From contig JAGXAY010000011.1 in assembly GCA_018971385.1 (NCBI GenBank), positions 1-37,997 of the forward strand: a DNA stretch of 37,997 bases, written 5' to 3'. Origin of the DNA: Acidobacteriota bacterium. GTDB taxonomy: Bacteria > Actinomycetota > Acidimicrobiia > Acidimicrobiales > RAAP-2. Below the pieces are notes generated by a model. The model had not been told where the DNA came from, did not search any database, and was given only the letters and a program-made list of their open reading frames with translations. Position numbers and translations under genes: made by a program. Numbering within the stretch: position 1 is the stretch's first letter; each line of letters opens with the position of its first letter. This document shows positions 1-37,997 of the stretch, one piece after another.

Positions 1-728
1 GAGGTCGTGGGAAATCCGGACGCCCCGAAGGATCCCGCGAGCGACCCGAGCGCCTGGCCCGCCAACGAGTGCTTGGGTGCCACCACCACGAGGGGCTTGT
101 TGTAAGAGATGACTTGCGCCGCAATCGTGGTGTGCGCGCCGGTGCTCGTGACCAGACCCACGCTGAGCGCCGTCACTTCACCACCTGCTCCCACCGTCTC
201 ACTAACGAGTACGTTCTTCACGTTCTTCACCGGAAGAGTGGTTCCCACGAGGACGGTAGCAACAGCCGGGTTAACCGTCGCCGAATAGGTAGTGAAGGGG
301 CCGTGGTGGACCGGCTTAGCGCCGGCGAGGAGCAGGGCTCCCGTCTTCGGGTGAGCCAGTAACGAACTCACGACCGCGAGAGATCCGAGCCTCTGGGGCG
401 TTCGGTACCAGGTCTTCGACCCCAAGTTCGGCGACGAGTAGTAGAGGGTGTTGTTGACGTCCAGCACGTTCAGTGCGGTGGCGGCGGTGAGGAGCGGAAT
501 GCTGAGTTGACCGGTGAGGGAGGGGTGGGCGACGTTTAGCTTCACGACACCCTTCACCGCCTGCAAGGAGTTGTACGACACCGACAGGGAGAAGTCGACC
601 GTGGACACGGGATGTCCGTGGAGGGCGAGAGGGTCGGCGACCGTCTTGGCACTCGCCAGAGAGGACAGTCCGAAGGAAGAGGCCACTAGGAAGAGAGCGG
701 CGCCGGCGTGGAGGGGGCGTAATGACAT
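1..728 (-). CDS. Secreted hypothetical protein, C-terminus cut by window edge
   Basis: An open minus-strand frame runs from ATG at 728 to the left edge with no stop (242 codons visible). The N-terminus is a typical Sec signal: a short basic start (MSLRPLHAG), a hydrophobic core and a likely cleavage after ASA near residue 27. The mature part is rich in Val, Ser, Thr and Ala, has no Cys lipobox and contains a YYSSPNLGSKTWYRTP stretch. That pattern loosely recalls LppX/LprG-like lipid-binding proteins, but this is only a resemblance. The start is supported by TAGGGT exactly six bases upstream of the ATG, the leaderless pattern used by many genes here. No function is assigned. The real C-terminus lies outside the window. 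Confidence 0.75.
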   Translation of the reverse strand, partial: MSLRPLHAGAALFLVASSFGLSSLASAKTVADPLALHGHPVSTVDFSLSVSYNSLQAVKGVVKLNVAHPSLTGQLSIPLLTAATALNVLDVNNTLYYSSPNLGSKTWYRTPQRLGSLAVVSSLLAHPKTGALLLAGAKPVHHGPFTTYSATVNPAVATVLVGTTLPVKNVKNVLVSETVGAGGEVTALSVGLVTSTGAHTTIAAQVISYNKPLVVVAPKHSLAGQALGSLAGSFGASGFPTT

Positions 729-734
729 ATCGCC

Positions 735-740
735 ACCCTA
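735..740 (-). promoter_or_regulatory. -10 element TAGGGT for the secreted protein at 728 (leaderless type)
   Basis: TAGGGT lies on the minus strand, six bases before the ATG at 728, so transcription would begin at or next to the start codon. Confidence 0.55.
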
Positions 741-799
741 ACGGTCCACTCGCGAGGGGCTGGCGCTACCGGCTGAGAGCGCCGTAAGAATTCGACCGA

Positions 800-1774
800 C
801 TACTCGATTGGCTCGCCGAGCAGTTCGACCAGGAGGTCAAAGGCGATGTTGCGTCCCGACGCAATGAATCCCACGCAGGACGTCTCGTCATCGACGAGGT
901 TTCTGACGATGGCCGCGTAGGGGGTCGCTGCCGATCCTTCAAAAACGAGACCGTTCATTTCGAGCGCCTCGCGGACACCTTGACGAATAAAGGACTCCTC
1001 CACGAGAACCAGAGGAATCTTGCCCTCTTCGATGAGACGATTCGTCAGCGCCCCCTCATCTCCACCGCCGGCGAGTCCGTCGGCAATAGTCGGGCGATGC
1101 ACGACGTCGTTCATGGGAGTTCCCCGAACCACGTGGTACATGGCCGCCGAGTTTCGAGGTTGTACTCCGGTTACCCGTATATCTTCGCGACCAAGTACCG
1201 TGCGAGCCACCAAGGCTCCACTCATTAAGCCCCCACCGCCAACGGGTACCACCAGGTGTTCGAGGTGGGGGACTTGGTGGAACATCTCATCGAACACGGT
1301 GAACTGGCCGGCGATGACGTGGGTGTGATTGAAGGGAGAGATGTACTGGATTCCGCGACTCTCCGAGAGTTCGAGAGCGTGGGCCTGGGCCTCGTCGTAG
1401 GAAGAGCCGTGCTGGATGAGTTCGATGGCGTAGCGACGCAGTTTCGCGACTTTGGCCGCCGACGCGTTCGCCGGCACCACGACGGTTGCCGGGACCGACA
1501 GCAGGGTGGACGCGTGGGCGACACCGAGCCCGTGATTGCCCGCCGAGGACGTAATGACCGCTCCGTGCGGGTCACTCCGGTGCGCCGCGGAAACTGCCGC
1601 GAGCCCACCTCGTACCTTGAATGAACCCGTCATCTGCATACTTTCGAGCTTCGCGAGCACGGAGCGACCACGCAGTCGCAGACTCACAGTGGGGGTGGGC
1701 TCCAGGTACTCAGAGACAACCCGACGGGCGTTCTCGAGATCGTCCTCGGTGGGTACAGTGACGTCCGTCAGCAT
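800..1774 (-). CDS. Threonine ammonia-lyase-like PLP enzyme (fold type II), catabolic length
   Basis: This 324-residue protein belongs to the serine/threonine dehydratase family, which converts threonine to 2-oxobutyrate and ammonia using PLP. Visible motifs are the PLP-lysine segment TGSFKVRGG, the SAGNHGLGVAHA substrate loop and the glycine loop VPVGGGGLMSG. It ends after the catalytic domain and has no C-terminal ACT-like regulatory domain, so it resembles short catabolic threonine or serine dehydratases rather than biosynthetic IlvA. The start is taken as ATG 1774: the alternative GTG at 1783 lies inside the TAGTGT -10 element and could not be transcribed from it. Serine dehydratase or racemase activity in the same fold cannot be excluded. 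Confidence 0.85.
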   Translation of the reverse strand: MLTDVTVPTEDDLENARRVVSEYLEPTPTVSLRLRGRSVLAKLESMQMTGSFKVRGGLAAVSAAHRSDPHGAVITSSAGNHGLGVAHASTLLSVPATVVVPANASAAKVAKLRRYAIELIQHGSSYDEAQAHALELSESRGIQYISPFNHTHVIAGQFTVFDEMFHQVPHLEHLVVPVGGGGLMSGALVARTVLGREDIRVTGVQPRNSAAMYHVVRGTPMNDVVHRPTIADGLAGGGDEGALTNRLIEEGKIPLVLVEESFIRQGVREALEMNGLVFEGSAATPYAAIVRNLVDDETSCVGFIASGRNIAFDLLVELLGEPIE

Positions 1775-1781
1775 CCCGTCC

Positions 1782-1787
1782 ACACTA
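1782..1787 (-). promoter_or_regulatory. -10 element TAGTGT for the threonine ammonia-lyase
   Basis: TAGTGT on the minus strand is seven bases before ATG 1774 and overlaps the alternative GTG start at 1783, which argues for the shorter protein. Confidence 0.45.
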
Positions 1788-1814
1788 CCGGCGTGAAGGC
1801 GTGAGCCCCGTGGC

Positions 1815-1820
1815 TACGAT
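1815..1820 (+). promoter_or_regulatory. -10 element TACGAT for the CadD-like gene (leaderless type)
   Basis: TACGAT is exactly six bases before GTG 1827. No Shine-Dalgarno sequence precedes the start. Confidence 0.5.
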
Positions 1821-1826
1821 GCTGCC

Positions 1827-2390
1827 GTGACGAGTCTCTTGGCACTCCTCGTCGTCAGTCTGGTGTCCTACGTGGGCACGATGTCGGACAACCTGCTGGC
1901 GTTCTCGGCCCAGTTGGCCCTCACCCCCGAGGAGAAGCGCGGTGCGGTGAGCAGCGCCCAGAGCGCGGGAGTGGGGGTCCTGGTCATCGCGTCTCTCGTC
2001 CTCGGGAACATCCTGCGTATCCTGCCCCTCGCGGCGTTTTCACTTTGCGCCCTCGCTCCGTGGGCTCTCGCCGTGCAGGCCGTACGCCACCGCCACGACG
2101 GCTACGTCTCCTCGCGACGGGGGGTGACGGCCACGTTCGTCTCGACCCTGGCTCTCGGTGGGGACAACGTCGCCGTATGGACTCCGCTCCTTCGCGCGGG
2201 GGGCTTCATTCACGGAGGTGTGGTTCTCGCGGTCTTTGCCGGGTGCCAGATTCTCTTCGTGTCACTGGCCCGACGCCTCGTTCGCCACCCCCGCATTACT
2301 CAATGGGCCGAACGGGTCGGTCACTGGGCCCTCCCTCTCGTGTACGTACTCCTCGGAGTCGTCATCCTCTTCGAAACGCGAGTCATCTAG
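1827..2390 (+). CDS. CadD-family cadmium resistance/cation transporter-like membrane protein
   Basis: A 187-residue integral membrane protein with about five or six hydrophobic segments and little else. The N-terminal VGTMSDNLLAFSAQL and the central LALGGDNVAVWTPLL correspond in place to the two conserved acidic motifs of the CadD family (PF03596, LysE superfamily), and the C-terminal LPLVYVLLGVVILFE is also typical. CadD proteins export Cd2+ or related cations, but substrate cannot be read from the sequence and many chromosomal members are uncharacterised. The GTG start is fixed by the TACGAT element upstream. The MFS gene follows 19 bases after the stop but carries its own -10 element. Confidence 0.7.
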   Translation: MTSLLALLVVSLVSYVGTMSDNLLAFSAQLALTPEEKRGAVSSAQSAGVGVLVIASLVLGNILRILPLAAFSLCALAPWALAVQAVRHRHDGYVSSRRGVTATFVSTLALGGDNVAVWTPLLRAGGFIHGGVVLAVFAGCQILFVSLARRLVRHPRITQWAERVGHWALPLVYVLLGVVILFETRVI

Positions 2391-2397
2391 AGCCCGG

Positions 2398-2403
2398 TAG
2401 CCT
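2398..2403 (+). promoter_or_regulatory. -10 element TAGCCT for the MFS gene (leaderless type)
   Basis: TAGCCT is six bases before GTG 2410. The surrounding GGTAGCCTGG-CCGGTG string recurs almost unchanged before the ABC exporter gene at 7370. Confidence 0.55.
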
Positions 2404-2409
2404 GGTCCG

Positions 2410-3570
2410 GTGGATGCAGCGTCGCCTCCCCGGACGCTTCGACGTCTTACGGTCATCGTGGCCCTCCAATGGATGGGGGCTACGCTCGGACTCCCCCTCC
2501 TCCCCCTCTTCCTCGAACATCGTGGGGGAAGCCCTCACGTCATCGGGCTCATCATGTCCGCCTTTTTCGTCGCCGGAGTGGCGACCCAGTACGCCCTCGG
2601 ACACGCCAGTGATCGATTCGGTCGCCGCCCCATCCTCGTGGGGGCACTCGTCGCCTACGGGCTCGCTTCCATGACCTTCGCCCTGCCGGTGACAGCTCTC
2701 TGGTTTACCGGTTCACGCCTGATTCAGGGCGCCGCGGCCGGCGCCCTCGAAGTCACGGCCCTCTCCGCGGTCGCCGCTCTCTACCCGGAGACCGAGCGTG
2801 GACGGGCCGTGGCGAGAATCTTGTCGGCCCAACTCCTCGGCGTTGCCATTGGACCCCTCGCCGGAGCCCTCACGACAGTGGCCAATTTGGGGTGGGTCTT
2901 CGTCGCTACCGGAGTCGCGAGTTTGCTGGCCGCCTTCGTAGCGACCCGCCTCGATCTCGGTGGGCCGGTCTCCACCACCGGTCCACTGGTGAAGGTGTCC
3001 TGGTCGCCACGACTTATCGGCTCACTCGTCGCCGCGGGAGCGACGGGACTCACCATCGGAGTGTACGAAGCGTGTTGGACCCTTCTGATGAACTCCCACC
3101 ACGCCACGACCCTCGAAATCCGGCTGAGCTGGACCCTGTTTTCTATCCCGTGGCTCGTCCTCAGTCGACTCGGTGGGTGGCTCGCCGACCACGCCAACCG
3201 TCGGGTCATCGCCCTCGCGGGTCTCTGGAACGGCGCGATCTTCCTCGCGCTTTATCCGCACATTCACAACAACGTGGTCATGATTTTTGTGGGATCACTC
3301 GAGTCCATCGGCGCCGCCGCGTCCGTTCCGGCCATCGCCTCACTCTTGACCCAGGGGGCACACCCCGACGAAATGGGCCGACGTCAAGGTCTCTCGGCGA
3401 CCTCTCAGACCCTGGCCCTCGCCCTCTCGGCGGGAACGTCGGGCTTCCTCTTCACACGTTCTCCGGCTCTACCCTTCACACTCGTCGCCGTCATCTCCGT
3501 ACTCATGTCCACCACCACTCTGTGGTGGTGGCGCCACACCCCGGGCCATATCCGCGACGCCGCGGCGTAG
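2410..3570 (+). CDS. MFS transporter (drug/metabolite efflux type)
   Basis: A 386-residue polytopic protein with roughly twelve hydrophobic segments, the usual size for a 12-TM major facilitator. The cytoplasmic loop between TM2 and TM3 has the MFS signature motif A, seen as GHASDRFGRRPIL. The N- and C-terminal halves are similar in layout. Early helices resemble the multidrug exporter branch, but the substrate is not predictable. Its GTG start directly follows a TAGCCT-N6 promoter, so the transcript probably has no leader. It sits between the CadD-like gene and a convergent small membrane protein whose stop begins five bases after its own. Confidence 0.8.
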   Translation: MDAASPPRTLRRLTVIVALQWMGATLGLPLLPLFLEHRGGSPHVIGLIMSAFFVAGVATQYALGHASDRFGRRPILVGALVAYGLASMTFALPVTALWFTGSRLIQGAAAGALEVTALSAVAALYPETERGRAVARILSAQLLGVAIGPLAGALTTVANLGWVFVATGVASLLAAFVATRLDLGGPVSTTGPLVKVSWSPRLIGSLVAAGATGLTIGVYEACWTLLMNSHHATTLEIRLSWTLFSIPWLVLSRLGGWLADHANRRVIALAGLWNGAIFLALYPHIHNNVVMIFVGSLESIGAAASVPAIASLLTQGAHPDEMGRRQGLSATSQTLALALSAGTSGFLFTRSPALPFTLVAVISVLMSTTTLWWWRHTPGHIRDAAA

Positions 3571-3574
3571 GGAA

Positions 3575-3838
3575 CTACTCGCCCTCGTGGGCCGACCCGT
3601 CGTCGTGGTACGCACTGCGCACCACGTGGAAACTCGGCGTCGAGGTGGAACTACTCGACGCACTGGACTTGGCCGTTATCGAGGAGGTCGCGTTCGTCGT
3701 GGAACTCAGCGCGGACGAGGTGTGGGAGGAAGTGTCGTGAAGGGCGTACTGGCCCAGGCCGACCGCGGTCAGGAGTGCCACCACGGCTACTCCGGCGTTC
3801 GTCCATCCCTGAACCTTCTTTTTGACGGGGCGATACAT
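3575..3838 (-). CDS. Small single-pass membrane protein with Ser/Thr-rich tail
   Basis: An 87-residue protein preceded by a strong ribosome binding site (AGGAGG four bases before ATG 3838), which is what selects this frame over the other open frames here. It has a basic N-terminus (MYRPVKKK), one hydrophobic segment (about residues 15-33) and then a low-complexity Ser/Thr/Ala tail ending in an acidic, His-containing segment. The topology suggests a membrane anchor with an exposed flexible tail. No family is recognised. It is convergent with the MFS gene and divergent from the NCS1 permease gene. Confidence 0.6.
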   Translation of the reverse strand: MYRPVKKKVQGWTNAGVAVVALLTAVGLGQYALHDTSSHTSSALSSTTNATSSITAKSSASSSSTSTPSFHVVRSAYHDDGSAHEGE

Positions 3839-3974
3839 ATGTCCTCCTGGTACGCAACCAGTGTGGCGGGGCTAGATGAAGGGTCCGTAGGGGAGATTTA
3901 AAACGCCAGTAACAAAAAGCGGGGACTTTTCGTCGGAGTTAAGAAAACCCTAAGTCGCCATCCTCCACAATGGT

Positions 3975-4005
3975 GGGGTACGACTAACCCCTCACAGAGT
4001 CGTGC
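3975..4005 (+). promoter_or_regulatory. Candidate structured RNA leader (hairpin or H-type pseudoknot) before the NCS1 permease
   Basis: GTACGACT (3978-3985) can pair with AGTCGTGC (3998-4005). GGGG (3975-3978) can pair with CCCC (3988-3991) in the loop of that hairpin. The order of arms is a-b-a'-b', the topology of an H-type pseudoknot, or the two pairings may be alternatives. It lies about 35-65 bases before the start of a transporter gene. This is base-pairing read by eye, without energy calculation. Confidence 0.3.
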
Positions 4006-4020
4006 AGATGATTGTCATCT
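4006..4020. promoter_or_regulatory. Perfect dyad AGATGA-TTG-TCATCT, candidate operator or leader hairpin
   Basis: Two perfect six-base arms flank a three-base centre, 21 bases before the GTG start of the permease and just upstream of its ribosome binding site. It could bind a dimeric repressor or form a small hairpin affecting translation. Confidence 0.35.
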
Positions 4021-4040
4021 ATTAGGGAGGATAAGGATCA

Positions 4041-5570
4041 GTGTCAATGAGTTCAGTTCACGACGGTTCGTCGGGGGACCAGGCCTTCAAGGTTGAAACC
4101 CACGGGATCGATTTCATTCCGGAAACGGAGCGGTGGGCTAGCCCGCGCAATATTGGTGCCATGTGGGCCGGTAGCGCCATCAACATGGAGTACTTCATCT
4201 ACGGAGCCCTGTTGATGGGGTTCGGGTTCAGTTTTTGGACTGCGGTCTCCATCATCGTCATCGGCAACCTGTCGTATTTACTTCTCGGTGTTGCCTCTCT
4301 CCAGGGGCAAGAGTCGGGGACGACGGCCTTCACCACGTCGAGAGCCGCTTTCGGTACCCAGGGTTCGAAGCTGGTCTCCTTGTTCAACTGGATCACCCAA
4401 CTCGGTTTTGAAACGGAGGGATTGATTCTGATCGTCGGGGCGGTCCTCGTCCTGTCCCAGTACGCCGGAGTCACGGTGAACAGTGCCTTCAAAGTCATCA
4501 TCATCGTTCTCGCGGCGGCGGTCCAGGCGATCATGCCCTACCTCGGACACGCGACGATGGTGCGGGTCCTCCGCGCTCTCATCATCCCCTTCGCCGTGAT
4601 CTTCGCCATCTTCGCCATCTTCGAAGTGGGCCACGCCCACCCGGGGTCGGTCTTCGTCTTCGCCCACGGCTGGGAGCCCTATAGCGCGGGCTTGGCCTTC
4701 ACTATTGCCCTCTCCGGACTCGGGTGGACCGAGTGCGGCAACGACTACACCCGTTACTTGCCCCGCACCACGAAGCGCTCCTCGGTGGTGGGCTGGATCT
4801 TTCTCTCTACGGCTCTGCCCGAGATCGTCATGATGATTCTCGGAGCTCTGGCGTACTCCTACCTATCCACGTCCGCGGTCTGGAACAGCGCGAACCCGTT
4901 CTTCGCTCTCTACCACCAGAAGGGTCTGCCCAGTTGGTTCGTGGTGATTTTCCTGCTCTTCGCGATTGTCCAACTCTTCGGAATCAACTCCCTCGACCTC
5001 TACTCCTCGGGCGTCTCGGTCCAGGCCCTCGGCATTCACCTCAAGCGCTACCAGGCGGTGGTGCTGGACTCGGTCATCGCCTGCGCTCTCACCATTTGGG
5101 CGGAGTTCGGGTCGACGTTCTCGCTCTACATGAAGGACTTCGTCGGCGTCATCATCGTGTGGATTGCTCCCTGGTTCGCCATCTTCGTCGTGGACTGGCT
5201 GTTACGGGGGCGCCGTTACGACGCGGCAGCTCTCCAGAGTACGGAGCCGGGAAACCGGTACTGGGCCAGTGGCGGGGTGAACTGGAACGCGATGATTGCC
5301 TTCGTCGTCGGTCTCGTGCTCGCGACGTCCGCCTTTTCGAAGGCGCCACCACCCGTCAACTTCCCCCTTCACTGGATGACCCCCTTCTCCAACCACTTCG
5401 GGGCCTTCTACTGTGACGGAAGCGCCAAGGCCAACTGCGGTCCGGCGGGATGGTTCGGTGGGGCCGACATGTCCGTCTTCTTCGGAATTATTTCGGCCGG
5501 CCTGGTGTACTTCATCCTCGATCGCCTGTCGGGCTACACCCGTCGCACCCGAGTGAGCGACGCCGCCTAG
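4041..5570 (+). CDS. NCS1-family nucleobase:cation symporter (cytosine/purine permease type)
   Basis: A 509-residue transporter with about twelve membrane segments. NCS1 features include the N-terminal GIDFIPETER segment before TM1, the AFTTSRAAFGTQG loop, NWITQLGFETEG and the GNDYTRYLPR stretch. NCS1 carriers import cytosine, purines, uracil, hydantoins or allantoin with a cation. Cytosine is the best guess because a cytosine deaminase (6217) and uracil phosphoribosyltransferase (6679) lie close by, but the gene is not in an operon with them. The start may be GTG 4041 or ATG 4047; an AAGGA/GGGAGG ribosome site precedes both. A 15-bp terminator-like hairpin follows the stop. Confidence 0.85.
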   Translation: MSMSSVHDGSSGDQAFKVETHGIDFIPETERWASPRNIGAMWAGSAINMEYFIYGALLMGFGFSFWTAVSIIVIGNLSYLLLGVASLQGQESGTTAFTTSRAAFGTQGSKLVSLFNWITQLGFETEGLILIVGAVLVLSQYAGVTVNSAFKVIIIVLAAAVQAIMPYLGHATMVRVLRALIIPFAVIFAIFAIFEVGHAHPGSVFVFAHGWEPYSAGLAFTIALSGLGWTECGNDYTRYLPRTTKRSSVVGWIFLSTALPEIVMMILGALAYSYLSTSAVWNSANPFFALYHQKGLPSWFVVIFLLFAIVQLFGINSLDLYSSGVSVQALGIHLKRYQAVVLDSVIACALTIWAEFGSTFSLYMKDFVGVIIVWIAPWFAIFVVDWLLRGRRYDAAALQSTEPGNRYWASGGVNWNAMIAFVVGLVLATSAFSKAPPPVNFPLHWMTPFSNHFGAFYCDGSAKANCGPAGWFGGADMSVFFGIISAGLVYFILDRLSGYTRRTRVSDAA

Positions 5571-5571
5571 C

Positions 5572-5618
5572 GAGGGGTGGGTGGAGAACTAGCCCTCCCA
5601 GTCCTCCACCCACCCCTC
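5572..5618. terminator. Bidirectional terminator-like hairpin, 15-bp perfect stem
   Basis: GAGGGGTGGGTGGAG (5572-5586) pairs perfectly with CTCCACCCACCCCTC (5604-5618) across a 17-base loop. It sits between two convergent genes. One whole arm lies inside the 3' end of the phosphoribosyltransferase coding sequence. There is no long T run, as is usual in high-GC actinobacteria. Confidence 0.65.
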
Positions 5619-6194
5619 TTCGGAGGGATGAAAGACCGGAATCTCCCCGAGCGCGCGAACGAGGGAGGCGTCGTCCCCGAGGGCACCTCGCCACAAATTG
5701 GCTTCGGTCACGAGTGTGCCGATCGCGACGACGTCGGCCCCGAGACGACGCAACAGACGAAGGGCGGCGCCCGTCGAAGCACCCGTCGAAATCACGTCAT
5801 CCACGATGGCGACCCGTCGACCGGCGACGGAGGACACGCGAGCCCGGTCGAAGAGCAACCGCTGTTCGACCGCGGTGGTAATCGATCGGACCGGCTCGAA
5901 CTCGGCGTCGCTGAGGTGAATCTTCGGCGTCTTGTGCAGCACCACGTACTGATCGAGTCCGAGAGACCGCGTCACCTCGATCGCGACGGGAATCCCCATG
6001 GTGGCCACGGTGGCGACGACCTCTACGTCAAAGGGCCGAAGTTGGTCCGCGAGGTCCTGACCGGCGAGCTCCATGAACGTCACTCCCTGGTCGACGGTAA
6101 TCAAGAGCGCGAGGGTGAGATGCTCACTCAGGGCGACGAGGGGTAGGTCCACCCGTTGGCGACCAATGGTGACGGAGTAGTGGTTAGCGTTCAC
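5589..6194 (-). CDS. Adenine phosphoribosyltransferase-like PRTase (type I)
   Basis: A 201-residue type I phosphoribosyltransferase. The PRPP-binding loop reads VAIVDDVISTGASTG, with the two acidic residues and the Thr-Gly-containing loop of the family. Upstream lies ATMGIPVAIEVTRSLG, the APRT/xanthine-PRT-like segment. It would join a purine base (or act as a PRPP-binding regulator) to ribose-5-phosphate. The base specificity cannot be fixed from the sequence. The start is GTG 6194: a longer in-frame reading to 6329 would run through the divergent deaminase gene and has an Arg/Ser-rich, non-conserved N-terminus. A shared -10 element at 6203-6210 supports GTG 6194. Its 3' end carries one arm of a terminator hairpin. 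Confidence 0.75.
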   Translation of the reverse strand: MNANHYSVTIGRQRVDLPLVALSEHLTLALLITVDQGVTFMELAGQDLADQLRPFDVEVVATVATMGIPVAIEVTRSLGLDQYVVLHKTPKIHLSDAEFEPVRSITTAVEQRLLFDRARVSSVAGRRVAIVDDVISTGASTGAALRLLRRLGADVVAIGTLVTEANLWRGALGDDASLVRALGEIPVFHPSEEGWVEDWEG

Positions 6195-6202
6195 CCCGCT
6201 CG

Positions 6203-6210
6203 ATAATACT
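6203..6210. promoter_or_regulatory. Shared -10 element read in both directions (TATTAT minus, TAATACT plus)
   Basis: The top strand reads ATAATACT. Read on the minus strand it gives TATTAT eight bases before GTG 6194; read on the plus strand it gives TAATAC seven bases before GTG 6217. Only 22 bases separate the two start codons, so both transcripts must start from this one AT-rich island. Confidence 0.55.
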
Positions 6211-6216
6211 GAGAGC

Positions 6217-6678
6217 GTGACCACACCCCTCGACTCCGCCTTCGCTCGACGCGTTCTCGACGTCGCCCTCGAAGAGGCGCGCCTCGGACTCGCCGAAGGG
6301 GGCATACCCATCGGGGCCGCCCTCGTCACTCGTGACGGCGAGGTTCTCGGACGGGGCCATAACCGCCGAATACAGGACGACGACGCCTCCGTCCACGCCG
6401 AAACCGACGCCTTCCGACGAGCCGGCCGGCGGCGCGACTATCGCGACACGGTCATGGTCACCACGCTGTCTCCCTGCTGGTACTGCTCGGGGCTCGTGCG
6501 ACAGTTCAACATCGGGGCACTCGTTATTGGCGAGTCACGAACCTTCACCGGCGGCCACGAGTGGCTCCGCGAACTCGGTGTCGAGGTCGTGGTGGTGGAC
6601 GACGAGGAGTGCGCACGACTCCTCGGAGACTACGTTCACGCTCATCCCGATATCTGGAACGAGGACATCGGAGAGTAG
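6217..6678 (+). CDS. Cytosine deaminase, yeast (Fcy1) type, zinc-dependent
   Basis: A 153-residue member of the cytidine/deoxycytidylate deaminase fold. The zinc site is complete: HAE at residues 60-62 gives the His ligand and the catalytic Glu, and SPCWYC supplies Cys87 and Cys90. The closest remembered relative is yeast Fcy1: the GGIPIGAAL, GRGHN, EVVVVDDE and C-terminal EDIGE segments all match, including the C-terminal lid. It should convert cytosine to uracil, feeding the Upp encoded next to it. Related bacterial proteins are often called nucleoside deaminases, so a different base is possible. Its stop (6676-6678) directly abuts the stop of convergent upp with no base between. Confidence 0.8.
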   Translation: MTTPLDSAFARRVLDVALEEARLGLAEGGIPIGAALVTRDGEVLGRGHNRRIQDDDASVHAETDAFRRAGRRRDYRDTVMVTTLSPCWYCSGLVRQFNIGALVIGESRTFTGGHEWLRELGVEVVVVDDEECARLLGDYVHAHPDIWNEDIGE

Positions 6679-7314
6679 TTAGCGCACCGGTGGGCCGAAG
6701 AGTCGATCTCCGGCGTCGCCGAGGCCGGGCGTGATGTAGCCGACGTCGTTCAACTCGTCATCGAGTGCGGCCGCCACAATGCGCACGTCGGGGTGCGCGT
6801 CGCGAACGACGTCCACGCCGGGCTTGGACGCGATGAGGCAGAGCGCGGTAATCGCCCCCGCGCCTCGTCCCTTCAACATGGAGATGACGAGTGTGAGCGA
6901 ACCGCCGGTCGCCAACATGGGATCACAGAGGACGACGGGGGTTCCCTCGAGATTGTCGGGAAGTCCGTCGAGATACACGTCGGGCTGAAGGGTCTCCTCG
7001 TTTCGGCGAAGTCCCACGAGGCACACGCGGTGGCGAGGGAGGAACTCCTGCACCGCCGGGATCATTCCCAGGCCCGCCCGCAGAATGGGCACGATCACGA
7101 ACGAGGTGTCGATGCGGACCGCGGGGGCACCGGCCACGACCGGGGTATCCACGGTGGTCTCGACCACGGGCAAGTCACGAAACGCCTCGTAGGCGAGAAA
7201 TCGGGAGACCTCACTCGCGAGTCGGAGAAAGTCGGCGTTCGACGTCGAACGGTCACGCATCTGGCGAACCTTGTCGTCGATTACCGGATGGGACACAATC
7301 AGGGGAACAGTCAT
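6679..7314 (-). CDS. upp: Uracil phosphoribosyltransferase
   Basis: A 211-residue Upp that makes UMP from uracil and PRPP. The family hallmarks are clear: VPILRAGLGM near the middle, the PRPP loop CDPMLATGGSL and the uracil-binding C-terminal GYITPGLGDAGDR. Length is normal. It is convergent with the cytosine deaminase, and the two together would turn cytosine into UMP. The ATG at 7314 is preceded by TAAGGT with a six-base spacer and no Shine-Dalgarno, so the mRNA is probably leaderless. Confidence 0.95.
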   Translation of the reverse strand: MTVPLIVSHPVIDDKVRQMRDRSTSNADFLRLASEVSRFLAYEAFRDLPVVETTVDTPVVAGAPAVRIDTSFVIVPILRAGLGMIPAVQEFLPRHRVCLVGLRRNEETLQPDVYLDGLPDNLEGTPVVLCDPMLATGGSLTLVISMLKGRGAGAITALCLIASKPGVDVVRDAHPDVRIVAAALDDELNDVGYITPGLGDAGDRLFGPPVR

Positions 7315-7320
7315 CGAGTC

Positions 7321-7326
7321 ACCTTA
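7321..7326 (-). promoter_or_regulatory. -10 element TAAGGT for upp (leaderless type)
   Basis: TAAGGT on the minus strand is six bases before ATG 7314. Confidence 0.55.
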
Positions 7327-7357
7327 CGTCGCGGACTGGACCGCGGGAGGGCACCGG

Positions 7358-7363
7358 TAGCCT
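7358..7363 (+). promoter_or_regulatory. -10 element TAGCCT for the ABC exporter pair (leaderless type)
   Basis: TAGCCT is six bases before GTG 7370. The context matches that at 2398-2412 almost base for base. Confidence 0.55.
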
Positions 7364-7369
7364 GGACCG

Positions 7370-9202
7370 GTGCCACCCTCCGATGTACCTCGTCTGGACG
7401 AGGGCGGGGTGAATCCCCTCGGTGGCGTTCTCTCGCGCTACCCCGGACCCCGGGCCGAGATTTCGACGCACCGCGACTGGCCGTGGTGGCGCCGGGTACT
7501 TCCCGTCATCGCGAGTCACCGAGTGAGTTTCGTGGCGGCCGTCGTCTTGAGTCTCGCGTCACTCGTCTTTCAGACCCTGGTTCCGAACGAGCTCTCTCGG
7601 GCGGTCAACGTCGTCGTTACCGGTCGGGGGTCTCTTCACGGGGCCGTCGAACTCACCCTCCTCCTGGGAATTCTTGCGGGAGTGACCGGCCTTCTCTCTC
7701 GACAGTACCTCTACCGCACGGCCTTTGACGTCGAGGCCGATCTACGCAGCCTGATCTACGAGCACCTCACCTCCCTCTCCTTTTCCTTCTACGACCGGGT
7801 GCAGTCCGGACAGCTCATTTCTCGCGCCAACAGTGATATTCGCAGCGTGCAGATGTACTCAACGTTCGCCCCGCTCATCGTGGTGCAGAGCCTCATCGGT
7901 GTACTGGCGTTTTGGTTCATGTTGGCCATCAACGTCACCCTCGCCCTCGTTGCCATGATCGTGATGCCGATTCTCTACGTCGTCGGACTAAAGATGCGCC
8001 AGGTCCTCTTTCCCATTTCGTGGATTACTCAGGCGCGTCTGGCCGACGTCGCCACCCTGGTCGACGAGAACGTGAACGGGGTTCGGGTCGTCAAGGCCTT
8101 CGCCCAGGAAGAGGCTGAAATCAATCGAATGGCCGACGCCGCCGAGCGAGTGGCGTGGGCTTACGAGACCGACGCCCGCATTCGGGGTCGCTGGTCGCCC
8201 TGGGTGCAAAACCTCCCTCAGGTCGCTATCGCCCTGGTACTCGGCGTCGGAGGCGAGATGGTGATACACGCCCAGCTCACAGTGGGCGCCATCTTGGCCT
8301 TTACCGCCTACCTCGTGATGCTCCAGGCCCCCTTTATGATGCTCGGGCAACTCGTCATGATGGGCCAGCGGGCGAAGGCTAGTGCGGAGCGCATTTTCGA
8401 AGTTCTCGACGAAACCCCCGACATCACCGACCGGCCCGGAGCGAGAGACCTCGATAGCGCTCGCGGAGAGGTGGAGTTCGATCACGTCCACTTCGCCTAC
8501 CGGGACGACGTTCCGGTGCTGCGCGACGTGACTCTGCACATTGGCGCCGGTGAACGAGTGGCCCTCGTGGGGGCGACCGGATCGGGTAAGACCACCGTCG
8601 CCCGTCTCCTCACTCGGTTTTACGATCCCCTCGGCGGCGTTATCCGGATTGACGGCCTCGACATCGCCGATCTCACCCTTCATTCCCTGCGCCGACTCGT
8701 CGGCGTGGTGACTGACGACGCCTTCCTCTTCTCCGTCTCCGTTCGCGACAACATCGCCTACGCCCGACCGAACGCCGCCGACGACGACGACGTGGTAGCG
8801 GCCGCCCGAGCCGCCGGAGCGGACGGGTTCATTCGGGACTTGCCCCTCGGCTACGACACCGTCATCGGTGAGCGGGGCTACACCTTGTCGGGGGGTCAGC
8901 GTCAGCGCCTGGCCATCGCCCGAACTCTCCTCGCGAATCCGCCGATTCTCGTTCTGGACGACGCCACCAGTGCCATCGACGTTCACGTCGAGACGGCCAT
9001 CCACGACGCCCTCGACTCACTACTCGAGCACCGCACGACGTTGATCATTGCCCACCGGGTCTCCACGATTGCTCTGGCCGACCGGGTCATCGTGCTCGAC
9101 GAGGGGCGCATCAGCGCTCAGGGCTCTCACGAGGACCTTCTCGCATCGAGCGAACTCTACCGCCGCATTCTCGCCCAGGCAGACGCGGAGGACCGCTCGT
9201 GA
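7370..9202 (+). CDS. ABC exporter half-transporter A, with degenerate catalytic residues
   Basis: A 610-residue half-transporter with an N-terminal six-helix exporter domain (about residues 40-340) and a C-terminal ATPase. Walker A is GATGSGKT (about 401-408), the signature LSGGQ (506-510) is canonical and the H-loop AHR is present. Two residues deviate: the Walker B motif reads LDDATSAID, giving Asp531 where the catalytic Glu should be, and the Q-loop reads VTDDAFLF, with Asp for Gln. This is the pattern of the degenerate-site subunit of heterodimeric exporters such as TM287/288. The partner gene overlaps its stop by four bases (GTGA). Substrate is unknown; lipid or drug export is typical. 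Confidence 0.88.
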   Translation: MPPSDVPRLDEGGVNPLGGVLSRYPGPRAEISTHRDWPWWRRVLPVIASHRVSFVAAVVLSLASLVFQTLVPNELSRAVNVVVTGRGSLHGAVELTLLLGILAGVTGLLSRQYLYRTAFDVEADLRSLIYEHLTSLSFSFYDRVQSGQLISRANSDIRSVQMYSTFAPLIVVQSLIGVLAFWFMLAINVTLALVAMIVMPILYVVGLKMRQVLFPISWITQARLADVATLVDENVNGVRVVKAFAQEEAEINRMADAAERVAWAYETDARIRGRWSPWVQNLPQVAIALVLGVGGEMVIHAQLTVGAILAFTAYLVMLQAPFMMLGQLVMMGQRAKASAERIFEVLDETPDITDRPGARDLDSARGEVEFDHVHFAYRDDVPVLRDVTLHIGAGERVALVGATGSGKTTVARLLTRFYDPLGGVIRIDGLDIADLTLHSLRRLVGVVTDDAFLFSVSVRDNIAYARPNAADDDDVVAAARAAGADGFIRDLPLGYDTVIGERGYTLSGGQRQRLAIARTLLANPPILVLDDATSAIDVHVETAIHDALDSLLEHRTTLIIAHRVSTIALADRVIVLDEGRISAQGSHEDLLASSELYRRILAQADAEDRS

Positions 9203-11130
9203 GTTTCGGAGTGGGCGGAGGTATGGGGGGTGGCTGGGGGGTGGGCCGGGCCAGCCCCGCGGGACTCCCCTTCGGGGGGATTCCCTCCGAGCTTCAAGCC
9301 GGTGTCGACGAGATTCTCGCCACCGAACCTCCCCACTCTCCGGCGAATCTGACGTTCCACCAGCGCCCGAGTGAGCTCGAGCGCGAACCGCTCCGGCTCA
9401 CGAGACTCGTACTGCACTACCGCGGCTGGCTGGTGGGCGCGTCCCTCCTCGTCCTCGTCTCCAGTCTCGTCCTCCAGGCGGGTCCGCTCATCACCGAGCT
9501 GGCCATCGACCACGGCATGATTCCCCACCACCATTCGACCTCCGTCGTGCTCGGTGCGGGTGGGCTCTACCTCGTCCTCGCCCTCGTCGGGGTCTTTAGT
9601 CAGCGCGGACAAGCGGTCGTCACCGGGCGCCTCGCGGCCCGGGTCATGCACGACTTGCGCCTACGGGTGTTCACCCACCTCCAGCGCCTGTCACTGGACT
9701 TTTTCACCGAGGAGAAGGTCGGCGTCCTCATCAGTCGAATGACGAGTGACATTGAGAATCTGCAGCAGCTCGTCCAGGACGGCGTCGCGTCCTTCGCTCT
9801 GCAGGGCCTCACCATGGTGGTCATCACTCTCGTCTTGTTTCTGACCAACGTGGAGTTGGCGCTCTGGACCCTGCTCCTCGTAGTTCCTCCGCTCCTCGCC
9901 CTCTCGATCTGGTTTCACCGCGCCTCGGAGAGGGGCTACCTCCTCTCGCGCGACCGCATCGCTCTCGTCTTAGCCGACCTCTCCGAGTCCCTCTACGGCA
10001 TGCGCGTGATCGCCGCCACGAATCGCCAACGTCGCAACATTCTCAACCACCGCCACGTCGTGGGCGCCTACCGGGACGCCAACCTTCTCACCGGTCGAAT
10101 TAACGCCCTCTACGGTCCGGCGACGGTGGCCCTCGCCATCATCGTGCAAGGAGTACTCCTCGGGGTCGGCGGGGACCTCGTTCTTCACCATCAGCTGAGC
10201 GTGGGTGCTCTCGTCGCCTTCACGCTCTACGTCGGTCGTTTCTTCCAGCCCATTCAGCTCCTGGTTCAGCAGTACAGCTCACTGCAGCAGAGTCGCTCCT
10301 CCATCACTCGACTGAGAGAACTGTTGGAAACCGCCCCGAGTGTCGACGACGAACGGGGCGCCGTTCCCTTCGTCATTCGGGAGGGGGCTATCACCTTCGA
10401 ACACGTCGATTTCGGATACGACCCCTCTCGTCTCATCCTCCACGACGTATCCCTCACCGTCGAGCCCGGAGAGACGGTCGCCTTCGTCGGACCGACGGGA
10501 GCCGGGAAGTCCACACTGGCGAAACTGGTCACTCGCTTTTACGATCCCCTCGCCGGCCGAGTACTCATCGACGGGGTCGACCTGCGATCAGTCACCCAGC
10601 ACTCCCTCCGCCGCCAGGTGGGAGTGGTTCCCCAGGAGCCCTTCCTCTTCTCCGGATCGATTCGGTCCAACATCACCTTCGCTCGCCCCGAGGCCTCGAA
10701 CGAAGAGGTGCAGGACGCCATCGACCAGGTGGGATTGCGCGACCTGGTCGATCGCCTCCCCGAGGGAGTAGACACCCCCGTACACGAGCGGGGACAGACT
10801 CTTTCGACCGGTGAGCGACAGCTCCTGGCCCTCGCCCGAGCCTTTCTCGCTCGGCCCCGCGTCCTCGTGCTCGATGAAGCCACCTCCTCGCTCGATCTAC
10901 GTAGTGAGGTGGTGGTTGAACGGGCCCTCGATCGCGTCCTCGAGGGACGAACCGCCATTCTCATCGCGCACCGCCTCACCACCGCCCAGCGGGCGGACCG
11001 CATCGTGGTCGTTGATCGGGGCGGCGTCGTCGAGATGGGCCGACCCGGCGAACTGCTCGCTCGCGAGGGTGCCTACGCCGCGATGTACGCCGCCTGGCTG
11101 GCGGCGGGGGGTCGCGACGTCGCTCGATAA
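9199..11130 (+). CDS. ABC exporter half-transporter B, catalytically canonical partner
   Basis: A 643-residue half-transporter whose N-terminus is a Gly-rich cytoplasmic extension (about 75 residues, containing GLPFGGIPSELQ) before the six-helix domain. The ATPase domain has Walker A GPTGAGKS (about 431-438), a normal Q-loop Gln (VVPQEPFLF) and a normal Walker B with catalytic Glu560 (LDEATSSLD). Its signature motif is altered to LSTGE (535-539) instead of LSGGQ. In a head-to-tail dimer this altered signature faces the defective Walker B of subunit A, so one site is fully degenerate and the other is complete. It is translationally coupled to subunit A by the four-base overlap. Confidence 0.88.
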   Translation: MSFGVGGGMGGGWGVGRASPAGLPFGGIPSELQAGVDEILATEPPHSPANLTFHQRPSELEREPLRLTRLVLHYRGWLVGASLLVLVSSLVLQAGPLITELAIDHGMIPHHHSTSVVLGAGGLYLVLALVGVFSQRGQAVVTGRLAARVMHDLRLRVFTHLQRLSLDFFTEEKVGVLISRMTSDIENLQQLVQDGVASFALQGLTMVVITLVLFLTNVELALWTLLLVVPPLLALSIWFHRASERGYLLSRDRIALVLADLSESLYGMRVIAATNRQRRNILNHRHVVGAYRDANLLTGRINALYGPATVALAIIVQGVLLGVGGDLVLHHQLSVGALVAFTLYVGRFFQPIQLLVQQYSSLQQSRSSITRLRELLETAPSVDDERGAVPFVIREGAITFEHVDFGYDPSRLILHDVSLTVEPGETVAFVGPTGAGKSTLAKLVTRFYDPLAGRVLIDGVDLRSVTQHSLRRQVGVVPQEPFLFSGSIRSNITFARPEASNEEVQDAIDQVGLRDLVDRLPEGVDTPVHERGQTLSTGERQLLALARAFLARPRVLVLDEATSSLDLRSEVVVERALDRVLEGRTAILIAHRLTTAQRADRIVVVDRGGVVEMGRPGELLAREGAYAAMYAAWLAAGGRDVAR

Positions 11131-11158
11131 ATCCACGTCACCCCGTCGCCATCTCCTC

Positions 11159-11164
11159 TAGGGT
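11159..11164 (+). promoter_or_regulatory. -10 element TAGGGT for glutamate dehydrogenase
   Basis: TAGGGT would place the transcript start near 11171, giving a leader of about 45 bases that begins with the 11172-11191 hairpin. Confidence 0.4.
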
Positions 11165-11171
11165 CAAAGGT

Positions 11172-11191
11172 GGGAGACCGAGGGGTCTCCC
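11172..11191 (+). other. Perfect 8-bp hairpin at the 5' end of the gdh leader, or terminator of the ABC pair
   Basis: GGGAGACC (11172-11179) pairs with GGTCTCCC (11184-11191) across a GAGG loop. If the TAGGGT element is used, the hairpin starts within two bases of the transcript 5' end. Alternatively it ends the ABC transcript, whose stop is 42 bases upstream. No T run follows. Confidence 0.5.
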
Positions 11192-11215
11192 GCTCGAGCG
11201 AAAGAGGGTGACAAC

Positions 11216-12484
11216 GTGGTCACAGTAGAGTCAGCTCCGGGCGCCTTTAATCCGTGGCGTCGGGTGGAGTCGTTAATCGAAGGAGCCGGTCGGGTCTTGG
11301 GACTCGACCGCGGTCTCGTCAAGCGTATTACGACCCCCGAGCGCATCTTGGAAGTCGCCGTTCCCGTCCGACTGGACTCCGGAGAAGTGGAAGTCTTCAC
11401 CGGGTGGCGCATTCTGCACGACACCTCCCGCGGTCCGGGGAAGGGCGGTATTCGCTTTCACCCCAGTGTCAACGTGGACGAGATTGCCGCGCTGAGTGCC
11501 GACATGTCGATCAAGTGCGCCGTCGTGAACATCCCCTACGGGGGCGCCAAGGGGGGGGTTCGCGTGGACCCCACCACTCTGTCGCGAGGGGAGTTGGAAC
11601 GATTGACGCGGCGTTACGCCTTCGCGATCGCTCCGGCCATCGGGCCCGAGACCGACATCCCGGCCCCCGACGTCAATACTGATCTCCAGGTGATGAGTTG
11701 GATCATGGACACGGTCTCCATGCTCCACGGACACGCGACCCCGGGTGCGGTGACGGGAAAGCCGCTCGCCATCGGGGGTACCGACGGTCACGCCGGGGCC
11801 ACGTCTCTCGGGGTCACCATCTGTACGTTGGCCCTCCTGAAGAACTTAGGAATCGACCCCGCGGGCCAACGGGTCATCGTTCAGGGTTACGGGAAGGTGG
11901 GCGCACCCCTCGTGCGCCTGCTGCACGATCGTGGCATGAAGGTCGTCGGCGTCGCCGACGTGCACGGCGCTCTCTACAACGACGCGGGTCTCGACCCCAC
12001 CACTCTCGCCAACCACGTCGCGGAGTTCGGCACGGTGGTCGGGTGCCCAGACGCGGACGCCCTGGCGGCGAGTGACGTCTTCGGGCTCGACGCCGACATT
12101 GCCATTCCCGCCGCCCTCGGTGGCGTTCTCACCGGGGAAGTCGCTTCCGCCATGAAGGCCCGCCTCGTCGTGGAGGCTGCGAACGGTCCGACCACGGGAG
12201 AGGGGGCCGCAGTTTTCGCCGATCGCGGAGTCACCGTCGTCCCCGACGTCCTCGCCAACGCCGGCGGCGTCGTCGCCTCCTACTTCGAGTGGGCCCAGGA
12301 CCTTCAGGGCTTCATGTGGGAGCGAGACCTTTTCCAAAGTCGGCTCGAGAAGTTCATGCACGAAGCCTTCAACCACGTGTGGAGTCGCCACCTCGACCTC
12401 GGCGTCAATCTTCGTGATGGCGCCATCGCGGTGGGTGTGGAACGCATTGCCGAAGCCACAACCCTGCGAGGACTCTTTCCGTGA
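11216..12484 (+). CDS. gdhA: Glutamate dehydrogenase (Glu/Leu/Phe/Val dehydrogenase family)
   Basis: A 422-residue hexameric-type glutamate dehydrogenase, reversibly converting glutamate to 2-oxoglutarate and ammonia. Visible motifs are KGGIRFHP, the catalytic-Lys segment IPYGGAKGGV, PAPDVNTD and the nucleotide-binding GYGKVG of the second domain. The length fits the approximately 420-residue class. The GTG start is preceded by AAGAGGG at a normal spacing. The stop TGA overlaps the GTG of a 42-residue gene (GTGA), so the two are probably co-translated. Coenzyme preference (NAD or NADP) is not decided here. Confidence 0.92.
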   Translation: MVTVESAPGAFNPWRRVESLIEGAGRVLGLDRGLVKRITTPERILEVAVPVRLDSGEVEVFTGWRILHDTSRGPGKGGIRFHPSVNVDEIAALSADMSIKCAVVNIPYGGAKGGVRVDPTTLSRGELERLTRRYAFAIAPAIGPETDIPAPDVNTDLQVMSWIMDTVSMLHGHATPGAVTGKPLAIGGTDGHAGATSLGVTICTLALLKNLGIDPAGQRVIVQGYGKVGAPLVRLLHDRGMKVVGVADVHGALYNDAGLDPTTLANHVAEFGTVVGCPDADALAASDVFGLDADIAIPAALGGVLTGEVASAMKARLVVEAANGPTTGEGAAVFADRGVTVVPDVLANAGGVVASYFEWAQDLQGFMWERDLFQSRLEKFMHEAFNHVWSRHLDLGVNLRDGAIAVGVERIAEATTLRGLFP

Positions 12485-12609
12485 GCGAACCGAGCCGCGA
12501 GGAACTGCTCGACATCATCGAACGACTTCGCGCCGAGGTGGAACGCTTACGGGCCCTCCTAGTGGCCCAGACCCACCGTGACCACGAGGTCCCTCCCCAC
12601 CACCGTTAG
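12481..12609 (+). CDS. 42-residue coiled-coil protein coupled to glutamate dehydrogenase
   Basis: A GTG overlapping the gdh stop (GTGA) opens a 42-codon frame ending TAG at 12607-12609. Hydrophobic residues fall at 9, 13, 16, 20, 23 and 27 (Leu, Ile, Leu, Val, Leu, Leu), a perfect 4-3 heptad repeat, flanked by Glu and Arg. The C-terminus is His- and Pro-rich (HEVPPHHR). Codons mostly end in G or C, as in neighbouring real genes. It has no recognised family. It may be a small partner of the dehydrogenase or simply a conserved microprotein. Its stop overlaps the stop of the convergent GH3 gene. Confidence 0.55.
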   Translation: MSEPSREELLDIIERLRAEVERLRALLVAQTHRDHEVPPHHR

Positions 12610-13718
12610 GGGGCGCAAGTGGGACTCAGGGACAGGTCGAGACTGGCCGCCCGACGCAAGGCGCTGAGTGACACAGTCCCGTCGTGGAGCGCGGCGACGA
12701 TACCGGCCGCCATGATCTCGGCACTACTCACCGGAGAGTGGACGCCAATCCCTGGAGTCCCGTCGATGAGCAGGTCCTCACCCGCGCGGATGGCCTGGGC
12801 ACTCGCGGCGCCGAGGGCCCAACCGGCCGCACTCACACTCTTCGCATCGAGAGCGTCGCTCACGATGGGTCCGACGTAGTTCAGTCGACTCCGCAGTGCC
12901 GCACTCGCCGCCGCCGACATGGTCGCCGGTCCGGTGGTGAGACCCGGCACGGTGGCGTTGGACATCATGACGAGACCGCCACTCGCCACACCGGCGCGAA
13001 ACGGCAGGAGAGAGGTGGTGAGAGTGGACCACGGACGAGTCCGAGCGGGACCCACGTCCGTATTCGGAGACACCCCGCCGAGTCCGGGAAAGTGCTTCAC
13101 TACCGCCCACTCTCCGGCCTCACGCACTCCCGTCACGAACGCCGCGACGTCGCGACTCGCCACCGCCGCTGATCCGGAAAAAGACCGCAATCCGTCGGCG
13201 TTCTCGACACCGGGCACCACGGAGGAGGGATCGAGGTCGGCGACGGGGGCGAGATCCCCAGTGATACCGAGATTGCGAAGGCGACGTCCCACCCGACGTC
13301 CGACGTCACGTATCTCTGAGGCCGTCATGGTGGAACCCATCACCTTCGCCCACGGCCACGTACCCACGAGGTTGGTCAGTCGAAGCACGCCTCCGCCCTC
13401 TTCGTCACTGACCACCAGGGGCTGAACGCGTCGGGGATTAAGTGACGACAACTGGTGCAGAGTCGATAACAGGTGTCCTGATCCCGTCGAACCGAAGAGC
13501 GTGATGGCCCCGAATCCCCGAAGAGCGGCGGCGCGTGCACTCGCGAGGTCCTCTCCGTTCACCGAGACTGACACGACCTCCTTCGCGAGTTCCGGACCGT
13601 TCCACGCCGCGACTCGAGACTGCGCACACGAGAGGGATGTCGCCCCCGCGCCCTCCGAGAGTGGAGTGGCGAGCCCGACGAGTCCCGCGCACGTGAGAAC
13701 GACACGAAGGAGGCGCAT
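12606..13718 (-). CDS. Secreted glycoside hydrolase family 3 (NagZ/LpqI-like), acid/base His missing
   Basis: A 370-residue protein with an N-terminal Sec signal (hydrophobic core about residues 4-20) followed by a GH3 N-terminal TIM-barrel domain and no second domain. Landmarks are SDEEGGGVLRL (104-114), APVADLDP, KHFPG (208-212) and the nucleophile segment IVSDALD with Asp288. In NagZ enzymes a DxH pair after KHFPGHG acts as acid/base; here the loop reads GLGGVSPNTDVG, so Asp221 is kept but the His is Gly. It may be a beta-N-acetylhexosaminidase variant, a phosphorylase or a non-catalytic relative. The ATG is leaderless: TAGTCT lies six bases upstream and its first three bases are the hisIE stop codon. 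Confidence 0.75.
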   Translation of the reverse strand: MRLLRVVLTCAGLVGLATPLSEGAGATSLSCAQSRVAAWNGPELAKEVVSVSVNGEDLASARAAALRGFGAITLFGSTGSGHLLSTLHQLSSLNPRRVQPLVVSDEEGGGVLRLTNLVGTWPWAKVMGSTMTASEIRDVGRRVGRRLRNLGITGDLAPVADLDPSSVVPGVENADGLRSFSGSAAVASRDVAAFVTGVREAGEWAVVKHFPGLGGVSPNTDVGPARTRPWSTLTTSLLPFRAGVASGGLVMMSNATVPGLTTGPATMSAAASAALRSRLNYVGPIVSDALDAKSVSAAGWALGAASAQAIRAGEDLLIDGTPGIGVHSPVSSAEIMAAGIVAALHDGTVSLSALRRAASLDLSLSPTCAP

Positions 13719-13724
13719 CCCCCG

Positions 13725-13730
13725 AGACTA
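13725..13730 (-). promoter_or_regulatory. -10 element TAGTCT for the GH3 gene, overlapping the hisIE stop codon
   Basis: On the minus strand TAGTCT is six bases before ATG 13718. Its TAG (13730-13728) is the stop codon of hisIE. Confidence 0.5.
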
Positions 13731-14279
13731 GGACCCCGTACTACGACGGCGAAGTTCGTCATCGACCGCCGCCGGATCGACGCCCGCCGACCGCCAGAGG
13801 AGGTGAAGGTGAAAGAGAAGATCTGCCGACTCCTCCACCAGTCGCTCCGAGGTCTGGGCCAGGGCCGCGACGATGACCTCGGCCGACTCCTCTCCCACCT
13901 TCTGAGCGAGAAAGGTGGGACCCTTCGCGAGCGAGGAGGAAACGTAGGACCCCTCAGCCTGTTCGGCTTCTCGTCGCAGAATCCTCCGCCAGAGCCACGG
14001 GGTAAAGCAGGAGGTCGAACCGTCGTGGCACGTCGGCCCGTCCGCGTGGACCGTAATTAACAGGGCGTCCTCGTCACAGTCGGGCACGATGTCACCCACG
14101 TGGAGAAAGTTCCCCGACGTCTCCCCCTTCTCCCACAGACGTTGACGGGAGCGGGAGAAGAAGTGCACCCGGCCCGACGTTCGTGTCGCGGCGAGGGCCT
14201 CGTCATCCATCCATCCGAGCATGAGAACACGCCCGGTGATCTCGTCTTGAATAATGGCCGCTCGTAACCCGTCACTCAT
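13728..14279 (-). CDS. hisIE: Bifunctional HisI-HisE: phosphoribosyl-AMP cyclohydrolase / phosphoribosyl-ATP pyrophosphatase
   Basis: A 183-residue fusion carrying histidine steps 2 and 3. The N-terminal half (about 1-100) is HisI: MLGWMDDEAL, the FFSRSRQRLWEKGETSGN stretch and the metal-binding DCDEDALL and GPTCH. The C-terminal half (about 105-183) is HisE with the nucleotide-pyrophosphohydrolase motif KVGEESAEVIVAA and EESADLLFH. HisIE fusions are common in many bacteria, though many actinobacteria keep the two apart. It is last in the operon and overlaps hisF by four bases (ATGA). Confidence 0.95.
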   Translation of the reverse strand: MSDGLRAAIIQDEITGRVLMLGWMDDEALAATRTSGRVHFFSRSRQRLWEKGETSGNFLHVGDIVPDCDEDALLITVHADGPTCHDGSTSCFTPWLWRRILRREAEQAEGSYVSSSLAKGPTFLAQKVGEESAEVIVAALAQTSERLVEESADLLFHLHLLWRSAGVDPAAVDDELRRRSTGS

Positions 14280-15028
14280 CGTCGCTCCTCCACTCGCCGC
14301 AGGGATATCCCGAGCGCACTGATCTCGGCGCGAAGCCCGGGTAACCCTTCGGGGTTCTCGTGCACAATCGAGGCGACGAGCGCGGCGTCGGTCACGCGGA
14401 GGGCGGCCGCCACATCCGCCGCCGATCCGGCCCCACCCGACGCGATAACCGGCACGTCCACCGCGTCGCGCACGGCGGCCGTGAGGACGAGGTCGTACCC
14501 GGACCGTTGTCCGTCGCGCTCAATCGACGTCAGCAGAATCTCCCCCGCTCCGCGAGCGGCCGCCTCCACGGCCCAGGGCACCGTCCGTAAGTCACTCGCG
14601 CGCCGGCCCCCGTGGGTGTAGACCACGTCGGCTCCGGCGTCGATGGCGACGACGACCGCCTGGGATCCGAATCGTTCCGCGATGCGAGTAATCAGCTCAG
14701 GTTCGGTAATCGCCGCCGAGTTCACTGAGACTCGGTCGGCCCCCGCCTCGATGATCCGTGAAGCGTCTTCGAGAGTCCTGATCCCTCCCCCGACGGTGAA
14801 GGGAATCTCGATCACGTCGGCCACCCGTTCGACCACCTCCACCAGGGTGTCGGCGCCATGAGGTGTCGCGGTGATGTCGAGGAACACCAGTTCGTCGGCT
14901 CCCCCGGCGCTGTAGTGACGGGCCAACTCGACGGGGTCTCCGACGTCGCGCAGGGCGACGAAACTGACCCCCTTCACCACGCGACCGTCGGCGACGTCGA
15001 GGCAGGGAATTAGGCGCGGGAGAGGCAT
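14276..15028 (-). CDS. hisF: Imidazole glycerol phosphate synthase, cyclase subunit
   Basis: A 250-residue TIM-barrel cyclase that works with HisH to make imidazole glycerol phosphate and AICAR. The N-terminal PCLDVADGRVVKG contains the catalytic Asp near residue 11, and VVVAIDAG holds the second catalytic Asp near 130. The phosphate-binding segments VGGGI and ASGGAG are present. Length is standard. It overlaps hisH by 19 bases and hisIE by four, so the synthase subunits are translated from tightly coupled frames. Confidence 0.97.
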   Translation of the reverse strand: MPLPRLIPCLDVADGRVVKGVSFVALRDVGDPVELARHYSAGGADELVFLDITATPHGADTLVEVVERVADVIEIPFTVGGGIRTLEDASRIIEAGADRVSVNSAAITEPELITRIAERFGSQAVVVAIDAGADVVYTHGGRRASDLRTVPWAVEAAARGAGEILLTSIERDGQRSGYDLVLTAAVRDAVDVPVIASGGAGSAADVAAALRVTDAALVASIVHENPEGLPGLRAEISALGISLRRVEERR

Positions 15029-15564
15029 CGATCCAAAAAGTTCAGGCCGGCGGCGTCACTCTTCTCCGGGTGAAACTGCACCCCGATAAATGCACCATGT
15101 TCGACCACCGCCGTCCAGCCTTCACTGGTGGCGACGCGGTGGGGAGATTCGGCGACAAAGGAGTGGGCGAAGTAGTAGGCCTCATCCCAGGGGTCGACAA
15201 TCGCCCACCCGAGTCGGGGAACGCGGGGCGCGTCTAGGCGGATGACGACGCCGGCGAGGAGGCCCAGGCCCTTCACCCCGCCGTCTTCCTCCGAGGCTTG
15301 GAGAGCCAGCTGCATGCCGAGACAAATTCCGAGGATGGGATGAGAGGCGGCGAAGCGCTCCCGCAAAGCGGAGGCCGCGCCAGTTTCCTCGAGGTGCTCC
15401 ATCGCGCTCTTGGCCGAACCCACTCCGGGCAGAATCACCCAGGGGGCGTTCAAAATGAGTTCGGGTTGAGAGCTCACCACACTCGTCCGACCGAGGTGTT
15501 CTAGCGCAGCCCGCACGGAATGGGTATTCCCCGCCCCGTAGTCCACGACGACCACGTCGCTCAT
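15010..15564 (-). CDS. hisH: Imidazole glycerol phosphate synthase, glutamine amidotransferase subunit
   Basis: A 184-residue class I glutamine amidotransferase (somewhat shorter than the usual 195-210) that supplies ammonia to HisF. The triad is visible: the nucleophile Cys in GICLGMQL and the His and Glu in FHPEKS. The N-terminal DYGAGNTHSV and LPGVGSA segments are typical. Its end overlaps the start of hisF by 19 bases, and its ATG overlaps the hisCB stop by four. Confidence 0.95.
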   Translation of the reverse strand: MSDVVVVDYGAGNTHSVRAALEHLGRTSVVSSQPELILNAPWVILPGVGSAKSAMEHLEETGAASALRERFAASHPILGICLGMQLALQASEEDGGVKGLGLLAGVVIRLDAPRVPRLGWAIVDPWDEAYYFAHSFVAESPHRVATSEGWTAVVEHGAFIGVQFHPEKSDAAGLNFLDRCLSRA

Positions 15565-17084
15565 AGGGAGCCCTTCGTGGAAGGAATCACGCTGCCCGAC
15601 GGCGTGAGTGCTTGCGCGATGGCCCGACCCATGGCCTTAAAGGCCGCTTCGGCCACGTGGTGGGCGTTGCTCCCGGTCGCGGTGAGGTGAATGGTGATGC
15701 GAGCCGCCTGGGCTAGGGACTCGAGCGCGTGGGCCGCCATACCGGGATCGGGTGAGATATCGATCACCCACACCGCTCGACCCGAGAGGTCGACGACCGC
15801 GTGAGCGAGGGCCTCGTCCATCGGAACGCGGGCCTCCCCGTAACGGGTGATGCCTCGACGATCCCCGAGCGCCTGGGAGAGGGCGTCTCCGAAGGCGCGG
15901 AAGGTGTCCTCCACGGTGTGGTGGTCTCCGGTCTCGAGGTCGCCGACGCCGGTGAGAGTGAGGTCCAGTCCCCCGTGGAAGGCGAGCTGTTGCAGCATGT
16001 GATCGTAGAAGCCCTCGCCCGTGTCGATAAAGACGCGGCCCTCCCCCGGAGCTCGCAAACGAACCTGGAGTCGAGTCTCGGCCGTCGCCCGAGTGACTCT
16101 CGTCCACTCGGGATCGGCGGGCGCTCCGTGGAGCTCTTGACGAAGAGCGGAGAGGAGAACATCGTCGTCGAGGGGGTCGCGCACCGAGAGGCGTAGCCCC
16201 CCGGGATAGGCCCGCGCGACGACTCCGTAGGGCAAGAGTCGATCCACCATTGTCTGGGGATCGTCCATGTCGAGGAAGAGAAAGTTGGTCGAGGAGTCGC
16301 GGGGAGCGAGTCCCAGTCCTCGCAACTCGCCCGCCAATCGTTCCCGCTCCGCGATCTCCTTCGAGACGTCGACCGGGGTGTCGAGAGCCGCGAGGGCGAG
16401 CGCCGCCGAAAGAGCTGACACGCTCAGGGGGGCTTGCCGAGAGGACAGGATGCGGGTCCGTCGCTCGTCGGCGAGGGCGTAACCCACCCGCGCTCCGGCG
16501 AGACCGTAGGCCTTCGAGAAGGTTCGCAAAATGATGGCCCCCTCGGAGATGCGAGCCGTCTCGTCCACGCCGGCGTACTGGGCGTACGCCTCGTCAATAA
16601 CGAGCTGACCTCGAAGACCTTCGGGGATGTCGACCATCTCGCCCGTGGGATTATTCGGGCGACACACGTAGACGAGGTCCGCCTCACGGGGATCGTCCAC
16701 GAGTCGAGCACCGGCCATGAGAGCCGCGTAGCGGTACATCGAATACGTGAACTGGGGCACCGTCGCCACCGTTCCGCCGGCCGCGAACACCTGAGCTACG
16801 AGCACAATGAACTCGTCACTGCCCGCCCCGAGGGCCACCTGGTCTACGCCGACCTCGTGGAGAGCGGCGATGCGCTCGCGCAACGGGGCGTAGCGGCCCC
16901 GGTCGTACTCGTTGATCTGGGCGAGCGCGCGCGCGAGGGTCGCCGGACGAGCCGACACCGGAGGCATCGAAGCCACGTTGCCGTCGAAACGAATCATCTG
17001 TTCTGGACGCAGACCCACTCGAGCCGCGAGTTCGGCGTTCGAGGGGGGCCACTGGTAGGCGTCGAGGGGTTCCGGTGTGCTCAT
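15561..17084 (-). CDS. hisCB: HisC-HisB fusion: histidinol-phosphate aminotransferase / imidazoleglycerol-phosphate dehydratase
   Basis: A single 507-residue frame joins two histidine enzymes. Residues 1-318 are HisC: RPNNPTGE, IDEAYAQY, the PLP-lysine in RTFSKAYGLAG (Lys191) and the C-terminal GLRLSVRDP with the substrate-phosphate Arg. Residues 327-507 are the HisB dehydratase with its manganese-ligand motifs DHML (361), DHHTVED (387-393) and SNAHHVAEAAFKAMG (472-486). The link is only about ten residues. Reaction order is inverted in the chain: HisB acts before HisC. The well-known HisB fusion partner in enterics is a phosphatase instead. No internal stop or frameshift is present in the given sequence. 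It overlaps hisD and hisH by four bases each. Confidence 0.95.
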   Translation of the reverse strand: MSTPEPLDAYQWPPSNAELAARVGLRPEQMIRFDGNVASMPPVSARPATLARALAQINEYDRGRYAPLRERIAALHEVGVDQVALGAGSDEFIVLVAQVFAAGGTVATVPQFTYSMYRYAALMAGARLVDDPREADLVYVCRPNNPTGEMVDIPEGLRGQLVIDEAYAQYAGVDETARISEGAIILRTFSKAYGLAGARVGYALADERRTRILSSRQAPLSVSALSAALALAALDTPVDVSKEIAERERLAGELRGLGLAPRDSSTNFLFLDMDDPQTMVDRLLPYGVVARAYPGGLRLSVRDPLDDDVLLSALRQELHGAPADPEWTRVTRATAETRLQVRLRAPGEGRVFIDTGEGFYDHMLQQLAFHGGLDLTLTGVGDLETGDHHTVEDTFRAFGDALSQALGDRRGITRYGEARVPMDEALAHAVVDLSGRAVWVIDISPDPGMAAHALESLAQAARITIHLTATGSNAHHVAEAAFKAMGRAIAQALTPSGSVIPSTKGSL

Positions 17085-18136
17085 CGGCGGGCCGTCGCTT
17101 TGTGCTGGGGCATACCCTCAATGTCGGCGAGCGCCTCAATGGTGGGGGCCATGCGCTCCAATCCTTCCTTCGTTACCCGCTGGATAGTGAGAGGCTTCAT
17201 AAAGGCCTCGAGGCCGAGGCCTCCCGTCGAACGGGCCCAGCCCCCCGTGGGGAGGACGTGATTGCCTCCGGTCGCGTAGTCTCCCGCCGGCACCGGAGAG
17301 TAGGGGCCCACAAAGATCGCCCCCGCGTGGCGAATTCTCGTCGCGAGGGACTCGGCGCGCGGTCCGAGTAGGGCCACGTGCTCGGCGGCGTAGCCGTCAA
17401 TCGCCTCGAGGGCCGCGTCGAGGTCGTCTCCCACCCACACCACGTGAGCCTTGGAGTCGGGCCCGTGCTCCATCTGGGCAGCGCACTCTTGAGCGACGAT
17501 GCGCTCGTCGAAGCCCTCGTCGGCCGCGACCACCACCTCACTCGGCCCGGCGGGCAGGTCAATCGCGACGTCCCGACTGACGAGTAGTTTGGCCGCGTTC
17601 ACCGCACCGCCGCCGGGCCCAAAGATCTTGTCCACCGGGGCGAGAGACTCCGTCCCGTACGCCATGGCGGCGATGGCCTGAGCGCCTCCGAGGGCCCACA
17701 CCTCCTCAATTCCGAGGAGGGCCGCCGCAGCCGCCACCGCTTCCGATCCCTCCGGCGGCGTGCAGACAACGATGCGACGAACGCCCGCCACCTGAGCGGG
17801 AACCGCGGACATGATGAGGGAGGAGACCAATCCTCGCGGGACGTAGAGCCCCACCGAGTCGAGCGGCACCCACCGCCTCTCGAGGACCACCCCCGGATTC
17901 ACCTCCAGGGTGAGATCACTCGGTCGCTGAGCGGCGTGCCAACGCCGCACGGCGGCGGCGGCGTCCACAATGGCCTGGGTCGGTATGTCCCCGTACGCGC
18001 GTGCGCGAGACGGCGCCCCCTCCACCCCGTCGAAGGTTTCACTCCAGTAGCGCAGCGCAGCATCACCGCGCTCGCGTACGTCGCTCACAATCTCGTCGAC
18101 GGAGATCGGGCGAGAGGTCGTTACCGTTTTACTCAC
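17081..18136 (-). CDS. hisD: Histidinol dehydrogenase, compact form
   Basis: Catalyses the last two steps, histidinol to histidine, with NAD and zinc. At 351 residues it is much shorter than the usual 430. All key residues are found relative to the E. coli enzyme: zinc ligands Gln221 and His224 (QMEHG), the catalytic pair Glu252-His253 (AEHVAL), Asp286 (GDYATG) and His345 (MPQHK). Spacings from His253 to Asp286 (33) and on to His345 (59) equal those in E. coli, but Gln221 to His253 is 32 residues instead of 68. About 36 residues are therefore missing there, and the N-terminus is about 38 shorter. It overlaps both neighbours by four bases, so the start is well defined. Confidence 0.92.
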   Translation of the reverse strand: MSKTVTTSRPISVDEIVSDVRERGDAALRYWSETFDGVEGAPSRARAYGDIPTQAIVDAAAAVRRWHAAQRPSDLTLEVNPGVVLERRWVPLDSVGLYVPRGLVSSLIMSAVPAQVAGVRRIVVCTPPEGSEAVAAAAALLGIEEVWALGGAQAIAAMAYGTESLAPVDKIFGPGGGAVNAAKLLVSRDVAIDLPAGPSEVVVAADEGFDERIVAQECAAQMEHGPDSKAHVVWVGDDLDAALEAIDGYAAEHVALLGPRAESLATRIRHAGAIFVGPYSPVPAGDYATGGNHVLPTGGWARSTGGLGLEAFMKPLTIQRVTKEGLERMAPTIEALADIEGMPQHKATARR

Positions 18137-18987
18137 GGCATCATCCTTTCGACGGGTAGCGTGAGTAGGGAACTCGCACCACGGGCTTTCAATTGGGGCA
18201 GAAGGGACCAGACCGACGAGGCCGGGACCAGGGCGTGAACGGCGACGAGCCCCGATCGAGCGAGATCCATCACGGTCGGAGAGCCGGCCGTCGGCAATAG
18301 TTCGGTCACCTCGCCGAGTTGAGCGGCCGGAATGTTAAAGAGCAAGTAGCGACTGGCCCGCGCTTCAATGACGGAGGCGAGAAGCGTGGTCAGGGTGTCC
18401 TGCGCCTCGTGGTCCGCATCGTGCCGACCGATGAGGACGGCCTGGGATGAAAACACCACGCCCAGCGAAGTGAGCCCATTGGTGCGAAGGGTCGAACCCG
18501 TGGAGACGAGGTCGATGATGGCGTCGGCGAGTCCTAAGCGCGGCGCAATCTCTACTGATCCACTGACGCGCACCACCTCCGCGTTCAAGTGGTGTTGCTC
18601 CAGCCAGGTTGTGGCGAGGTGCGGGTGAGACGTCGCGATGCGTCGGCCGTTCAGGTCGTGGAGACCGGTCGCGCCATCTTCCCGGGGAACCGCGGCGTGA
18701 AGTGAGCAGTGTCCAAATCCCAACTCCAAGAGAACGTCAACGTCAAAGTCGCGTTCCCGTACGAGGTCGAGTCCGGTAATGCCGCAGTCCACGATGCCGT
18801 CGGTCACGTATTCGGGAACGTCGTCGGCCCGAACGAAGAGAAGGTCAATGTCCGCGTTACGACAGAACGTTTGGAGGACCCGTTCACCGGGGCTCTGGGG
18901 GTCTACTCCGCTCGCTTCGAGCAGGTTCCACGACGGTTCGCGGAGCCTCCCCTTGGAGGGGAGGGCGAGAGTTAAGCGGCGGGTCAC
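18133..18987 (-). CDS. hisG: ATP phosphoribosyltransferase, long form
   Basis: A 284-residue HisG that commits ATP and PRPP to histidine synthesis. The N-terminal LALPSKGRL, the TDGIVDCGITGLD segment and the PRPP loop IIDLVSTGSTLRTNG are clear. The length and the C-terminal region (about residues 205-284) fit the long form, whose ACT-like domain gives feedback inhibition by histidine. It does not need a separate HisZ subunit. It is the second gene of the operon, overlapping the regulator gene and hisD by four bases each. Confidence 0.96.
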   Translation of the reverse strand: MTRRLTLALPSKGRLREPSWNLLEASGVDPQSPGERVLQTFCRNADIDLLFVRADDVPEYVTDGIVDCGITGLDLVRERDFDVDVLLELGFGHCSLHAAVPREDGATGLHDLNGRRIATSHPHLATTWLEQHHLNAEVVRVSGSVEIAPRLGLADAIIDLVSTGSTLRTNGLTSLGVVFSSQAVLIGRHDADHEAQDTLTTLLASVIEARASRYLLFNIPAAQLGEVTELLPTAGSPTVMDLARSGLVAVHALVPASSVWSLLPQLKARGASSLLTLPVERMMP

Positions 18988-19298
18988 GACCCAACTCCAT
19001 CAAGAATGGCTCGGTACCCGCCCGCCCCCTCGCGCAGCCAGTGAGCCACTCGGGTCACCGTGGCCGTCGAGGCACCAGTACGTCTCGAGATCTCGTGATA
19101 CGAGATGCCCTCGTCCACTAACCGGGCAACCTGGAGCCGCTGGCCCATGGCGTCGAGTTCAGCGCTCGTGCACAGGTCACGTAGGAACGCGGCCATCAAC
19201 TCGGTGCTCGTGACGGCCACGAGGCTCTGAACTAATTCGTCAAAACGTCGCTGAGTCTCCTGGTGGGCCTCGGCGGGAGGGACGCGTCCACTAGTCAT
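18984..19298 (-). CDS. TrpR-family regulator (YerC/YecD type), first gene of the his operon
   Basis: A 104-residue TrpR/YerC-like DNA-binding protein. The helix-turn-helix region is at about residues 52-84: LDAMGQRLQVARLV, then ISYHEISRRTGASTATVTRV, where the second part is the recognition unit. This family has been linked to histidine gene regulation in Firmicutes (YerC/HisR). Here the position as first gene of the hisG operon, with its stop overlapping hisG by four bases, supports an autoregulated histidine repressor. The candidate operator is at 19308-19319. TAGCAT lies exactly six bases before the ATG, so the operon mRNA is probably leaderless. Whether histidine is the co-effector is inference. 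Confidence 0.88.
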   Translation of the reverse strand: MTSGRVPPAEAHQETQRRFDELVQSLVAVTSTELMAAFLRDLCTSAELDAMGQRLQVARLVDEGISYHEISRRTGASTATVTRVAHWLREGAGGYRAILDGVGS

Positions 19299-19304
19299 TT
19301 CAGT

Positions 19305-19322
19305 ATGCTAGCGTGTTAGTAC
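19305..19322. promoter_or_regulatory. Divergent leaderless promoters with a central trp-operator-like dyad
   Basis: The minus-strand -10 TAGCAT (19310-19305) is six bases before ATG 19298. The plus-strand -10 TAGTAC (19317-19322) is six bases before ATG 19329. Between and across them lies CTAG-CGTG-TTAG (19308-19319). E. coli trp operators have the core CTAG-N4-CTAG; the spacing is the same here, and the right flank TAC also matches. The dyad centre, 19313.5, is the exact midpoint of the two start codons. Confidence 0.6.
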
Positions 19323-19328
19323 GTTAAT

Positions 19329-20015
19329 ATGCAACTAATTCCCGCACTCGACCTCATCGGCCACGACGCCGTTCGCTTAGAACAAGGTGACTATCAGCGA
19401 GTGATTTTTCGCCGACCCGTCGACGAGGTACTTCCCAAAATCTTGGAGCTTCACCCGGATCTACTCCACGTCGTGGATTTGGAAGGTGCCCGAGAAGGTC
19501 GGGTTCGTGACGATGTCATCGGCTCCCTCCTGGTCGCGTCCGAGGGCATTCCTCTTCAAGTCTCGGGCGGTATTCGCAGTATTGAGACGGCTCGCCATCT
19601 ACTAGAGCTCGGCGTCCATCGGGTCATCGTGGGAACCGCCGTGTGGGCGACCCCCCAGGGTCTCGTGGAGTTCGCCGACGCCCTCGGCGACGCCCTGGTC
19701 GTTGCCGTCGACGTCCGGAATGGTCGCGTGGCGACGGGCGGGTGGCTGGAAGACTCGGGGTTGGACGTCGACGATGCGGTAGCACGCTGCGCCGAGGCGG
19801 GAGTGCGACGACTTCACGTGACCGCCATCTCTCGAGACGGAACGATGAGTGGCCCCGATCTCGACCTTTATCGGCAGGTGTGTGGACGAGGTCCCGCCGT
19901 GATCGCCGCCGGGGGAGTTCGCGGTGATGACGACCTTCGCGCACTCGAGGACGTCGGGTGTGAAGCCGCCGTCATGGGACTAGGGCTTCTCCAACAACTC
20001 GGATTGACGACATAA
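19329..20015 (+). CDS. hisA: Phosphoribosylformimino-AICAR-phosphate isomerase
   Basis: A 228-residue TIM-barrel isomerase for histidine step 4. The start IPALDLIGHDAVRLEQGDY holds the catalytic Asp8, VAVDVRNGRV holds the central Asp, and SRDGTMSG holds the second catalytic Asp equivalent to E. coli Asp176. The sequence reads like a plain HisA rather than the actinobacterial bifunctional PriA. The TDIS motif before SRDGT is TAIS here. It is divergent from the rest of the his genes and shares their control region, so all are probably regulated together. It is slightly shorter than the usual 240-245. Confidence 0.93.
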   Translation: MQLIPALDLIGHDAVRLEQGDYQRVIFRRPVDEVLPKILELHPDLLHVVDLEGAREGRVRDDVIGSLLVASEGIPLQVSGGIRSIETARHLLELGVHRVIVGTAVWATPQGLVEFADALGDALVVAVDVRNGRVATGGWLEDSGLDVDDAVARCAEAGVRRLHVTAISRDGTMSGPDLDLYRQVCGRGPAVIAAGGVRGDDDLRALEDVGCEAAVMGLGLLQQLGLTT

Positions 20016-20020
20016 GTGCC

Positions 20021-20043
20021 CTAGTCCCCTACCGGGGTTCTAG
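20021..20043 (+). other. Weak hairpin after hisA, possible terminator
   Basis: CCCC (20026-20029) and GGGG (20034-20037) flank TACC, with CTAG on both outer sides (20021-20024 and 20040-20043). It starts five bases after the hisA stop. The core stem is short. Confidence 0.25.
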
Positions 20044-20066
20044 ATAAGAAATACCTAAGAGGTTCA

Positions 20067-20087
20067 CACTGGAAGAGTCAGCCAGTG
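20067..20087 (+). other. Inverted repeat in the leader of the two-TM protein gene
   Basis: CACTGG (20067-20072) and CCAGTG (20082-20087) are perfect arms around nine bases, ending just before the AAAGGA ribosome binding site of the gene at 20101. It may be an operator or a leader hairpin. Confidence 0.3.
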
Positions 20088-20100
20088 AAAGGACCCCCCA

Positions 20101-20649
20101 ATGAAACGCCGAACACTTGACCTACTTCTCACCGTCCTCGGTGCCGTCCTGAGCGTCGGACTTCTCGCCACCGGATCTCTCCTGATGTGGGGTCACTCCT
20201 TCGCGAGTTCCACGGTCCACAATCAACTCGCCGCGCAGAAGATCTACTTTCCCGCCAAGGGATCATCCGCTCTCGCTCCAGTAGAGATTGGAACGTACCT
20301 CAATCAATACGCCGGTCAGCAAATGGTGAACGGTGCGCAAGCCGAGGCGTACGCGGACCACTTCATCGCTGTTCACTTGGCGGACATTGGTGGCGGGTTG
20401 ACTTACTCGCAACTATCTCAGAAGGCCATGGCTGATCCGAGCAACACCAAGTTGGCGGCCCAAGTCGACACCGTCTTTCGGGGCGACACCCTCCGGTCGA
20501 TGCTCCTCGACGCCTACGCCTTTTGGACCTTCGGACAGATTGCCTGGTGGTCAGCGTGGGCGGCCTACCTGGGAGCTCTCGTCATGATCGTTCTCACCCT
20601 CTTCGGGTGGCGCCACTACCGGCGCGTCGACGACTCCGTCACTCTGTAG
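20101..20649 (+). CDS. Conserved actinobacterial two-TM protein of unknown function
   Basis: A 182-residue protein with one membrane helix at each end (about residues 8-30 and 145-168) and an extracytoplasmic middle of some 115 residues. The middle includes HNQLAAQKIYFP, LNQYAGQQMVNGAQAEAYA and HFIAVHLADIGGG. I recognise this pattern from many actinobacterial genomes, where it is sometimes mislabelled as a ring-opening dioxygenase; nothing enzymatic is visible. The ATG has an AAAGGA ribosome site nine bases upstream, and an 11-bp hairpin terminator follows, so it is probably transcribed alone. Confidence 0.75.
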   Translation: MKRRTLDLLLTVLGAVLSVGLLATGSLLMWGHSFASSTVHNQLAAQKIYFPAKGSSALAPVEIGTYLNQYAGQQMVNGAQAEAYADHFIAVHLADIGGGLTYSQLSQKAMADPSNTKLAAQVDTVFRGDTLRSMLLDAYAFWTFGQIAWWSAWAAYLGALVMIVLTLFGWRHYRRVDDSVTL

Positions 20650-20656
20650 TTTCTTC

Positions 20657-20696
20657 GCCCCACCGGGTTCTCAACGGAGGGCCCGGTGGGGCCTTT
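20657..20696 (+). terminator. Intrinsic terminator after the two-TM protein gene
   Basis: GCCCCACCGGG (20657-20667) pairs perfectly with CCCGGTGGGGC (20682-20692) across a 14-base loop, followed by CTTT. The T residues run straight into the -10 element of the next gene. Confidence 0.75.
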
Positions 20697-20701
20697 ACTG
20701 T
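20696..20701 (+). promoter_or_regulatory. -10 element TACTGT for the methyltransferase gene (leaderless type)
   Basis: TACTGT is six bases before GTG 20708 and directly adjoins the upstream terminator. It selects GTG 20708 over the in-frame GTG at 20702. Confidence 0.45.
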
Positions 20702-20707
20702 GTGAGA

Positions 20708-21328
20708 GTGATGGATAGAGCGTCTCATTGGGAACGGGTGTACTCGGAGAAGGCTCCCCGGGACACCAGTTGGTTCGAAGACGACCCCACCGAGTCACTG
20801 GACCTGCTGCTACTCACGGGCCTCGAGTCCGGCACCTCGGTGATCGACATCGGGGCCGGTCGTTCCCCCCTCCCTCGCTCACTCGTAGATCGGGGCCTTC
20901 ACGACGTCACGGCCCTGGACGTCTCCCGAGAAGCCCTCGACCAACTCGATAGCGCCGAGGGACGGGTGACCCGGGTAGTCGCGGACATCACGTCGTGGCT
21001 ACCCGAGCGTCACTACGACCGGTGGCACGATCGCGCCGTCCTGCACTTTCTCTCCGCCGAGGACGCCCAGCTCTACCGGCGCACCATGCTGGACGCTCTG
21101 ACACCCCACGGGGCCGTCGTCATTGGCGTTTTTTCCGATTCGGGACCCGAATCCTGTTCCGGCCTTCCGGTCACCAGGTACAGAGAAGAGGATCTCCTCG
21201 AGTGGCTCGGACCAGAGTTCCTGGTTCTCGACACTCGCCACCACACCCACCACACCCCCTGGGGAGCGGCCCAAGACTTCGTATGGGTGGCGGCGTCGCG
21301 GGACCCTCAGAAGATGTCACTAACCTAG
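20708..21328 (+). CDS. Class I SAM-dependent methyltransferase
   Basis: A 206-residue protein with a Rossmann methyltransferase core. Motif I reads VIDIGAGRSPLPRSL, the acidic residue after strand 2 lies in VTALDVS, and DRWHDRAVLHFL is the motif IV/post region. The N-terminal HWERVYSEKAPRDTSWFE and the later TRYREEDLLEWLG are typical of small-molecule methyltransferases related to thiopurine or tellurite-type enzymes. The substrate is not predictable. GTG 20708 is taken as the start from the TACTGT promoter position; ATG 20711 is equally possible. Its stop TAG shares a base with the PEP carboxylase -10 element. Confidence 0.75.
   Translation: MMDRASHWERVYSEKAPRDTSWFEDDPTESLDLLLLTGLESGTSVIDIGAGRSPLPRSLVDRGLHDVTALDVSREALDQLDSAEGRVTRVVADITSWLPERHYDRWHDRAVLHFLSAEDAQLYRRTMLDALTPHGAVVIGVFSDSGPESCSGLPVTRYREEDLLEWLGPEFLVLDTRHHTHHTPWGAAQDFVWVAASRDPQKMSLT
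21321..21326 (+). promoter_or_regulatory. -10 element TAACCT for PEP carboxylase (leaderless type)
   Basis: TAACCT is six bases before GTG 21333. Its last T is the first base of the methyltransferase stop codon. Confidence 0.5.
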
Positions 21329-21332
21329 GGAC

Positions 21333-24116
21333 GTGCTCTCCCCTTCCCTCGGTGGCGAAGGGGCGCCACTGGCCGACAACGACGTCGAGCGCCGACGCGC
21401 CCTGACGTCTGACCTATCCCTGTTGTCGGCGGTGCTCGACGAAACACTCGAACGACAGACCTCGCGCGACTTTGTCGATCTCGTCCAGCGTGTTCGAGAT
21501 GTTGCGGGCGACGATCTATCCTCAACCCTCCGGGCCCTCGAAGATCTCGACCTCGCCACCGCGAGTCAGCTCGTCCGAGCTTTTTCGATGTACTTCCACC
21601 TCGCGAACGTGACGGAGCAGACCCACCGAGCCCGCGAGGGGGAGTTGCGTCGAAACGTTGACGACGGCCCACTGGCGCGCGTCACCCGACTCATCGAAGA
21701 TGCCTTGGAGCGAGGCGTGATCACGGAGAATGATGTTCGTGACGCCTTTAATTCTTTGGACGTTCGACCCGTCTTCACCGCCCACCCCACGGAATCGGCG
21801 CGTCGGAGTGTGTTGTTGAAGCTCCGTTCCATTTCGAACGTCCTCGACGACGCCCGGGGGACGAAGTCCGGTCTCGACGAGGCGCTCCGACGGCGCCGTC
21901 TCCGCGAACTGGTGGACACCCTCTGGCAAACCGATGAACTTCGTCGCACCAAGCCCGAAGTCATTGACGAAGCCCGTAACGCTATGCACTACGTGGATTT
22001 ACTCATGCGTTCGGTGGTTCCCGACGTTCTCGACACTCTGGTCGCCAACGCGGAGCGACTAGGAGTCGACATTCCTCCCACGTCGCGTCCGTTGACGTTC
22101 GGTAGTTGGATCGGGGGTGACCGTGACGGTAACCCCTTCGTCACCCCCGACGTCACCGCGGACGTCGTTGATCTCGCCCTCGACTTCTCCGTCAGGGCGC
22201 TTCGGGCCATGGTGTCTCGCCTCGTTGACGAACTCTCCGTGTCGACCCTTCACGTCGGAATCTCGGACGAGCTCGCCACCTCCCTCGAGAGAGATTTGGC
22301 CCACGTCGAGTTGCCGGAACGCTACCTTCGCCTTAACGCCCAGGAGCCGTATCGACTGAAGTTGGGCTGCATTCGGGCGAAGTTGGAGGCCACCCAGCGA
22401 CGGATGGAACGACGGACGCCTCACAAACCCGGCGACGACTACGCGTCTTCCCAGGACCTGGTGGACGACCTCATGTTGATCTACAACTCCTTAGTCACCC
22501 ACGGCTCGTCACTCCTCGCCCGAGGAACCCTCGAACGATCTCTCATCACCGTGGCCGCGTTCGGGTTAACGCTCACCACCCTCGACATCCGCGAGCACGC
22601 CGGCGCTCACCATCGCGTCCTTAGCGAACTCTTCGACCGGCTCGGCGAGTTGCCGCAGCCCTATCTCGATCTGTCACGAGAGGAACGTCTCGAGGTTCTG
22701 TCTCGGGAGTTAGAGTCCCGTCGCCCCCTCTTCTCCTCCCACGTTCCCCTGGAGGGAGACGCCCTCACCACGTACCGAGTCTTCACCACGATGCACGAAC
22801 TACTGCATCGCTACGGTGCGCCGACGTGCGAAACCTACATCGTCTCGATGACCAAGGGCGCTGATGATCTTCTGGCGGCGGTCGTTCTCGCTCGCGAAGC
22901 CGGGCTCGTGGACCTCGCCAGTGGCGTTGCGCAAATCGGTTTCGCCCCCCTCTTTGAAACCCTCGACGAACTTCGACACGCCGGCGACATTTTCGAAACC
23001 CTGCTCGCCGTTCCGGCCTATCGACGCTTGGTGTCGCTGCGTGAAGATCATCAAGAAATCATGCTCGGGTACTCCGACTCAAACAAGGACGCCGGCATCA
23101 CGGCGTCGCAGTGGGGAATCCACCTCGCGGAACGACAACTACGCGACGTTGCGGCACGGCACGGTATCCGCTTATCCCTGTTTCACGGCCGCGGTGGCTC
23201 GGTGGGGCGGGGGGGCGGACCCACTCACGACGCCGTTCTCTCCCAGCCCTACGGCGTGTTGAAGGGCTCCATCAAGCTCACCGAACAGGGCGAGGTCATC
23301 TCCGACAAGTATCTGCTCGCCCCCCTCGCTCACGAGAACCTCGAACTCTTGCTCGCCGCCACTCTCGAGGCCGTCGTCTTCCACTCCCGCCCCTGGGTCG
23401 ACCCGGAGAAATTGGAAGCGTGGAACGCAACCATGGACACCATCGCCGACGCCTCCCTCGTCGCGTACCGCGGACTCGTGGACGACCCCCACCTACCGAC
23501 CTACTTCACTCGTTCGACTCCCGTCACCGAGTTAGCCGACCTCCACATCGGCTCCCGGCCAGCCCGACGAGTCTCGGGGGACGACACAATCAGTTCGCTT
23601 CGCGCCATTCCCTGGGTCTTTGGGTGGACCCAATCTCGACAAATCGTTCCGGGGTGGTTCGGGGTCGGAACGGGGCTCGCCGCGGCCCGAGCCGCGGGCC
23701 GGGGCGACGAACTCTGTCAAATGTACGCCGAGTGGCCCTTCTTCTCGACCTACATCTCCAACGTCGAAATGACTCTCGCCAAGACCGATCTCGACATCGC
23801 CCGCGAGTACGTCGTTCGACTGGTCCCGCCGGAACTTCACTACCTCTTCGACACTATTTCCGAGGAGTACCGTCGGACAGTGGAGCAGGTGCTCTTCGTC
23901 ACCGGGTCGGATCGACTACTCGCGCACGACCAACTGCTCGCGACAACTCTCGACACCCGTGATCGGTACTTACGCCCTCTCCAGGTGCTACAAATTCAGC
24001 TCTTGGACCGAGTTCGCCGCGCCCGAGAACACGGCGAGGAGATTGACGAGACTCTGCAACGCGCCCTTCTGCTCACCATCAACGGCATCGCCACCGGACT
24101 TCGCAACACCGGATAG
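21333..24116 (+). CDS. ppc: Phosphoenolpyruvate carboxylase
   Basis: A full-length 927-residue Ppc that adds bicarbonate to PEP to form oxaloacetate, topping up the TCA cycle. Catalytic signatures are all present: VFTAHPTES with the essential His, GSWIGGDRDGNPFVT, the mobile loop FHGRGGSVGRGGGP, GEVISDKY and the C-terminal RNTG. The GTG start has no Shine-Dalgarno, but TAACCT lies six bases upstream, so it is likely leaderless. Glutamate dehydrogenase upstream and this enzyme both touch the oxoglutarate/oxaloacetate pool, but they are separate transcription units. Confidence 0.97.
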   Translation: MLSPSLGGEGAPLADNDVERRRALTSDLSLLSAVLDETLERQTSRDFVDLVQRVRDVAGDDLSSTLRALEDLDLATASQLVRAFSMYFHLANVTEQTHRAREGELRRNVDDGPLARVTRLIEDALERGVITENDVRDAFNSLDVRPVFTAHPTESARRSVLLKLRSISNVLDDARGTKSGLDEALRRRRLRELVDTLWQTDELRRTKPEVIDEARNAMHYVDLLMRSVVPDVLDTLVANAERLGVDIPPTSRPLTFGSWIGGDRDGNPFVTPDVTADVVDLALDFSVRALRAMVSRLVDELSVSTLHVGISDELATSLERDLAHVELPERYLRLNAQEPYRLKLGCIRAKLEATQRRMERRTPHKPGDDYASSQDLVDDLMLIYNSLVTHGSSLLARGTLERSLITVAAFGLTLTTLDIREHAGAHHRVLSELFDRLGELPQPYLDLSREERLEVLSRELESRRPLFSSHVPLEGDALTTYRVFTTMHELLHRYGAPTCETYIVSMTKGADDLLAAVVLAREAGLVDLASGVAQIGFAPLFETLDELRHAGDIFETLLAVPAYRRLVSLREDHQEIMLGYSDSNKDAGITASQWGIHLAERQLRDVAARHGIRLSLFHGRGGSVGRGGGPTHDAVLSQPYGVLKGSIKLTEQGEVISDKYLLAPLAHENLELLLAATLEAVVFHSRPWVDPEKLEAWNATMDTIADASLVAYRGLVDDPHLPTYFTRSTPVTELADLHIGSRPARRVSGDDTISSLRAIPWVFGWTQSRQIVPGWFGVGTGLAAARAAGRGDELCQMYAEWPFFSTYISNVEMTLAKTDLDIAREYVVRLVPPELHYLFDTISEEYRRTVEQVLFVTGSDRLLAHDQLLATTLDTRDRYLRPLQVLQIQLLDRVRRAREHGEEIDETLQRALLLTINGIATGLRNTG

Positions 24117-24153
24117 CGACGGGTAACGGTCAGATCCACGACCCGACTTTGGC

Positions 24154-24159
24154 TAGGGT
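24154..24159 (+). promoter_or_regulatory. -10 element TAGGGT for the DUF805 gene
   Basis: It would give a transcript start near 24166 and a 20-base leader that contains the GAGGAG ribosome site. Confidence 0.35.
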
Positions 24160-24185
24160 ACGAGGCAACGAGGCGAGGAGTCACC

Positions 24186-24659
24186 GTGTCCATCTCCGAG
24201 GCAGTACGAAGCGTCTTTTCGAACTACACCAAGTTTTCGGGGCGTTCATCACGGTCGGAGTTCTGGTGGTGGTTTCTCGTCTCCACTCTCGTCTCCCTCG
24301 CCCTGCTCCTCATCTCGCCCGTCGTCACCGTCATCTGGGAACTCATTGTCATCGTGCCCACCCTCGCCGTCGGGTGGCGGCGCATCCACGACACCAATCT
24401 CGCGGGTCCGTTCTACCTCTTGACCTACATCGGGAGTATCGCCCTCGTGACAACTCCGTTGCTGGGGTTGCTCCAAATTGTGGGCCTGGTCCTCTGCGCT
24501 CGACGAGGGACCCCCGGACCCAACCGCTTCGGCCCCTCGCCCCTCGCCCCGTCATTCGACGCCGAGCCGGGATTCTCTTCTTCCAGCTGTCCCACCTGCG
24601 GAAAAATGGTTCTACCGGGTCAGAGCACGTGTTCCACGTGCGGAACCTCACTGACCTAA
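24186..24659 (+). CDS. DUF805 membrane protein with C-terminal zinc ribbon
   Basis: A 157-residue protein. Residues 1-110 form a DUF805 domain: SNYTKFSGRSSRSEFWWWFL before the first helix, three or four hydrophobic segments and the conserved GWRRIHDTNLAGPF loop. A Pro/Ser-rich linker leads to a zinc ribbon of the CPTCG-x10-CSTCG type at the C-terminus, on the cytoplasmic side. DUF805 function is unknown. The added zinc ribbon suggests binding of a partner or nucleic acid, but that is inference. GTG 24186 has GAGGAG at a good spacing. A strong hairpin terminator follows. Confidence 0.8.
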   Translation: MSISEAVRSVFSNYTKFSGRSSRSEFWWWFLVSTLVSLALLLISPVVTVIWELIVIVPTLAVGWRRIHDTNLAGPFYLLTYIGSIALVTTPLLGLLQIVGLVLCARRGTPGPNRFGPSPLAPSFDAEPGFSSSSCPTCGKMVLPGQSTCSTCGTSLT

Positions 24660-24682
24660 CCGCGCCCGGGTCCTACACAGCG

Positions 24683-24714
24683 CATCGCCCGGGCCGTACC
24701 CGGCCCGGGCGATG
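24683..24714. terminator. Bidirectional terminator, 13-bp perfect stem
   Basis: CATCGCCCGGGCC (24683-24695) pairs perfectly with GGCCCGGGCGATG (24702-24714) around a six-base loop. It separates the convergent DUF805 and permease genes. No T run is present. Confidence 0.7.
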
Positions 24715-24740
24715 ACGCGTCGACTCAGCAGTGCTGGGAA

Positions 24741-26339
24741 CTAGTCGGTTTCGTTCTCGATCGGGTTAATCCCTTCGGCCAACTCCTCCTCGATGTGCTC
24801 GAGTGTCAGTTCACTACCCTGCATTCTCGGTCCCGTGAACCACTTACGGGCCGATACGCCGTACCAGATGAAGACGATTGCCATCAGGGTAACGAACGCA
24901 GGACCGGCCCAGTTAATGTCCGCCGCCGTCGTCCAGGGGTAGAACTCGGGCGCGAAAAACAACAGCGTTATGAGGATGACCCAGAGAACGGCAATCCACC
25001 CGACAACCTTGCTCCAGCGTCCCAAGTTCCAGGGGCCGGGCTCGAACGTCGTCGAGCGCAGGCGTAGGTAAATCGGAATGGCGTAGGCCACGTACAGTCC
25101 CACGGTCCCGATGGACACAATGGCAAAGAACGCGACGGACGATCCCGACACCTGGTAGAGCGACGGAATGCCGAGGATGAAGGCGCCCACTACGGCGAAC
25201 CAGACGGCGTTGACCGGGGTGCGCGACTTCGGGTGGAGCCGGTGCCAGTAGCGGTGACCGGGCACCGCACCGTCTCTGGAGAAGGCGTAGATCATGCGAG
25301 AGTTCGCCGTCACGGAAGCAAGACCGCAGAAGAACTGGGCCACCGTCACGAGAAGCACCAGGCCCTTACCCCAGAACCCGTTCAGCGCGTTGATGAAGAT
25401 CGCGGCTCCGGCCGTCGAGCCCTGAGCAGCAATTTGTCCGTACGCCTTGGCGCCCGACGGAATCGCCAGCGTCATGACCAAGTTCAGCAGGAAACCGGCG
25501 ATGATGGACACGTAGATGGCACGAACGATGCCCTTCGAACCCGCCCGAGCGGCATCCTTCGTCTCCTCGGTCATGTGGGCCGACGCGTCGTACCCGGTCA
25601 AGGTGTACTGGGCGAGCAGCAGTCCAATCATGAAGGCGTAGAACCCGGCCGCCGGTCCAGTCCATCCCGTCAGGTTCTGGCTCTGAAAGAGGAAGCTGAT
25701 GGACTGGTGGTGGCTCGGGAGGACCAGAAGCACCACCACGATGAGCGCCGTTCCGCCCAAGTGCCACCAGGCCGACAAGTTGGCCAACTTTTCGACGAGA
25801 TTGACGCCGAAGGTGTTCAACAGTCCGTGAGCGACGAGGACCAGGGCGTAAATGACGAGGACGGTCCGCACCGTGGAGTGAAACTTCGAGTCGTAGAAGC
25901 CAATGGCGAAGGCCACGTAGTTCGCGAGACCGTAGTCAATCGACGCTGTCACCGCCACCTGTCCGACGAGGTTGAACCACCCCGTGGCCCAGGACCACGC
26001 CGCCTTGTTCTTCGGCGCCAGCTTCGCCGCAAAGAAGTACAGGCCACCCGCGGTGGGGTAGGCCGACGTGATCTCCGCCATGCCCATCCCGACGAGAAGG
26101 GTGAAGAAGCCAACGATGAACCATCCGAGGGTGATGACCCGAGGTCCACCCGCGTCCATACCGAGGTAGTAGGTGGTGATGCCGCCCGTGAGGATGGAAA
26201 TGATCGAGAAGGAGATGGCGAAGTTAGAGAATCCGCCCAACCCTCTCTTCAACTCCTGGGCGTACCCCAACTCGTGTAGGCGCCGAGTATCGTCATCGAG
26301 CTGCTCGATGCCCCCCGGCTCCGTTGTACCTGTGCTCAC
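24741..26339 (-). CDS. APC-superfamily amino acid/polyamine permease
   Basis: A 532-residue transporter with about twelve membrane segments. The N-terminal LHELGYAQELKRGLGGFSNF and the ISILTGGITTYY segment match the amino acid permease branch that includes GABA and choline carriers. AEITSAYPTAGGLYFFAAKLA is the conserved TM2-3 consensus of that branch. The start is set at GTG 26339, behind GGAGGGG; the longer in-frame reading to 26564 would overlap the divergent gene and has an unrelated Arg-rich N-terminus. It is divergent from a ligase/dehydrogenase operon, which suggests that it imports an amine or amino acid those enzymes degrade. Confidence 0.85.
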   Translation of the reverse strand: MSTGTTEPGGIEQLDDDTRRLHELGYAQELKRGLGGFSNFAISFSIISILTGGITTYYLGMDAGGPRVITLGWFIVGFFTLLVGMGMAEITSAYPTAGGLYFFAAKLAPKNKAAWSWATGWFNLVGQVAVTASIDYGLANYVAFAIGFYDSKFHSTVRTVLVIYALVLVAHGLLNTFGVNLVEKLANLSAWWHLGGTALIVVVLLVLPSHHQSISFLFQSQNLTGWTGPAAGFYAFMIGLLLAQYTLTGYDASAHMTEETKDAARAGSKGIVRAIYVSIIAGFLLNLVMTLAIPSGAKAYGQIAAQGSTAGAAIFINALNGFWGKGLVLLVTVAQFFCGLASVTANSRMIYAFSRDGAVPGHRYWHRLHPKSRTPVNAVWFAVVGAFILGIPSLYQVSGSSVAFFAIVSIGTVGLYVAYAIPIYLRLRSTTFEPGPWNLGRWSKVVGWIAVLWVILITLLFFAPEFYPWTTAADINWAGPAFVTLMAIVFIWYGVSARKWFTGPRMQGSELTLEHIEEELAEGINPIENETD

Positions 26340-26489
26340 GCACCACCCCCTCCGTACCGCCCCGGGAACGCCCCCGATGCCGGTTAGTCGAGTGAACGTA
26401 GCGGCTCGTACCCACCTCGTCAAGGAAAAGAGAAAGAATTTACATTTGGGTAACGAAGAACGGAGAACTGTGAAATTGTGGGCATTTCT

Positions 26490-26506
26490 CACACCTCTCC
26501 GGTGTG
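26490..26506 (+). other. Perfect 6-bp inverted repeat in the ligase leader
   Basis: CACACC (26490-26495) and GGTGTG (26501-26506) flank TCTCC. It could be an operator or the first leader hairpin. Confidence 0.35.
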
Positions 26507-26516
26507 GAATAGTGGG

Positions 26517-26542
26517 CCCGACGCCACGCCGGTGGCGTCGGG
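26517..26542 (+). promoter_or_regulatory. Perfect 11-bp hairpin directly before the ribosome binding site of the ligase gene
   Basis: CCCGACGCCAC (26517-26527) pairs perfectly with GTGGCGTCGGG (26532-26542) around GCCG. The GGAAGGA ribosome site begins at the next base and ATG 26556 follows. The position suggests translational or attenuation control. Confidence 0.55.
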
Positions 26543-26555
26543 GGAAGGATGCGTC

Positions 26556-27917
26556 ATGACTCACCAGGGCCGGTTAACGCGTGGCGAATTGGAATCACTC
26601 GTGCGATCCGGTGAAGTGGACACCGTTCTCGTCGCCATCGTGGACGTGCAGGGACGCATGCAGGGTAAGCGCATGGACGCTACATACTTTTTTGACGACC
26701 TCCACGACGGAGTCGTCGAGGGGTGTAGCTACCTGCTCGCCTCCGACGTCGACATGCGTACCGTCGAAGGCTTCGCTCTCACGTCCTGGGAGAACGGCTA
26801 CGGGGACCTCGCCTTCGTCCCCGATTTCAGCTCGACCCGCCTCGTACCGTGGCACGAGAAGACCGCTTGCGTCTTTGCCGACGTGACCGATCAGGAGGGA
26901 CGAGACGTCGCAGTCTCCCCCCGACAGATCCTGGCCCGCCAGTGCGCGAGAGTCGCCGAACACGGATGGCACGGACTGACCGGAACAGAACTCGAGTTCA
27001 TTGTCTTTCACGACTCCTTCGACGAGGCTTGGCTGAACGGGTACCGCGACATGCGTCCGGTCAATCAGTACAACGTGGACTACTCCCTCCTCGGTACCTC
27101 ACGCATCGAGCCTCTTCTCGGGCGAATTCGTCGAGAGATGCGCGGGGCTGGCATGGTGGTGGAGTCGGCCAAGGGTGAGTGCAATCTGGGCCAGCACGAG
27201 ATCGCCTTCAAGTATGACGAACTCATCGCGAAGTGTGACGAGCACAGTCTCTTCAAGTTGGGGGCGAAGGAGATTGCCGACCAGGAGGGATACTCCCTCA
27301 CCTTTATGGCCAAGTACGACGAACGAGAGGGCAACTCCTGCCACATCCACCTCTCCCTGCGCGACCAGGACAATCGCCCCGTCTTCGCCGGAGAGAACGA
27401 GTACGGCTTCTCCACCACCTTTGATCACTTTCTGGCGGGGCTTCTCACGTACTCCCGCGAACTCTCCCTGCTGTTCGCGCCCAACATCAACTCCTACAAA
27501 CGTTACGTCGAGGGCTCCTTCGCCCCCACCGCACTCTTGTGGGGCCTTGACAATCGCACGTGCGCCTACCGAGTGGTGGGGCACGGTCCGTCGCTGCGCT
27601 TCGAGTGTCGTATTCCCGGCGGTGACGTTAACCCCTACCTCGCTGAAGCCGGACTCCTCGCGGCGGGACTCGCGGGAATCGAGCAGGGACTCGAGCGCCC
27701 CCCGGCCTTCTCCGGCAACGCCTACGTCGCGGACGCCGCACGCATGCCCACCACCCTCGCGGAGGCGGTGGATCTCTTCGACCGCTCGGCGATGGCCCGC
27801 GCCGCCTTCGGTGACGACGTCGTCGATCACTTGGCACAAGCGGGTCGCGTCGAAGTCGACGCCTACAACTCCGCCATTACCGACTGGGAACGCTACCGGG
27901 GGTTTGAACGCCTATGA
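26556..27917 (+). CDS. Glutamine-synthetase-family ligase (probable gamma-glutamyl-amine synthetase)
   Basis: A 453-residue GS-fold enzyme. Recognisable segments are the beta-grasp region VAIVDVQGRMQGKRM, the metal-binding TGTELEF, KGECNLGQHEIAFKY, the NSCHIHLSL ammonia/metal region, NINSYKRYVEG and WGLDNRTCAYRV. These resemble PuuA/GlnA3-type enzymes, which glutamylate putrescine, other polyamines or ethanolamine, more than ordinary GlnA. The adenylylation-type Tyr loop of GlnA is not seen. The partner aldehyde dehydrogenase (ATGA overlap) and divergent permease fit gamma-glutamylated amine catabolism. The start is ATG 26556 behind GGAAGGA; upstream codons coincide with hairpins and are not family-like. 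Confidence 0.82.
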   Translation: MTHQGRLTRGELESLVRSGEVDTVLVAIVDVQGRMQGKRMDATYFFDDLHDGVVEGCSYLLASDVDMRTVEGFALTSWENGYGDLAFVPDFSSTRLVPWHEKTACVFADVTDQEGRDVAVSPRQILARQCARVAEHGWHGLTGTELEFIVFHDSFDEAWLNGYRDMRPVNQYNVDYSLLGTSRIEPLLGRIRREMRGAGMVVESAKGECNLGQHEIAFKYDELIAKCDEHSLFKLGAKEIADQEGYSLTFMAKYDEREGNSCHIHLSLRDQDNRPVFAGENEYGFSTTFDHFLAGLLTYSRELSLLFAPNINSYKRYVEGSFAPTALLWGLDNRTCAYRVVGHGPSLRFECRIPGGDVNPYLAEAGLLAAGLAGIEQGLERPPAFSGNAYVADAARMPTTLAEAVDLFDRSAMARAAFGDDVVDHLAQAGRVEVDAYNSAITDWERYRGFERL

Positions 27918-29269
27918 GTCACGTCATTGTCAATCCGGCGACCGAAGAGATCGTCTCCACACTCGAGCTGGCCTCCCTGGAGGAGATGGATCTCGCCATC
28001 GAACGGGCCACCCACGCGGCGTCCTCGTGGCGGGCAGTGTCGCCCGTGGATCGGGCTCGCCTCCTTCGTCGATTCTCCGAGGTTGTCGATAGCCATCTCG
28101 AAGAGCTGGCGCAGCTCGAGGTGGCAAACTCGGGTCACACCATCTCGAACGCCCGGTGGGAGGCCGGGAACGTTCGCGACGTTCTGGCCTACTACGCCGG
28201 TGCCCCGGAGCGACACTCCGGAAAACAGATTCCGGTCGCGGGTGGTGTGGACGTCACGTTCTACGAGCCCATCGGTGTCGTCGGCATCATCGTTCCGTGG
28301 AACTTTCCACTCCCCATCGCCGGCTGGGGTCTCGGACCCGCTCTCGCGGCCGGTAACACCGTCGTGATGAAGCCGGCGACCTACACGCCACTCACCGCCA
28401 TTCGACTCGCCGAACTGGGCCTCGAGGCGGGGCTACCCGAGGGAGTGTTTCAGGTCGTTCCGGGGGACGGCTCTCGGGTGGGCTTTCGCCTCGTCACTCA
28501 CCCCGCTGTCGGCAAGATCTGTTTCACGGGATCCAACGAGGCGGGACGAGCCATCATGCGTGGCTGCGCCGATCACGTCAAGCGCCTGACTCTCGAGCTC
28601 GGTGGCAAGAGTGCCAACGTCATCTTCGCCGACGCCGACATTGAACGAGCGGCGAGCGCCGCTCCCGGGTCGGTCTTCGACAACGCCGGACAAGACTGTT
28701 GCGCCCGTTCTCGAATTCTCGTTCAGGAGTCGGCCTACGACACCTTCATGGAACATTTCGAACAGGCGGTCCGCGCCTTTAGAGTTCTCGATCCTTTGCG
28801 GGACGACTCCGAGATGGGGCCCCTCATCACCGCCGGCCAACGCGAAAGCGTGGCGGCCTACGTGGATGAGTCGAAGGTCGCGTTCCGAGGATCGGTTCCG
28901 GAGGGGCCGGGGTGGTGGTTCCCCCCGACCGTCCTGGTGGAGAACGACCTTTCCAGTCCGAGCTACTGCGAGGAGATATTTGGGCCGGTGGTCTCGGTCG
29001 TGCGCTTCTCCGATGAAGCCGACGCGGTTCGTCTGGCTAACGACACTCCGTACGGACTCTCGGGGTCGCTCTGGACCCGGGATCTCGGACGAGCCCTTCG
29101 CGTAGCTCGAGCCATCGACACCGGTGTCCTCTCGGTGAACTCGCACGCCTCCGTCCGATACGCCACGCCCTTCGGGGGATTCAAGCAGTCCGGCCTCGGA
29201 CGCGAACTCGGTCCGGACGCCCTCAAGAGTTTTTCTGAGGAAAAGAACGTCTTCTTCGCCGACCACTAA
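27914..29269 (+). CDS. NAD(P)-dependent aldehyde dehydrogenase
   Basis: A 451-residue ALDH. The catalytic Glu is in LELGGKSAN and the nucleophile Cys in NAGQDCCARSR, with IVPWNFP and FTGSNEAG forming the coenzyme site and EEIFGPVVSV and PFGGFKQSGLGRE near the end. It is a little shorter than the usual 475-500, mainly at the N-terminus. Given the ATGA overlap with the GS-like ligase, the likely substrate is a gamma-glutamyl aminoaldehyde or a related amino aldehyde (PuuC-like role), but betaine-aldehyde-type relatives look similar. Its stop overlaps the stop of the convergent cysteine-synthase-like gene by four bases. Confidence 0.88.
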   Translation: MSHVIVNPATEEIVSTLELASLEEMDLAIERATHAASSWRAVSPVDRARLLRRFSEVVDSHLEELAQLEVANSGHTISNARWEAGNVRDVLAYYAGAPERHSGKQIPVAGGVDVTFYEPIGVVGIIVPWNFPLPIAGWGLGPALAAGNTVVMKPATYTPLTAIRLAELGLEAGLPEGVFQVVPGDGSRVGFRLVTHPAVGKICFTGSNEAGRAIMRGCADHVKRLTLELGGKSANVIFADADIERAASAAPGSVFDNAGQDCCARSRILVQESAYDTFMEHFEQAVRAFRVLDPLRDDSEMGPLITAGQRESVAAYVDESKVAFRGSVPEGPGWWFPPTVLVENDLSSPSYCEEIFGPVVSVVRFSDEADAVRLANDTPYGLSGSLWTRDLGRALRVARAIDTGVLSVNSHASVRYATPFGGFKQSGLGRELGPDALKSFSEEKNVFFADH

Positions 29270-30198
29270 TCGAGGGCGCGCGTCGCCCCCGTCACCAAGT
29301 GCATGAAGTGATCACTGAGGTACTTCTCGCCCTCGTCACAGAGAATGGTGACGATCGTCGCTTGCGAACCGAGTTCGTCCCGTAACTGGGTCGCGGCCAC
29401 CACGTTGGCCCCCGAACTCGGACCGACGAGAAGTCCGTAGTCACGGGCCAGACGGTACATTTCAGCTTCCGCATCCTCGCTCGACACGGTCACGACACGG
29501 GATACCTCCGCGGCGTGTCGGGCGTAGATCGGGGGGACAAAGCCGTCGGCGATGCCCTCAATTCGGTGCAAGTCAACGTCGCCGCAGGAGATAGTGCAGG
29601 ACTCGGCCGGTTCGAGGGCGACGATCAGGGCATCCGGGTTAACGCGGCGAATAGCTTGGCCCACGCCAATGAGGGTGCCACCAGTCCCCACTCCCATCAC
29701 GAAGGCGTCCGGGATGCGTCCCTCTAACTGGTCGATCAGCTCCCGCCCCAGCCATTCACGATTCTCGTCCACGTTCCACTCGTTTTCGAATTGGCGCGGG
29801 GCGAAGAATCCAGGTCGTGATCCCATGTCCAGCACGAAGTCGAGAGCACGATTGACGTGGAAGTTGCCGACGTTCACGACTTCGGCGCCGAACGCCACGG
29901 AAATGGCGGTTCGCTCCGGTGAGAGCCCCTCCGGGGTCACCACCATCATGCGGTAACCCTTGACGGCGGCCACCATGCTCATGGCGTTTCCCGTGTTACC
30001 CGACGACGCCTCCACGATGGTGTCACCCGGCTGAAGGAGACCCTCCCGCTCGGCGCGCTCAATGATGTAGCGGGCCATACGGGCCTTAATGGAACCAGAG
30101 GGATTGAGATACTCCGCTTTCACCCAGAGCCCGTCGAGGTTGAGGAGTGGCGTTGAACCAATCGCGTCAAGAATGCTCGCTAATGGACCCTGTGGCAT
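29266..30198 (-). CDS. Cysteine-synthase-family PLP enzyme
   Basis: A 310-residue fold type II PLP enzyme of the CysK/CysM/CBS group. The PLP lysine lies in NPSGSIKARMA (Lys38), where most family members have K-D-R; the substrate loop reads EASSGNTGNAMSM and the phosphate loop GVGTGGTLIGVG. It may use O-acetylserine or O-phosphoserine, or be a cystathionine beta-synthase-like enzyme without the CBS domain. No serine acetyltransferase lies nearby. The start is ATG 30198, behind GAGGGGG; the upstream GTG 30225 overlaps a TAGTGT promoter element. It is convergent with the ALDH gene. Confidence 0.82.
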   Translation of the reverse strand: MPQGPLASILDAIGSTPLLNLDGLWVKAEYLNPSGSIKARMARYIIERAEREGLLQPGDTIVEASSGNTGNAMSMVAAVKGYRMMVVTPEGLSPERTAISVAFGAEVVNVGNFHVNRALDFVLDMGSRPGFFAPRQFENEWNVDENREWLGRELIDQLEGRIPDAFVMGVGTGGTLIGVGQAIRRVNPDALIVALEPAESCTISCGDVDLHRIEGIADGFVPPIYARHAAEVSRVVTVSSEDAEAEMYRLARDYGLLVGPSSGANVVAATQLRDELGSQATIVTILCDEGEKYLSDHFMHLVTGATRALD

Positions 30199-30221
30199 CA
30201 GACCCCCTCGTCTCCCCCCCG

Positions 30222-30227
30222 ACACTA
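30222..30227 (-). promoter_or_regulatory. -10 element TAGTGT for the cysteine-synthase-like gene
   Basis: It would start transcription near 30215, leaving a short leader with a GAGGGGG ribosome site before ATG 30198. Confidence 0.4.
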
Positions 30228-30244
30228 GACCGGCGTCGGGATCC

Positions 30245-30487
30245 CTACTTCTTGCGAGCCTTCGAGACGGCTCGCCAGACCGAGGTGCTGAACGACACGA
30301 CGGCGAGGATGGGTAGCAACCAGACGGCCAGGGAGTTGTGATGTCCCACTCGAGAGACGAGGTCGATAATCACAATCGTGACGACCGCGGCGACAAAGAG
30401 CTCCGGGGTGTCACCGACGAGGAAGTCCCACCAGAACATGCCAAAACCCTTGAGGGCCCGAAGGGGCCACGACGACTTGGTACTCAC
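30245..30487 (-). CDS. Small two-TM membrane protein paired with the COG4280-like protein
   Basis: An 80-residue protein with an amphipathic, aromatic N-terminal part (LKGFGMFWWDFLVGDTPE) followed by two hydrophobic segments (about residues 30-47 and 53-68) and a basic tail (KARKK). Its GTG overlaps the stop of the larger membrane protein (GTGA), so the two are probably made together and may form a complex. No known family is recalled with confidence. The stop lies 47 bases upstream of the cysteine-synthase-like gene start. Confidence 0.7.
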   Translation of the reverse strand: MSTKSSWPLRALKGFGMFWWDFLVGDTPELFVAAVVTIVIIDLVSRVGHHNSLAVWLLPILAVVSFSTSVWRAVSKARKK

Positions 30488-31251
30488 GCGGCCACCTCCA
30501 CCGACGGACGGGCCTTGGGCTTGACGAGAACCACGAGGGCCCAGGTCACCACGGCGTAAATCGCCACGCAGGCGACGAGGAAGGTGTCGTTACCGGGCCA
30601 CTTCACCGAGAGACCCTCCCCCGTCCAGAACGTTCCGTAGCTGACGAGCAAGATTCCCACCGTCATCTTCATCGCGTTTTCGGGCACGGCGGAGAGTTGA
30701 CGCGACACGGCGATGCCCACTCCCCCGACGAGAACGACGGCGACGGCCGCCACGACCGTGGCCAGTCCCAATCGATGGGCTGACGTCCCAAGGGTGAGGA
30801 CGGTAATGACGACCTCGAGTCCTTCGAGGAAAACGCCCTTAAACGCCATGACGAAGGCAATGCGGTCGCGAGCCGGTGTCGTTCCGGCGGCTTCGAGTTC
30901 GGCGACGGTTTCGCGGTAGATCTCGTCCTCGTCGTGCTTAGCCTTGAGCCCGGCCGAACGCAGGACGGCCTTGCGCAGCCACTGCATTCCAAAAATCAGG
31001 AGCACTCCGCCGACGATGAGTCGAAGCGCGGACAGCGGAACATGGACGAGAGCGGGGCCGAAGGCCGCCACTAGGGCGGCGAGGGCGACGAGGGCGACAC
31101 CGACACCCTGGAGGGCCGAGCGCCATCCGCGCGTGTGGCCCACCGCCACCACAATGGTGAGGGCCTCCACCATCTCCACCGCGCTCGCGAGAAACACGGC
31201 GCCTACGAGGACGAGTACTCCGGAGGAGACTGTCGTTGCCAGGAAGGGCAT
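30484..31251 (-). CDS. COG4280-type integral membrane protein, possible metal transporter
   Basis: A 255-residue protein with about six or seven membrane segments in two similar halves. Each half opens with an acidic motif inside a helix: SAVEMVEALTIVVAVG near residue 25 and FLEGLEVVITVLTLG near residue 145. Paired intramembrane ExxE-type motifs of this sort recall the REGLE motifs of FTR1 iron permeases, but the link is an inference from motif shape. A charged cytoplasmic loop (KAKHDEDEIYRETVAELEAAG) joins the halves. ATG 31251 is preceded by AAAGGA. The iron-type ABC importer genes lie just upstream on the same strand. Confidence 0.65.
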   Translation of the reverse strand: MPFLATTVSSGVLVLVGAVFLASAVEMVEALTIVVAVGHTRGWRSALQGVGVALVALAALVAAFGPALVHVPLSALRLIVGGVLLIFGMQWLRKAVLRSAGLKAKHDEDEIYRETVAELEAAGTTPARDRIAFVMAFKGVFLEGLEVVITVLTLGTSAHRLGLATVVAAVAVVLVGGVGIAVSRQLSAVPENAMKMTVGILLVSYGTFWTGEGLSVKWPGNDTFLVACVAIYAVVTWALVVLVKPKARPSVEVAA

Positions 31252-31277
31252 GAATTTAGTCCTTTCTTAGAATGGCC

Positions 31278-31283
31278 AGTCTA
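31278..31283 (-). promoter_or_regulatory. Candidate -10 element TAGACT for the COG4280 gene pair
   Basis: It would give a start near 31271 and a 20-base leader carrying AAAGGA, separating this pair from the ABC operon that ends at 31293. Confidence 0.35.
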
Positions 31284-31292
31284 GCAAATTAC

Positions 31293-32387
31293 TTACACAT
31301 CCATAACGAAGCACTGGCTGGGGTCGAGTACCACCTTCACGTGGGACCCACGCTCGAAGCGCTTCGTGGAGTAGATCTTGGTGAGGAGTCGCCCTTCGCC
31401 AATTTCCACGACGTGTTCGTAGCCACGCCCCGTATAGGCGTGGTCCACCACACTTCCGGCCAGACCGGCGTCGTGGGTCTCCGGGTACAGCGTGACACCG
31501 GCCGCCCGCACGAAGACGTGGGGCGCGCTTCCGAGGTGGGAGTCCTCGATTCGCGTTGCCTCGAGGAGGGCGCCTTGGGCGAAGGGGAGCTTCACGGAGA
31601 TGGTCTCCTCTCCGTGAGAGGACGCCACTTCGACGGGGAACTCTCCGGCGACGCCCGTAAAGCGCGCCACGAACGCGTTCGCCGGCTGGCGGTAAATCTT
31701 CTCGGGAGACGCCCATTGGACGAGTTCACCCTTGTTCAACACCCCAATGCGGTCCGCCAGGGCGAACGCTTCCGCCTGGTCGTGGGTGATGTACACCGCG
31801 GTCGCGCCACTCTCCCGGGTCAGAGTGGCAATTTCGATGCGGAGAAGGTCGCGTCGGTCGGCGTCGAGGTTGGAGAGAGGCTCATCAAAGAGAACGAGAC
31901 CCACGTGGGACGACAGCGCCCGTGCGAGGGCCACTCGCTGCTGTTCACCACCCGAGAGTTCGTTCGGATAGTTGTCGGCGAGGTGCGCTATGCCCACGCG
32001 TTCGAGGAGGTCGTTGACGCGGGCGTCTCGCGACCCCCGTTCGATGGAGGAGTTCGCCAAGGGAAAGGCGATGTTCTTCTTCACCGTCATGTGGGGCCAG
32101 AGCGCGTAGTCCTGGAAGACCATGGACAAGTTACGCTTCTCCGGACCGACGAAGGTCTTCGGACCGGCCACTTCACGACCACTCAGCGAGATGGTCCCGG
32201 CACTCGGCCGTTCGATTCCGGCGAGACAACGCAGCAGCGTGGTCTTTCCCGAACCGGACGGACCGAGAAGAACCGTGAAGGAACCCGGCTGAATGGACAA
32301 CGTCACATCGTTGAGCGCCACCTTCTCTTTGAACTGTTTGCGCAGTCCGACGATGTCGATGCTCTCCGCGTTCACGGACATACTCAT
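31293..32387 (-). CDS. ABC importer ATPase (iron/polyamine/2-AEP type)
   Basis: A 364-residue ATPase of the CUT1/FbpC-PotA type. Walker A is GPSGSGKTT, the signature is LSGGEQQRVALARAL, Walker B is LVLFDEPLSN and the H-loop is ITHDQAEA, all canonical. After about residue 240 comes a TOBE-like regulatory region that ends SQCFVMDV. Substrate specificity lies in the binding protein, not here. It follows the fused permease with an ATGA overlap. It is the last gene of a three-gene importer operon. Confidence 0.92.
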   Translation of the reverse strand: MSMSVNAESIDIVGLRKQFKEKVALNDVTLSIQPGSFTVLLGPSGSGKTTLLRCLAGIERPSAGTISLSGREVAGPKTFVGPEKRNLSMVFQDYALWPHMTVKKNIAFPLANSSIERGSRDARVNDLLERVGIAHLADNYPNELSGGEQQRVALARALSSHVGLVLFDEPLSNLDADRRDLLRIEIATLTRESGATAVYITHDQAEAFALADRIGVLNKGELVQWASPEKIYRQPANAFVARFTGVAGEFPVEVASSHGEETISVKLPFAQGALLEATRIEDSHLGSAPHVFVRAAGVTLYPETHDAGLAGSVVDHAYTGRGYEHVVEIGEGRLLTKIYSTKRFERGSHVKVVLDPSQCFVMDV

Positions 32388-34138
32388 GAGTTAGCTCCCG
32401 CTTCTCCAATTCGGCGCCACCCACGAGGAGTGACGAGTCGATACACCAGCAACACCACACCAATCACCCCGAGCATCTCCGCCAGGGTGATCACCGTTGC
32501 CGCCGATCCCACACTGGCGAACACCGTTCCGAGGTACTGCTCAATAGTCACCGAGGCGGGCTGTTGACCCGGAACAAAGAGGATTTGGGCGACCGCCAAC
32601 TCCGAAATAGTCTTCGTAAACGTCAAGACCCAGGCCCAGACAATGGCTCGCGACAACAGGGGCAACGTGGTCGTGCGCCACGCCCGTATTTTTCCGGCAC
32701 CGTGAACACGGGCGGCGTCGTTCAAAGAGGACTGAATCTGTGACACCGGACCGAGCAACAGACGCGACTGTCCGGGAAGCGCTGACGCCGAAAGACCCAG
32801 CACGATGAGCGGTGTCGTCTCGTAGAGGTCGACGATGTGGTGAGTAATGAATCGCTGGTCGTAGAAGAAGATGTACCCAATACCGAGAACAATCCCGGGA
32901 ATGGCCACGGAGCCCATCAGGAAGACGTCGGTAATCCGCTGACTCCAGCTTCCACTCGACTTCGCGATACGACGAGCGAGAATGAGACCCACCACCACCG
33001 TCAGCGTGGCCACCCAGAAGCCAAGTCGATTGGACGTGACGAGGGGAGCGCCGAGCGAGGTGTACGAAGGCAGGGAGGAGAACACGTCCTTGTAGGACTG
33101 GAGAGTCCAGTGAATTCCGGTCGGGGTCACGAAACTCGCAGTGTTGGTGAAGGAACTCGACAGAGCTCCGAGCACCGGCATTCCGACCACAATCAACACG
33201 AAGAGCGCCAGAGCGGCGGTCACGGCGATTCTGACCGGGGTGGTGAACTGGTATCGACGCACCGCCCGCGTACGGCCGCTCAGAACGGCGTAGGAGCGAC
33301 CCCGCATCATGCGCGCCTGGAGAAAGACGGGGGGCACCGTTGAGAGAATGAGGATGCCGGCGATCACGGCCGCGACGGGAAAGTTCGCGGGGAAGTTGGA
33401 GATGGCGTTGAAGAGCGTCAATGTCGCGATCGGAAAGTGTGAGGCCGACCCCAAGGTGTAGGCGGTTCCGAAGTCACTCATGGCCTCGGCGAAGGCGATA
33501 ACGAAGGCGCTGAGCAGCGCCGGCGCAATGATGGGGAGAACGGTGCGCATCACGCGAAGACGCGACGCCCCGTGAACTCGCGCGGCGTCTTCAAACTCCG
33601 AACCGAGTCCCCGGAGTCCTGCGGAAACCACGATGTACGAAAACGGTAGCGAGGCCGTCGTGAGAACAAAGACGATTCCCGAGGCCCCAAAAAACATGTG
33701 GTACACCCACAGCGAATGGACGCCGACTGCGGAAAGAAGCTCGCCCGGCGACACCACGTCAATCCAGCCGAGAGTCGTCATCCAAGTGGGCAACAGAATG
33801 AGGAGCCACATAGCGCCACTGAAGAGCCGACGACCCCACACGTTGGTTCGTTGAACCAACCACGCCATGGTTGTTGCCGCCGTCGTCGCAAAGAGACCCA
33901 CGAGGAAGGACACCCAGAGCGAGTCCAGAATTCCCTGACCGGTGTAGCCCTGGAACGCAGCAGAAATGTTGGACAGGGTGAACCACTGGGGTCCGGAGTT
34001 CATGAGACGCGGACTCACCGCCGTCACGACGAAGAACATCACCGGGAGCACAATGAGTAAAAGCAGGACAACCCACACGAGGAAGCCAGACCAGGCCACC
34101 CGACGAAGACGGTAGGCGACACTCGACGACATACTCAC
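32384..34138 (-). CDS. ABC importer permease with two fused membrane domains (FbpB/ThiP-like)
   Basis: A 584-residue permease with about twelve membrane segments, made of two tandem BPD-type domains in one chain. Each has the EAA loop that docks on the ATPase: EDAARVHGASRLRVMRT in the first half and NDAARVHGAGKIRAWRT in the second, strikingly similar to each other. Such fused permeases are typical of Fe3+, thiamine and 2-aminoethylphosphonate importers; polyamine importers normally use two proteins. The GTG start at 34138 has GGGAG eight bases upstream. The 99-base gap to the binding-protein gene holds a very strong hairpin. Confidence 0.9.
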   Translation of the reverse strand: MSMSSSVAYRLRRVAWSGFLVWVVLLLLIVLPVMFFVVTAVSPRLMNSGPQWFTLSNISAAFQGYTGQGILDSLWVSFLVGLFATTAATTMAWLVQRTNVWGRRLFSGAMWLLILLPTWMTTLGWIDVVSPGELLSAVGVHSLWVYHMFFGASGIVFVLTTASLPFSYIVVSAGLRGLGSEFEDAARVHGASRLRVMRTVLPIIAPALLSAFVIAFAEAMSDFGTAYTLGSASHFPIATLTLFNAISNFPANFPVAAVIAGILILSTVPPVFLQARMMRGRSYAVLSGRTRAVRRYQFTTPVRIAVTAALALFVLIVVGMPVLGALSSSFTNTASFVTPTGIHWTLQSYKDVFSSLPSYTSLGAPLVTSNRLGFWVATLTVVVGLILARRIAKSSGSWSQRITDVFLMGSVAIPGIVLGIGYIFFYDQRFITHHIVDLYETTPLIVLGLSASALPGQSRLLLGPVSQIQSSLNDAARVHGAGKIRAWRTTTLPLLSRAIVWAWVLTFTKTISELAVAQILFVPGQQPASVTIEQYLGTVFASVGSAATVITLAEMLGVIGVVLLVYRLVTPRGWRRIGEAGANS

Positions 34139-34177
34139 GACTCTGACTCCCTGTGGTATCTGGTGACACGCGCGAAC

Positions 34178-34215
34178 GCGTGTGATCGCGGTGCCGAAGC
34201 ACCGCGATCACACGC
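34178..34215 (-). other. Intercistronic hairpin, 17-bp perfect stem with CGAA loop
   Basis: The arms 34178-34194 and 34199-34215 are perfectly complementary around a CGAA tetraloop. It lies between the binding-protein gene and the permease gene. A weaker hairpin, ACACGCG-CGAA-CGCGTGT (34166-34183), shares six bases with it, so both cannot form at once. It probably protects or ends most of the binding-protein transcript. Confidence 0.75.
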
Positions 34216-34237
34216 AGTCACGAGGACGTTAGTACGA

Positions 34238-35386
34238 CTAGTTGATGATGTTGTTGGTGAACCAGGTGTTAATCTGGTTCTCCAGCGGACCCCAGACGTA
34301 GGGGTTGATCGGGAAGCCACGGGTGATGGAGTAGCTCGGGAGGTACTTCTCCGGGCTCACGCCCCCAATGACCGGCCAGAACAGTCCGTCACCGTGCGGG
34401 TCACCCTGCTGCATGGCCAACTGACCCTTCTTCGAGGTCACGAAGGCCACGAACTTGTCCGCGTCCTTCTGGAGCGCCGGGGACAGGTGGTTGCTCACCG
34501 CGATGTTGGAGGTGAGGGCCACGGAGTAGTCCAGGTACTTCACCGCACCGGTCGGCCACAGGGACTTCGGAGTGGCGGTGATGTCGCCGTAGCAGGCCGA
34601 CGACTGAATGATCGCCATCTTGATCGAGGGCGGGTTCGACTCGAGAGCACCCAGGGTCGGACCATTGGTGGGGTGGACGACAAGGCCGTTCTTCTTCAAC
34701 TTCAAGAAGTACGCCTCACCCTTCTTCACCGCCGCGGCCACTTGGGCCTTGCTCGGGTGCATCGCCGAGGTGATACCACTCAGGTGGGCAAAGACACCCG
34801 CGATCATCGGGTAGGTCGGTCCGGACTGCGAGGGATCGTTCATGCCGAGCGACCCCTTCGGCACGGAGGTCAACTGCGCCCAGGTCGTAGGGAGCTTCAG
34901 ACCCTTCGTCGCGACCTTGTCGTAGCAAAGGCCACCCATGACCGTCAGACCGGTCGGTGCGTAGCTGTGGTTGGCCGGGATGTTGGCCTTACCGAAAGCG
35001 TTGTAACCCGCGGTGGAGGTGTAGGCGTTCTTCTGGAGGTAGCCCAGGGTGTCGAGGGCCGCGAACTCGGTCGCGCCGTCAGCCCAGAAAATCCCCCACT
35101 TGGGATTGCCGGCCTGCTCCTCCGCCTGAATCTTGGTGAAGAGCGGTCCCGTGGAGTTGTCGTCGACCACGATCTTGAAGCCAGGGTTAGTGGCGTTAAA
35201 GACCTTGGCGACGTAGTCTCCGTAGCCCTGAGCGTTGTAGAGCAACAGGGTCGGAACCGAGGCGTGAGCCGTCGCGGCACCGAGGCCCGCGAGGGACAAG
35301 GACGAAACTGCGACCGACGCCACGAGGGCTCCGGTGAGGCGACGACTCTTGAGGAGTCGCGCCGTCATGGTGGTGGTGTTCTTCAT
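34238..35386 (-). CDS. ABC importer substrate-binding protein (iron(III)/AEP-type family)
   Basis: A 382-residue extracellular binding protein. The signal peptide spans about residues 1-40, with a basic start and a likely cut after AHA. There is no lipobox Cys, unusual for a Gram-positive binding protein. The mature part begins TLLLYNAQGYGDYVAKVFNA, the usual first strand-helix of the FbpA/AfuA/PhnS cluster, and includes GMNDPSQSGPTYPMIAG, the phosphate/anion-contact region of this cluster. No run of iron-binding Tyr pairs like FbpA is obvious, so iron, 2-aminoethylphosphonate and polyamines all remain possible. The start is ATG 35386, behind TACATA at six bases; a longer frame to 35449 lacks a signal-like start. 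Confidence 0.82.
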   Translation of the reverse strand: MKNTTTMTARLLKSRRLTGALVASVAVSSLSLAGLGAATAHASVPTLLLYNAQGYGDYVAKVFNATNPGFKIVVDDNSTGPLFTKIQAEEQAGNPKWGIFWADGATEFAALDTLGYLQKNAYTSTAGYNAFGKANIPANHSYAPTGLTVMGGLCYDKVATKGLKLPTTWAQLTSVPKGSLGMNDPSQSGPTYPMIAGVFAHLSGITSAMHPSKAQVAAAVKKGEAYFLKLKKNGLVVHPTNGPTLGALESNPPSIKMAIIQSSACYGDITATPKSLWPTGAVKYLDYSVALTSNIAVSNHLSPALQKDADKFVAFVTSKKGQLAMQQGDPHGDGLFWPVIGGVSPEKYLPSYSITRGFPINPYVWGPLENQINTWFTNNIIN

Positions 35387-35392
35387 AAGCCC

Positions 35393-35398
35393 TATGTA
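35393..35398 (-). promoter_or_regulatory. -10 element TACATA for the binding-protein operon (leaderless type)
   Basis: TACATA on the minus strand is six bases before ATG 35386, with no Shine-Dalgarno. Confidence 0.4.
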
Positions 35399-35473
35399 AG
35401 TCGAGACTCGAGTGAACACGTCATGCCCGGGGTGAACCTGACGAAACAATTTGGCAAGAAGTAAATGAACTAT

Positions 35474-35488
35474 TTACCCTGAGGGTAA
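35474..35488. promoter_or_regulatory. Perfect dyad TTACCC-TGA-GGGTAA, candidate operator
   Basis: The 15-base perfect inverted repeat lies in the 187-base gap between the binding-protein gene and the dehydrogenase gene, about 90 bases upstream of the binding-protein start. It may be a repressor or activator site; as RNA it could be a weak terminator for the dehydrogenase transcript. The rest of the gap shows nothing clear. Confidence 0.35.
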
Positions 35489-35573
35489 CTCCACCCCAAA
35501 GGGAACAAAGAACGTGCGTCGCGCGGATCAGTGAAGAACGGTTGCCGACGTCACAACGGCATCAGCGAATCAC

Positions 35574-36743
35574 CTACCGAGATGTCAGAGCCAACGCCGA
35601 GGCGAAGGCGTTAACCACTTCTTCCTTCGTCCACGGCACGGGCGACATCGTGATGAAGTAGTCCGCCAACGCCAAGTCAGCCAGATCGGCCAGCGACTCC
35701 TCCGTAATCCCGAGAGAGCTGAGGACCGGAAAGTTGAGTTCGCCCAACAGGCCCTTCACTGCGGTGATACAGCGACTCCCATCACTCGTGCCATCACGAG
35801 GAGCTCCAAGGGCGTCCGCCACCCGCTCCAGAATCTCGGGGACGTGGTGACGCTCCCGTTCCAAAGTTTCCGCCACGACGAGCCCAATAGTTAATCCGTG
35901 GGGTACGTGAGCGACGCCCCCGATGGCCTGACCGAGGGCGTGCTCGGCGGTGCAGTCCGAGATATTCATGGCGAGGCCCGCCATCATCGCCCCGCACGCC
36001 ATGGCGGCCCGGGCCGAGCGATCGGTACCGTCACGAAATGCGACTGGGAGGGCTGGTGCCATCATCCGAATTGCTTCGAGGGCGATAGCGTCCCCAATGG
36101 GAGTTCGCACGTGAGCCACCATGGCCGCGATGGCCTGCGCCATGGCGTCAATACCCGTGTTGGCCGTCATCGATGGAGGCATCGACGCGGACAGTTCCGG
36201 ATCGACAATGGCGTACTGGGCGCGAAGGAGCGGGTGGGCAATGCCATTCTTCGTTCCAGCCTCGGGATCCGCGATGACTGCTCCACCCGATACTTCAGAG
36301 CCGGTTCCCGCCGAGGTGGGCAGTACCATCAGTACTCGAGTCGGCGTCGGATAGGTCGGTCGCGTCGCGACAAACTCGGCGAAGCCGATGTTCAGTTGAT
36401 CACAGAGTCGGGCCGCCTTCGCGGTGTCAATAACTGAACCCCCACCGAGGGCCACGATGGCGTCGGGATTCGTGAGGCGGACGTGCTCCGTCGCCGCATC
36501 GACCATGGCGATGGTGGGCTCTCCCGCCGGCTTGTCCATTCGCGTGACGTCAAACTCCGACGCCACCAGCACGTCCAAGAGTGTCGCCGCCGCCGGGTTA
36601 AACGCGTCAATGCCCTCGTCCGTCATGACCAAGACGCGTCGAGCCCCCACCTCGCCCAACGCAGTGAGAACGTCTTGAGAGCGACCCTCCCCGAACCAAA
36701 TACGGACGGGTAGGTGGTTAGTAAAAGCGCCGAGATCGGTCAT
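35574..36743 (-). CDS. Iron-containing (group III) alcohol dehydrogenase-like protein with altered metal site
   Basis: A 389-residue member of the Fe-ADH family. The NAD-binding GGGSVIDTAKA is at residues 100-110 and PTSAGTGSE at 142-150. Of the four metal ligands known in FucO (Asp, His, His, His), Asp199 (TGIDAMAQA), His268 (AEHALG) and His282 (HVPHG) are present, and the 14-residue gap between the last two is conserved. The second ligand is Gln203 in place of His. Gln272 also replaces the nearby His of AHPLG. It may use zinc or bind metal weakly. A role reducing or oxidising a short-chain aldehyde or hydroxy acid is likely. TAGCGT lies six bases before the ATG. Confidence 0.85.
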   Translation of the reverse strand: MTDLGAFTNHLPVRIWFGEGRSQDVLTALGEVGARRVLVMTDEGIDAFNPAAATLLDVLVASEFDVTRMDKPAGEPTIAMVDAATEHVRLTNPDAIVALGGGSVIDTAKAARLCDQLNIGFAEFVATRPTYPTPTRVLMVLPTSAGTGSEVSGGAVIADPEAGTKNGIAHPLLRAQYAIVDPELSASMPPSMTANTGIDAMAQAIAAMVAHVRTPIGDAIALEAIRMMAPALPVAFRDGTDRSARAAMACGAMMAGLAMNISDCTAEHALGQAIGGVAHVPHGLTIGLVVAETLERERHHVPEILERVADALGAPRDGTSDGSRCITAVKGLLGELNFPVLSSLGITEESLADLADLALADYFITMSPVPWTKEEVVNAFASALALTSR

Positions 36744-36749
36744 GGCGCC

Positions 36750-36755
36750 ACGCTA
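36750..36755 (-). promoter_or_regulatory. -10 element TAGCGT for the Fe-type dehydrogenase (leaderless type)
   Basis: TAGCGT on the minus strand is six bases before ATG 36743. Confidence 0.5.
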
Positions 36756-36779
36756 CACAACGGCCGACGCCGCGGGGGT

Positions 36780-37997
36780 TTAGGCCCGGCAGGCGTTCGG
36801 TCGCAGTTTGGGCGAGAGGGCGCGCGCGATGGCTCCCCCACCGTCCACCATGGACCAGTTCCCCGGAGTCTTTTCCTTGAGCGAGGTGTCCCACGTCCAC
36901 ACCATCCACCCGTCGACGTGTAGTCCAAGAACTGAACAACTAATAATTTGCCACTGCTGGAGCTCCTTGGCAGCCGCCGTCGCAGAGGGCACTACCCACT
37001 TCGCGGGTGCTCCGGGAGAGGGCTTCCAGACCCCGAACTCGGCCATCAGGACGGGCTTAGTGATCTGAGAGGTCTTCATCGACAGATCACGAACCTGTGC
37101 GGCAAAATTTTGCGCGAGTGTGGGGTGACCCTTAACCGAACCGCCGTAACTCGGGTAGAAGTGCATGTCGATAAAGTCCACTTTTGACGCCTTCGACAAA
37201 TCGACTTGCGGCAACGACGTCAGCCCCAGGGTCGCCCCCATGGGAGGGAAGGTGCCGAGGCAGAGCAGCAAGTTCGGGACGAGGTGGTGGGTAAATGACG
37301 CCAGCGAGTTCTGCCAGTACAGCAGGTTGTTCGCCTCCATCGCGGTAACCGTCGCTGCGTTTTGAGTGCGGTGATTCTTCGCCGCGAGCGAGTAGGTCCG
37401 ACCATCCGTGGTCTTGATAGAACACAGGTAGGGCATGCCGAGCCCCGTCACGAAGATGTGGGGCGTGCGCACGGTCTTCACGAGTGTTGATCGAGGTTCG
37501 GCGCACACCTGAGAACCAGTGTGTTGGCTGGTGTAGGGGCTAGAGAAACTCACCGACACTCGATACCCCGTGATTTTGACGCTTGTCGAGGGCTTCGTCC
37601 ATCCCACGTAGACCTCGTCGGCTCGATAGGTGGGACTCACTTTCCCCACCGCCGGAACGGCACCGCCCTGTCCACTCGTCACCGAGGTCACCGTACCGTC
37701 AGGATTAATGGTGAACTGTGAGCTCGCTCCGAGTCCCTTAGGGGTCACGGCACTCACGGTCACCACCTTGGTGGAGGGAACCTCGAAGGGCATGAGAGAG
37801 TAGGCAAAATCCTGCTCGTTCTGGAGTTCGTAGCCGAAGAGGGCGTTCAGAGGCGCTTTGTCCGCCGCCAAGCCGGTGAAGAGATCCTTCACCTGGACCT
37901 TCGCGAGAGCAAGCTCTGAAGGGTTAAAGACGTTGCTATTCGGGTCCACCGACTGGGCGAGCGGAGCTGGTGTCCACGCGGGTGAACTGGGTAAACC
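36780..37997 (-). CDS. GH5-like glycoside hydrolase with inserted fibronectin-III-like domain, N-terminus cut
   Basis: An open frame enters from the right edge and ends at 36780, giving 405 visible residues. The barrel shows the acid/base segment GYELQNEQDF (Glu codon at 37815-37817), IDMHFYPSYGG, the nucleophile segment KPVLMAEFGVWK (Glu codon at 37038-37040) and GWMVWTWDT. This is the layout of GH5/cellulase-like enzymes. Between the acid/base and nucleophile segments lies an extra block with a fibronectin-III look: VYVGWTKPS, ITGYRVSVS and VTGLGMPYLCSIKT, roughly 37374-37658. The visible N-terminal part already lies within the barrel, so a signal peptide and the first strands lie outside. 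Substrate is unknown. An in-frame GTG at 37949 is not the start. Confidence 0.72.
   Translation of the reverse strand, partial: GLPSSPAWTPAPLAQSVDPNSNVFNPSELALAKVQVKDLFTGLAADKAPLNALFGYELQNEQDFAYSLMPFEVPSTKVVTVSAVTPKGLGASSQFTINPDGTVTSVTSGQGGAVPAVGKVSPTYRADEVYVGWTKPSTSVKITGYRVSVSFSSPYTSQHTGSQVCAEPRSTLVKTVRTPHIFVTGLGMPYLCSIKTTDGRTYSLAAKNHRTQNAATVTAMEANNLLYWQNSLASFTHHLVPNLLLCLGTFPPMGATLGLTSLPQVDLSKASKVDFIDMHFYPSYGGSVKGHPTLAQNFAAQVRDLSMKTSQITKPVLMAEFGVWKPSPGAPAKWVVPSATAAAKELQQWQIISCSVLGLHVDGWMVWTWDTSLKEKTPGNWSMVDGGGAIARALSPKLRPNACRA

Follow-up and report, generated by a model that had tools for sequence, protein, structure and literature searches.

A conserved structured RNA leader of an NCS1 permease gene in one Acidimicrobiales genus, with a hairpin loop complementary to the Shine-Dalgarno sequence

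The window, that is, the whole 37,997-nucleotide stretch of Acidimicrobiales DNA analysed here, contains an NCS1 permease gene preceded by a short leader and followed by genes for nucleobase salvage enzymes. The features relevant to the leader are as follows.

3966..3971, + strand: probable -10 promoter element CACAAT, a hexamer at fixed offset in relatives
3978..4005, + strand: hairpin P1, 3978-3985 paired with 3998-4005, from covariation in relatives
3986..3997, + strand: apical loop of P1, consensus AGCNCCUCACGG, window AACCCCUCACAG, core CCUCAC, from column counts
3990..3993, + strand: anti-Shine-Dalgarno CCUC inside the P1 loop, from an RNAalifold consensus pair and pairing counts
4006..4020, + strand: hairpin P2, AGATGA-TTG-TCATCT, arms 4006-4011 and 4015-4020, from covariation
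4025..4030, + strand: Shine-Dalgarno sequence GGGAGG, of which GAGG (4027-4030) is the loop partner in the model
4041..5570, + strand: NCS1 permease, GTG start, Pfam Transp_cyt_pur 8.6e-43, probably a cytosine importer
5589..6329, - strand: phosphoribosyltransferase, Pfam Pribosyltran 1.5e-9, start uncertain, near the permease in relatives too
6217..6678, + strand: yeast-type cytosine deaminase, best PDB match the cytosine deaminase 2o3k, 3.6e-37
6679..7314, - strand: uracil phosphoribosyltransferase, NCBIfam upp 1.5e-67, above cut-off

The permease matches the NCBIfam ncs1 subfamily weakly (89.7 bits, cut-off 353), and its sequence matched no solved structure. PDB entries 2o3k and 1uaq are presumably both the yeast cytosine deaminase. 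Among the best 80 of 234 matches, which are named relatives, the sequence after the permease extends for at least 900 nt at 71 loci, of which 67 contain the phosphoribosyltransferase within the available DNA; the cytosine deaminase is also present in 58 of the 80. As the neighbours are a cytosine deaminase and phosphoribosyltransferases, the likely substrate of the permease is cytosine. These 80 relatives, all of them MAGs, are uncultured Actinomycetota, many of them named Acidimicrobiales or Acidimicrobiaceae, and their isolate names often refer to peat sites (palsa, bog, fen).

The original prediction described three pairings within 66 bases upstream of the permease and proposed a structured RNA or an operator. 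All three are literally present in the window. The 8-nt arms GTACGACT (3978-3985) and AGTCGTGC (3998-4005) are complementary and form P1, the perfect dyad forms P2, and GGGG (3975-3978) is complementary to CCCC (3988-3991). G3978 is needed by both P1 and the GGGG:CCCC pairing, so at least one of the two must stay incomplete. Among 3000 dinucleotide shuffles of 3900-4045, 23% contain an 8-pair stem and 5.7% a perfect 6-pair dyad, each counted on its own, and 0.2% contain the two next to each other within 66 nt. For 3920-4060, a stretch that includes DNA probably not transcribed, the thermodynamic fold is unremarkable (z 0.10).

The named structures were examined in a first alignment of 28 leaders (27 distinct) that had not been fitted to any structure, and in a larger alignment that comprises 69 leaders (63 distinct) of a single Acidimicrobiales genus and was fitted to the structure, so that it leans towards it. 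In the first alignment, 84.0% of the P1 cells are paired, compared with 30-45% in slid controls, and changes on both sides occur at all eight pairs; the corresponding values in the 69 leaders are 82.7% and, again, 8/8. For P2, 77.4% of cells are paired in the 28 leaders, with both-side changes at four of five pairs, and 83.3% in the 69 leaders, with both-side changes at three of five. Taken together, P1 and P2 contain 65 cells changed on both sides in the 63 distinct leaders, against 15.6 in shuffles, and none of 500 shuffles reaches 65. Both-side changes affect 11 of the 13 pairs in the larger set, a count that 15 of 500 shuffles reach, while the other measures were not reached. Moreover, in three leaders (L077, L079 and L103) the whole P1 stem has been replaced and the loop AGCACCUCACGG retained. 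P1 and P2 are conserved RNA hairpins, P2 being conserved less strongly than P1, and the compensatory changes for which the original prediction had proposed to look in homologous leaders are found in both. The GGGG:CCCC pseudoknot, the remaining one of its pairings, finds no such support: 48.6% of its cells are paired compared with 49.1% in shuffled columns, and 361 of 500 shuffles score at least as high.

Of 68 leaders (L120, which begins at a contig start, is left out of this count), 60 have a hexamer of the form NANNNT directly 5′ of the aligned block; at offsets 7-39 the form occurs in no more than 12 of the 68. In most relatives the hexamer is CATACT or CAGACT, and in the window it is CACAAT. 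From the usual promoter spacing, the transcript is predicted to start near 3977-3979, which would place most of the GGGG (3975-3978) outside the RNA. A simple consensus scan of 3560-4100 returned neither a promoter nor a terminator. Two further elements upstream of or within the leader were considered and set aside. ATCCTCC (3960-3966), which the thermodynamic fold pairs with GGAGGAT, lies 5′ of the predicted transcript start and is not seen, by eye, in the aligned relatives. The frame and stop of a short upstream open reading frame that starts in P2 (M-I-V-I-Y-stop in the window) are, also by eye, not kept in several relatives. Upstream of the leader, a divergent minus-strand open reading frame of 87 residues, possibly encoding a membrane protein, starts near 3838 with AGGAGG before its ATG. 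The longest upstream reading frame is on the minus strand in 16 of 19 loci examined (relatives and window), the window not being among the 16.

The leader belongs to a single gene. When the permease was used as query against 61 genomes (the window's own, 36 of the same genus and 24 of the order), it matched 37/37 of the genus and 0/24 of the order; the match in G021 is a mere 31% paralogue. Leaders anchored on the permease, with the RNA not used as anchor, mostly show one order of elements, namely a promoter-like hexamer, a hairpin, a second hairpin, GGGAGG and a GTG start. A covariance model built from the first alignment and applied to 99 genomes of the genus gave 69 matches with E values no higher than 0.0072; they fall in 68 genomes, normally one per genome. 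In G011 two copies of the permease are each preceded by a match, and one of these is cut by the contig end. All but one of the 69 matches lie directly before the permease, and in the remaining case (L076) the contig stops 47 nt past the leader. At this cut-off, 31 of the 99 genomes have no match. Below it, matches in G099 (E 0.083), G084 (0.25) and G095 (0.095) lie just before the permease by coordinates, and five other genus leaders (L132, L135, L282, L287 and L288) carry, by eye, CCUCAC in a hairpin loop before GGGAGG; none of five weaker matches that were fetched (L126-L130) adjoins a permease. In L133 the permease is preceded by an altered leader that has a hairpin but lacks the CCUCAC loop, and six more leaders (L013, L015, L016, L286, L289 and L291) have lost this loop with the permease present. 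Hence, the leader is not essential to having the permease, as several members of the genus carry the gene with an altered leader. In the subgroup of six, a GUUCCGGCCGGA hairpin replaces the CCUCAC loop before the ribosome site, and control may have been lost or altered.

Searches of the order (298 genomes) and the phylum (396), two overlapping sets that contain genus members and were screened with stricter filters, turned up nothing convincing beyond the genus, where no match had an E value below 0.00135. Of the loci from outside the genus, 17 (L085-L101, but not L301-L304) were checked for the permease, and it is absent from all of them. In other genera of the family (20 leaders plus L131, L136 and L137), no P1-like hairpin is seen by eye before the ribosome site; CCTCAC occurs in one of them (L265), but not before the ribosome site. 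We regard it as close to certain that the NCS1 permease leader is a real, conserved and previously undescribed RNA of one transporter gene, and the structured RNA of the original prediction is borne out by the covariation of P1 and P2 among genus relatives.

The likely pseudoknot partner of the P1 loop is the Shine-Dalgarno sequence instead of the GGGG originally predicted. RNAalifold, run on the first alignment without a supplied structure, pairs the CCUC of the loop plus one C with a G plus the GAGG of the ribosome site. As this pairing was picked by the program unaided, the pseudoknot is not a choice of the authors; the support for P1 comes from the covariation count. At -2.65 kcal/mol, the RNAalifold consensus with this docking is weak, and it includes neither P1 nor P2. 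All four pairs between CCUC (3990-3993) and GAGG (4027-4030) are possible in 61 of the 69 leaders and three pairs in six more, with none in the two that lack the loop; four leaders have CCCC in place of CCUC and lose one pair. GAGG is invariant, and all six letters of GGGAGG are present in 68/69 leaders, compared with seven of 31 pyrR leaders of the same genus in which GGGAGG stands directly 3′ of the hairpin. This difference fits an extra constraint on the ribosome site of the permease, but the count of 68/69 is favoured by the fact that the model that collected the leaders contains the Shine-Dalgarno sequence. In the permease-anchored set, GGGAGG is present in 26 of 27 loci with upstream DNA (the exception being L028). 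Because both sides are nearly invariant, covariation cannot prove the docking, and we estimate that in several percent of cases a C-rich loop of 12 nt would by chance contain four bases able to pair with the site. Conservation in the rest of the loop is as high as in CCUC itself, and therefore something besides pairing may be read in the loop, such as a ligand pocket or a site for a protein. The conserved A at 3994 faces a G, and plain sequestration of the ribosome site leaves this residue unexplained. A pairing of the loop with the 5′ arm of P2 (CACCU:AGGUG) was not adopted, since all five pairs are possible in just 14 of 69 leaders. Also, in relatives the CCAC of the spacer is complementary to the GUGG at the start, the two forming a candidate start-codon hairpin. 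Both halves are present in 53 of the 69 leaders, neither in eight, GUGG without CCAC in seven and CCAC without GUGG in one; the candidate hairpin is absent from the window, having been lost in its own lineage.

A second set of leaders in the genus bears on the P1 loop. The PyrR binding loop consensus is a hairpin with loop CNGNGA, followed by GG. PyrR is present in 60 of 61 genus genomes searched, and a PyrR-type loop, CNGNGAGG, lies in a bulged hairpin directly before the pyrR ribosome site in all 31 pyrR leaders taken, about 70-90 nt before the pyrR match (L143, L146-L175). The Rfam model RF00515 finds none of five pyrR loci scanned, even at E up to 10, and its silence on the NCS1 leader was therefore not used. 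In L143 (the pyrR leader of G000) and L153, the PyrR loop is preceded at a distance of 31-37 nt by another CUCCGUGAGGAG-like sequence, possibly a second PyrR site. The loop consensus of the 69 NCS1 leaders is CNCCUCACGG and not CNGNGA followed by GG, yet the reverse complement of the NCS1 loop CCUCACGG is identical to CCGUGAGG, the PyrR loop most often seen in these pyrR leaders. In 12 of 24 leaders from 23 genomes, all eight positions of the NCS1 loop can pair with the pyrR loop of the same genome (G-U counted). Nevertheless, a change on one side goes unanswered on the other, the window's own pair has one mismatch, and trans pairing with the pyrR mRNA was set aside, as no compensating changes are found among the 24 leaders. 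A PyrR loop on the reverse strand fits the letters, but by eye its bulge is on the opposite side; it is also disfavoured by plus-strand conservation, which takes in the promoter and the ribosome site. We read the complementarity between the two loops as an unexplained coincidence, which may arise because the PyrR loop contains a GAGG resembling a ribosome site. A bolder reading, less likely than a riboswitch for a pyrimidine, is that the NCS1 loop additionally forms a kissing interaction with the PyrR-binding loop in the pyrR mRNA through these 8 nt, one mRNA thereby reporting pyrimidine status to the other.

We hypothesize, with slightly more belief than doubt, that a cis-acting leader controls translation of the probable cytosine permease through docking of the loop on the ribosome site. 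Transcription would start at or just before P1, which would then display the anti-Shine-Dalgarno CCUC within the conserved CCUCAC loop. The Shine-Dalgarno GAGG lies about 34 nt downstream of the P1 loop, which would dock on it, P2 sitting in the bridging strand, and thereby hide the ribosome-binding site. As the docking consists of four base pairs and should be weak, a signal that stabilises or releases it is probably needed, and the gene neighbourhood makes a pyrimidine base or nucleotide the first candidate for this signal. What the leaders themselves display is a pair of conserved hairpins, a loop and a Shine-Dalgarno sequence that are both conserved and complementary, and a tie to one gene; the transcript start, the docking, the translational effect, the signal and the substrate are inferred. 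A conserved, structured 5′ leader with covariation, as expected of a riboswitch, is found here. It is conceivable, although we hold this with more doubt than confidence, that the leader represents a new class of very small riboswitches that respond to a pyrimidine (cytosine, uracil or a nucleotide), the bound ligand closing the P1 loop on the Shine-Dalgarno sequence.

Alternatively, the reader of the P1 hairpin could be a protein, in place of a small molecule or the Shine-Dalgarno sequence. For a pyrimidine pathway PyrR is the obvious candidate, and its near-ubiquity in the genus and the PyrR-type hairpins before pyrR speak for it; an RNA-binding protein of another kind is possible; either would recognise P1 with its CCUCAC loop and block or free the ribosome site. 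A fixed loop on a changeable stem, as in L077, L079 and L103, is typical of a protein-bound hairpin, but the plus-strand consensus of the P1 loop contains the reverse complement of the PyrR-type loop in place of the loop itself, and we consider control by a protein rather unlikely. Similarly improbable, in our judgement, is a leader that responds to no signal at all and in which a 5′ hairpin close to the transcript start and a partly hidden ribosome site fix a low, constant expression or protect the mRNA. The small size of the leader, its restriction to one gene, the weak predicted docking and the altered leaders of several permease-bearing genus members would agree with such a role, whereas a 12-nt loop kept through exchange of the stem exceeds the needs of a stabilising hairpin. 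That a transcription factor binds the dyads as DNA operators, the other option of the original prediction, is very improbable. P1 and P2 are palindromic and adjoin the promoter, and AGATGA-TTG-TCATCT is a perfect dyad in the window. Operators, however, conserve the sequence of their half-sites, while across the 69 leaders, L077, L079 and L103 included, the stems change and the pairing survives, at the position of an mRNA leader; this exchange of stem sequences makes an operator at P1 unlikely. In addition, the P1 pattern, with up to three mismatches allowed, is found once in its own genome.

To our knowledge, there is no established riboswitch for cytosine or uracil, and a leader found only before a cytosine-salvage permease makes this question directly testable on an RNA of about 60 nt. 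Even in the absence of a ligand, the RNA would still represent an undescribed leader family in which a hairpin loop imitates an anti-Shine-Dalgarno sequence. The original prediction did not recognise a known riboswitch class, and a comparison with Rfam 15 agrees: the whole window gave no match at gathering thresholds, and seven loci scanned at E up to 10 gave seven matches, all far below gathering scores and none over a leader, the preQ1-II and preQ1-III family models among those without a match at the leader. Titles and abstract openings of open-licence literature on preQ1-II, PyrR, cytosine-permease and actinobacterial riboswitches and on surveys of candidate RNAs contain no description of it. 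Xanthine riboswitches, according to an excerpt of the published account, reject common pyrimidine bases (PMC7373994).

Three known systems resemble the NCS1 leader in part. Like the PyrR binding loop of pyr leaders (RF00515), it has a hairpin close before the ribosome site of a pyrimidine gene, but its loop is complementary rather than equal to the PyrR loop and, by eye, the 5′ GAA bulge is missing. The preQ1-II riboswitch is similar to it in size and has an extra hairpin in the bridging strand. In the excerpted description of preQ1-II (RF01054), translation is controlled by an HLout pseudoknot, in which helix P3 engages the Shine-Dalgarno sequence in pairing, and the class is limited to Bacillota (PMC11625349). 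Occlusion of the ribosome site in a pseudoknot, as modelled for the NCS1 leader, is thus shared with preQ1-II, whereas the NCS1 leader matches no Rfam family and no queuosine gene is seen beside the permease. In the P4-loop/P5 expression platform of preQ1-III (RF02680), as described in the same excerpts, a hairpin-loop anti-Shine-Dalgarno docks onto the Shine-Dalgarno sequence in the 3′ tail (PMC11625349). The NCS1 leader differs in its size of about 60 nt as opposed to about 100 nt, in having no visible separate ligand-binding pseudoknot, in its lack of an Rfam match and in belonging to a different gene and phylum. With preQ1-III it shares docking by a loop anti-Shine-Dalgarno, as modelled here, and the tie to a transporter gene, which in preQ1-III is queT.

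Follow-up and report, generated by a model that had tools for sequence, protein, structure and literature searches.

How can 30 bp between two divergent start codons serve two sets of histidine genes at once, and what kind of regulator would act there? The window (the whole stretch of DNA analysed here, 37,997 nucleotides) comes from an uncultured soil/peat actinobacterium and carries hisA back to back with a second operon, hisR-hisG-hisD-hisCB-hisH-hisF-hisIE, with overlaps of 4 to 19 bp between adjacent genes (Table 1). A preliminary description of the locus had placed a dyad, CTAG-CGTG-TTAG (19308-19319), exactly midway between the start codons, which begin at 19298 (-) and 19329 (+), and had read it as a trp-operator-like site through which one dimer of a TrpR relative would block both sides. 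The dyad is present and its centre (19313.5) is the midpoint, and the two hexamers taken as -10 elements, TAGCAT (the reverse complement of 19305-19310) and TAGTAC (19317-19322), do lie six bases from a start each. Within the operon, hisC and hisB form one reading frame of 507 aa, with a similar fusion in locus L134, and hisD is short (351 aa) with its TIGR00069 match split into two stretches, which suggests an internal loss that retained the core motifs.

Table 1. Features of the hisR/hisA locus, in window coordinates; operator sites are predicted
Feature	Position	Strand	Basis or remark
hisIE	13728..14279	-	NF002747
hisF	14276..15028	-	TIGR00735
hisH	15010..15564	-	TIGR01855
hisC-hisB fusion	15561..17084	-	N-terminal TIGR01141, C-terminal PRK00951 hisB models; each below its own cut-off
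hisD	17081..18136	-	TIGR00069
hisG	18133..18987	-	TIGR00070; 4-bp overlap with hisR
hisR (YerC/HisR repressor gene)	18984..19298	-	TIGR02531, PF01371
Tandem HisR site, -8 bp, weaker (predicted)	19296..19315, centre 19305.5	.	7.6 bits in window; genus mean 6.5
hisR/hisA spacer, 30 bp	19299..19328	.	same length in nearly all loci of the genus; 72 different sequences
Central HisR operator site TATGCTAGCGTGTTAGTACG (predicted)	19304..19323, centre 19313.5	.	18.4 bits, top of window
hisR -10, TAGCAT, six bases from ATG	19305..19310	-	TANNNT in 72/72 distinct spacers
Candidate hisA -10, TAGCGT	19309..19314	+	TANNNT in 70/72 distinct spacers
Tandem HisR site, +8 bp (predicted)	19312..19331, centre 19321.5	.	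17.4 bits in window; genus mean 6.1
hisA	19329..20015	+	TIGR00007, E=3.6e-52, below cut-off of TIGR00007
hisR -35, TTGCAT (reverse complement of hisA ATG-CAA), N18 from -10	19329..19334	-	conservation

Both profile matches and layout bear out the view that the his operon begins with the gene of a TrpR-superfamily repressor. The 104-aa window regulator lies above the cut-off of the YerC/YecD model TIGR02531 (77.6 bits, cut-off 42.2, E=7.6e-22) and below that of the TrpR equivalog model TIGR01321 (35.7 bits, cut-off 67.25), and it is the sole PF01371 protein of its genome (E=9.8e-23). Among solved structures the nearest to it are chains 3frw, 3kor and 3g1c (E~1e-21 to 1e-20); 3g1c is the HisR of Eubacterium eligens on which Ashniev et al. 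drew (2022; PMC9413887). In 22 sequences the helix-turn-helix stretch GASTATVTR is invariant or nearly so, and the HisR signature is present, with Ala-Thr-x-x-Arg conserved and Thr replacing Ile79 of TrpR (residues as given in PMC9413887). Judged by its sequence, the regulator is a YerC/HisR member of the TrpR superfamily and not a TrpR equivalog. The suggestion that a TrpR relative represses his genes was sound and is already in print, HisR being the TrpR-family histidine repressor of Firmicutes and some other phyla, though the published cases are not of this lineage or layout (Ashniev et al., 2022; PMC9413887). We also observed that the N-terminal arm MTSG(K/R)V (19281-19298 in the window) is nearly invariant as protein in the genus with variable third codon positions, the exception being AGT for Ser3 (53/67); the arm may form a dimer-dimer contact in a tandem array.

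The likeness to trp operators fared less well. In the alignment of relatives CTAG-N4-TTAG is not conserved, and even CTAG-N4-YTAG is kept in just 2 of 72 distinct spacers. Within the window, CTAGNNNNTTAG occurs once against 0.11 expected (and at least once in 11 of 100 shuffles) and YTAGNNNNYTAG once against 0.46 expected; by itself the 12-mer is unremarkable, and the case depends on comparison. A search of the window for the E. coli core CTAGTTAACTAG found no close match, and 19304-19323 agrees with the published trp operator consensus TGTAcTnGTnnACnAgTACA at 10 of 16 specified letters, fewer than the best chance match in the window (12/16). Both the literal CTAG-N4-TTAG and the TrpR consensus were rejected as the conserved signal. 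That a true TrpR-type system, with a regulator sensing tryptophan or binding trp-operator letters, has been moved beside the his genes is hardly credible to us: it would account for the shared superfamily, the 8-bp tandem architecture known from trp operators and the CTAG-N4-TTAG of this one genome, but the regulator passes the YerC cut-off and fails the TrpR one, the trp-like letters are not kept, and linkage is to his genes throughout.

Comparison points instead to a HisR operator. We trained a symmetric 20-bp weight matrix (consensus palindrome TGTTTTAGCATGCTAAAACA) on 24 HisR loci outside this genus, the window's own genus being excluded from training, and applied it to the spacers of this genus. 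The relatives compared are 22 same-genus genomes together with another 79 named contigs, most of them from Acidimicrobiaceae or Actinomycetes MAGs and many with isolate names of peat or permafrost type (bog, fen, palsa); the two sets can overlap, so distinct spacers are the counting unit. The best matrix position is centre 19313.5 in 72/72 distinct spacers. In the window the best score outside the spacer region is 6.4 bits, and 400 simulated 38-kb windows gave a mean maximum of 6.5 bits and a top value of 17.2, none of them reaching the score of the central site, which lies far beyond chance because of this comparative evidence. A scan by pattern, the form of search used genome-wide, gave no match to TGTNNTAGCRTGCTANNACA at three or fewer mismatches in the 2.1-Mb genome other than the site in the window.

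The genus spacer consensus is YAnYATGCTARCRTGCTAnnACGCTRCT, with seven nearly invariant columns over the 72 distinct spacers and a conserved core ATGCTA-RC-RTGCTA-nn-ACGCT; the best sites outside the genus have a TTTA-N6-TAAA core. The window site shares just 12 of 20 letters with the class palindrome, and 6 of 14 with the published HisR consensus cacTTTAnnnnnnTAAAgtg placed at 19304, a consensus that is lineage-specific and not strictly defining, as is usual for operators of the HisR family (PMC9413887). A 20-bp palindromic operator upstream of his genes and conserved among relatives, the feature expected of a HisR member, is nevertheless found. The dyad is real and functional-looking, and by its conserved letters a predicted HisR operator rather than a TrpR-type one; the proposal of an operator between the divergent his promoters holds for the site centred at 19313.5 and fails for the trp letters, the conserved operator having a HisR consensus of its own.

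Other searches around the locus added little. A covariance model without structure (R1) was too weak as a genome scanner, with no match in the window's genome and, in relatives, mostly the same spacer; its one unrelated match (G338:C93) is AT-rich DNA without his genes. As for further targets among histidine-type transporter genes, neither SBP_bac_3 locus has a site, and the window has no Rfam match that would suggest regulation by RNA through a T-box or His leader.

The central site has company. In the genus, the mean matrix score is positive only at centres 19305.5, 19313.5 and 19321.5 and negative at all others. Because the palindrome overlaps with its own copy at a shift of 8 bp, self-overlap was simulated; the resulting null at +8 has a mean of -10.4 with 1% of values above 6. 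Tandem half-sites in 8-bp register, a TrpR-type trait, are thereby found at the sequence level only. A simpler arrangement, in which a single HisR dimer sits at 19313.5 and the 8-bp flanking repeats are incidental or serve the promoters, would fit the greater strength of the central site (genus mean 16.3 vs ~6 for the flanks) and the little flanking signal of some non-genus loci (L136). It fits poorly with flank scores far above the self-overlap null, with the strong right flank of the window itself, and with the longer arrays seen in some loci outside the genus, where four sites stand in 8-bp register (L149 and L152-L156 among them; in L156 GCTA recurs five times at 8-bp steps), and we regard it as rather unlikely, if a serious contender. 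Control of both sides from one place, as first proposed, is the best reading, but with three conserved 8-bp-phased sites one dimer is probably too few.

The spacer must also hold promoters. On the hisR side, TTGCAY-N18-TANNAT-N6-ATG is found in 73 of 76 loci; in the window it reads TTGCAT-N18-TAGCAT-N6-ATG, with the -35 element inside hisA codons 1-2, and we infer that the hisR transcript is leaderless. Where hisA codon 2 encodes Gln it is always CAA (67/67), against 34% CAA among the Gln codons of these his genes, a count from related species whose naive p-value is not to be read literally; the codon appears to be held as CAA because the hisR -35 lies in hisA codons 1-2. For hisA the assignment is less clear. 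The hexamer at 19317-19322, proposed as its -10, has T at the last position in only 4 of 72 relatives and lacks TANNNT in 68 of 72, and judging by this pattern it was probably misplaced, with 19309-19314 as the alternative candidate. TTGCCA-N18-TANNNT was also considered as the hisA promoter; it fits many relatives but neither the window (CGTCCA) nor the loci in which hisA and hisR are detached.

Could two overlapping divergent promoters explain the conservation alone, the dyad arising from facing -10 boxes with no repressor involved? The spacer is short, the hisR -10 and -35 are among its most conserved elements, and its conservation is indeed owed partly to promoters, the two constraints not being fully separable in 30 bp. 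Yet the conserved C19322, G19323, C19324 and T19325 lie outside the -10 boxes and extend the 8-bp repeat, and the palindrome fits the published 20-bp HisR architecture. Exactly 30 bp separate divergent hisA and hisR in 95 or more same-genus loci, with few exceptions; in other families of the class HisR is present too, divergent to hisA where the locus holds hisA, and there the same palindrome lies 25-145 bp from hisA, at longer and variable spacing unlinked to promoter geometry. Of 79 HisR loci, 72 score above 10 and the other seven have their maximum no more than 8 bp from where it is expected, against no site in 27 his loci of relatives without HisR (maximum 7.9, mean -0.6).

Three relatives in which hisA and hisR are separated act as natural experiments on the same question. 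In L107 and L120, split by an inserted reading frame of ~180 aa, a full operator array stands at each promoter, hisA having its own copy; in L114, split by ~190 bp, the operator is kept at hisR and none is found on the hisA side, so hisA control is dispensable there. In all three, hisR retains its operator with TTGCGT at the same N18 position, and hisA codon 2 is not CAA in L107 and L114. Taken with the points above, these loci make an explanation by promoters alone very improbable. The inserted gene (2400-2942 in L107, around 2400-2940 in L120) encodes a membrane-like protein.

Elsewhere in the sample, L061, L066 and L096 have divergent operators in the spacer (e.g. ATGCTACTCTACTA) that score 5-9 at the expected place, possibly reflecting coevolving HisR specificity. 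Neither the other families sampled from the same order nor the other genera sampled from the same family yielded a HisR. The same-genus genomes without hisR (G017, G018, G094) are also without hisG; G017 is only 75% complete, and in G018 and G094 (96-97% complete) HisR and HisG were not found, nor was HisA in G018. G018 and G094 have probably lost the pathway along with its regulator and become histidine auxotrophs.

Sequence comparison thus documents the family of the regulator, a conserved operator that is phased at 8 bp and nearly unique in the genome, and the promoter of hisR. On this basis we consider it very likely that the 30-bp spacer works as a promoter region for both directions fitted within a HisR operator, so that one site would shut both operons, hisR included. 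When histidine is plentiful, HisR, as the product of the gene that comes first in the hisGD(CB)HF(IE) operon, would bind the spacer, its dimers occupying the 20-bp palindrome centred at 19313.5 and probably, cooperatively, the 8-bp neighbours on either side. Bound HisR would cover the -10 element of hisR and that of hisA wherever it plausibly lies, and would therefore exclude RNA polymerase from both promoters, turning off the whole pathway together with the repressor's own gene (autoregulation); as histidine falls, both operons would open. By analogy with HisR and TrpR we expect that the protein binds here, that histidine is its co-repressor, that both sides are repressed and that the tandem sites are filled cooperatively. 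A bolder extension, which we put forward tentatively and at somewhat less than even chances, is that HisR of Acidimicrobiia is a cooperative tandem oligomer on 8-bp-phased arrays of two to five half-site repeats, and that in one genus the operator, two promoters and a -35 inside the neighbouring gene's start were compressed into a frozen 30-bp module, the genome's sole histidine switch, which may have come, along with the his cluster, from elsewhere in the class. HisG of the genus is 44% identical to HisG of other HisR-bearing families vs 31% to that of sister genera and families; the tree has long branches and does not fix the root, so the regulated cluster may have been transferred or may have been lost differentially.

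The prediction extends protein-based histidine repression to Acidimicrobiia. It provides an operator that is sharply delimited and occurs in many natural variants, and a minimal model of a TrpR-fold repressor closing two promoters at once on 8-bp tandem arrays. The loci with separated hisA and hisR, like the silent constraint that keeps codon 2 as CAA, allow the link of promoter DNA to coding sequence to be tested. HisR (YerC) regulons have been described in Firmicutes, Coriobacteriia, Synergistetes and Proteobacteria, and for HisR of Ruminococcus gnavus binding to the site required histidine; within Actinobacteria HisR was reported only in Coriobacteriales/Eggerthellales, never adjoining his genes, and the main text of that study, the sole HisR-regulon paper we found, is silent on Acidimicrobiia, on a divergent layout and on tandem operators (Ashniev et al., 2022; PMC9413887). 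The HisR family, then, is known; new are the type of operator, the compact layout shared by the two operons and the lineage. With published HisR regulons the locus shares the protein family, a 20-bp palindrome with a conserved TA per half-site, and the predicted control of his genes and autoregulation, and hisR is the operon's first gene as in published Proteobacteria and Peptococcaceae. It differs in its lineage, in the single 30-bp spacer serving divergent hisA and hisR-his, and in its half-sites, TGTnTTAGC or ATGCTAgC with 8-bp tandem repeats in place of the outer cac..gtg of Coriobacteriales/Eggerthellales. E. coli TrpR, for its part, binds trp operators as tandem dimers 8 bp apart (1TRR), and has in common with the system proposed here the helix-turn-helix fold, the contact residues (Ala79-Thr80-x-Thr82-Arg83 invariant) and the 8-bp half-site register; the operator letters differ, and here the expected effector is histidine and the targets are his genes, arranged divergently.
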